From contig NZ_QMEA01000086.1 in NCBI RefSeq assembly GCF_012912105.1, forward strand, positions 1-40,115: a stretch of DNA of 40,115 nt. Reading direction: 5' to 3'. The notes beneath the pieces are model-generated. The model was not told the origin of the DNA, did not search any database, and saw only the letters and a list, made by a program, of their open reading frames with translations. Position numbers and translations under genes: made by a program. Of this stretch, positions 1 to 40,115 are shown piece by piece (within the stretch, counting starts at the first letter, position 1; each line of letters starts with the position of its first letter). Source of the DNA: Brasilonema sp. UFV-L1. GTDB taxonomy: Bacteria > Cyanobacteriota > Cyanobacteriia > Cyanobacteriales > Nostocaceae.

Positions 1-734
1 GCCCCCCAGCACCCCTGCTGCCTCAACGAAGAGATGTCTTAACCGAACGGTATTGAGGGCACCCCTGTCTCCCTCAAGGCATCGAGGGGACAAGTCCCAA
101 ATCTTGTGTTAATTATTGTTAATAAAAATTAAGAAAAATAATATTTTCTGAGTGAGATTGTAGTCAATAATTAATCTCAAAAAAGACACAATTTACCTGT
201 CCAGTGACCAAGGTGAGTCAACTTTGGAGTACTCTAAGTGATGCCCTATTTTCCTTAACTGAGGACTTTTGCGCGTTAATCGTATTCATATACAGTTAAA
301 ACCAAGTCAGTTGCAGCAAGAGTGAAAACTTAGATCACTATAAAAAAATATTAGCAATAGTCTGGTGAAGCCAAGCGCAGTCAGAATTGTGGATATTAAT
401 ACGCTGTATATTAGTTTCTGATACTGCTGTGTTGATTAAGCTATCAGCCAAAGCGGTTCTGAGTAGAAAGTACTGAGTCAATAACCTTTAGTTGAGTGCA
501 ATCCCCATGCCTAAAAGGCAGGGGCTTGTAGTTAACCGTTTAACTTTTGGTGGTGTGCCGCAAGGGCATAGTTCCAGTTGGAGAAAATCTCCGCTTGAAC
601 TTCACTTTTACACACAGTGACTCAACTGTTAATTGTGCGAAAAATGTCCGTTGGCGTCTACAGCACTCATGACTCAGAATTTACTACCGTGCTAAGTGCT
701 TTTAGCTTAAGACTTTTATTTCAGTTTAGAGTGG
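1..734. other. Gene-free leader with a hairpin upstream of psbU
   Basis: No convincing ORF is seen. At 503-524 there is a strong hairpin (CCCC-a-TGCCT, short A loop, AGGCA-GGGG) with no T-run after it, so it is not a clear terminator. The stretch from there to about 690 holds further short self-complementary pieces (GAGAaaaTCTC near 581-591). It could be a decayed insertion-sequence end or the long 5' leader of psbU. I recognise no RNA family. Confidence 0.4.
503..524. repeat. Hairpin, possible insertion-sequence end relic
   Basis: The arms CCCC(a)TGCCT and AGGCAGGGG face each other across a 3-4 nt A loop. Such C/G-rich hairpins occur at ends of IS200/IS605-type elements in cyanobacteria, but no transposase or TnpB is adjacent. 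The identification is speculative. Confidence 0.3.
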
Positions 735-755
735 ATGGAAAGAGGTAGAAAAATC

Positions 756-1190
756 GTGAAAGGATTGGTGCGTTTATTAACAGTGTTTAGTTTGTTGTTA
801 GGATGCTTGGGATGGCTGGGAACAGCTCAAACAGCCCAAGCAGCTGATTTCAACTTTATTGCTTTTCGTTCAGTTCCTGTTCTGGCAGCTGTTGAAACCC
901 CTCGCAACCCTGCAGATCAAAGACTGGCAGAAGTTTATGGTAAAAAAATTGATTTGAATAATACCAATGTGCGAGCTTTTCAAAAGTATCCAGGACTGTA
1001 TCCAACTCTCGCAAGCAAAATTATCACCAATGCTCCTTACCAAAAAGTAGAGGATGTGTTGGATATTGCTGGATTGAGCGAACGTCAAAAACAAATTCTG
1101 CAAGCTAACCTAGACCACTTTACCGTGTCAGAAGTAGTACCTGCCTTCACTGAAGGAGACGATCGCTTCAACAACGGTATCTACAGATAA
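756..1190 (+). CDS. psbU: Photosystem II extrinsic 12 kDa protein PsbU
   Basis: PsbU is a lumenal extrinsic subunit that stabilises the oxygen-evolving Mn cluster of cyanobacterial photosystem II. The protein begins with a basic stretch, a hydrophobic core and a [11 protein letters not shown] signal-peptidase site (about residue 29), fitting thylakoid-lumen export. The mature part carries the family's helix-hairpin-helix-like core ([16 protein letters not shown], then [17 protein letters not shown]) and a typical C-terminus. I choose GTG at 756 because AGAGG lies about 10 nt upstream; an in-frame ATG at 735 would add seven residues before the signal peptide and lacks a ribosome site. Length (144 aa) fits the family. 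A strong terminator follows at 1288, so it is probably monocistronic. Confidence 0.95.
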
Positions 1191-1287
1191 TTGCATTTGC
1201 AGGTCATGAAATCAGTACACAGTGACCACAGTACACAGTACAAAGTCATCAAGCAACTGATGATTCATAACTGTTAAACTGCTATGA

Positions 1288-1320
1288 CCCACTCCCAAAA
1301 AGGAGTGGGAATTAGTTTTT
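1288..1320 (+). terminator. Rho-independent terminator of psbU
   Basis: Perfect 8-bp stem CCCACTCC / GGAGTGGG with an A-rich loop, followed after a short spacer by TTTTT. It lies about 100 nt past the psbU stop codon. Confidence 0.8.
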
Positions 1321-1478
1321 CACAGGAAAGAAAGAAAAGTCAATTGAAAATTTTGAATTTTGAAAGGACACTCGCATGGGCGGGTTCCCCGACTTGAGCG
1401 AAGTGTCCGCTTTTGAATGAGCGAATTTTCAATCTTTCCTCACTTCTGGTACTCCCCACACCCTTCACACTCCCTGCT

Positions 1479-3158
1479 TTGTCTCCAATAAATATTAAAA
1501 ACCAATTTGATGTTATTGTTGTCGGTGCTGGTGCTGCTGGACTATACACAGCACTATGCATACCTGCCGATTTGCAAATCGGCTTGATTACTAAAGAAAC
1601 AGTTTCTCTTTCAGCAAGTGATTGGGCGCAGGGTGGTATTGCTTGTGCGATCGCCCCAGAAGATTCTCCTTATTTACACATTGAAGATACTATGCAAGCG
1701 GGTGTCGGTTTGTGCGATCGCCCTGCTGTGGAATTTCTTGCAAAACTTGCCCCAAGCTGTATTCAATCTCTTGTTAACTTGGGAGTCGCTTTTGATCGTC
1801 ATAACAACCATTTAGCTTTAACCTTAGAAGCAGCTCATTCCCGTCACCGCGTTCTTCACGCTGCAGACACAACAGGTAGAGAAGTCACAACCACTCTCAC
1901 ATCTCAAGTCCTGCGACAAAAGAACATTCAAGTCATTCAGCAAGCTTTGGCTTTGAGTCTATGGCTAGAACCAGAAACAGGCAGATGTCAAGGTATTAGC
2001 CTGTTTTATGAAGGTCAAGTCAAATGGATTAGAGCAAACGCGGTCGTTTTAGCAACAGGTGGAGGGGGTCAAGTGTTTGCCCAAAGCACAAACCCTGCTG
2101 TTAGTACTGGTGATGGAGTGGCGATCGCATGGCGTTCTGGCGCAATTCTCAGAGATTTGGAATTTGTGCAATTCCACCCCACAGCTTTAACAAAACCAGG
2201 TCGCTTTCTTATCAGTGAAGCTGTGCGCGGCGAAGGGGCGCATCTTGTCGATAACGACGGACGGCGTTTTGCTTTTGATTATCACCCAGCAGGCGAACTT
2301 GCTCCTAGAGATGTCGTCAGTCGTGCAATTTTTAGCCATTTACAACGCACTTCAAGTGATCCAGCCACTGCTCATGTGTGGTTAGATATGCGCCCCATCC
2401 CTGCTGAAAAAATCCGCCATCGCTTTCCCAACATTATCAAAGTTTGTCAACAGTGGGGTGTGGATGTCTTCTGTCAACCGATCCCCGTTGCTCCTGCTGC
2501 TCATTACTGGATGGGTGGTATTGCGACTGATTTAATGAACCGGACAAATATCCCTGGTTTATACGCAGTCGGAGAAACCGCTAGTACTGGAGTGCATGGA
2601 GCAAATCGCCTTGCAAGTAATTCTCTACTAGAATGCATTGTCTTTGGCGCACAAATGGCACATCTTCAGATTGAAAAGAGTCGTCTGGTGGATTTGCCAG
2701 AGCCTACTATGCGAGAGTTTTCTGCAGATTTGGCTGCATGGCAACCTCAGCAAGAACACTTAGAATTACTGCGAGATAAAATACCACGTTTGGTTTGGCA
2801 AAGTGCTGGTATTTGTCGAGAGAAATCTAGTTTAGAAACAGCGATCGCAACGATTGAGTCTTGGCAGCAAGATTATATTTCTTTGCCTGTGAGTCAATTT
2901 TTGCTATCTTTACGTCCGACAGAATCAGCTCGTTTAGAGATACCTGACGTTGAACGGCAATTACGATTGTGGGCAGAAACGCGCAATTTACTGGATGTCG
3001 CTTTTTTAATTCTCAAAAGTGCTGCCTTTAGAACTGAAAGCCGAGGAGGACATTACCGTTTAGATTACCCTCAACTAGAGCCAGATTGGCAAGTCCACAC
3101 ACTTGTGCAGCAAAACAACTGGTGGAAATCTCCAGTGGTGAACTACCAGCTATCCTAA
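1479..3158 (+). CDS. nadB: L-aspartate oxidase NadB
   Basis: FAD flavoprotein oxidising L-aspartate to iminoaspartate, the first step of de novo NAD synthesis (with NadA). Visible marks: the dinucleotide-binding GAGAAG fifteen or so residues from the chosen start, the substrate-region motifs FVQFHPTAL and SEAVRGEGAHLVDNDGRRF, RDVVSRAI, the HYWMGGI segment, and the FAD motif GANRLASNSLLECIVFG, then the helical C-terminal domain. The start is uncertain: the frame is open from TTG 1413, but 1360-1425 overlaps a dispersed repeat (GGGCGGGTTCCCCGACTTGA also near 33630), so TTG 1479, giving MSPINIKNQFDVIVVGAG, fits the family better. No clear ribosome-binding site. No operon partner is adjacent. Confidence 0.93.
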   Translation: MSPINIKNQFDVIVVGAGAAGLYTALCIPADLQIGLITKETVSLSASDWAQGGIACAIAPEDSPYLHIEDTMQAGVGLCDRPAVEFLAKLAPSCIQSLVNLGVAFDRHNNHLALTLEAAHSRHRVLHAADTTGREVTTTLTSQVLRQKNIQVIQQALALSLWLEPETGRCQGISLFYEGQVKWIRANAVVLATGGGGQVFAQSTNPAVSTGDGVAIAWRSGAILRDLEFVQFHPTALTKPGRFLISEAVRGEGAHLVDNDGRRFAFDYHPAGELAPRDVVSRAIFSHLQRTSSDPATAHVWLDMRPIPAEKIRHRFPNIIKVCQQWGVDVFCQPIPVAPAAHYWMGGIATDLMNRTNIPGLYAVGETASTGVHGANRLASNSLLECIVFGAQMAHLQIEKSRLVDLPEPTMREFSADLAAWQPQQEHLELLRDKIPRLVWQSAGICREKSSLETAIATIESWQQDYISLPVSQFLLSLRPTESARLEIPDVERQLRLWAETRNLLDVAFLILKSAAFRTESRGGHYRLDYPQLEPDWQVHTLVQQNNWWKSPVVNYQLS

Positions 3159-3215
3159 ATGATTTGTACACAACAAGATACCCGACTTCTCTAATAAATC
3201 AACGTATAGCTCGTG

Positions 3216-3258
3216 GATGAGTATCAAACACTCGCTCACGAGTATCAAACACTCGTTC
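3216..3258. repeat. Two-copy GAGTATCAAACACTCG repeat
   Basis: Two head-to-tail copies of GAGTATCAAACACTCG separated by CTCAC-type spacers. The layout (about 21-bp period, GAGT..ACTCG arms, TTCA/CTCA linker) resembles the ten-copy array at 38229, so these are likely members of one repeat family. Confidence 0.55.
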
Positions 3259-3386
3259 ATATCATGTCCGGTTGAACACTTGTAATAAAAAGACCCCTCC
3301 CCAACCCTCCCCGAGCTCGCGGGGAGGGTGCCGTTAGGCGGGTGGGGTAAATTTGGGAATTGTAAGTAATTAAGCGGACATGATAT
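3259..3386. mobile_element. MITE-like element, copy 1
   Basis: A 128-bp element bounded by inverted ends: ATATCATGTCCG on the left and CGGACATGATAT on the right, with similarity continuing inward (TTRA..ACTTR). Its centre is a C-rich then G-rich self-complementary block (CCCCTCCCC.. to ..GGTGGGG). The right end abuts the stop codon of the gene on the minus strand at 3386. A relative lies at 9102-9251 and a single end at 27482. No transposase is encoded, so it would be non-autonomous. Confidence 0.6.
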
Positions 3387-3691
3387 CACGAGTTTTTTTC
3401 TGCTTCGTCTTCCTCCATTGCATCTTTGATAACTTGGTCAAGACGGTCATTAGCATCCTTAGTCCGTTTTGTCAATTCCACAGTGCCTATCATCCCTACT
3501 TTGCTGATTTCCACTCCCTCTGGAATGTCACCAGAGATTGCAAGGTATACACCAGACAAGGTGAGAAACCCACTGAGTAATGTTGCTCCTAAAAATCCGT
3601 TAACAGCTAGCTTAGCTCGACGAATCCGTTGTTGGAAGTAGTTCTCTTTGGAGTTGCTGGAACCGGGTTGGCTGGACTTAATGACTTTCAT
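3386..3691 (-). CDS. Small TRADD-N-associated-type membrane protein
   Basis: A 101-aa protein: basic hydrophilic N-terminus, a long hydrophobic segment (about residues 28-53), a motif SGDIPEG, a weaker second apolar stretch, then DANDRLDQVIKD and an acidic tail. The combination of a hydrophobic pair around a 'lsG.ipeG' turn and a following 'NDRLDe' motif matches what I know of the cyanobacterial TRADD-N-associated two-transmembrane domain, described as part of prokaryotic conflict systems. It is divergent from the three-gene conflict operon at 3809, sharing a 117-bp promoter region with direct repeats. Here the TRADD-N domain itself is absent; it may be a membrane-acting partner. Identification is by remembered motif, so moderate. 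Confidence 0.6.
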   Translation of the reverse strand: MKVIKSSQPGSSNSKENYFQQRIRRAKLAVNGFLGATLLSGFLTLSGVYLAISGDIPEGVEISKVGMIGTVELTKRTKDANDRLDQVIKDAMEEDEAEKNS

Positions 3692-3754
3692 TTACCTTAC
3701 CTGCGCTTGATGTGTTCTGTTCTGATTAAGCCAGCTTTACTTGTATGTGTAAAA

Positions 3755-3776
3755 ATCTGATCAGGATCTGATCAGG
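3755..3776. promoter_or_regulatory. Direct-repeat operator candidate in the divergent promoter
   Basis: Two perfect adjacent 11-bp copies of ATCTGATCAGG, each containing the palindrome TGATCA, lie between the divergent genes starting at 3691 (minus) and 3809 (plus). Placement fits a regulator site controlling both sides of the conflict locus. No regulator is known. Confidence 0.35.
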
Positions 3777-3808
3777 AGCTAGTTGAACCAGGCGATCGCT
3801 AATAGGTA

Positions 3809-4993
3809 ATGGTAAAAATTCCGGCTTCAAAAGAAGGGATAGAAAAAATTAATCAGTGTAGAGAAGACAAGCGATGGACTAAAGATGAAAATAGCGAAGC
3901 TATGATTATCACAAGTCAGCAGCAATTCAGACAAGCAGTAGCAGGAGAAAAAAAACTGCCGATAGAAGACTTCACCATTGAACAGCTTGAATCTTTGGTA
4001 AAAAAGAAAATTTTTACTCCTGACTCAACCAATCAAGTTTGGGAGTATATTAATAGATTAAAAAGTAAGAATACTTTACGCATTACTATTGAGCGGTTTT
4101 TGCAAGTCATTGAATCAAAAGAAATTCATACTAAAGGAATTACATATAGAAACTGGCAAAAGTTTCTGCAAGGGAAAGAAATTGAGCAGGATGTTTTTAT
4201 AGCTTTCTGCGAAGCATTGGGAATAGAAGATTGGAAGAGTGTTGCTGTTCTTCCTCTCATCTATACCAAAGATAGTACTAAACAAACTCGTTTAGTTGAA
4301 GGCTTAAGCTTATTCAATCATCAACGACAAATTGATTTACTCCTGAGTAACTTAGCGAACCAAAAAAGAGCTTTTTTAATTGCTAATCCATGTCATTACA
4401 GTCGAACTTGGATGCTGAAGCGATTAGAGACAGAGATTTCTGTCACTATGTGTCTGAAATGCAAACCGATTTCTCTAACGGGTTCGCAGTACTCCTCATT
4501 GAGAATTGGAGAATTAAAAAATCGCTTTCACACAGAATATTGTCAAGCAAAACTTGTTAAGACTTTGAAGCAAGAAAATCTGCTTTTTATTCTTGATATT
4601 GACACTTATGATTTAGAACGCTTAGAACAATTGATAATAGAATTTTGGCAGCCTTTGGTTAGCCAAGTTCCAAAAAATGCTGGTATGTTATTGATGTTTT
4701 TATTAGCTAGTCATTGCAACAATGATTGGCAAGAAAAATGGCACAAAAGTTCTACCTTGTCTGAACACATTACTGAACTGCCTCCAGCTAATCCCTTTGA
4801 AGCAAACGATGTGGCTCAGGTACTACCAAGAATTGCGCTAAAACTTGGACAGCAATTGTTAGGACAGGAAGTAACAATTGCTAATTGCCTAATCAACAAA
4901 AGTCAAGGCGAAACAGAAAAGTTACTTCTAGAAATTTATCGGTACTTTGAGTGTAGGACAACAGAATTTTCCCTATGGCAAAGATATCCTTAG
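3809..4993 (+). CDS. STAND-like conflict protein without P-loop (iSTAND-type)
   Basis: A 394-aa protein with two parts. Residues about 32-150 are helical and include an HTH-like segment (TYRNWQKFLQGKEIEQ..FCEALGIEDW) common in cyanobacterial conflict proteins. Residues about 165-390 resemble a STAND-type NTPase core (LSLFNHQRQIDLLLSNL, LLFILDIDTYDLERLEQLI, an NPFEANDVAQVL winged region), but where a Walker A should be (AFLIANPCHYSRTW) there is no GK[ST]. That fits the 'inactive STAND' partners described beside MoxR-vWA systems. It overlaps the MoxR gene by 19 bp, so translation is probably coupled. ATG 3809 opens the frame; ATG 3902 is an alternative. Assignment is by architecture and context. 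Confidence 0.6.
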   Translation: MVKIPASKEGIEKINQCREDKRWTKDENSEAMIITSQQQFRQAVAGEKKLPIEDFTIEQLESLVKKKIFTPDSTNQVWEYINRLKSKNTLRITIERFLQVIESKEIHTKGITYRNWQKFLQGKEIEQDVFIAFCEALGIEDWKSVAVLPLIYTKDSTKQTRLVEGLSLFNHQRQIDLLLSNLANQKRAFLIANPCHYSRTWMLKRLETEISVTMCLKCKPISLTGSQYSSLRIGELKNRFHTEYCQAKLVKTLKQENLLFILDIDTYDLERLEQLIIEFWQPLVSQVPKNAGMLLMFLLASHCNNDWQEKWHKSSTLSEHITELPPANPFEANDVAQVLPRIALKLGQQLLGQEVTIANCLINKSQGETEKLLLEIYRYFECRTTEFSLWQRYP

Positions 4994-5946
4994 AATATAC
5001 CGGAGAAGTTCAACCTCCCGTCGGAGAGTGGAATGAGCATGTACTGCGTAAACTGTATCCTTACTATCCCGATGATTCTCTCAAAGAAGCAGTGAATTTA
5101 GCAATCCGCTTGAATCGTCCATTGCTGCTGGAAGGAGAACCAGGTAGCGGAAAAAGTGAGCTTGCTCGTGCTGTTTTCTATGAATTTAGTAGTCAGAAAA
5201 AATCTGATTTTGAGTGGCGTTATCGCCTTTGGAACGTGCAGTCAACTAGCAAAGCTCAAGATGGATTTTACAGCTATGACTACATCGGAAGACTACAAGC
5301 TGCACAACTAGAAAAAGTGGGAATTGAGAACGATGAAACTGACCCTGCAAATCCCGAAAAGTTTCTCGAATATGGACCACTCGGCTATGCTTTTGAGGAA
5401 AAAACTATTGATAAAAAAGACGGTGAGAAAAAAGACTGTAGAACTATAGTTTTGATTGACGAAATTGATAAAGCGGATACAGACTTTCCTAATGACCTCT
5501 TACTGGCTTTAGAAGACCAATGTTTTGAAATCAAAGATGTGCGTCCTCGGCGCTGGTTAAAAGCGAATTCCGATGCACCACCAATTGTTTTCATTACCTC
5601 TAATCAAGAAAAAGACCTTCCCAGTGCATTTTTGCGTCGTTGCCTGTATCATTACATTGAGTTTCCTAAACGCGAACAACTTATCAAAATTATTAAAGCA
5701 AGATTTGAGTCATCACCAGATAAAGTTGTGAAAGCTGCTATTGACCGCTTTTTGGAATTACGCTCAGAAATGGAGGATGAAAAAGAAGAAACCGCAAAAA
5801 AAATTAGCACTAGTGAGTTAATCGATTGGTTTACAATCTTAAACGACTATCCCCCAGAGGAGGTTTTTAAAAAACTTAAAGAAGGACTTCCCTTTGCCAG
5901 CACTCTGCTCAAAAGTCGCCAAGATAAGAGCGAATATGGTTTTTAG
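4975..5946 (+). CDS. MoxR-type AAA+ ATPase of conflict operon
   Basis: AAA+ ATPase of the MoxR group, which typically act as chaperones remodelling vWA-domain partners. Motifs: Walker A GEPGSGKS (about residue 54), Walker B IVLIDEIDKAD (about 160), sensor-1 region VFITSNQEKDLP (about 207) and the arginine-finger segment FLRRC just after. All key residues look intact, unlike its neighbours. It starts inside the end of the upstream gene (19-bp overlap) and is followed after 11 bp by the vWA-FGE gene, forming a tight operon. The partner is therefore most likely the downstream vWA protein. Length (323 aa) is normal for the family. Confidence 0.88.
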   Translation: MAKISLEYTGEVQPPVGEWNEHVLRKLYPYYPDDSLKEAVNLAIRLNRPLLLEGEPGSGKSELARAVFYEFSSQKKSDFEWRYRLWNVQSTSKAQDGFYSYDYIGRLQAAQLEKVGIENDETDPANPEKFLEYGPLGYAFEEKTIDKKDGEKKDCRTIVLIDEIDKADTDFPNDLLLALEDQCFEIKDVRPRRWLKANSDAPPIVFITSNQEKDLPSAFLRRCLYHYIEFPKREQLIKIIKARFESSPDKVVKAAIDRFLELRSEMEDEKEETAKKISTSELIDWFTILNDYPPEEVFKKLKEGLPFASTLLKSRQDKSEYGF

Positions 5947-5957
5947 GTAGCAAGATC

Positions 5958-8903
5958 ATGAGTCAACCCCCACTGCTAGATTTATTTTTGCGGCTACGAG
6001 AAGCTGGTTTGCCCTTGAGCATTGACCAGTATCATTTAGCAGTAGAGGCATTATTGCAGTCAATTGAAGCAGGATTAGACATTGCTGACCAAAAAGCAGT
6101 GGCGCGGCTATGTCGAACAATCTGGGTGAAATCTAAACAACAACAGCATTTGTTTGACCAGTGCTGGGAAGAAATCATATCCCAAAGTGCAGCAATACGC
6201 AGCAAATCTTCCACTATCGAGTTAATACTTCAACAACAGCAAGCCCCATCAAACTCAAGTTTACCTGATGAGATTAATTCAGATAGCGAGAGTCAGAAAC
6301 CTGAGAATCAGCAACCAGAAGAAGTTGTCACTTCCGTATCATCTTTACCTGATGAGATTAATTCAGATAGCGAGAGTGAGAAACCTGAGAATCAGCAACC
6401 AGAAGAAGAGGAATTCTTACAAGATGAATTCTTAGAAGGAGAAGAAGAGGAATCTTTAGTCCCGACTCCCAGTGACATTGCAGTTGTCACTTCCGTCTCC
6501 ACAGCACTGAAAGAAAAAAATTATTTCCCGATTCGCCGTGAACAACTACGACAAAGTTGGCGGCTTTTGGCTCAAAAATTACCAAGTAGTATTCCTAGTC
6601 AGTTAGATATCCGCGCAACAGTTACAGATGTCGCTAAACGGGGCTTTTTTTTCAAACCTGTTTTCACTCCAGCTCAAGTTAAGTGTAGAGAAGTCGTCCT
6701 GCTGATTGACAACAAAGGCTCAATGGTTCCTTTTCATCCCTTGTGTCGTCAATTTGTGGAAACTTGGAAAGGAGCGAAAATTTACTACTTCCACAATAGC
6801 CCTACCGAAGAACTTTATCATGACTCACAATGTTGGCAAGGAGAATCTGTCAAATCTATCTTGGCACGTTTCTCGAAAGAACACACCCTAGTTGTCATTG
6901 TCAGCGACGCTGGAGCTGCACGTCGCCGTACTGTACCTTCAAGGTGGGAAGAAACTGTTGACTTTCTGGCAATGCTGACACCTCAAGTCTACAGGGTGGC
7001 GTGGCTCAATCCCCTTCCGCGCTTTCACTGGGTAGAGACCACTGCTGAAGAAATCGCTAAGATAGATTCATTAGTCCCAATGTTTGCCTTAGAACCTGTT
7101 GAATATCAACAAATGCTGCAATGGTTACTTTATGGCAAACCGAGTGTGAGAAGTTTCTTGAGACAGGCAAACGAAAAAGCAAAGAAAGCGTGGAAAAATA
7201 ATCAAGTTAATAGTTTTGAATTTTGGGATTTAGGATTTGATGCTGTTGGCAAAGTAGAAGCTTTCGATAGACAGTTTGGAAAAGCTCATTTGCATTTGGC
7301 TTATCATGCGGCTTTTCCTCTCGTTTTAACACCAGATTTGCTTTATTGCTTGTGGTGGAAATTTTTTAAAGAACCTGCTAGTGTTTCACCACAGGAACTT
7401 CGCCTGGTACAGAAACCCGGTTTCTCAAAGAAACCGGGTTTCTCAGAGAGAGTTCAATCTGCAAAGTTGTTTTGGCAGAACTTTTTTAAAGAACCTACTA
7501 GACAACCTGCGAGAGAAACTGCAAATGTACCTTGGTATGCTGTTCCTGATTTGCTGCTATCAAATTTGTGTCAGCAGGTCGATTCTGAATTATATGAAAT
7601 GGAGCGTGAAGTTCGCAATGAACTGCTAAAACGTTGTCAACAGCACTTCGGAGAAAAGCGGCTTCAAGAACTCTCCAAATTTCTGATTTCGTACATCAAA
7701 CGCCAAGTCACCGAACAAAAACTAAACTCATGGCAGTCTGATTTGCTGCAAGCCCAGCAATGGACAGCTTTAGCATACACCAAAAAGCGAGACGAAGCTG
7801 CCCGAGAACTCGCAGATGAACTACGTCAAGCTTATCTGCAAAATAACAAAGCTGAATTGGTGCGCTTATCTGAGGTGATTGAAACTTTGGCAGAACCTTT
7901 AGCAGAAAAATATGAACCTTTACTGGTGGTTGCGCGGGGTTATGCTGCTTTCGCACGTGGCGATGAAAGAGGAGCCGCAGATGCTCAAGATGAATTGGAA
8001 CAGCTGTTAGGCTTTGGAGAGACTATTAATATAGAAGGAGTCACGCTAAAACGACCAGGTAAACTCCGCCTGCAACAGTTTTCCTTCGAGGTTGTCACCG
8101 TTAACCGTCGCGGCGAAATCATCAAACGAGAAACCAAACAAGCAAGATATTTCACTGAAGATTTAGGCGAAGGTATTACTCTAGAAATGGTCGCAATCCC
8201 TAGTGGAAAATTTATGATGGGTTCACCAGAACCAGAAGGATATGACAGCGAAAAACCTCAGCATGAAGTTACCGTTCAATCCTTCTTCATGGGTAAGTAC
8301 CCAATTACTCAAGCACAATGGCGAACAGTAGCCGCATTACCCAGAATTGAACGTGACCTTCAGCCAAACCCATCTTATTTTAAAGGTGATGACCGTCCTG
8401 TAGAACGTGTTTCTTGGTATGATGTTATCGAATTCTGTGGTAGACTTTCTAGAAGAACAGAGCGCGAATATCGATTACCCTCAGAAGCGGAGTGGGAATA
8501 CGCTTGTCGCGCTGGAACAACAACACCGTTTCACTTTGGTGAGACAATTACAGATAAATTAGCAAATTACAATGCCAGCGTAAGATTTGCTGACGAACCT
8601 CAAGGAAAGTATCAACGGAAAACCACAACAGTAGGAACTTTTTCTCCCAACGCCTTTGGTCTGTACGATATGCATGGGTTAGTCTGGGAGTGGTGTGCTG
8701 ATAATTGGCATGCAACTTACCAGGAAGCGCCAAAAGATGCAGGAGTATGGATTAGTAATGATAATAATTATCGGCTGCTGCGGGGTGGGTCGTGGGTCGA
8801 CGGTCTTGGGCTTTGCCGTTCTGCCAGCCGCTACTGGGGCAAGCCCAAGACCGACGTTTTCGGTTTTCGGGTAGTGTGTGGTGCGGCGGCGAAGACTACG
8901 TAG
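5958..8903 (+). CDS. vWA-FGE fusion, candidate DGR-diversified conflict sensor
   Basis: A 981-aa protein. Residues 1-90 are helical (LRLREAGLPLSIDQYHLA); about 95-175 is an acidic linker with a duplicated 28-residue unit; about 240-390 is a vWA domain whose metal site is degenerate (D251-N-K-G-S255 instead of DxSxS, D317 kept); about 400-720 is helical; about 736-975 is an FGE/SUMF1 domain with C-type lectin fold (MVAIPSGKFMMGS, YRLPSEAEWEYACRAGTT, GLYDMHGLVWEWC, RGGSW, GFRVV). Of the two FGE catalytic cysteines, the second is present (C953) and the first is Asp (D948), so enzymatic activity is unlikely. The C-terminal 40 residues have unusual diversity and high GC, as in DGR targets. It follows MoxR by 11 bp; the MoxR ATPase probably acts on the vWA domain while the variable domain binds a ligand. 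Confidence 0.85.
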   Translation: MSQPPLLDLFLRLREAGLPLSIDQYHLAVEALLQSIEAGLDIADQKAVARLCRTIWVKSKQQQHLFDQCWEEIISQSAAIRSKSSTIELILQQQQAPSNSSLPDEINSDSESQKPENQQPEEVVTSVSSLPDEINSDSESEKPENQQPEEEEFLQDEFLEGEEEESLVPTPSDIAVVTSVSTALKEKNYFPIRREQLRQSWRLLAQKLPSSIPSQLDIRATVTDVAKRGFFFKPVFTPAQVKCREVVLLIDNKGSMVPFHPLCRQFVETWKGAKIYYFHNSPTEELYHDSQCWQGESVKSILARFSKEHTLVVIVSDAGAARRRTVPSRWEETVDFLAMLTPQVYRVAWLNPLPRFHWVETTAEEIAKIDSLVPMFALEPVEYQQMLQWLLYGKPSVRSFLRQANEKAKKAWKNNQVNSFEFWDLGFDAVGKVEAFDRQFGKAHLHLAYHAAFPLVLTPDLLYCLWWKFFKEPASVSPQELRLVQKPGFSKKPGFSERVQSAKLFWQNFFKEPTRQPARETANVPWYAVPDLLLSNLCQQVDSELYEMEREVRNELLKRCQQHFGEKRLQELSKFLISYIKRQVTEQKLNSWQSDLLQAQQWTALAYTKKRDEAARELADELRQAYLQNNKAELVRLSEVIETLAEPLAEKYEPLLVVARGYAAFARGDERGAADAQDELEQLLGFGETINIEGVTLKRPGKLRLQQFSFEVVTVNRRGEIIKRETKQARYFTEDLGEGITLEMVAIPSGKFMMGSPEPEGYDSEKPQHEVTVQSFFMGKYPITQAQWRTVAALPRIERDLQPNPSYFKGDDRPVERVSWYDVIEFCGRLSRRTEREYRLPSEAEWEYACRAGTTTPFHFGETITDKLANYNASVRFADEPQGKYQRKTTTVGTFSPNAFGLYDMHGLVWEWCADNWHATYQEAPKDAGVWISNDNNYRLLRGGSWVDGLGLCRSASRYWGKPKTDVFGFRVVCGAAAKTT
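6258..6425 (+). repeat. 84-bp in-frame tandem duplication in acidic linker
   Basis: Two tandem copies, 84 bp each, encode SLPDEINSDSES.KPENQQPEE. The second copy differs by few bases. The phrase VVTSVS at the unit end recurs once more near 6483. Period is a multiple of three, so only linker length changes. Confidence 0.9.
7362..7501 (+). repeat. In-frame 120-bp duplication carrying a palindromic repeat
   Basis: A 20-bp sequence TTTTTTAAAGAACCTRCTAG occurs at 7362 and 7482, exactly 120 bp apart. Between them, 7411-7443 is a perfect inverted repeat with 15-bp arms (AGAAACCCGGTTTCT, 3-nt loop). A related hairpin lies at about 32090-32117. The whole insertion is translated in frame (KPGFSKKPGFSE), adding about 40 residues to the conflict protein. 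Confidence 0.85.
8781..8903 (+). other. Putative DGR variable region (VR)
   Basis: The last about 120 bp of the gene encode RGGSW, then V-D-G-L-G-L, the invariant CRSA, S, R, then Y-W-G-K-P-K-T-D-V-F, then the invariant GFRVVCGAA. In many relatives the positions between fixed residues are Asn-rich, the codons (AAY) that DGR adenine mutagenesis randomises. Here they are diverse and keep mostly C/T/G third bases; only 9 of 66 bases at 8796-8861 are A in an otherwise A-rich gene, and GC content rises sharply. The stretch ends at the stop codon as in typical VRs, with GC-rich GGTGCGGCGGCGAAGAC as possible IMH-like end. No template copy is found in this window. Confidence 0.6.
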
Positions 8904-9101
8904 TCCTTTATTATACTTTTGCCCTCTTACCCTTTATTCTTTTTTCTTTTCCCTTTTGAGAGCGAAGCGGAGCGGAGCGATCTAATTTTTTTATTTCATT
9001 TCATACTATATCATAAGCTGTGCTCGCAATCTGCCCATCTCCCACAAATTCTTAATATCCTGTTGAAAATTCTCTACATCGTACACACAAGTCCTTGAAT
9101 T

Positions 9102-9251
9102 ATATCAGGTTCGGTTGATTACTTATCATTCCTGAAGAACCCCACCCCGCCAAAGCTACGCTTAGGCTCCCCTCCCCTTGCCAAGGGGAGGGGATAAAGG
9201 GGTGGGGTGCAGTCAACGTGGCAATCATAACTAATTAGCCGAACATGATAT
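9102..9251. mobile_element. MITE-like element, copy 2
   Basis: A 150-bp element with inverted ends: ATATCAGGTTCGGTTGATTA on the left and its imperfect complement TAATTAGCCGAACATGATAT on the right. The interior is a CCCCACCCC / GGGGTGGGG foldback. It shares end sequence and organisation with 3259-3386. Confidence 0.6.
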
Positions 9252-9259
9252 TACCCACT

Positions 9260-9555
9260 CATTCGGTGCAAAACCTCACCCTGCCCTATCGGGCATGCCT
9301 CTTTGCGAGTTCGGTGCAAAACCTCATACCAATTTGAAAAAAGAATGCGACAGATACACAGTCCCAAACCCTCGTTATCTTAGGCTTTCTTAATTTTGAA
9401 TTTTGAATTTTGAATTTTGAATTGGTATCACCCTGCCCTATCGAACATCCCTCTTTGCGAGTTCGGTGCAAAACCTCACCCTGCCCTATCGGGCATCCCT
9501 CTCCTTAGTAAGGAGAGGGAAAGATTTACCCGCAGGGTAAAGCGAGGGTGAGGTT
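9260..9555. repeat. Dispersed CACCCTGCCCTATCGGGCAT repeats
   Basis: Three partial direct copies around 9278, 9430 and 9477; the last extends into CTCTCCTTAGTAAGGAGAGGGAAAGATT and is repeated nearly identically at about 38527-38582. This marks a genome-wide repeat family. Confidence 0.75.
9392..9422. repeat. TTTTGAA heptamer tandem repeat
   Basis: About four consecutive copies of the 7-bp unit TTTTGAA. A two-copy version lies near 1346. Typical low-complexity repeat of filamentous cyanobacteria. Confidence 0.85.
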
Positions 9556-9688
9556 TTAAGCGAGATGTGTACACCACGGTAGTCTTTTCAAGGGGGCTAG
9601 GGAAGATCTAGCTTTATCTGAATCGTATTGCTCTATCGGGCGTTGTAACCCACATTTCGCAGGTGCGATCATAAGTTGCTTTCACAAA

Positions 9689-10654
9689 CTATTTAAAAGC
9701 GCCAGGAAAATTCTTAAAATTACGGGGACCTTGATAGCCAGAAATTTGAGCTAATTTCTCTAATGACTGCACGTTGGGATATTGTTTACCGTTAATTTCC
9801 CAAGTAGGATAGCCTTGAATGCCAGCTGCTTTGCACAAATCTGGACGGCTGTCTTTGCCTTGGGGATCGCACTCAATTTTCTGAATTTCTGGATACGCTT
9901 CTTTACCAAACAGTTGCTTTTGTTCGTGACAATGAGGACACCACCAAGCTATGTATTCCTTAGCACCAATTTTGGTTAAGTGACGTGCCAACTGAATTTC
10001 TGCTTCACCAGAAGTTGTGGTGATGGGCCAACCAACACCAAATTTTGGATCTCCGGTTGGTGTTAAGCTAACACTATTTGAGCCAGTATTAGCACCAGGG
10101 TTATTGACATTGGCATAAACGCCTAAAGTCCCAATCAGCGTCACCATACCAACAATAATGGCAATAAAGAAGATTTGCCCAATATCTTCCCATGTGCGAC
10201 CAATAATAGTCAGCACTAAAAAGCTAAGGGAGAAGATAGCGGAAGCAAGACAGTACAGACAAAGTGCTTTGATTGTGAAAAATAGCAGATACATTAAGTA
10301 GCCACTAAAGATAGACATGGCTAAAGCACCAGCCAAAAGCAACAACCATGTCCAATTTTCTACCTTTGTCCGGGTGTCTTTATTTTTTACAGGGTCAAAT
10401 GCCAAAGGAGCCAAAGCAAAGATCGCCATGCTAGTGTAAGCAAGAAAGCCAAACAAAGCTAGAGGCAGCCCGAAAACCGTAGCATAGGGGCTAGAAAGGA
10501 CTAAATCACAGCTATTAGTGGGGCAAGCGGCAGATCCTTGTGTCAACTTAACTATGGTCAGATAACCAGTTGTTAATGCACCACAAGATGCGGTCGCGGC
10601 AATTAATATTCGCGACCATCTATGAATCCAGGGAATAGAACGACGGCGACTCAT
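9689..10654 (-). CDS. Vitamin K epoxide reductase-thioredoxin fusion (disulfide formation)
   Basis: Membrane oxidoreductase of the cyanobacterial VKOR family, which makes disulfides in exported and lumenal proteins using quinone. The N-terminal membrane part has about five hydrophobic helices, a loop cysteine pair (AACPTNSCD) and the quinone-side CLYC centre. A linker leads to a thioredoxin-like domain with WWCPHCHEQK and a cis-Pro segment GYPTWEINGKQYP. I choose ATG 10654 (MSRRRSIPW) over the upstream start at 10708, which adds an unlikely hydrophobic-polar extension. It is transcribed in the same direction as btpA, 170 bp downstream. Both halves and all redox cysteines look intact. Confidence 0.93.
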   Translation of the reverse strand: MSRRRSIPWIHRWSRILIAATASCGALTTGYLTIVKLTQGSAACPTNSCDLVLSSPYATVFGLPLALFGFLAYTSMAIFALAPLAFDPVKNKDTRTKVENWTWLLLLAGALAMSIFSGYLMYLLFFTIKALCLYCLASAIFSLSFLVLTIIGRTWEDIGQIFFIAIIVGMVTLIGTLGVYANVNNPGANTGSNSVSLTPTGDPKFGVGWPITTTSGEAEIQLARHLTKIGAKEYIAWWCPHCHEQKQLFGKEAYPEIQKIECDPQGKDSRPDLCKAAGIQGYPTWEINGKQYPNVQSLEKLAQISGYQGPRNFKNFPGAFK

Positions 10655-10824
10655 AAACTGCAAGATGAAATTAGGAATGACACAATAATCCAAAGAGTAA
10701 GAACTCAAAACTCAGGAGAGAAAAACACCTAGACAGTTAAGGTTTCAAGCTGTTTCTTACTGTCTGGTTATTTCTGTCGTCCTGTACTAGGAATTGGGAA
10801 TGCAAAATCAGAAATGATTAGCTG

Positions 10825-11673
10825 TTACGAGTGTAGCTTTACAGAAGAAATTGATTTTGTTTCACCTTTAGAGTTCCAACCTTTACGTGCAGCTTCTACA
10901 AACTGACTGACCCGATTTGGATCTATAGGTTGCTCGCGACGACCGTGACGCTTCAAAGCACTGGAAACAATAACACCATCTGCCGATTGTATCAGTGTAG
11001 CAATGTTTTCCAAACTTGCTCCACTACCAATAAACACTGGAGTGCCGTTAGCAGCAGAAGATGCTAATTCTAAATCTTCTGGGTTTGTAGGATGACCCGT
11101 TGCCCAGCCAGATATAATCACCGCATCTGCCAAACCGCGTTCAATAGTATCTTGCACTGCTGTAGTCAGATTCACAGAACTCAACGGACGGGCGTGCTTG
11201 ACTAATACATCGGCAAAAATTTTGACATCGCTGCCTAACTCGCGCCGATAGCGTAGGAGTTGATGGGCTTCTCCCTCAATGATTCCCTGGTCAGTTGCCA
11301 TTACACCTGTGAGGACATTCACACGGATGAATTGCGCTTTGACACAAGTGGCGATCGCCATTGCACTTCTAGCGTCATTCCGCAAAACATTTATCCCTAT
11401 AGGTAGCGTCACCAAATTCTGTATCCGCTGTACCAATACAGTCATGGCACTTACGACCACTGGATCGACCTGGTTTTTAGAAAATGGCGCATCGAAAAAA
11501 TTCTCTACAATAATACCGTCAACCCCTCCACTTGCCAGGGCTGTTGCTTCTTGTTCGGCACGGTCAACGACTGCTTTGAGACTACCTCCCCAACGGGGCG
11601 AGGTCGGCAGTGGTAGTAGGTGAACTACGCCTATGATTGGTGTTCGGGTTTTAAATAGCTGATATAAGTCCAC
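10825..11673 (-). CDS. btpA: BtpA family protein (photosystem I biogenesis)
   Basis: BtpA is a thylakoid-associated protein needed in Synechocystis for stable accumulation of photosystem I reaction-centre proteins. The sequence is a TIM-barrel-like protein: GVVHLLPLPTSPRWGG at the start, GGVDGIIVENFFDAPF, PIGINVLRND, FIRVNVLTGVMATDQGIIEG, KIFADVLVKHA, DAVIISGWATG, PVFIGSGAS, and a C-terminal SADGVIVSSALKR phosphate-binding-like strand. The start is GTG (11673), giving MDLYQLFKT. Length 282 aa is normal. It may be co-transcribed with the VKOR gene that follows. Confidence 0.93.
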   Translation of the reverse strand: MDLYQLFKTRTPIIGVVHLLPLPTSPRWGGSLKAVVDRAEQEATALASGGVDGIIVENFFDAPFSKNQVDPVVVSAMTVLVQRIQNLVTLPIGINVLRNDARSAMAIATCVKAQFIRVNVLTGVMATDQGIIEGEAHQLLRYRRELGSDVKIFADVLVKHARPLSSVNLTTAVQDTIERGLADAVIISGWATGHPTNPEDLELASSAANGTPVFIGSGASLENIATLIQSADGVIVSSALKRHGRREQPIDPNRVSQFVEAARKGWNSKGETKSISSVKLHS

Positions 11674-11871
11674 GTCTTTAACCCGCTTTGCGGAGTCATC
11701 AGTCCTTAGTCATTCATCATTAGCTATTATCACTGGTGACCATTGACTATTGACTTATATTTCACGACTCATGCATTAAGTTTGCTTTTTATCACAATTT
11801 ATTTCAACTCGCTGTTACACAGCTTATTTGTTATTTACAATCAGCTAGCACTTGTGACCGAGCCTTACACG

Positions 11872-11950
11872 AAAAAAATGGGCAGGGCTAATACGATATT
11901 CGTCTTGACCCCACGATTAATCATGGGGCTTCAAGCCCTGCCCATTTTTT
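11872..11950. terminator. Long two-tiered hairpin, bidirectional terminator or small RNA
   Basis: Outer arms AAAAAAATGGGCAGGGCT and AGCCCTGCCCATTTTTT are nearly perfect complements; an inner hairpin CCCCACGATT..CATGGGG sits between them. A-tract before and T-tract after make it a terminator in either direction. No gene reads into it from the plus side, so a self-standing small RNA is an alternative. Confidence 0.55.
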
Positions 11951-12217
11951 AGGGGGCAAATTGGTGACGACTTGCTAGCACTAGATTCTTTTATTTTATC
12001 TGTGGAATTACTTGCCTCCTCCTTAAGATGGAATCTGGCGTTACTCTTTCCATAAGATATGTTAAGCTAGTATATAGATATATCAGAGGAGTTTGCCACT
12101 CACCAGACGCGAGCACGCTTCCCGTGAAGAGGAGATCTTGCCTATCACTGGTACAGGTATTGCCTGAAGAAAAAGGGTAGCATTACCGCTTACAGGCGTA
12201 GTCACGCGCTATTTTCC

Positions 12218-12376
12218 TTAGGGTAGCAACTTCTCAAAACGCGCCACATACACTTGGTTTCGGCAAGATAAATGATTTCGTTCATCATTCTTGACCAATT
12301 TCCAAATCGAGAGTGGCTTCCCAGTAGGTAAATCAACAACATACACATTGCGGTAATGTAAAATACCAATAGGCAA
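12218..12376 (-). CDS. Possible small protein or gene remnant
   Basis: A 52-codon frame, starting at TTG 12376 if real, with protein-like composition (YRNVYVVDLPTGKPLSIWK, then NQVYVARFEKLLP). A stop lies a few codons upstream and there is no ribosome-binding site, so it may be the tail of a lost gene. I recognise no family. Confidence 0.3.
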   Translation of the reverse strand: MPIGILHYRNVYVVDLPTGKPLSIWKLVKNDERNHLSCRNQVYVARFEKLLP

Positions 12377-12627
12377 TTTATTAACAAAGATTAACTACTA
12401 GTGTTTTATTTGTCGAAATTCTGCTTATTTTTGTTTGACAGACAGATGAGTAGAGCTATCATAGCATGAACTCCATCTTCATCATGGTTGTCGCTTCCAC
12501 CAAAGTATATATAACTAGGAGGTCATACCTAGTTCAAGAAGTTTTGACCAGATTTGAAGTGTCCGAAGCAAAAAACTAGCGTTTTAATCGTTGAAGTACA
12601 TGAAAAACCTAAAGATTTTTGATGAAT

Positions 12628-13947
12628 ATGGGTGATAAACCAACAATTGCAATTTCTCACTTAGGGTGTGAGAAAAATCGAGTTGATACAGAACATATGC
12701 TCGGGCTGCTAGTAGAAGCAGGCTATGGCGTAGATTCTAACGAAGAGTTAGCAGATTATGTTATAGTTAATACATGTAGTTTTATTGAAGCAGCAAGAGA
12801 AGAATCTGTCAGAACCCTCGTGGAGTTGGCAGAGGCAAATAAAAAAATCGTGATTGCAGGCTGTATGGCGCAGCACTTTCAAGAACAGTTGTTGGAAGAG
12901 TTGCCCGAAGCAGTAGCATTAGTGGGAAGCGGGGATTATCACAAAATAGTAGATGTCATTCAGCAAGTAGAACAAGGTAAGCGAGTTCAGCTTGTCAGTT
13001 CACAACCAACCTACATTGCTGATGAAACAACACCCCGTTATCGCACGACAACAGAAGGAGTGGCTTACCTGCGGGTTGCCGAAGGTTGTGATTACCGATG
13101 TGCTTTTTGCATTATTCCCCACCTGCGGGGAAACCAGCGATCGCGTACAATTGAATCAATAGTGACTGAAGCAAAGCAGCTGGCTAGTCAGGGTGTACAG
13201 GAAATTATTTTGATTTCCCAAATCACCACCAATTACGGTATTGATATTTATGGCAAGCCAAAGTTAGCAGAATTACTCCGTGCTTTGGGGCAAGTGGATG
13301 TGCCGTGGATTCGTATGCACTATGCCTATCCAACCGGACTAACCCCAGATGTGATAACGGCAATTCAGGAGACATCTAACGTCTTACCTTACCTGGATTT
13401 ACCCTTGCAGCATTCCCATCCAGACATTCTCCGCGCTATGAATCGTCCCTGGCAAGGGCGGGTGAATGATGGGATTATCGAACGCATAAAAGAGACGTTA
13501 CCACAAGCTGTGCTGCGAACGACGTTTATAGTCGGTTTTCCAGGAGAAACACAGGAACATTTTGAGCATCTGTTGCAGTTTGTCCAGCGTCATGAATTCG
13601 ATCATGTAGGCGTCTTCACCTTTTCCAAAGAAGAAGGAACGCCTGCTTACAACCTACCCAATCATCTGCCCCAATCCATCATGGATGAGCGGCGGAATGT
13701 AGTGATGGAGATCCAACAGCCGATTTCTTTGAAGAAAAACCAACTCGAAATTGGCAAAGTCGTTCAGGTTCTGATTGAACAAGAAAATCCTGTCACAGGA
13801 AAATTGATTGGTCGTTCCAGCAGATTTTCCTGTGAAGTAGACGGACAAGTATTTGTTCATGGAAAAGCAAGGTTAGGAACCATCGTACCAGTAGCTATCC
13901 AAACAGCGGATGCTTACGACCTCTATGGTGAAGTCGTCACCAACTAA
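12628..13947 (+). CDS. rimO: Ribosomal protein uS12 methylthiotransferase RimO
   Basis: Radical SAM enzyme adding a methylthio group to the conserved aspartate of ribosomal protein S12. Three domains are visible: the N-terminal MTTase domain with its cluster cysteines ([25 protein letters not shown]), the radical SAM core with CDYRCAFC binding the SAM-cleaving cluster, and a C-terminal TRAM domain (from about residue 370). RimO rather than MiaB is indicated by [11 protein letters not shown] at the N-terminus. The start is ATG 12628 (MGDKPTIAI) by family comparison; ATG 12622 is possible. It lies 71 bp before the helicase start and may share transcription with it. Confidence 0.95.
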
Positions 13948-14018
13948 GTTGTCATTTGTGATTTGAAAAAAGACAAATGACTCATCAAAAAAAACCAAAT
14001 GAAAATATAGGAGAATTG

Positions 14019-15572
14019 ATGAATCTTTCGTTTCTAGATTTAGGAATTTCACAAGAGTGTGTTCAGCAATTAGAAAAACTAGGCTTTAGCGCACCAACAA
14101 ACATTCAAGCGCAAGCAATTCCTCACCTACTACAAGGTCGTGATGTCGTCGGTCAATCCCAAACAGGAACAGGAAAAACAGCAGCATTTTCCCTGCCGAT
14201 TATAGACCGGCTGGATGTCACTCAAAAAGCTGTGCAAGCCGTCGTTCTAACTCCAACTCGTGAGTTAGCGATTCAAGTTCACGATGCGATCGCTGAGTTC
14301 ATTGGCAACCCAGAATTGCGAGTTTTAGCAATCTACGGTGGTCAATCGATAGATCGTCAAATATTACAACTCAAACGCGGCGTTCACATGGTCGTCGGTA
14401 CGCCAGGGCGAGTGATAGACTTGCTGGATCGAGGCAGTTTGAAGCTGGATCGGGTGAAATGGTTGGTGTTGGATGAAGCCGATGAAATGTTAAGCATGGG
14501 CTTTATCGATGACGTAGAGAAAATTCTCTCTCAAGCCCCCAAAGAGCGCCAAACAGCTCTATTCTCAGCAACAATGCCTCCCTCAATTCGTCAATTGGTG
14601 AACAGATTTTTACGTTCGCCAGTCACAGTAACAGTTGAGCAACCAAAAGCCGCTCCTAACAAAATTAATCAGGTGGCTTATGTTGTTCCACGCCACTGGA
14701 CAAAGGCAAAAGCATTACAGCCGATTCTAGAAATGGAAGATCCAGAATCCGCTTTAATCTTTGTTCGCACCAGACGTACAGCAGCAGAACTTACCAATCA
14801 ACTGCAAGCAGCGGGTCATAGTGTTGATGAATACCACGGCGATTTGTCGCAACAAGCACGGGAGAGGTTATTGACACGGTTCCGCAGTCGTCAAGTACGT
14901 TGGGTTGTTGCAACAGATATTGCAGCACGGGGTTTGGATGTTGATCAATTGTCTCACGTCATTAACTTTGACTTACCCGATAGCGTAGAAACATACGTCC
15001 ACCGCATTGGTCGTACGGGTCGAGCTGGTAAAGAAGGGACAGCAATTTCTATTGTGCAGTCTTTTGAGCGACGCAAGCAGCAAGCGTTTGAACGTCATAT
15101 TCGGCAGAATTGGCAAGTGCTATCGATTCCTACACGGACACAAATTGAAGCACGGCAAATAGAAAAATTGCAAACTCAGGTGCGGGAAGCCTTGGCAGGT
15201 GAGCGTTTAGCTTCATTTTTACCAATGGTGAGCGAGTTGATTTCAGAATACGATGCTCAGGCGATCGCAGCTGCTGCATTACAAATTGCTTACGATCAAA
15301 CCCGCCCTGCTTGGCTGCAATCAGAACCTGACATTACAGAAGAAGATCTCATACCACCAACTCCCAAACCCAGACTACGTTCATCAAACCGTCGCGGCGA
15401 ATTTTCTGGTGAACGAAACCGCACAAATTGGGCGTCTTCAGACGCAAGTAACACACAAGGAGATAGACGTGGTGGTGCTCCCAAGCCCAAACTGCGCACA
15501 GGAGGACGTCGCGAGACTTCAGTGTCTCCAAAAAAGCTAGGTTCTAGTGCAGCCAGGGAAACAGCTTCGTAA
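14019..15572 (+). CDS. DEAD-box RNA helicase
   Basis: ATP-dependent RNA helicase of the DeaD/CrhR type, unwinding structured RNA in ribosome assembly or cold response. Motifs in order: Q motif (GFSAPTNIQAQAI), Walker A SQTGTGKT, PTRELA, GG, TPGRVIDLL, DEAD, SAT, then helicase-C motifs ALIFVRTRRTA, ARGLDVDQ, HRIGRTGRAGKEG. The C-terminal about 90 residues are basic and low complexity (PKPRLRSSNRRGE..PKPKLRTGGRRE), a likely RNA-binding tail containing an imperfect repeat. ATG 14019 is chosen: AGGAG stands 6 nt upstream, while the frame is open from 13977. Cyanobacterial CrhR is redox- and cold-regulated; whether this is its orthologue cannot be settled here. Confidence 0.93.
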   Translation: MNLSFLDLGISQECVQQLEKLGFSAPTNIQAQAIPHLLQGRDVVGQSQTGTGKTAAFSLPIIDRLDVTQKAVQAVVLTPTRELAIQVHDAIAEFIGNPELRVLAIYGGQSIDRQILQLKRGVHMVVGTPGRVIDLLDRGSLKLDRVKWLVLDEADEMLSMGFIDDVEKILSQAPKERQTALFSATMPPSIRQLVNRFLRSPVTVTVEQPKAAPNKINQVAYVVPRHWTKAKALQPILEMEDPESALIFVRTRRTAAELTNQLQAAGHSVDEYHGDLSQQARERLLTRFRSRQVRWVVATDIAARGLDVDQLSHVINFDLPDSVETYVHRIGRTGRAGKEGTAISIVQSFERRKQQAFERHIRQNWQVLSIPTRTQIEARQIEKLQTQVREALAGERLASFLPMVSELISEYDAQAIAAAALQIAYDQTRPAWLQSEPDITEEDLIPPTPKPRLRSSNRRGEFSGERNRTNWASSDASNTQGDRRGGAPKPKLRTGGRRETSVSPKKLGSSAARETAS

Positions 15573-15680
15573 GTTGTGAGTTATTGGTCATAAGTTTCTA
15601 GCTTTTGACGACTAGCTTTGAATTTAGCTAAAAGTTGATAAACCTATCAACCGGCGCGCAATTTCATCATCAGTCAAAAT

Positions 15681-15725
15681 CAGCCCAAAGTGCCAGCATG
15701 ATTTGTATTGGTTGGGCTGTTTTTG
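15681..15725 (+). terminator. Rho-independent terminator after the helicase gene
   Basis: Stem CAGCCCAA (15681-15688) with TTGGGCTG (15712-15719), 23-nt loop, followed by TTTTTGT. Confidence 0.7.
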
Positions 15726-15843
15726 TATTAGTAAAGGAAAAGCTCAGTAGATTTGTGATGTGAGACGCTGATAAACTACTAATATAAAGTTGTTTGTTGC
15801 TCCCCCGCTTGAGCGTCTCTAAACCCTGAAATGAAATTTATCC

Positions 15844-16047
15844 ATGTCATCTCAAACAAATCTTGACTGGAAAATATCACCACAATCTCCACCACAGCGA
15901 ATTTTAATTGTGGAAAAGGACATCGAATTCGAGTGGCGATCGCCGGACACGATAAAGACTTATTCGCCCGCTATCCAGCACAAGGAACACCAGAAATCAG
16001 CTGACAACGAAATACTACGAATGCTTCCTACATCGACCTACCAGTGA
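15844..16047 (+). CDS. Hypothetical 67-aa ORF
   Basis: Reads from an ATG into the first copy of the duplicated intergenic unit, so its last about 18 residues come from repeat DNA. No family recognised and no ribosome-binding site; it may be a relic or no gene. Confidence 0.2.
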   Translation: MSSQTNLDWKISPQSPPQRILIVEKDIEFEWRSPDTIKTYSPAIQHKEHQKSADNEILRMLPTSTYQ

Positions 16048-16146
16048 TGCAAGGTAAGCGACGCTAACAAAAGTGAGGCAGGCAAGATGCCTGCCAGACT
16101 TTTTGTTAAATATTATGATTCAAATAGCCCTGCACTTCCTAAAATG
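15994..16146 (+). repeat. Duplicated intergenic unit, copy A
   Basis: Shares with 16864-17037 the block AAATCAGCTGACAACGAAAT, GAATGCTTCCT, then the terminator hairpin GGCAGGCA and the tail ATTATGATTCAAATAG, with one small insertion. The two copies flank the serine-hydrolase relic and the Arg-rich secreted protein gene. Confidence 0.75.
16077..16106 (+). terminator. Terminator hairpin in unit A
   Basis: Perfect 8-bp stem GGCAGGCA-aga-TGCCTGCC followed by agacTTTTTGTT. Confidence 0.75.
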
Positions 16147-16155
16147 TGTTTTTAG

Positions 16156-16452
16156 TATAATAACTATAGGGGAAAAGCTTTTGGTCACGACGGTACCAGT
16201 AGCGAATATAAATGTAAGGTGTACTACTTGCCTGATAGCAGCATTACGATTGTCGCTCTGGGAAACCACAGCTATGAGTTGGAGAATCTGCAAAAAAACT
16301 CGTACACTAATGCCATCGCATCTAATAGCTTAGAGATTTTTCTCAAAGAAGGGAAAAAAGACCAACACAAGAAAGTTTCACAACAGAGTGCAACAAGCAG
16401 ATTGATAACGCTGGGTGCAGTAGAACTGTTGTTAATGCGCAAGCTACGGTGA
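16156..16452 (+). pseudogene. C-terminal relic of a class C beta-lactamase-type serine hydrolase
   Basis: The frame opens right after a stop at 16153 and has no good start; translation gives GKAFGHDGTSSEYKCK, VYYLPDSSITIVALGN, then a diverged tail. The GHDG..YxxxxYYLPDsxxTIVALGN pattern matches the C-terminal strand region of serine hydrolases of the beta-lactamase/penicillin-binding class, with the catalytic SxxK and YxN parts missing. It ends where the next gene begins. A GTG at 16219 could start a 77-aa product, but decay is more likely. Confidence 0.4.
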
Positions 16453-16457
16453 AAAAT

Positions 16458-16850
16458 ATGAACAGTAAGATTTTATTCAAGGCAAGCTTATACTTCATAG
16501 CAACACCTTTGATCTTCCTGATAGCAAAACCTACCTTTGCAGCATCACTGGATAATCAATATTGGTCAGGAATTGAGTCTAAAAGCAAGACTGGTAACAC
16601 AATACTACTCAGTCGGGATGATTATCGTGATTACTATGATGATCGCGACTATGAACGAGAACGTCGCCGAGAAATACGAGAACGTCGCCGAGAAATTAGC
16701 AGAGAACGCCAACGCTATCTCCGAGAGATGAAACGCCGCCGAGACAATGAACGCTACCGTCAAGACTTCCGACGCGATCGCCGGTGGGATAACGACCGAG
16801 ACTATATTGAAAGACCGCTACCACCGCCACCACCTCGTCCTCCTTTCTAA
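16458..16850 (+). CDS. Secreted Arg/Asp/Tyr-rich hypothetical protein
   Basis: About 130 aa. A signal peptide (KILFKASLYFIATPLIFLIA, then PTFAAS as cleavage site) is followed by a strongly charged region with repeated RERRREI and RDYYDDRDYERE segments and a proline tail (PLPPPPPRPPF). No domain is recognised; the low-complexity part would be extended or coiled and could bind polyanions or walls. ATG 16458 is preferred to GTG 16449. It lies between the two copies of a duplicated terminator unit. Function unknown. Confidence 0.55.
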   Translation: MNSKILFKASLYFIATPLIFLIAKPTFAASLDNQYWSGIESKSKTGNTILLSRDDYRDYYDDRDYERERRREIRERRREISRERQRYLREMKRRRDNERYRQDFRRDRRWDNDRDYIERPLPPPPPRPPF

Positions 16851-16863
16851 AAAGGTACATCAC

Positions 16864-17037
16864 AAATCAGCTGACAACGAAATGCTGTGAATGCTTCCTA
16901 ATATTAAGTTACCAGTCATCAAAGGCAAGCGAAACTCACTCTTGTGAGGCAGGCAAAACGCTTGCCATTGTTTTTGTTATTGTTTGTTATCAATATTATG
17001 ATGATTCAAATAGTCCTATATTTCTTGAAATACTATG
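16864..17037 (+). repeat. Duplicated intergenic unit, copy B
   Basis: Second copy of the unit at 15994, with about 20 extra bases before the shared tail. It ends at the start codon of the Uma2 gene (17035), so the tail acts as that gene's leader. Confidence 0.75.
16949..16978 (+). terminator. Terminator hairpin in unit B
   Basis: Stem GGCAA-aacgc-TTGCC followed by ATTGTTTTTGTT; weaker than the unit A hairpin. Confidence 0.55.
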
Positions 17038-17625
17038 ACAAAAACCATAGCTAAACGCTTTACCATTTCTGAATACGACCGTTTAGCAGAACTTGGTTTC
17101 TTTAGTGAAGATGACCGAGTTGAGCTAATTAACGGAGAAATTATCCCAATGGTATCGAAAGGTAAACCACATTCTGTTTGCAGCACACGTTTATTTCGAG
17201 AGTTATTCAAGCTTGTTGGAGAACGGGGGACACTACGAGGACAAGAACCAATTATTATTCTTAACGACAACCAACCCGAACCAGATTTTGTCATTGTACA
17301 AAATCGAGATGATGATTATCTCGGTGCTCATCCCATTCCTGCTGACATATTACTGTTAATTGAAATTTCGGATTCCTCTCTGAAATATGACCAAGAGGTG
17401 AAATTACCGATTTATGCTGAAGGAGGTGTTTCTAATTATTGGATATTTAATTTAGTAGATTATTGCCTAGAATGCTACAGCGAATCTTATCAAGATTTGC
17501 AAGGCAAATTTGGTTATCGTAGAAAGTTAATTTTTCTGCCTAATGAGTTAGTTAATTTACCGTGTTTTTCTAATTTGTCTTTAGATTTATCAAAAGTTTT
17601 TCCCCAGAAAATTATCAGAGACTAG
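17035..17625 (+). CDS. Uma2 family (DUF820) putative endonuclease
   Basis: 196 aa, Uma2 family, a PD-(D/E)xK-fold group hugely expanded in filamentous cyanobacteria with unclear role. Typical marks: FTISEYDRLAELGFFSEDDRVELINGEI at the N-terminus, H54-type position in KPHS, the acidic PEPDFVIV, IEISDSSLKYDQEVKLPIYAEGGVSNYWIFNL (catalytic-like D, E-x-S, K) and a C-terminal strand. All the expected core residues are present. Its 3' end overlaps the 3' end of the convergent gene by 36 bp. Function not known; some families are linked to mobile elements or conflict. Confidence 0.88.
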   Translation: MTKTIAKRFTISEYDRLAELGFFSEDDRVELINGEIIPMVSKGKPHSVCSTRLFRELFKLVGERGTLRGQEPIIILNDNQPEPDFVIVQNRDDDYLGAHPIPADILLLIEISDSSLKYDQEVKLPIYAEGGVSNYWIFNLVDYCLECYSESYQDLQGKFGYRRKLIFLPNELVNLPCFSNLSLDLSKVFPQKIIRD

Positions 17626-18207
17626 ACTGACTAAAATACCCAAAATTCTCTCTACAGGGGGAACCGGATACTCAGTCAAGTCAATAGTGACGCTTTGCGC
17701 TTCTAATTTGAGGAATCTCCAAAGACTGCCAGTTGTGACTGCACCGTAGATACTATTGATAGGATGGTCTTGTTGTTGATTGAAGCGTTGAGCTGCAACC
17801 ATTTCAGCAATGCATTGTCCAAGTCCAGCATTTAAGTCATCTTTTTTTGCTTCTACAATCACTGCTACGGGTGCCGAAATTAGAATTTGTTCAGGAGAAC
17901 GACTGATGACAAAATCACAAACTCCATTGAGTCCTAACGATTGATCAACGGTAAAATCAATACCAGAGAATAAGCTAATTTCTCGCTGCAATATTTCTCT
18001 GACCTCAATCAAAATCGGGCAAATAATCATTTCTGACCTTGCTTTCTCCGTACCAAGAGCAATCGCCAATGGTAAGCTTTTTTCTAAAAATTGAGCAAGA
18101 TAAGCGCTGGGAGAAATGAGTTGGTATTCACACAGAAATGTTCCTTGTGTGAGAGTTAACTTGAAATCTTGCGAGACTTTTCGTAGGCTAAAATCGCTAT
18201 AAGCCAT
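17590..18207 (-). CDS. PD-(D/E)xK-like hypothetical protein
   Basis: About 205 aa. A nuclease-like core is suggested by GVCDFVISRSPEQ, then APVAVIVEAKKDDLNAGLGQCIAEMVAAQ: the D-(x)n-ExK layout followed by a helix with conserved Q is typical of restriction-endonuclease-like folds. Upstream residues include LTLTQGTFLCEYQLI and SEMIICPILIEVREILQ. No specific family name. ATG 18207 (MAYSDFSL) is preferred to 18219. It converges on the Uma2 gene with a 36-bp overlap of coding ends. Could be a solitary nuclease of unknown function. Confidence 0.6.
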   Translation of the reverse strand: MAYSDFSLRKVSQDFKLTLTQGTFLCEYQLISPSAYLAQFLEKSLPLAIALGTEKARSEMIICPILIEVREILQREISLFSGIDFTVDQSLGLNGVCDFVISRSPEQILISAPVAVIVEAKKDDLNAGLGQCIAEMVAAQRFNQQQDHPINSIYGAVTTGSLWRFLKLEAQSVTIDLTEYPVPPVERILGILVSLVSDNFLGKNF

Positions 18208-18305
18208 AAGCTGCCACACCTTTAATTTGCATACAGCTAGAGACTAGACCAATTGCTCATACTAGTTTTCTTCCGGATTGAATAAGCGAATGCGTGAATT
18301 GCTTA

Positions 18306-18797
18306 TCACTCTGTTTGCAAAATCAAATCTTCCATCGCCAGCTGTAAATTCTTCGTCAAATCAGCAACTGCTTGCCTTGCACCTTGATGACTCGTCTTGT
18401 AAGCTGGTTAACGTTCACAAAACAGATATCGGCTCACCTATCGTTATTTTTACACTTTGCTTGCCAAGTGTTGGACGTTGGAAGAAATTTCCGCCTCTGA
18501 TTTTAGCTAAATCGGGCAGAAGCTGTCCCCGGACCAATATCAACCGCTTTTTGATGACCAAACAACATGGGTCTTCTGCTTTGAGATGACGAAATGCTAT
18601 TAGAAAACGGATTTTGCCATAGGTGAAACTGACGATAAAAATCTAGTAAAACTTCTGCGTTGTCTGCTTCAATTATGACTAATTGTCGTTTTCCAGTGTA
18701 TTAAGCTGGGTAAGAAGAACTGGCAAACTCGTAAAAACCAGGGGTTCTGTGCTGGAGGAATAAATTCTAGGGGTGGCTGTGCTTCTTGAAACGACAT
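18306..18797 (-). pseudogene. Decayed PlsC-type lysophospholipid acyltransferase
   Basis: Read on the minus strand, the pieces join into a known cyanobacterial acyltransferase: start MSFQEAQPPLEFIPPAQNPW (18797), then after a one-base frame change IEADNAEVLLDFYRQF, after another GKIRFLIAFRHLKAEDP (the family's early catalytic His region), then a jump to the C-terminal GGNFFQRPTLGKQSVKITIG, and finally YKTSHQGARQAVADL, LTKNLQLAMEDLILQTE and a TGA stop at 18306. Several frameshifts plus a large internal deletion remove the rest; about 490 bp remain of a gene that is usually well over 1 kb. No function expected. Identification comes from remembered family sequence and the order of pieces. Confidence 0.75.
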
Positions 18798-18849
18798 CAG
18801 GCAAAGTTGTTTTCTCCAGCAAGCAGCAAGCCTTCATTTTAAACTGTAA

Positions 18850-18920
18850 CTGATTAAATCAGTACACAGTACACAGTTAACAGTGATAATTGATAACTGA
18901 TAATTGATAACTGAAATAGA
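18850..18920. repeat. GATAATTGATAACTG simple repeats before proS
   Basis: Runs of GTACACAGT and TGATAAYTGATAACTG units. Similar TGATAACTG runs precede the gene at 21068. They are low-complexity intergenic repeats of this genome. Confidence 0.75.
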
Positions 18921-18949
18921 GATTATTGAATTTGGAAAGAGGACAAACG

Positions 18950-20761
18950 ATGCGACTGTCACAAATGTTATTTCTCACACTCAGGGATGATCCAGCAGAT
19001 GCTGAAATTCCCAGTCATAAACTTTTAGTCCGTGCAGGCTACATTCGTCGCATCGGTAGCGGTGTCTATGCCTATCTTCCGCTGATGTGGCGGGTACTGC
19101 AAAAAGTCTCTCAAATTGTTCGCGAAGAAATGAACGCTGCTGGTGGACAAGAATGTCTCTTACCTCAACTTCAACCAGCTGATTTATGGAAAGAGTCTGG
19201 ACGCTGGGACACCTACACCAAAGCTGAGGGTATCATGTTCGCCCTCAAAGACCGCCGCGACCAAGAACAGGCGCTAGGACCAACTCACGAGGAAGTTATT
19301 ACAGCAATTGCTCGTGATATGATTCGTTCTTACCGTCAGCTACCACAACTACTCTACCAAATTCAAACAAAGTTCCGTGATGAGATTCGTCCCCGTTTTG
19401 GTTTGATGCGCGGACGAGAATTTATCATGAAGGATGCCTACTCCTTCAATGTAGATGAAGAAAGTCTGGAAAAAACATATCAGGATATGCATATCGCTTA
19501 CAGTAATATACTGCGGCGGTCTGGCTTAGCTTTTCGTGCCGTCCAAGCTGACTCTGGTGCGATCGGTGGTTCTGCTTCTCAAGAATTTATGGTCCTGGCA
19601 GAAGCAGGCGAAGATGAAGTCCTTTACACTGAAGATGGGCAGTACGCGGCTAACGTGGAAAAAGCAGTGTCTTTACCTCCTGATGCGCAACCCTCTGCAT
19701 TTACCAATTACGAAAAACTCCAAACACCAGGGACGGAAACAATAGAGAAAGTCTGTGATTTTTTGAAATGTTCCCCCACCCAAATTGTGAAAAACGTTCT
19801 TTACCAAACAACTTTTGATAATGGAACATCAGTGCTGGTGCTGGTGAGTATCCGAGGTGATCAGGAAGTTAATGATGTTAAATTACAAAATGAGTTGACA
19901 AAATTAGCTCCCAAGTATGGTGCCAAAACGGTGATTCAACTTGCAGTACCAGATGCAGAAGCTCAAGGAAAATGGGCAAGTCAGTCTTTACCCTTGGGCT
20001 ATATTGCTCCTGATGTTGCAGATGATTATATTAAGTCACAAAAGGATATTGCACCTCGCTTTTTACGTTTGGTTGATAAGACAGCAGCTGATTTAAAAAA
20101 CTTTGTCACGGGTGCAAATGAATCTGGTTACCACGTCGTTGGAGCAAATTGGAATGAGCAATTTAAGTTACCAGAGATAACCGTAGATGTGCGTAAGGCA
20201 AGACCAGGCGATCGCTCTCTCCACAACCCAGACCAAATACTACAAAGCGCTCGTGGAATCGAAGTAGGTCACATTTTCCAATTGGGGACCAAGTATTCTA
20301 TAGCAATGGGTGCAACTTATACCAACGAACAAGGTGAAGAGAAACCTTTACTGATGGGTTGTTATGGTGTGGGTGTGTCACGCCTTGCTCAAGCTGCTGT
20401 AGAGCAATCTTACGACTCTGATGGAATTATTTGGCCCGTTAGCATCGCACCATATCACGCGATTGTTACGATTCCTAACATCAATGACGCCCAGAATGTG
20501 GAAATCGCCGAAAAACTCTACACTCAACTGAATCAAGCAGGAGTTGAAACCTTGCTAGATGACCGCAATGAACGTGCAGGAGTAAAATTCAAAGATGCTG
20601 ATTTGATAGGGATTCCTTACAGAATAGTCACCGGACGAGCGATCGCCAATGGCAAAGTTGAAGTTGTGGAACGAAAAAGTCGCAAATCACAAGAAATTGC
20701 GATCGCTGACGTTGTATCTATACTAAAGCAGTGGATTCAATCAGTACAAAGTACACAATGA
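18950..20761 (+). CDS. proS: Prolyl-tRNA synthetase ProS
   Basis: Class II aminoacyl-tRNA synthetase charging tRNA-Pro. It is of the long bacterial type with an editing (INS/YbaK) domain inserted between motifs 2 and 3. Visible: motif 1 region ([17 protein letters not shown]), LGPTHEEVI, motif 2 ([27 protein letters not shown]), editing domain around residues 220-400 ([29 protein letters not shown]), motif 3 ([13 protein letters not shown]), and a C-terminal anticodon-binding domain ([24 protein letters not shown]). ATG 18950 has AGAGGA 8-12 nt upstream; the frame opens at 18926. Length 603 aa is normal. It appears monocistronic. Confidence 0.97.
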
Positions 20762-21067
20762 ACAGGGAAGGAGTCAGGAGTCAGGAGTCAGGAGCGGAGC
20801 CACCAGCCCTTCGGGTATGACCTGAGCCCTTCGGGCACGGCTTGAGGCCGAACGGTCACGCTGCGCTAACACAGTCGCCTGTTGTCGGGAAACCCTACCA
20901 AGAGCGCTGCTTCACCGCAGAGCCTCCGGTCAGAATAAAAGAGTTAATTGATTCTTCTATTCTGAATTCTGGATTCAGCAATACTGAATACTTCTTCAAA
21001 CTGATAACTGGTACTGCGCTTCCTTGGTAACTGATAACTGATAACTGACAACTGACAAAACGAAAAC
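20762..21067. other. Repeat-bearing intergenic region
   Basis: Holds GGAGTCA tandem repeats (20769-20793), inverted CCCTTCGGG units, a dispersed repeat with GTCGGGAAACCC (relative of 1380 and 33630 on the other strand), and TGATAACTG runs before the next gene. No coding potential seen. Confidence 0.7.
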
Positions 21068-21880
21068 ATGGAATTTTTCACACTCCTTGTATCTGGCTTG
21101 TTAGGGTTAGTGACTCCAGTAGGACTGGTTATTGATCGGACTGCTGAAAGTGCTATGCGTTCCCAGTTGGCTCAAGTTGAACAATTACAAGTGCGAGTTG
21201 ACAATGCTCCTACTCACCAATTGCTGCAAGGTAAGGTGGAAAAGGTGCGTGTTGCGGGACGTTCTTTGCAACTCAAAAAGTGGCAAGAAATTCGCATTGC
21301 CGCTTTAGAATTGGAAACCGATACCATTGAATTAGAACTAGGCAGTCTTGGAAAAAAAAGACCATTATTCAAACGACCTTTACAAGTTGGTGTCCGTTTG
21401 GTGTTAACTCAACAGGATATTAATAAACTCATACAATCACCTCAATTCATGGCGATATTACAAAAGCTAAAAATTAACACAGGCGATTCTTCAAAGACAG
21501 GGTATGATTCTGTATACACTTTTGCCAATCCAAATGTAAGGTTTTTAGCAAATAACCGCCTGAGTTTCCAGGTAGAATTACAGGAAAAAGGTCTGGAGAA
21601 ACCCTTATTGATTACAGTGGAATCAGGATTGAGTCTCGTTGGTGGGAGAAATATTCAGTTAGTTAACTCAATTGTGGCAGCGAATGGTCAACAAGTTCCA
21701 CCTCAAATTGTCAATGCTGTTGTGAACAATTTCAACAAACAATTGGATCTAGGCAATCTGGAAGGTGACGGTCTACAAGTGCGAATCCTAAAATTGAATA
21801 TGAAACCAGAAGAATTAGAGATTGCTGCATTTTTGCGAGTGGAGCCATCTTCTAGGTTTTTGGAAACCCCTAGTTTATGA
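21068..21880 (+). CDS. DUF2993 (LmeA-like) protein
   Basis: 270 aa, DUF2993 family: membrane-anchored or exported proteins widespread in cyanobacteria and actinobacteria; one actinobacterial member (LmeA) binds phospholipid. An N-terminal hydrophobic stretch (FTLLVSGLLGLVTPVGLVI) acts as signal or anchor. The domain begins LAQVEQLQVRVDNAPTHQLLQGKVEKVRV and has the recurrent AGRSLQL..IRIAALELETDTIELEL and LTQQDINKLIQSP motifs. Followed after 67 bp by a GerMN protein in the same direction. Function not established. Confidence 0.88.
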   Translation: MEFFTLLVSGLLGLVTPVGLVIDRTAESAMRSQLAQVEQLQVRVDNAPTHQLLQGKVEKVRVAGRSLQLKKWQEIRIAALELETDTIELELGSLGKKRPLFKRPLQVGVRLVLTQQDINKLIQSPQFMAILQKLKINTGDSSKTGYDSVYTFANPNVRFLANNRLSFQVELQEKGLEKPLLITVESGLSLVGGRNIQLVNSIVAANGQQVPPQIVNAVVNNFNKQLDLGNLEGDGLQVRILKLNMKPEELEIAAFLRVEPSSRFLETPSL

Positions 21881-21947
21881 GTATCGTCGTAACCCATCGG
21901 CTTCTCCTCATACAAATACTATTTCAGCCTAAAGGTAGGTTTTCAAG

Positions 21948-22589
21948 ATGAAAGAACAGCAAGGATCTAACCGTATCTCTCCAAGTATTATTGCAGCTAT
22001 TTCAGCAGCAGTGATTGCAGTCGCTGGTGGTGTTGCTTTTTTTGCCAGCAAACCCGACGATAAAAATATTTCTAGTAATCCTCCGAATAACCCTCCGACA
22101 TCAATTCCGGTTCCAGTAGAACCTCAACCTCCAACAACACCAAACCAGTTTAGTGTTGAGCGAAATGCTGAAGTGTTTTGGCTGCAAGATACTGGTACTG
22201 GATTTAAATTAGTTCCCCAAACAGTTCAAGTCAAAGCTCTTGGAAATTCACCTAACCAAGTTTTAGAAGGAGCTTTCCAACAGTTATTGGCTGGACCTAC
22301 AGAAAACACGGAATCTACTACAATTCCCCAAGGAACAAAGTTGCTGGGTGTTAAGTCGGCAAGTGATGGTATCCACGTGAATTTATCCCAAGAGTTTACC
22401 AGTGGAGGTGGAAGTTCTTCTATGATGGGTCGCGTGGGACAAGTTGTCTACACCGCTACAGCTTTAGATAAAAACGCCAAAGTGTACATTGAAGTTGACG
22501 GGAAACCCCTAGAAGTATTAGGTGGTGAAGGTTTAGAGTTGGAACAACCGTTGACGCGTGAAAGCTTTGATAAAAATTATCCACTTTAA
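21948..22589 (+). CDS. GerMN-domain membrane-anchored protein
   Basis: 213 aa. A cytosolic basic start, a transmembrane segment (SIIAAISAAVIAVAGGVAFFAS), a Pro-rich spacer (NPPNNPPTSIPVPVEPQPP), then a GerMN domain from about residue 70: VFWLQDTGTGFKLVP, LEGAFQQLLAGPTE, TTIPQGTKLLGVKSASDGIHVNLSQEF, VYTATALDKNAKVYIEVDGK. In Gram-positives GerM acts at the envelope; in cyanobacteria the role is unknown. ATG 21948 has no strong Shine-Dalgarno. Ends 88 bp before the convergent permease gene. Confidence 0.88.
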   Translation: MKEQQGSNRISPSIIAAISAAVIAVAGGVAFFASKPDDKNISSNPPNNPPTSIPVPVEPQPPTTPNQFSVERNAEVFWLQDTGTGFKLVPQTVQVKALGNSPNQVLEGAFQQLLAGPTENTESTTIPQGTKLLGVKSASDGIHVNLSQEFTSGGGSSSMMGRVGQVVYTATALDKNAKVYIEVDGKPLEVLGGEGLELEQPLTRESFDKNYPL

Positions 22590-22611
22590 TCGAAGTTATT
22601 AGTGAGACAAC

Positions 22612-22636
22612 CCTGCAGGCGAACAACTCCTGCAGG
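22612..22636. terminator. Hairpin between convergent genes
   Basis: Two copies of the palindrome CCTGCAGG with a 9-nt loop form a stem; no T-run follows. It may end transcripts from both sides. Confidence 0.4.
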
Positions 22637-22677
22637 AAACTTTCCTGACACGCGTGACAGGTTAGCACCGTATTGGC

Positions 22678-23538
22678 TTAAACATCCAACTTAGATGAAT
22701 TCGTTTGGCTTGCCAGTTCTAAAATGCCATGAGATGCCATGTATATGGATAGCGTGAGCAAAAAAATTGCAAATAGGATCTTCACAACGCGATCGCTCAG
22801 CCTGGGTAACAAGCGTGTTCCGACTTGAGCACCCATGATTCCGCCCATTCCCAAGCATAGCCCCGGAATCCACAGCACGTTATGGTTATAGGCATGTTGA
22901 GCTAAGCCAGAAGCGGCGATTGCACCAATCGCTCCTAAACTTGTCCGCACTGCTGTTTTAATCGATTCGCCCAAAAACAACATTTGCAACGGCACCTTGA
23001 CTACGCCACCACCAATACCAAACAGTCCAGATAAGGCACCAGCTAGCAATCCAATTCCAACGAGGGGAACGAAGCGATTAGAGGGTGTGGAGGAATCACT
23101 GAGTTCTGAGGGGTGAGTTTCGAGTTCTAGGGTTTGAGCTTCAATTTCTGATTCCTTGTGTTGGAGTTGTTGGCGCAAGTTCATCAGGTAGATTGTTACT
23201 AAGAGGAAAACCGCAAAGCTCAGAGAAAGCCATGCGTCGGCGATGTGATCGCCAATCCATGCTCCCACTTGTGCCGTTATGACTCCAAACAACGCCAAAA
23301 TTAACGACGCTTTCCAGTTCAAATCGCCCACACTAAGATTGTGCGCACTCCCCGAAACTGTGCTGAGAAACACTCCTACCAAACTTGTTGCGGTTGCTTG
23401 TACTACGGGAACTCCAAATAGTGTCAGTGCAGGCACCATCAACAGTCCACCACCGATACCCATTAACCCCGATAATACTCCAGCAAATATTCCGATGACA
23501 AACAACAAGCCCCATCCTATAGGTGTTTCCAACAACAT
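22678..23538 (-). CDS. TauE/SafE family permease
   Basis: 286 aa, sulfite/organosulfonate exporter family (TauE/SafE). Eight or so hydrophobic helices and the two internal repeats with the family's glycine motifs, GVLSGLMGIGGGLLMVPAL and GALSGLFGIGGGVVKVPLQ, are visible, with a cytoplasmic linker (HKESEIEAQTLELETHPS) between halves. It starts 40 bp after the ArsR gene, so the regulator likely controls it. In other bacteria this pairing occurs with sulfide-sensing regulators; the substrate here is not known. Confidence 0.9.
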   Translation of the reverse strand: MLLETPIGWGLLFVIGIFAGVLSGLMGIGGGLLMVPALTLFGVPVVQATATSLVGVFLSTVSGSAHNLSVGDLNWKASLILALFGVITAQVGAWIGDHIADAWLSLSFAVFLLVTIYLMNLRQQLQHKESEIEAQTLELETHPSELSDSSTPSNRFVPLVGIGLLAGALSGLFGIGGGVVKVPLQMLFLGESIKTAVRTSLGAIGAIAASGLAQHAYNHNVLWIPGLCLGMGGIMGAQVGTRLLPRLSDRVVKILFAIFLLTLSIYMASHGILELASQTNSSKLDV

Positions 23539-23578
23539 TTACCTTGATCCTATCAAGAAATCTTTTTTAGCTTTTACA

Positions 23579-23923
23579 TTACTTGCGATTTAAAATGCGA
23601 AAGTTACGGGCTTGCTGTTCTAACCTAGATGCGAGCCGATCGCAAACTCGGTTACACAACTCAAAAATCATTTCATCTTCCACTCGGTAGTAGGCACAGG
23701 TTCCTTCACTGCGACGACTGAGAATTCCCGCTTGCCACATGACTTTCAAATGTTTTGACACATTAGCCTGAGAAGTCTGTGTTGCCTCTACCAGCTCTTG
23801 TACGCATTTTTCTTCATCTCGCAGCAAATGCAACAGCCGTAGGCGCATAGGTTCACTTAAGAGACTGAAGTACTCAGCCACTTGTTGCACGACTTCCGGC
23901 GGTACAGGCAACGCTTGTTTCAT
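23579..23923 (-). CDS. ArsR-family transcriptional regulator
   Basis: Winged-helix regulator (about 115 aa) with the classic FSLLSEPMRLRLLHLL, CVQELVEATQTSQANVSKHLKVMWQAGIL recognition helix and GTCAYYRV wing. Cysteines sit at the base of the recognition region (DEEKCVQEL), in the wing and near the C-terminus (FELCNRVC), so metal or thiol sensing is plausible. I choose ATG 23923 (MKQALPVPP); ATG 23947 is also in frame. It is the first gene of a two-gene operon with the permease, preceded by a near-palindromic AT-rich site (23967-23980). Confidence 0.9.
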   Translation of the reverse strand: MKQALPVPPEVVQQVAEYFSLLSEPMRLRLLHLLRDEEKCVQELVEATQTSQANVSKHLKVMWQAGILSRRSEGTCAYYRVEDEMIFELCNRVCDRLASRLEQQARNFRILNRK

Positions 23924-23966
23924 CAGGGCAGACCCGTAAGGACTCATGAAAAATTAACAACTAAGC

Positions 23967-23980
23967 ATCGATATATAGAT
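23967..23980. promoter_or_regulatory. Candidate ArsR operator
   Basis: ATCGATATATAGAT is a 14-bp near-palindrome (one mismatch pair) located 44 bp before ATG 23923 (20 bp before ATG 23947), in the position and AT-rich style expected of an ArsR-family site. Unproven. Confidence 0.4.
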
Positions 23981-23986
23981 TAATAC

Positions 23987-24538
23987 TTAATCAGGTTTTA
24001 TTCGCATCAAAAATTGACCATATTCTACTGGTTCACCATTCTGAACGAGAATTTCTATCACTTGTCCAGAGACTTCTGCTTCGATTTCATTCATGAGTTT
24101 CATGGCTTCTATGATACATACTGCTTGACCGCTCCTGATGCGATCGCCCACTTCCACAAATGGCGCTTCGCCTGGGCTAGGCGCACGATAAAACGTTCCC
24201 ACCATTGGGGAAGAGATTTCAACAAATTTTTGGTCTATTACAGAGGAAACTGTCGGTGGTGATTGTACGCCCACAATATTGCTGTCATTGGGGCGATTTG
24301 GCAAGGTTTCCGTTACCGCAGGAGGCGACATCACCAAGGAGACAGGCGGTGGAATTGGTGTGTTTGGTGCGCTAAGTGTACCTAACGCCGCTTGTTGAGC
24401 TGCTGACAACATTTGAGGAGTGCTTACAGCTTTACGAACTGTCAGTTCAAAATCATCGCTTTTGAGTGTAACTTCTGCAATGTCGGTTTGTGCAATAGTT
24501 GTTAACAGTTGGCGGATTTCATTAAAGTCCAAGGGCAC
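23987..24538 (-). CDS. accB: Biotin carboxyl carrier protein AccB
   Basis: Carrier subunit of acetyl-CoA carboxylase, holding biotin for fatty-acid synthesis. N-terminal [24 protein letters not shown], a Pro-rich linker, and the biotinyl domain with the modified lysine in [15 protein letters not shown]. The start is GTG 24538 (MPLDFNE), with AGGT 12 nt upstream; the longer TTG form at 24559 adds an unlikely seven residues. It follows efp in the same direction, an arrangement conserved across cyanobacteria. A hairpin lies between the two genes at 24611-24655. Confidence 0.95.
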
Positions 24539-24610
24539 AGCTTTTCTTACCTCATGCAATGAAATAGTAAATAGACTTTATCTAAATGAAAGTGAATTTG
24601 TATAAACCGG

Positions 24611-24655
24611 CAGGGATGTAAATCCCTGTTGTAGATGAAAATCAGGATTTGCATC
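24611..24655. terminator. Hairpin between efp and accB
   Basis: Alternative foldings: CAGGGAT-gtaa-ATCCCTG (24611-24628) and the larger GATGTAAATCC..GGATTTGCATC (24615-24655). No T-run follows directly. Mutually exclusive stems might tune read-through from efp to accB; that is inference. Confidence 0.35.
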
Positions 24656-24672
24656 TAGAGGTGAGAATCTAG

Positions 24673-25230
24673 TTACTCCCTGCCAAGGTATGAATCGTTA
24701 CGAGTGTCTATGCGGATGCGTTCTCCTTGAGAAATGAACAAAGGAACCATTACTATTGCTCCTGTTTCCAAAGTTGCAGGCTTGGAACCACCTGTCGCAG
24801 TATCACCCTTAACACCTGGATCTGTTTGTACAACTTCCAATACGACAGAGTTGGGCAGTTCAACTTCTAGGACTTGATCGCCCCAACGAACAACATTCGC
24901 CTCCATACCTTCTTTGAGGTATTTTACGCGATCGCCAATCTGTGATGCGCTCAATCTGCCTTCTTCATATGTTTCCATATCCATAAAGACGTATTCGTCA
25001 GCTTCTTTATAGGTATGTTGCATTGTGCTTTTTTCCAGGTTGGCTTGCGGAACTGTTTCACCTGCGCGGAACGTTTTCTCTACCACGCTCCCACTTTGAA
25101 CATTTTTCAGTTTTGTCCGTACAAAAGCAGAACCTTTCCCTGGCTTAACGTGGAGGAATTCCACGACTCGCCATACGGATCCATCTAATACTATCGAGAC
25201 ACCTGGTCGAAAGTCGTTACTGGAGATCAT
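24673..25230 (-). CDS. efp: Elongation factor P
   Basis: EF-P relieves ribosomes stalled at proline runs. Three beta-barrel domains are seen: KOW-like N-domain ([20 protein letters not shown]), the loop KPGKGSA with K32 at the tip that inserts near the peptidyl-transfer centre, central OB domain ([19 protein letters not shown]) and C-domain ending in [22 protein letters not shown]. Lysine at the tip is conserved. Upstream member of the efp-accB pair. Confidence 0.97.
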
Positions 25231-25335
25231 GAAGCTTTCAGAATTTTGGAAGACAATCGGGTTTTATTTTAACCCCCAATAGGAGTGATTAGTCATTTGT
25301 TTCGTTATTAGTTATTAGTACTTAGCTAGAATTTA

Positions 25336-25506
25336 ATGACAATTCAGCCATACGAAGTCAACACCAAAGCTACCAGACGCTTTGTGCCTGGAGTCAGAAT
25401 AACTACCAAAATGAATCTAGCAGAACCTTTGCGGCTAGGAATATATCACTCCACAAATGAATCCGCGCTTATTGAGGGCATGAAAAACTTTTCTGGATTC
25501 CAGTGA
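25336..25506 (+). CDS. Possible 56-aa hypothetical protein
   Basis: ATG to TGA frame with moderate coding character (MTIQPYEVNTKATRRFVPGV, then TTKMNLAEPLRLGIYHS). No Shine-Dalgarno and no family recognised. Confidence 0.25.
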   Translation: MTIQPYEVNTKATRRFVPGVRITTKMNLAEPLRLGIYHSTNESALIEGMKNFSGFQ

Positions 25507-25579
25507 TAAATCCGGGAATGACTGCGGTAGTCAGTTAGCGTGCTGCTGGAGGAAAACTCTTGATTGTTGCAACATCATG

Positions 25580-25672
25580 TTAGCTGCTGCGGCTAAAAAA
25601 GATAGCAGCAATGATAATTAAGCCTAAAAGCGCTAATGGTACCCAGAGATTGGGAAGATCAGACAAATTCAT
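25580..25672 (-). CDS. Candidate 30-aa single-pass membrane miniprotein
   Basis: Thirty codons from ATG 25672 to TAA: a short polar start (MNLSDLPNLW), a single 18-residue hydrophobic helix (VPLALLGLIIIAAIF) and a small basic-serine end (FSRSS). The layout is like the tiny one-helix subunits of photosynthetic or NDH complexes, but it matches none I know (PetL/N/G/M, PsaI/M, PsbM/N/X). It has no obvious ribosome-binding site. It lies upstream of efp on the same strand, separated by 349 bp. Confidence 0.45.
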   Translation of the reverse strand: MNLSDLPNLWVPLALLGLIIIAAIFFSRSS

Positions 25673-25882
25673 AAAATAAAAAACAAAAATCAAAAATTGC
25701 TTTTTATCAAACATACAACAAGCTTTTTGGAATTGATTGAATTCCAAGTCTATTTGTGATCATGATCATTATCAATTCAATCTTGACGAATAACAAAATA
25801 TATGCATATGTAGATAATTGGTTCGGGAATGAACAATGCTGTTGCTCGTAGTGCTGGATGAAAGGCGATCGCCATTTGTAAT

Positions 25883-26524
25883 TTATGACAAATTATTCTT
25901 CACCCAACTCTTAAAACCTCTAATTGCTTGACTTCTACCTACACTTAAGCATTGCTTCACATACTCATTTACGAGTTCAACAATCGGGATACCGGGAAAG
26001 TTAGGACTGAAATTAGCTTCCACATATTTTCCTTGTTGTAGCAGGTGAATTTGTAAGCCCTGCTGCGTGTATCGCCAAAGTTCAGGGACTCCCAAAATTT
26101 CATAGTTATTAAATTGAGTGCGGGAAGTAATATCAATTTCTATTGCTAAATCAGGCGGTGGATCGACAGTCAAATCTATGCGATTTTTACCAATAACAGA
26201 AGCATAGTTCTGAATGTAGAAACAAGCATCTGCTTCTATCGCTTGAGTCATGCGTTCATTTTTAAATGTTGTTGAGCCTAAAGGCTCAAAATCAATTTGT
26301 AGTTCGTCTAATAAAATCCTAACGAATTCACCAACAATTTCTTTATCTTTCTCATGTTCAGGTAAAGGAACCATAATTTCTAACCAACCATTACTATAAG
26401 AAATGCGGGCAGCACGCTTTTCTCCCAATTCCTCCAAAATATTTTCTAACTGCTGCCAAGTAATATCTTTGAGCAACATTTGTTGCCCTGGTTTGACAAT
26501 AATTTGTTGCAGTTCTAAAAGCAT
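25883..26524 (-). CDS. Uma2 family putative endonuclease
   Basis: About 213 aa. Uma2-type layout: KDITWQQLENILEELGEKRAARISYSNGWLEIMVPLPEHEKDKE, then IEADACFYIQNY, the acidic PPPDLAIEIDITSRT (D and E-x-D) and a K/R-bearing VPELWRY segment. A different subfamily from the one at 17035 (HEKDKE type). ATG 26524 (MLLELQQ) is preferred; the longer frame would need TTG at 26560. No obvious partner nearby; role unknown. Confidence 0.85.
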   Translation of the reverse strand: MLLELQQIIVKPGQQMLLKDITWQQLENILEELGEKRAARISYSNGWLEIMVPLPEHEKDKEIVGEFVRILLDELQIDFEPLGSTTFKNERMTQAIEADACFYIQNYASVIGKNRIDLTVDPPPDLAIEIDITSRTQFNNYEILGVPELWRYTQQGLQIHLLQQGKYVEANFSPNFPGIPIVELVNEYVKQCLSVGRSQAIRGFKSWVKNNLS

Positions 26525-26747
26525 AGAGTTTAATAACTTAATTTCATATGGTGTACGCAACGAAAAAGCACGACCAGCCAGAAATAAATTTCACATAGCA
26601 CAAGTGGCAAGTGTATTGGTTTCCATACTAGATTTGGGAACTGTGTGTTTTTATGTATAAGATAGTTGCCGTAAGCCCCACTTGCTTACATAATTTCAGT
26701 TGAGTATTAGAAAACTTCATTATTTGCTTGTTAATATTCCTCCCGTT

Positions 26748-27077
26748 TCATGTTTCCAAGGAATCAGGTCTACCAATTCCCAGTTCCCTGAATTTAAATT
26801 TGACATCTTCCCACTCACTACCGCAGTAGTAGTATTTTTTATCTTGAATGTCTGCTATATAATAACCTTGCTTGCCACCGTTAATTCTAAAAAGCTCAAT
26901 AGCGACTTTCTTCATGGAAGTGTTGAAGGCAGCAAATAAATCTTTTTGGGAAAGTATAGGTTCATCAAACCAATTGATAAACGGTGTACCTTCTTTAAAA
27001 GCCCAACCATTACCACGACGTTCAATAATTCGGTAGTAAACAGGGTGAGCAATTGTTGTATTTGAATTTATCATCAT
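26748..27077 (-). CDS. Hypothetical protein, 109 aa
   Basis: Soluble, mixed-charge protein (VYYRIIERRGNGWAFKEG, KKVAIELFRINGGKQGYYI, KKYYYCGSEWEDVKF). AAGGTA stands just upstream of the ATG pair, so it is probably translated. No domain recognised. It is followed on the same strand by a 67-aa ORF upstream and the broken pentapeptide gene beyond, but no operon is evident. Confidence 0.5.
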   Translation of the reverse strand: MMINSNTTIAHPVYYRIIERRGNGWAFKEGTPFINWFDEPILSQKDLFAAFNTSMKKVAIELFRINGGKQGYYIADIQDKKYYYCGSEWEDVKFKFRELGIGRPDSLET

Positions 27078-27140
27078 TTACCTTGTATAATTACTATAAG
27101 GAATAGCCTCTAGGGGCAAACTAGGGGCTATGCAGGTTAA

Positions 27141-27344
27141 TTAGTTACGGTCGTTTTCCGAGTCGTTTTTGGGATGTTCTACCACGTCTTCCAAATCGTC
27201 TTTGACGGTTTCGGAGTCTACTAGGTAAAACTCACCCGATACTTTATCAGTCTTCTCCCAACGCCTTAACAAGCGTCTTATAAAGACTTTGACTGGATTC
27301 CAAAAACCTCGATGACCGTTATCGTTATTTGTTATTTTTATCAC
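27141..27344 (-). CDS. Hypothetical 67-aa ORF with strong ribosome-binding site
   Basis: Basic N-half (WNPVKVFIRRLLRRWEKT) and acidic C-half (TVKDDLEDVVEHPKNDSEND). A near-perfect anti-anti-Shine-Dalgarno, AAAAGGAGGTGATAAAAATAAC, overlaps the GTG that opens the frame, leaving no spacing for that start. No ATG, GTG or TTG lies at the right distance, so either a non-standard start (ATA) is used or the gene is damaged. Family not recognised. Confidence 0.35.
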   Translation of the reverse strand: MIKITNNDNGHRGFWNPVKVFIRRLLRRWEKTDKVSGEFYLVDSETVKDDLEDVVEHPKNDSENDRN

Positions 27345-27481
27345 CTCCTTTTTTTGGTAACTGGGGACTGAATATCCCCGTGATCTATTTTAATCCTGAG
27401 TCCCTTTAGGACACGCTGCTTTGTTGGCTGCGCCTACGCTTTGCTCTTGCTACACTGCGTTTCCCGCCACGGCTATGGCTG

Positions 27482-27506
27482 ATATCATGTCCGGTTGAAC
27501 ACTTGT
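27482..27506. mobile_element. Lone end of MITE-like element
   Basis: ATATCATGTCCGGTTGAACA matches the left end of the element at 3259. It is followed by an unrelated hairpin CGGAGCGCGTAGCG / CGCTACGCGCTCCG rather than a matching right end, so it is a fragment. Confidence 0.5.
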
Positions 27507-27585
27507 CCGCAGCGGAGCGCGTAGCGTTCCCTCCCTTGCCCGCTACGCGCTCCGTAATGACATTTTACGTTTCATATTTGTTGAG

Positions 27586-29044
27586 CTAGTTATGGTGTAA
27601 ACAAACGACACCATCACCTTTGTTTTCAATACTCTGGATAGCGAGTTCCGTATCTTCATTTTCGACTTGCACTTTTTTGAAAGCAGCAACAAAAGCTTTC
27701 CAGTCAATACCATCGCGGAAAATTAAATCAACAGTATTTAAAACCTCTTCAAACAGCTTAGTAAATTCTCCTGGTTGAAATTCGCCACTACTCGGACGGC
27801 GTTCGCGATCATCGGTTCCAGGTTTGGGATTTTCGAGAAGATAGATAAAGCGACAATCTACATTATCTAACTTGGTTGAACTTTTAATATTCCACGCTTC
27901 CACACAAGCACCAGTCATTTGGGCGCTGGTAAAATCAGTACCAACAGCTTGAGTGCGAGTCAGGTTTGCCCATTCTAAACAAGATCCACCGAAGGTGGCT
28001 TCACTAATATCAGCGTGTTTGAGATTTGCCTCTTTTAAATCTGCGCCTATGAGGTTAGCGCCTTTCAGGTTAGCACCAAAATAGTATTTTCCTCTTCCGT
28101 TGCCAGTGACGAGTAAATTGAGAATATCTCGTTTACTCCTATCCCGCTCAAAGATTACCTAATTAAATAAACCGCAAAGACGCGAAGTACACGAAGAAAG
28201 AGAAAAAGAAGAGCGGTAATCTTATGGCGGGAAGGGAGTAGCTAATATCGTGTTGCCTACTCTGGCAAAGTCAAGTTTTTTTGCTTCGTAAAAACGAGTG
28301 CGCGTTAGATTTGCTTTTCTTAAATCTGTATTTTTAAGGGTTGCACCAGTAAAATCAGCATCGGTTAAATCAGCACCATAAAAACCTGTGCCTCCTGTAG
28401 CAGCAAAAGCAATGGCGAATGAGCGAAGCCAAGTATCTTTTTCATCTTTAGTTAGACTGCGCCACCCGATGTAAGCACCAACAGCGACTGCGACGGTAAA
28501 GCAACAGCGACTGCGACGGTAAAGCAACAGCGACTGTGAAGGCTCCAGCAACAGCGACTGCGACGGTAAAGCAGACAGATCCAGCGAAAGCGACGACGAT
28601 GCCGAAGGAAACAGATTCATTTTTGGCAAGGGCAACAGATCCAGCAACGGCAAAGGCTCCAGCAACGGCGAAAGTCAAAACTACTAAACCTGCTGTTATA
28701 CCCTTACGAATAGCGATAATACAAAAAACTGCCAGTGTAACCAGGGAGGCTGTACCACCGATAATCTTTTCAAGATTTGTGGTGTCAAAAATATATGCTA
28801 GTAATTTACTGATGGTAATTGACAAAAAACCTGAGAGTGCCGACAACAGCCATGAGACTATAAGCAACCCAACTACCCAACGTCGCTGTAGTCCAGCCTT
28901 AGCACCTCTGAACTCAGCATCTTTAAGGATAGCATTGCTAAAATTTGCCCCTCTAATATCTGCACCGCTAAAGTTTGCTCCAGTCAGATTTTGACCTTTA
29001 AAAGAGTGCCCTCGGAGATTTTGACCGGAGTAATCTAGCGGCAT
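27586..29044 (-). pseudogene. Pentapeptide-repeat membrane protein, broken
   Basis: The frame pieces read as one protein. Residues from ATG 29044 (MPLDYSGQNLRGHSFKG) carry pentapeptide repeats (LTGANFSGADIRGANF), then two or three hydrophobic helices (GLLIVSWLLSALSGFL, SLVTLAVFCIIAI, GLVVLTFAVAGAFAVAG). A 23-bp tandem expansion at 28478-28570 shifts the frame; the next frame carries GWRSLTKDEKDTWLRSFAIA and more repeats (GADLTDADFTGATLKNTDL), and ends at 28222 at a dispersed repeat (AACCGCAAAGACGCGAAGTA). A third piece resumes with NLLVTG, GANLKGANLIGADL and the C-terminal domain (KPGTDDRERRPSSG, DGIDWKAFVAAFKK) and stops at 27586 within the expected GDGVV motif, so its tail is truncated. Cyanobacterial homologues are intact; the role is unknown. 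Confidence 0.75.
28478..28570 (-). repeat. 23-bp tandem repeat causing a frameshift
   Basis: Four imperfect copies of GCAACAGCGACTGCGACGGTAAA (23, 23, 24 and 23 bp). The unit is not a multiple of three, so copy number sets the reading frame: removing two units (46 bp) or adding one restores the reading frame into GWRSLTKDEKD. Confidence 0.85.
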
Positions 29045-29291
29045 AACTGGGTCATGAAGAGGTTTTGACTGTATTTTATACAATATGACTGTGCAATTTT
29101 CCGGATTGTGGGAAAATTTTGATTAACAGAGTGCGCCATACGGCTCAGATAAGCTCACAGGCGTTCATCCTGATAAAGATCGCAGTCGTAATCACCTCAT
29201 CTTCTGGAGTTATACCAAGTTGCAGTCTAACATGGTATTCCGTCATTGCGACTGGAACGGAGTGGAAGGAAGCAATCTCATCTACAAAAAA

Positions 29292-30983
29292 TCAACTCGC
29301 CATCAGCTGAGGTGGCGCACTACGCCACAACTGATATAATCGTGTCGCTGGCATTGTTAAATACAAAACATCACCACCACTCAAACTCGTTTCTAATAAA
29401 TCCCAGCCATGAAGAGTTTGGCAATTCGTCTCTAAGTATAAAGGAACAAAGTCAGCAGTCATAGCTATATCTTTCACCTGCTGACCACAAAACGGGTGTT
29501 CAGCTGTGATTAAGGTTGCAAAAGCCACCCAAAGACTATCTGCTGTGATGCCATTGCCGAGTATTTCTCCACCCAGTGCAGCGGCTGCAAACGCTGGGGC
29601 TGCGAGTTCAGCCGGACTCAAAACTGCATCAAAGTCAAACACTTCTTGTGCCATACGGGCAAAATCCGGTTCTGCGTAGTGAACTATGACTGGTACTTTA
29701 GATGTCATGCCTTTTGCCTTGAGGGCAATTTCTAGGTTAGTCGCATCGTTACCTGTTACAGCAAGCACTGCTGCAGCAGAGTCTAAATTGGCAACTTTAA
29801 GAGTTGCCGAGAAACTAGCATCAGCATAAATGACAGGAATCCCTACTCCACGGGCAGTGTTGACATATTTGTTGTTGGAGTCGCGCTCAATGACAACAAC
29901 GTCATGTCCACTCGCTGAGAGTTGTTGGACAATTTTTATACCAATTCCACTCAAGCCACAGACAATGTAGTGATTACGCTGGGGAACTCGTGCTGCATCC
30001 CAAAATTGCTTGAAGCGACTACCCAATACAAAATCATTGAGTAGTGCATACAATAAACCAATAACCGCAGCCCCAATCATCATCATGAGGACGGTAAATA
30101 ATTTAATGCCCTCAGGAGCATTTTCTACGACTTTATCATTACCACCGGCTCCTGTAATCATGCCTACTGCAAAATAGAGGGCATCAATAATAGAAATATT
30201 TGTATTGGTAGAAGTGTAGGTGAGAGTGGCAATTGCAATAATGACGAACAGCACAATAGTCATGACTACAACTGATTCTGCGTGTTTTTTAAACTGACGC
30301 AAATTGGTAAAGACTTTGAGTAGTTTTGCAATGACTGATTTACGGGTGGAACGGATACGGGGTTGAGTTCCAACGATGATGCGATCGCCTACTTTTAACT
30401 CTTGTCCGGACAACACTGCTGCTACTAAATCTATCTCACCCTTGACTGGCGTATAATAAATTAGCATCCGCGAGCGATCATTCCACAAATCACTCAACTT
30501 GCGACCAAGCCACGGATGATTTTTATCTATATATTCTTCGTGGATAGGCCAAGTTTGTTTAAAGAGTTTGATTTGTCCAATTGCTTGGTTTCCCAAAGCT
30601 GCAAAAGTGAAGACGGGTGCTGCTAAACCAGCAACACTCATCGTTAAGTGATTCGGGACAGCTTGATCGAGGCGATCGCCTAAATTAGTATTAAAAAAGC
30701 GATTAATAATCCGAATTCGCGGATTCAACACCCGCGCTTGCATCATAATAGACAGATTTAGTTCATCATCAGGTCCAGCAATCACCAAAGTTTGCGCTTG
30801 TTGAATTCCTGCTGCTTTTAGGGTACTAGCTGCGTGTAAATCGCCGACAATCACATCTGATGCTGATTCACCTGGAATAGGTTGATGATGAATACCAACG
30901 ACGAACGCCCCCTGTTGTCGCAGCAAACGAAAGACTTTATATCCGGTGCGACTTAATCCACAGACAATGATTCGAGGTTTCAT
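29292..30983 (-). CDS. RCK-pore-RCK potassium channel-like protein
   Basis: 563 aa. An N-terminal Rossmann/RCK domain (IVCGLSRTGYKVFRLL, residues 4-130), a second ligand-like domain (140-215), a helix (238-257), a pore-loop region (IIDALYFAVGMITGAGGND, 265-283), a second helix (294-320) and another RCK domain (HYIVCGLSGIGIKIVQQL, 338 on) followed by a C-terminal RCK-like segment. The order RCK-TM-pore-TM-RCK resembles calcium- or nucleotide-gated K+ channels, but the filter has no TxGYGD or TxGFGD, only MITGAGGND, so ion selectivity is open. TrkA-N annotation is likely in databases. Both RCK glycine motifs look intact. Confidence 0.8.
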   Translation of the reverse strand: MKPRIIVCGLSRTGYKVFRLLRQQGAFVVGIHHQPIPGESASDVIVGDLHAASTLKAAGIQQAQTLVIAGPDDELNLSIMMQARVLNPRIRIINRFFNTNLGDRLDQAVPNHLTMSVAGLAAPVFTFAALGNQAIGQIKLFKQTWPIHEEYIDKNHPWLGRKLSDLWNDRSRMLIYYTPVKGEIDLVAAVLSGQELKVGDRIIVGTQPRIRSTRKSVIAKLLKVFTNLRQFKKHAESVVVMTIVLFVIIAIATLTYTSTNTNISIIDALYFAVGMITGAGGNDKVVENAPEGIKLFTVLMMMIGAAVIGLLYALLNDFVLGSRFKQFWDAARVPQRNHYIVCGLSGIGIKIVQQLSASGHDVVVIERDSNNKYVNTARGVGIPVIYADASFSATLKVANLDSAAAVLAVTGNDATNLEIALKAKGMTSKVPVIVHYAEPDFARMAQEVFDFDAVLSPAELAAPAFAAAALGGEILGNGITADSLWVAFATLITAEHPFCGQQVKDIAMTADFVPLYLETNCQTLHGWDLLETSLSGGDVLYLTMPATRLYQLWRSAPPQLMAS

Positions 30984-31119
30984 GTAATGGCAGCATGACT
31001 TACAGGATAAAGCTGCATTCTTAAAGATTTATTCTCATTTTTGCCTAATTATCTCTGGTAAAACTGTAGCTGACAACACGATAAGTTAATTTTTTAGGAC
31101 ATTTTTCCAAGAAAAGAAC

Positions 31120-31235
31120 ACAAAATTGCTGAATTGAGAAGAATGCAGAATGGAGAACTTAAAACTCAGGAGCGAAACCCGCGAGTCAATTCGGAGGCTT
31201 ATAACCTGACTCCTGACTCCTGACTTCTGACTTCT
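31120..31235. repeat. TGACTCC-rich intergenic repeat
   Basis: Contains ACTCAGGAGC and several TGACTCC / TGACTTC units, related to the AGGAGTC runs at 20769 and 33535. No gene seen in 30984-31242. Confidence 0.65.
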
Positions 31236-31242
31236 TTCTTAT

Positions 31243-31854
31243 TCAATCTGTTAATCTTTTTACCATTTGTGCATAAAGTAAAACTTGTTTTGGAGACCAA
31301 AAAAGCAATCTACCTAAATTGAATGCAGCTCTGGTAAAGCTTAAAGCTTCAAAATCCTTCTCATATGCTGTTACTGTTTCAAAATCCCCCAACAAATTAT
31401 TGATTGTTTGTTTTGCAGTAGCAACATAAGCTTTCCAACCTTCATTGATAGCTTCTGCAACCACTGAAGAACAATTCCGTTTGATCAAATGGTAGGAAAA
31501 TTGTTGAGTTTGAAATTCTTTCCAAAATGTTTTGATAGGCTCTTGAGGAAGGTTGAATAACTCAACTTTGCGGTCTGCTTTTCTTTGAGACCCATCTCTA
31601 CCTAAAATTAAACAATCTTGTTCATAACTCTCACTACTAACATCAATTAAATGCTGAAATAACAATTGATTAATAGTTTGATTTTTCTGATTAAGTTTAT
31701 TTTTACTAGTCTCAGTAAATGAGTAATTGAGAACTTCTTTGTTAGGCCAAAAGCTTATATAAGTATCTACACCTACCTGCATTGAAGCATGACCAAAGAA
31801 CTCTTTGGGAAGCCAAATGTACACAGTGATAATATTCGCAAGGGAACTACTCAT
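31243..31854 (-). CDS. Papain-like fold candidate, hypothetical
   Basis: 203 aa. An early His in GHASMQVGVDTYISFWP (H22) and a later Cys in YHLIKRNCSSVVAEAINEGW (C128) are arranged as in circularly permuted NlpC/P60-like (DUF4105-type) cysteine hydrolases, where the His strand precedes the Cys helix. No signal peptide; the start ATG is at 31854. No partner is adjacent. Could act on peptides or lipids, but the assignment is only by this two-motif layout. Confidence 0.5.
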   Translation of the reverse strand: MSSSLANIITVYIWLPKEFFGHASMQVGVDTYISFWPNKEVLNYSFTETSKNKLNQKNQTINQLLFQHLIDVSSESYEQDCLILGRDGSQRKADRKVELFNLPQEPIKTFWKEFQTQQFSYHLIKRNCSSVVAEAINEGWKAYVATAKQTINNLLGDFETVTAYEKDFEALSFTRAAFNLGRLLFWSPKQVLLYAQMVKRLTD

Positions 31855-32165
31855 ATGTTACGCCGCTACAACTTACCGAGCAACTTGTTGTAATTCACAA
31901 TTGTGATTAAAAAACGCGGTTTCTTCTCCGGTAAAATACTTAGATTCGTGGCTCGTAGTAGCGCTGTTTGCACAAAAAGCTATATTTGGCGCTCAAGCGC
32001 TACTACAAACGTGGATTTTTTTATAAGTAATTAGGCAGATTTTATATTATAGCAGTCCTATTTTTTTGGTAAAATAGCGTATCCCAAGAAGCCCGGTTTC
32101 TCCAAGAAACCAGGCTTGTAACTTTTCACGTTTCTTGCGCGTGCCCAGAGGGCAGTGAAGCAGGG
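31855..32165. other. Intergenic region with inverted repeats
   Basis: Holds a pair of inverted arms GTAGTAGCGCT / AGCGCTACTAC (about 31955-32007) and the hairpin AAGCCCGGTTTCT / AAGAAACCAGGCTT (32088-32117), relative of the repeat inside the conflict gene. No gene seen. Confidence 0.6.
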
Positions 32166-33347
32166 CTAAATTTCTGGATCAACCAAGCGAGTTGTAGGAC
32201 GACTTTGAGACAAATCTTGCACAACTTGCACAGCACTTACCACAGCTACCAGTCCAATGACCGCAACAGGTAACAAATCTTTACCAAAAAGTGCGATCGC
32301 CAGAATCATAAAAGCCGCCCCAATACGAAATTTAGCACGACTTTTACAGTAACGGATGACTCCAATCCTGTGGAGAATACCTAAACCTAGGTAACAGAAT
32401 GCTATAGAACCACAAAGTAGCCATCGTACTGCATCGGATAGTGGTAGCATTGGCTTGCTCAACAATACTAGTTCTACGGCGACTCCAGCAGCAGCGATAC
32501 CCATAACGAGGGGTAGATGGGTGTAAAGCCAGACATTAAAAATGGTGACTCGTCCTTCTGTCCGCGCCCTCTGAATAGGTGTACCACCAAGGTTATCAAA
32601 ATACACCCACCACAAGCTAAAAGCGATACATAGACCGAAGACTGCGGCGATTACAGTTAAAACATCCCAGTTCTGTTCGGAAACTCCATCGACCACCGCG
32701 ACAATTGCTTCGCCCAAAACAATCATGGTAAACAGTCCGAAACGTTCTGGCAAGTGGGAAGAGTGGGGAGAGAGTTCTAGCTGCAGCTTGCGTGCTGAAA
32801 GAGGTGTGGCGAAGTCAATAATGAGTCCTAATGTCCAGACTACGAAACGCCAAGGACTGGGTATGAATCCTGATATAACCCAAAGGACAGCTGCAATTGT
32901 AAAACCTGCGGCGTAGCGATTTGTCAACGGACGTGCTGTGGGAATATGCCATCCAGCGCGGATATATTCTACAACAAGCACAACTCGACCTATAGCATAA
33001 GAAAGGGCGAAGCCAGTGCAACTTTCACCTAAGCCGTGATGGACGTTGACAGCTAGTCCGGCGATCGCCAACATTTGTACAGCTGTGAGTAGCCGATGTG
33101 CTATATCATCACTATCAAAGCGGTTAGCGTAGAATGTGGTGCCAATCCATGACCACCAAACGGGTATAAAAAGAACGACAAATCCCAAAACACCTGATAA
33201 CGAAACATGATCGTGAAGATAGTGAGCGAGTTGAGAGACAGCAACAACAAACACCAAATCATAAAAAAGTTCTAACCAAGTGGCGCGTCTTTCTTCTTCG
33301 CTGTCTTCACCAATTCGTAACCTTGGTGGTTCTATAAAAATTGCCAT
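32166..33347 (-). CDS. LtrA family membrane protein
   Basis: 393 aa, low-temperature-requirement A family, multi-pass membrane proteins of uncertain function first linked to cold growth in Listeria. Typical marks: ATWLELFYDLVFVVAVSQLAH near the N-terminus, WWSWIGTTFYANRFDSDD, HLPERFGLFTMIVLGEAIVAVV in the middle, WWVYFDN. About ten hydrophobic helices follow. Divergent neighbour is a repeat region; no operon. Length normal. Confidence 0.9.
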   Translation of the reverse strand: MAIFIEPPRLRIGEDSEEERRATWLELFYDLVFVVAVSQLAHYLHDHVSLSGVLGFVVLFIPVWWSWIGTTFYANRFDSDDIAHRLLTAVQMLAIAGLAVNVHHGLGESCTGFALSYAIGRVVLVVEYIRAGWHIPTARPLTNRYAAGFTIAAVLWVISGFIPSPWRFVVWTLGLIIDFATPLSARKLQLELSPHSSHLPERFGLFTMIVLGEAIVAVVDGVSEQNWDVLTVIAAVFGLCIAFSLWWVYFDNLGGTPIQRARTEGRVTIFNVWLYTHLPLVMGIAAAGVAVELVLLSKPMLPLSDAVRWLLCGSIAFCYLGLGILHRIGVIRYCKSRAKFRIGAAFMILAIALFGKDLLPVAVIGLVAVVSAVQVVQDLSQSRPTTRLVDPEI

Positions 33348-33451
33348 AAATAATTCAATCCGGGACTGCGTTCCGCTGCGCTAATGCTCATTCGCTCATT
33401 GTATGAATGATGCTGAAGGTCTTGTCTCTATCATTGAACCACGATCACGGT

Positions 33452-33488
33452 CAAATTCAAAGTATGCCTGCGGCATACTTTGAATTTG
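33452..33488. repeat. Perfect 17-bp palindromic hairpin
   Basis: CAAATTCAAAGTATGCC, a 3-nt loop, and its exact complement. No T-run follows; an isolated dispersed repeat. Confidence 0.85.
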
Positions 33489-33669
33489 TTAGTAGCGTGC
33501 CGCAGGCAGCGAATGAGCGAATTAACAGAAGAACTCAGGAGTCAGGAGCCAGAATTCAGAATGAATTCTTTAGACTGGCGGATGAGTATGGGGTCGCGCA
33601 TCCCCACCGTCTACAGGGGAGCCAGCGCCGTGGGCGGGTTTCCCGACTTGAGGCGTCTGGCGTTGTCTA

Positions 33670-33702
33670 CAATTGGTTGGGGTTTAAATCCCCATCCAAT
33701 TG
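33670..33702. repeat. Hairpin CAATTGG / CCAATTG
   Basis: CAATTGG-TTGGGG and its complement TCCCCA-T-CCAATTG around a TTTAAA centre. Confidence 0.7.
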
Positions 33703-33838
33703 ATTCTGACTCCTGAATCAGGACTTGCTGAATTCTTTTTTAAGCGAAGGGAGTCACTTTTCTGGAAAGAGAAAATCTGCCAGAAGCCTACACCTACTCG
33801 AACAGAGGTGTAGGAGTGTCACTATGAGTTCTGACTTT

Positions 33839-34942
33839 TCATCGGAGGCAGAGCATCTCCGGCTCAGCTCCTTGTTCAAACTGTTTAAGCTCTTTTGTGA
33901 TGTAATTTACGTACTGCTCAGTATCATGCCGACTGAGAGCTAACCGATAACCACGTTCAGCAAAAGCATCAGCTTCTTGAGGGTTATTCAACAAATAGAT
34001 GATAGCTTGTCTTAAGCCTTCAACATCTTCTGGCTTAACCATCATGACCGCATTAGTTTCTGCTACGTATTCATCTATTCCCTGAGTGTGAGTAACTATC
34101 ACAGGACGCCTACAGGCCATTGCTTCCATCAATGCCTGTATTCCTGCACCACAATTACTTTCAAAGATGCTGACCACAATAATATCTGCATCCCGATATA
34201 GCTGAACTAATTCCGGCCATTCGTAAAATCGCTGTGACATATTATCGGGTAATTTTTCAGGAAAACTTCGTTTTTGTACAAGTGCATCGTTGGAGAAACC
34301 GCTGATTTTCACATCAACATCTAGATTTGCTGTTGCCTGAGCGAGAGTTCTGTAATCACGCTGTTCTAAGCCAACACTAGCGATCATTGGACGCGACTTC
34401 TTCTGTTTAGTAGGCTCACGTGCAGGTTCAGGTGCAAAGAATTTGAGATCGGTTTGCTCCCAAACAAACTGAACACGAGATGCAGGTAGATTGAGGTAAT
34501 CGCGTAAAAAAGTAACTTGGTGCTTGCTACAGGCTAAAAACAAATCTATCTTGTTAGCCAAGTTAAATAATTTTAGTGCTAAGCGTCCACGAGGTCGATC
34601 AATATTGTGAAAAAACACTGCTATTTTGGGCCGGTTGCGCTTGAGTCCACAAAGTGTTGCTAGCTGAATACCTCCAGACTCACTATTGCAGAAAACTATG
34701 TCATCCGATTCAAGTCGAGATGATAAAGCACGTGCCATTGCCCAATGCTCTGGCGAGCCTGCTATTTTGGAAAGAAGTTTGTCCACAAAGGAACCTTGAT
34801 ATCCTTCTGGTGTATGAATGCTGGCATTCAGTCTTTGCTTTAACCTCCACATTACATGCCCAGGACGTTTATTGTTCTCGGCTTCCTGAGTAATTTTTTC
34901 AAGATCAATAGAGTGATGCAATACGATGTGGTATTTCGTCAT
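33839..34942 (-). CDS. Family 4-type glycosyltransferase
   Basis: About 367 aa GT-B fold glycosyltransferase. An N-terminal Rossmann half (KIAVFFHNIDRPRG, LFLACSKHQVTFLRDYLNL), then the nucleotide-sugar half with MIASVGLEQRDYRTLAQA, YRDADIIVVSIFESNCGAGIQALMEAM (the family's E-x7-E-like signature, with an EAMACRRPVI), TQGIDEY and PEDVEGLRQAI. The start is ATG 34942 (MTKYHIVLHH). It is an isolated gene; the sugar and acceptor are unknown, but envelope polysaccharide is typical. Confidence 0.87.
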   Translation of the reverse strand: MTKYHIVLHHSIDLEKITQEAENNKRPGHVMWRLKQRLNASIHTPEGYQGSFVDKLLSKIAGSPEHWAMARALSSRLESDDIVFCNSESGGIQLATLCGLKRNRPKIAVFFHNIDRPRGRLALKLFNLANKIDLFLACSKHQVTFLRDYLNLPASRVQFVWEQTDLKFFAPEPAREPTKQKKSRPMIASVGLEQRDYRTLAQATANLDVDVKISGFSNDALVQKRSFPEKLPDNMSQRFYEWPELVQLYRDADIIVVSIFESNCGAGIQALMEAMACRRPVIVTHTQGIDEYVAETNAVMMVKPEDVEGLRQAIIYLLNNPQEADAFAERGYRLALSRHDTEQYVNYITKELKQFEQGAEPEMLCLR

Positions 34943-34957
34943 AAATATTACATGCAA

Positions 34958-35217
34958 TATTAGGTTTTATGAAAGAAAAAGATTAAGCCAGGATATTCCC
35001 AGAGGCTTTTCTACTGAATCATTCAGTAGCGGTTAGGTTCATTTGATGACTAACCTTATGTATCATATAGACAGCTTGCACCGTTTGTCTATATCTAAAA
35101 ACTAAAAAGCTTAAGACTACTATCGCTCTTCCATCACTCTGGGAAAAGAAATATCAGGCAACTTTTAAACCCCAGACAGAAATTGGGTTTGGAGCTTTAT
35201 TTTCTAACATTAAGGAA
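34958..35217. other. Short intergenic region, no feature seen
   Basis: AT-rich, 260 bp; holds no gene or strong repeat. The promoter of the glycosyltransferase gene must lie here. Confidence 0.5.
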
Positions 35218-37776
35218 TTAACTAGACACGATAATTGCCCACATACTTGCTGCTAAGCCAATAGTAGCTAGATGTTGCCAAAAGAGCGATCGCATTGGTT
35301 GATGAGCAATTTTTTGTGTCAACACCACTGTCAATAAAACAGAAACAATCAAGATAGTACCCTGCAAAAAATCAATCACTGCTGGATGCGCCACCAGTAT
35401 AGGTAATTGTTCACCATTGAAACCAAAAGTTGCAACAGTTACGGGAAGAATACGTCCTCCTTCTCCCAAACCCAAACGCAAATAATGAGCTAAATTTCCT
35501 CCTAGCACGAGTGGTAAGTATCCATAGGCAAGTTCTATAAATCGTCGCGGTTTTGGATTTTGCTGAGTAGATTTTAGTTCTTTGTAACTGATATATAATA
35601 TTTGCATAATTCCATATGCTAAAAAAGGGATAGCGACTGGGATCAGCAGAGCCAGCAATGATAATCCCAAATGCGGCAAAAACTGTGTTAAATCCAGATG
35701 TAACCCAAGCCTTGATTGCAATTCCGGTAAGCGATGGAGATAGATTCCTCCCAATAGTAAAAACAATAGTGCAACTTCGTAGCTATGGGGAATATGAGTT
35801 GTCCACAATTCAATCCCCGGAGGACGCAAATTGAGTTCAACAGAACGATGGGGACAGGCTTTAAGACAAGTCATACACAGCACGCAATCTCTGTTATCTT
35901 CTAATTGTGCTGGATGAGAGTACAACGGACACCCTCCTGTTTCCATCCCCTCTCCCTTCTGAGGTCCACCCTTATAACATTGATACGTGGTACAACTGGC
36001 AGAACAGATGCCTTGTTGCGCTCGTAGTTCAGTCATAGAGAGTTTAGCAAATAAACCATTCATTCCACCGATCGGACAGAGATATCGACACCAAAAACGC
36101 CGCTCAAAAATAGCAGAGAATATCATTGCACCAGCGGTGATTAAAAGCAGCAAACAACCAGAAAGATATGCTGTATTTTCTAAATTCCAGAGTTCTTCCC
36201 ATAAGAAAATGAGAGTAAATAATCCAAACAGAAACCATCCGCCCCATTTTTCAGCTTGATGTCTCGGCCAACTTTTCAGTTTTCCAGGAAAGAACTTTTG
36301 GGAGAGTTTTTGTGTGACTTCCCCATAAATCATGAAAGGACAAACAGCACACCAAAAGCGACCAATAAAGGGAAATGCTAGTAGGAAAAAAGGCCACCAC
36401 CAAGCCCAAAATAGATTTAAAACGAAATTGCGATCGCGTGTTTGTGGACCAATAAACAAAACTCCTACAATCAAGGCAAATGCTGTTAAAGTAAAACCAT
36501 AGTTGATGCGATCAGGCCACCAAGGACTACGAAGAAACTTTCGCAAACCTGGATAGGCATTCAACAAATTCACCCGAAATCGCTTCTTCTTAGTATCAAT
36601 TGCCCAGAAAATTTCTTCTGTGAGTTCTTTCGCTTCTCCAGCTTGAACAATCGCCCTTTCCACCAGATTTTGCAACTCTTTCAAATTGCCAGGGAAATCA
36701 TAGGATTGCAAACGACGCAATGCTTCCGGCGTGACTTTTGGTTTACAAATACCTCTTGAGCGAGTGTAAAGACTGATATAATAATCTACCTGTGCTTTGA
36801 TATCAGCTTTGCGCACTCGCAACGGTGGCACTTTGATAACATGACCAACACAGCGTTCAATTTGCGGCTGAGTTTTTTCTGCAACTATCAAAATGCGAGC
36901 ATTACTAACGCGGGATTCGGGAGTTGCTTCTTCCGAACGGCTGACGGGGGTGTATTTGCCTGTTTTGAGTAAGTTTGCTAACGCTGGTAATAACTCTTGG
37001 GGTATTTCTTGGATGTTGTTCAAAACTAAAGTTCCTTCCCCAAGCCATTCCAATAGTCCTGGTTTACCTCCAGCACGACCAAACAAATCAGCACCGCTTG
37101 TCTGCAGAATACCACAGTTAACTTTAATAATTGGTTCTCGTCGCTGTTTAGAACCAAAGTGAATCAAAGCAGCGATGATGTCTTTTCCTAACCCTGGTTC
37201 TCCGAAAATGAAAACAGACTTGCGATCGTCTGTAGCTTCTCGAATTTCCTGTCTTAAACGTACAGCATAGCGACTTGTCCCCACAATACCACGTTCTGCC
37301 TTGGGGACTAAATATGGTCGCAACGCAGTGGAACGTTCTTGTTCGTAAGTCAGCGCAGATGTCAGTTGAGCCAATTCTTGCGCCATTTGGCGAGAAACAG
37401 CTTGAGCAATTTCAGGGTATTGGGCGACAACTTCTCGAAACTTAGCCGCAGGTACAACCCACAAGTGACATTCTGTGACTGTTGTGATTGTACGCTGAGC
37501 CAATTCATCTAACATGAGTTCTTGTAGATGAATAATCGAGCCGGGGAGGAAACCAATAGCTAAAGCTGGGTTGGTTTTATTGCTGCTATCGCTTTCGAGT
37601 TGACCTTCAAGTAGAATATAAAGTGCTTCTGGTGAAGTTCCTTCAGTGACTAGATGCTCGTCTGGTGGGATAACTTGTTCTGAGATAACTTGGGCGATAG
37701 CATTCAAGGGTTCAGGCGATAAAATTCCCAAAGCCGTGCGTTCTTGTAGCCAGATCACGATTTCTTGCGATGTCAT
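35218..37776 (-). CDS. cNMP-binding, sigma-54-type AAA+, and membrane ferredoxin fusion
   Basis: 852 aa in three parts. Residues about 20-130: a cyclic-nucleotide-binding (Crp-like) domain (LVTEGTSPEALYILLEGQLE). About 160-390: an AAA+ domain of sigma-54-activator type (GTSRYAVRLRQEIREA, GEPGLGKD at 192, NCGIL, LFGRAGGKPG, PPLRVRKADI, FPGNLKELQNL), but the GAFTGA loop is missing and Walker B is VLNN instead of VLDE, and no DNA-binding helix follows. About 415-850: an integral membrane region like NapH/NosR, with FWCAVCP and FWCRYLCP (463 and 551), clustered cysteines (581-606) and a ferredoxin site CVLCMTCLKACP (621). Cyanobacteria have no sigma-54, so it is not a classical activator. Probably an ATP- or nucleotide-sensing electron-transfer protein. 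Confidence 0.8.
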   Translation of the reverse strand: MTSQEIVIWLQERTALGILSPEPLNAIAQVISEQVIPPDEHLVTEGTSPEALYILLEGQLESDSSNKTNPALAIGFLPGSIIHLQELMLDELAQRTITTVTECHLWVVPAAKFREVVAQYPEIAQAVSRQMAQELAQLTSALTYEQERSTALRPYLVPKAERGIVGTSRYAVRLRQEIREATDDRKSVFIFGEPGLGKDIIAALIHFGSKQRREPIIKVNCGILQTSGADLFGRAGGKPGLLEWLGEGTLVLNNIQEIPQELLPALANLLKTGKYTPVSRSEEATPESRVSNARILIVAEKTQPQIERCVGHVIKVPPLRVRKADIKAQVDYYISLYTRSRGICKPKVTPEALRRLQSYDFPGNLKELQNLVERAIVQAGEAKELTEEIFWAIDTKKKRFRVNLLNAYPGLRKFLRSPWWPDRINYGFTLTAFALIVGVLFIGPQTRDRNFVLNLFWAWWWPFFLLAFPFIGRFWCAVCPFMIYGEVTQKLSQKFFPGKLKSWPRHQAEKWGGWFLFGLFTLIFLWEELWNLENTAYLSGCLLLLITAGAMIFSAIFERRFWCRYLCPIGGMNGLFAKLSMTELRAQQGICSASCTTYQCYKGGPQKGEGMETGGCPLYSHPAQLEDNRDCVLCMTCLKACPHRSVELNLRPPGIELWTTHIPHSYEVALLFLLLGGIYLHRLPELQSRLGLHLDLTQFLPHLGLSLLALLIPVAIPFLAYGIMQILYISYKELKSTQQNPKPRRFIELAYGYLPLVLGGNLAHYLRLGLGEGGRILPVTVATFGFNGEQLPILVAHPAVIDFLQGTILIVSVLLTVVLTQKIAHQPMRSLFWQHLATIGLAASMWAIIVSS

Positions 37777-38228
37777 GGTTATTGCTCCTACTCAGCACTG
37801 CTGTATAGAAGAAATTATCGCGCTTATCGGTATCTGTTTTAAAACTCAACCTCATAATATGGTTTTGAGTCATCAGTCAATCTTTTTCAACTATCGTTTT
37901 GATTGGAAGATTGCTGTTGTGCTGCCTTTTACACTTCTTCTGTACTCAACTCCAACTCTCGTGCGACTTGTTCCACAGTCAATCCTATTCTTAACAACAG
38001 AGGTACTGTTCTGAACTTTTCTCGACGGACACCTTCTTCTACGCCTTGCTGATAAACCCTGGTTTGCTTTAAATCACTTACGCCAAACATTTCCTGTATT
38101 TCCTCTATACTCATTGTCGGGAATTTATAAAGTATAGAATATCACTGTGATGCAGATTTTAGCATTTGCTTTTGAAGGAACAAAGTTATTGTTCTTGAAC
38201 TCTTTCTCACCAAGCGACGGTGCGCGAT
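37777..38228. other. Intergenic region with an Rpn gene tail
   Basis: AT-rich stretch upstream of the fusion gene. Only the fragment at 37929-38114 is recognisable. Confidence 0.5.
37929..38114 (-). pseudogene. C-terminal fragment of Rpn/transposase-like nuclease
   Basis: 61 aa starting MSIEEIQEMFGVSDLKQTR, then EEGVRREKFRTVPLLLRIGL and TVEQVARELELSTEEV. This is the typical C-terminal tail of cyanobacterial Rpn-family (PD-(D/E)xK nuclease) proteins, whose first 200 or so residues with the nuclease core are absent upstream. Truncated relic. Confidence 0.75.
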
Positions 38229-38438
38229 GAGTGTTTAAGACTCGACGACGAGTGTTTAAGACTCGTTCACGAGTGTTTGAGACTCGACGACGAGTGTTTA
38301 AGACTCGTTCACGAGTGTTTAAGACTCGACGACGAGTGTTTAAGACTCGTTCACGAGTGTTTAAGACTCGACGACGAGTGTTTGAGACTCGACGACGAGT
38401 GTTTGAGACTCGACGACGAGTGTTTGAGACTCGTTCAC
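38229..38438. repeat. Ten-copy 21-bp tandem repeat
   Basis: Ten back-to-back units of 21 bp, GAGTGTTTRAGACTCGWYSAC, alternating GACGAC and TTCAC linkers. Each core is an inverted repeat (CGAGT..ACTCG). The plus strand has two long overlapping frames, one reading as seven-residue repeats ECLRLDD/VH, the other FKTRRRV. Neither looks like a gene. Two weaker units at 3216 belong to the same family. Confidence 0.92.
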
Positions 38439-38766
38439 GAGTTGATTAGTATTGTTAAAAGCGATCGCTCTTCCCCAATCGCACTACACTTACCAAGAGT
38501 AATACGCGTGTTGCATTCATGACTTACACCTCACCCTGCCCTATCGGGCATCCCTCTCCTTAGCAAGGAGAGGGAAAGATTTTAGCGCAGCTATAACAGT
38601 GATAGCTGGCATCAATATATATGGGAAGCATATGCCAAGACGAGAGCGATCGCCTACGGCACGCTAGCCCCGTAGGGGGCCGGAGCTAACGCTAACGCCA
38701 CGTCCCCCTTAGTGAACTGGCTGAAGTAATATTTAAAGAACGGTTAAGTAAAGAAGAGACCTGAAG
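38439..38766. other. Intergenic region with CACCCTGCCC repeat
   Basis: Contains a further copy of the CCCTGCCCTATCGGGCAT unit with its CTCTCCTTAGCAAGGAGAGG hairpin (about 38527-38575) and a GCTAACGC region; the promoter of the antitoxin gene probably lies at its end. Confidence 0.6.
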
Positions 38767-38982
38767 ATGAAAACCGAACGTGAAAGAGAAGAAATTATCA
38801 AAGCTATCAACGTACTGCTTAACCAAGCTTACGATAGCACTTTAGATGAAATACTCGCATTATTAAAACGTATAGATGAAGAAGAGGAAGAAGACGATCT
38901 TAAAGCCATTAAAGAAGCTAGGGAAGATATAAGAGTTAACGGTACAGTCTCTTGGGACGAATATAAGAGAGAATCTGCGTGA
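38767..38982 (+). CDS. Antitoxin of a RelBE-type module
   Basis: 71 aa, acidic (DEEEEEDDLKAIKEA, GTVSWDEYKRES). The Leu-Ile heptads before the acidic part suggest a helical dimer region. It ends GTGA-overlapping with a RelE-like toxin frame at 38979, the usual operon arrangement. The antitoxin itself appears intact, but its toxin is broken. Confidence 0.65.
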   Translation: MKTEREREEIIKAINVLLNQAYDSTLDEILALLKRIDEEEEEDDLKAIKEAREDIRVNGTVSWDEYKRESA

Positions 38983-39247
38983 CTTATCAAATTGAATTTA
39001 CCAAAGGTGTAATAAAACAACTCAATAAATTACCAGCAAATATTAAAGAACGAATTGAGATAAAAGTTCAATAATTAGCAATAGAACCCCGTCCGAACAG
39101 AGTTAAAAAGTTACAAGGTGATGAAAATTCATATCGTGTTCGAGTAGGGGACTACCGAGTTATATTTATGAAATACAAGATGATATTTTGTTAGTGACTG
39201 TGATTAGAGTAGGACATCGTAGTGAAGTTTATAAATATGAAAGTTGA
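38979..39247 (+). pseudogene. Broken RelE-family toxin
   Basis: Starts GTG inside the antitoxin stop: TYQIEFTKGVIKQLNKLP, then KERIEIKVQ and a premature TAA (39072), followed in frame by LAIEPRPNRVKKLQGDENSYRVRVGDYRVIF. There the frame changes by one base, after which EIQDDILLVTVIRVGHRSEVYKY completes the family's typical C-terminus (GDYRVIFxIxDxxLxVxVxxxGHRxEVY). Two separate lesions, so the toxin is inactive. Confidence 0.8.
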
Positions 39248-39385
39248 CAAACAAGAAAAACTAAGAACCATCGCCTACAGTATGGACTTACTGATACCTG
39301 ATTTTTAGTGGGGATTTTGATGGAGGGTTAGAGAGAGCGATCGCCCTTGGTGGCCACTCCGTGCCATCGCATCACTCACCTGAAA

Positions 39386-39781
39386 TTAATTTTCTTCTTG
39401 TTCGTTTAACCAAGCTATTAAATCAGATACTTCTGAAAAGTCTAGTAACGCTTCTGCTAAATCATCTAGCTTTTCAACAGATAGCACTCGAATTCTATCA
39501 ATTAATGATGAATCTATTTCACCAAAACGCCGATTCAGCTGGCGTATAATTGTACGTTCTTCACCTTGCTTATCTCCCTTCTGCAAAATATCCTGATAAA
39601 TTACTGATTCTTGCATAATTTCCTCTCTTAAAAATTGCTGAATTAAATCTTTCTCAAACCTTAAACCTGCTAAGATCTCTGTGTAAGCTGCGATATTCTG
39701 CTTTGTCTCCCTATCCGAAATTCTAGCAATACTCTGGGCAATTTGGGATAGTAACCTTTGGGGTGAATCTGTCTGTATCAA
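39386..39781 (-). pseudogene. Truncated Rpn family protein (DUF4351 tail)
   Basis: 131 aa matching the C-terminal half of cyanobacterial Rpn/YhgA-like putative nucleases: LLSQIAQSIARISDRETKQN, ILAGLRFEKDLIQQFLREEIM, QESVIYQDILQKGDKQGEER, RRFGEIDSSLIDRIRVLS, LDDLAEALLDFSEVSDLIAWL. In frame upstream IIPLAP precedes a stop where a dispersed foldback repeat begins (about 39797), so the nuclease core was probably displaced by that repeat. Confidence 0.75.
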
Positions 39782-40115
39782 AGGTGCTAACGGTATTATT
39801 TATGTCATTGCGTTAGCGCAGCGTGCCCGGAGGGCAGCGAAATGAAATGGAGCGAAGCAATCTCCAAACCCCTGCGATTGCTTCATTCCGCTTCGCTCCA
39901 TTCGCAATGACAAATGTATATTTAATTTTTCATGGCGTTGCATAAATGCGGGATGAATTCCATTTTGTCATGCTGAGTGCAGCGAAGCGAAACGAAGCAT
40001 CTGTCGAGATTCTTCACTGCACTAGTTCCTAAGAGGAACCGCTACGCTGCGTTCCGTTCAGAATGACAAATCATCCCTAAATTCAGCACAGGGTTAGCGC
40101 GTCTCAAACACTGTT
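39782..40115. repeat. Foldback repeat region at window end
   Basis: AATGGAGCGAAGCAATC / GATTGCTTCATTCCGCTTCGCTCCATT inverted repeat (39852-39902) and a second one with TGTCATGCTGAG.. and ..AGAATGACA (39966-40068). No gene. Confidence 0.75.

Follow-up and report, generated by a model that had tools for sequence, protein, structure and literature searches.

The 3′ end of a vWA-FGE gene of Brasilonema sp. UFV-L1 is the variable region (VR) of a diversity-generating retroelement (DGR), and neither the template that would match it nor a DGR reverse transcriptase (RT) was found in the draft assembly. The present tip is therefore most likely orphaned and probably frozen. Taken together, the data favour, as the more probable reading, a genuine VR whose cognate template and RT are gone, leaving a variant of a receptor in place. 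The gene is the third of an operon that also encodes an iSTAND protein and an AAA ATPase. It lies in the window analysed here, a stretch of 40,115 nucleotides that corresponds to one entire contig (C322) of an assembly of 8.3 Mb in 337 contigs, 99.53% complete as judged from marker genes.

The operon and its variable tip

The features considered below are the following.

3809..4993, + strand: iSTAND protein, 394 aa, first gene of the operon (Pfam PF19995 iSTAND, E 1.3e-11, 45.6 bits, cut-off 24)
4975..5946, + strand: AAA ATPase, 323 aa, overlapping the preceding iSTAND gene (Pfam AAA_5 E 6.2e-7, AAA E 8.1e-6)
5958..8903, + strand: vWA-FGE protein, 981 aa, DGR target (Pfam FGE-sulfatase E 1.9e-55, residues 743-973)
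8778..8903, + strand: DGR variable region, homing end included, reaching the stop codon (A-biased distance to 21 templates; drop in identity to the ortholog)
8796..8861, + strand: variable core, 22 codons (66 bases, 9 A, GC 0.621), between the Trp codon of RGGSW and GFRVV
8862..8897, + strand: putative homing-site-like 3′ end of the VR, GGTTTTCGGGTAGTGTGTGGTGCGGCGGCGAAGACT (resembles the VR ends of relatives)

The three genes bring iSTAND, MoxR-like and vWA components together in one operon, the labels of the last two being partly based on context. Indeed, the name MoxR-like for the ATPase is taken from its neighbourhood, as described in the accessible text of PMC7159879, with no MoxR profile behind it, and VWA_CoxE reaches 25.7 bits on residues 295-369 of the vWA-FGE protein, 0.7 bits below the Pfam cut-off of 26.4. 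PADLOC gave four weak matches for the ATPase and none for the iSTAND and vWA-FGE proteins. When the PDB was searched with the sequence of the vWA-FGE protein, the best E-value (9.5e-34) was obtained with PvdO, which is not a DGR protein. A match at E 3.6e-19 was found with Treponema denticola variable protein 1 (TvpA, PDB 2y3c), which we take to be one.

The C-terminus of the vWA-FGE frame reads RLLRGGSWVDGLGLCRSASRYWGKPKTDVFGFRVVCGAAAKTT and is followed by the stop codon. The initial annotation had recognised here an alternation of fixed and variable residues in a core of 66 bases, rich in GC and poor in adenine. Its base counts are exact and the layout is sound; in the residue string, an Arg had been omitted between S and YWG. 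A similar ...GAGGACT terminates most of the listed VRs of relatives, and the templates terminate in ...GAGCGCTC or similar. With a C-type-lectin/FGE domain, a C-terminal VR and a homing-site-like end, the protein qualifies, by descent, as a DGR variable protein.

Divergence of the tip from templates and from its ortholog

Sequence patterns of our own, forming one grammar, yielded 100 distinct elements, identical sequences being counted once. They comprise 21 templates, recognised as A-rich stretches with the tail motif behind them, and 79 others. This second class, referred to as VRs, holds anything not called a template, and some of its members are perhaps no DGR targets; elements lacking the pattern, such as the target on C360 of genome G003 and a template of G012, were missed. 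Among 916 equal-length comparisons, 13 template-VR pairs showed no mismatch at all outside adenines; their changes, all at A sites, number 11 to 21. In two of them, the VR and its template are on separate contigs (G032) or in separate genomes of one genus (G202/G010). Because these 13 pairs differ at A sites alone, the grammar selects real DGR pairs.

The VR of the window has no such clean partner, the best template of equal length still mismatching at 16 of 85 non-A sites. It was therefore aligned with gaps against all 21 templates, from this and related genomes, none of which is its cognate. The median mismatch was 0.71 at template adenines and 0.24 elsewhere. In the control, where templates were compared with one another (420 ordered pairs), the medians were 0.14 at A and 0.26 elsewhere; for the 78 other VRs they were 0.58 and 0.27 (1638 comparisons, own and foreign templates mixed). 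Outside adenines, the window tip is at the distance that separates templates from each other; at adenines, its distance is about five times larger. The A-site mismatch rate exceeds the non-A rate for each of the 21 templates (Fisher p 4.8e-3 to 7.2e-8; the values are descriptive, and the tests are not independent, the templates being related). The VR thus differs from templates mainly at template adenines, as measured with non-cognate templates; since the cognate template is absent, A-specificity is deduced from templates of other loci or genomes. By non-A mismatch, the closest of these is on contig C182 of a congener, G006 (18/27 A and 13/88 non-A sites differing, with gaps). When the initial 51 nt of the core are compared with the same template without gaps, 14/19 A and 4/32 non-A sites differ.

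The comparison with an ortholog delimits the divergent segment. On contig C257 of G006, a frame matches residues 254-977 in two pieces with 86% and 82% amino-acid identity; it is identical, over the stretch printed, to contig L106 of Scytonema sp. RU_4_4. In windows of 90 columns, DNA identity is 0.83-0.97 from 6707 to 8670, drops at the tip to 59/81 (73%, window 8760) and 53/84 (63%, window 8841), and is 30/30 just after the stop codon. The low values of windows 5995-6621 (0.38-0.60) reflect a shorter frame in the ortholog, which makes the N-terminal third uninformative. Viewed between species, the comparison shows past diversification of the tip. The two tips differ by 9 nt in the length of the core and by 3 nt in the homing end, the residues of the homing end also differ (VCGAAAKT versus ACSAAWT), and so does a linker about 40 nt upstream. 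They are therefore not two readings of one template: what separates them is a different template, or recombination of the whole tip. Since lengths and homing ends differ, recombination is part of their history. The A-biased distance to templates, the bounded divergence from the ortholog and the existence of template-VR pairs with no non-A change bear out the earlier proposal that 8781-8903 is the DGR variable region of a conflict-system protein.

Templates, reverse transcriptases and template-tail RNA

In the window itself, no template tail (covariance model R1, E <= 0.1) and no DGR RT (tblastn with five DGR RTs; lowest E 0.013, for a match of 13 residues) was detected, in agreement with the initial annotation. 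In the whole assembly, BLAST of the VR returned the VR itself and a match of 36 bases (89%) to its 5′ part, inside another target gene on contig C166. The 3′ half gave, besides itself, a match of 14 bases only, and hence no second copy of the homing end. The template-tail RNA has one match in the assembly, also on C166. The template it accompanies was rejected as that of the window, with 19/25 A but also 22/89 non-A mismatches. BLAST and the tail RNA search thus found no cognate template in the draft genome.

The 23 RVT_1 matches of the genome were all inspected at their loci. As far as they are readable, some being fragments at contig ends, none is of the DGR type. Where motif 4 can be read, it is QGxxxSP, or QGSNASD in a 793-aa protein of C271; the SQ-type motif common to all five reference DGR RTs is found in no RT frame of this genome. 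The matches on C56, C84 and C196, close to the ends of their contigs, cover an N-terminal part and lack the YxDD motif. Identity to the five DGR RTs is at most about 34%, to be compared with 63-84% identity to the G006 RT for full-length members of its clade, and that clade's RT has no match in the genome at E <= 1e-30. Two candidates were considered individually and discarded: the RT of C144, with motif QGAVISP, which we take to be CRISPR-associated, the next ORF being Cas1-like, and the C271 protein, for which RVT_1 is the sole Pfam match and to which we assign no class. Family NF041746 was set aside as a DGR RT profile, as it corresponds to Drt2, and the bAvd profile matched nowhere, controls included. 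The view that the gene is a DGR target acting at a distance is therefore supported for the target but not for the distant action, no matching template or DGR RT having been found in the assembly. The search recommended at the time, for a near-identical template copy and a DGR RT, found neither, which, within the limits of the assembly, speaks against activity at present.

Relatives widely carry DGRs of one clade, with RT-bearing cassettes that comprise a target, an RT with GLP[IV]GN[LT/LS]SQ and YVDD, a template and a template tail.

G006 C182 (L052), G010 C3 (L053), G010 C1 (L227), G032 C66 (L054): RT-bearing cassettes
Tolypothrix brevis L111, Iningainema L118: RT-bearing cassettes
G020 C40 (L229): target, RT and template

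The target frames of L053, L054, L111 and L227, at 976-993 aa, match the window protein in size and have the same tip. The RT of this clade is present in 18 of 59 genomes, in G012 and G034 as fragments only. It was found in none of G000 to G005, where G000 is the genome studied here and the others belong to the same genus. G004, assembled in 3 contigs, has VR-like tips and no match to the tail RNA. The genus of the window thus comprises one RT-bearing species (G006) and six genomes in which this RT was not found, this one included.

The tail behind the templates is a structured element of about 165 nt. A covariance model built from four sequences matches 29 of the 59 genomes, some weakly. Among 44 distinct tails, 40 of 46 pairs show double-sided changes and 92.3% of cells pair; the covariation score is 0.478, compared with 0.226 for shuffles and at most 0.123 for slid controls, on an alignment fitted to the covariance model and hence biased in its favour. 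Rfam, at the gathering threshold, gave no match on the copy of this genome (C166 template stretch only). Among the records listed by broad literature searches, none described this RNA family, and the accessible part of PMC8144416 contains nothing on tail RNA or RT-less templates. The principle is already known, because PMC12691664, in the sections available, states that the ribonucleoprotein includes the regions on either side of the template in the RNA of DGRs.

A tree was made with 43 of 45 tail sequences, rows under 130 letters and repeated labels being left out. An RT occurs in the stretch for 26 of the 43 and a fragment for 1; for 16 there is none, although some of these tails are weak or degenerate, G006 and G008 have RTs elsewhere, and a distant RT would escape the survey because most stretches are of about 3 kb. 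In groupings taken without regard to support values, the RT-less tails are scattered: those of C166, G003 and G006 C190 group with RT-bearing G020, and those of G008, G012 and G015 stand beside RT-bearing relatives.

Cassettes with a template and a target but no RT, located outside the window, are what would surprise a specialist. On C166, the VR belongs to a 729-aa frame, with the template and its tail 329 bases further, and no RT is seen between or beside them in the 13.4 kb inspected. This VR differs from its own template at 18/26 A sites and at 0/89 non-A sites. In the comparison with congener G003, the coding sequence before the tip is conserved at 1780/1888 (94%, 19 windows), the VR window at 70/100, the spacer behind the VR at 179/197, and the template with its tail at 296/300. 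The pattern of the pair and this comparison together imply that a DGR worked recently in the lineage. A DGR RT was seen neither in this genome nor in that of G003 (89% complete). Since C166 stops about 640 bases after the template, an RT beyond its end is locally possible. In G001, the template is lost and part of the tail is still present. G015 (4 contigs, 99% complete) has a pair whose members differ at 14/25 A and 1/90 non-A sites, together with a tail match; no RVT_1 match was obtained there at E <= 0.001, and no match to the clade's RT. It may be imagined that such cassettes are a maintained form of DGR in the family, relying on an RT that would arrive from time to time with a mobile element, or on a cellular RT of another type than that of DGRs, and that the window VR is a target of such a borrowed, intermittent mutator, a view that we consider unlikely. 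It should be added, for this view, that template and tail are nearly invariant between this species and G003 next to coding sequence at about 94%, and that the target tip would still be rewritten at adenines.

Origin of the present tip and known systems

In the scenario that we favour, an orphaned and probably frozen VR, the RT of an ancestral DGR would have copied an A-rich template RNA (AAY codons, then the structured tail) with errors at adenines. The cDNA would have replaced the last ~125 bp of the vWA-FGE gene, randomising about a dozen codons of a tip with a C-type-lectin fold. The variable codons would be located on the lectin face, and the protein would sense an antigen, signalling through its vWA part to the MoxR-like ATPase and the iSTAND protein. 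The window protein would accordingly be a ligand sensor, with a specificity that would not change before an RT came back together with a template that matches. As the orphan status is based on a draft assembly, the machinery may have been lost or may not have been assembled; we infer loss rather than an assembly gap.

The alternative, an intact DGR acting in trans, with its RT and cognate template hidden in a gap or on an unassembled plasmid or mobile element, is possible, although we regard it as rather doubtful. It draws on the recent RT work recorded in the C166 pair, with the end of that contig so close to the template, and on Thiohalocapsa PB-PSB1, where, according to the part of PMC10907252 at hand, long reads revealed variants in which RT and template are intact, at a locus lacking both in the reference. 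However, the completeness of the assembly, its 23 RVT_1 matches with none of the DGR type as far as readable, its single tail RNA and the lack of the clade's RT in G001-G005 argue against this possibility. Mobile elements give no better indication: the VR had no match in phage records, an exact 23-mer of its homing end had none in IMG/VR, and plasmid records, in which a protein search matched 73 records, held one relative of the VR, at 72% (Anabaena sp. 90).

The differences from the ortholog in length, homing end and upstream linker would also be explained if recombination with a second FGE gene, itself diversified by a DGR, had supplied the tip ready-made, in which case homing need not have taken place at this gene. 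We hold this to be quite improbable, as no donor-like tip was found in the assembly. Moreover, among 217 family genomes, 31 match the VR at E <= 1e-9, this one included, and the best foreign matches are 72-74% identical among the matches listed. The DGR origin of the tip would hold in that case too. Finally, an ordinary FGE C-terminus that simply drifted could account for the absence of a template from the assembly, and FGE domains are frequent in the genus. But the A-specific mismatches are unlike the divergence between templates, and the boundary at the stop codon is sharp, which makes this last explanation barely credible.

With an orphaned VR as the preferred reading, the locus would represent a ternary conflict-system sensor with a tip diversified by a DGR and then left without its mutator, as far as the assembly tells. 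With RT-bearing G006 and six genomes in which the RT was not found, one genus makes it testable whether the appearance of a useful DGR variant leads to its fixation and to the loss of the machinery. The structured tail RNA provides a handle on templates without an adjacent RT, which RT-first surveys would miss.

Several known systems are close to this one. In the available sections of PMC10907252 and PMC12691664, multicellular bacteria are described as having DGR targets in ternary conflict systems of the MoxR-vWA type, some loci having no RT or template. The former also reports action in trans, as well as loci whose targets vary although the RT or the template has been lost; the latter reports A-specific mutation in Nostoc punctiforme targets beside a MoxR-vWA cluster. 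The window protein resembles these targets, as far as they are documented there, by its vWA part and its variable C-type-lectin tip beside a MoxR ATPase, and it differs in that the third partner is iSTAND instead of VMAP and that no DGR RT is found in the assembly. The composition iSTAND, MoxR, vWA is that of the ternary system described by Kaur et al. 2020 (PMC7159879), in which, from the accessible text, the effector most often carried by the vWA component is FGS/FGE (about 22%) and a defence against invaders is predicted; a tip that is an orphaned VR is not described in that text. Remote variable proteins are known in cyanobacteria from the accessible part of PMC7517822, as is all3226 of PCC 7120, which keeps a remnant of TR-VR homology but has no RT in its vicinity, and loss of diversification parts was proposed there. 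They share with the window protein a C-type-lectin tip distant from any DGR RT, but the remote targets counted there were each linked to a DGR in their own genome, whereas for the window VR neither cognate template nor RT was found. TvpA has in common with the window protein an FGE-type C-type-lectin domain with a C-terminal VR; the window protein differs from TvpA by its vWA part and by its place in a ternary operon. The locus adds one more case to the already known DGR-linked operons of the iSTAND/MoxR-like/vWA type.

A second target with its template, and a separate reverse transcriptase protein, in the Brasilonema genome

Besides the vWA-FGE gene (window 5958-8903), the Brasilonema sp. UFV-L1 assembly carries a second target of a diversity-generating retroelement (DGR), and a reverse transcriptase (RT) domain is found on another contig.

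L059 12283-12890 (contig C166): second DGR target with template and template-tail RNA, without RT
L060 1243-3621 (contig C271): protein of 793 aa whose reverse transcriptase domain has YVDD and the motif QGSNASD

On C166, the variable region (VR) differs from its template at 18 of the 26 A sites and at none of the 89 non-A sites, and the template with its tail is identical to the sequence of the congener G003 at 296 of 300 positions. Pfam gives nothing beyond the reverse transcriptase domain for the C271 protein; a 792-aa frame matching the Pfam RT profile RVT_1 occurs in the related cyanobacterium G005.

Template-tail RNA and pairs lacking a nearby reverse transcriptase

Behind DGR templates lies a conserved structured RNA of about 165 nt (alignment A1), in which 40 of the 46 base pairs show double-sided changes among 44 sequences. 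The own-genome copy, scanned against Rfam at the gathering threshold, gave no match.

L052 4000-4165, L053 4780-4949, L054 7147-7316, L059 12730-12890: template-tail RNA
L309 5900-6250 (G015, contig C1): template-target pair
L222 6636-7120 (G006, contig C190): template-target pair
L205 (G093): template-target pair

Non-A mismatches amount to 1/90 for the G015 pair and to 0/89 for those of G006 and G093. The four-contig G015 genome yields no RVT_1 match at E <= 0.001; RT is absent from the stretches read around the two other pairs, and in G006 it is present on a contig other than C190.

Repeats and other FGE genes

Within the vWA-FGE frame, the stretch at window positions 7335-7515 contains the short palindromic repeat GAAACCGGGTTTCT. 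Only 60 of 180 columns align with the ortholog (G006, contig C257), from which the stretch is mostly absent; it looks like an in-frame repeat insertion. The intergenic stretch at window positions 9120-9560 bears many short repeats, with tandem TTTTGAATT units and a C-rich 'cccctcccc...aaggggagggg', and a similar C-rich stretch is observed at the end of contig C166.

Further FGE genes with VR-like tips are found in the Brasilonema sp. UFV-L1 genome.

L307 1523-2900 (contig C21): FGE gene, frame broken shortly upstream of its VR-like tip
L308 2603-4159 (contig C286): FGE protein with VR-like tip
L245 1492-3393 (contig C286): FGE protein with VR-like tip

No matching template was seen for the two C286 tips; that of L308 has the same homing-end type as the G006 ortholog (GFRVACSAA).
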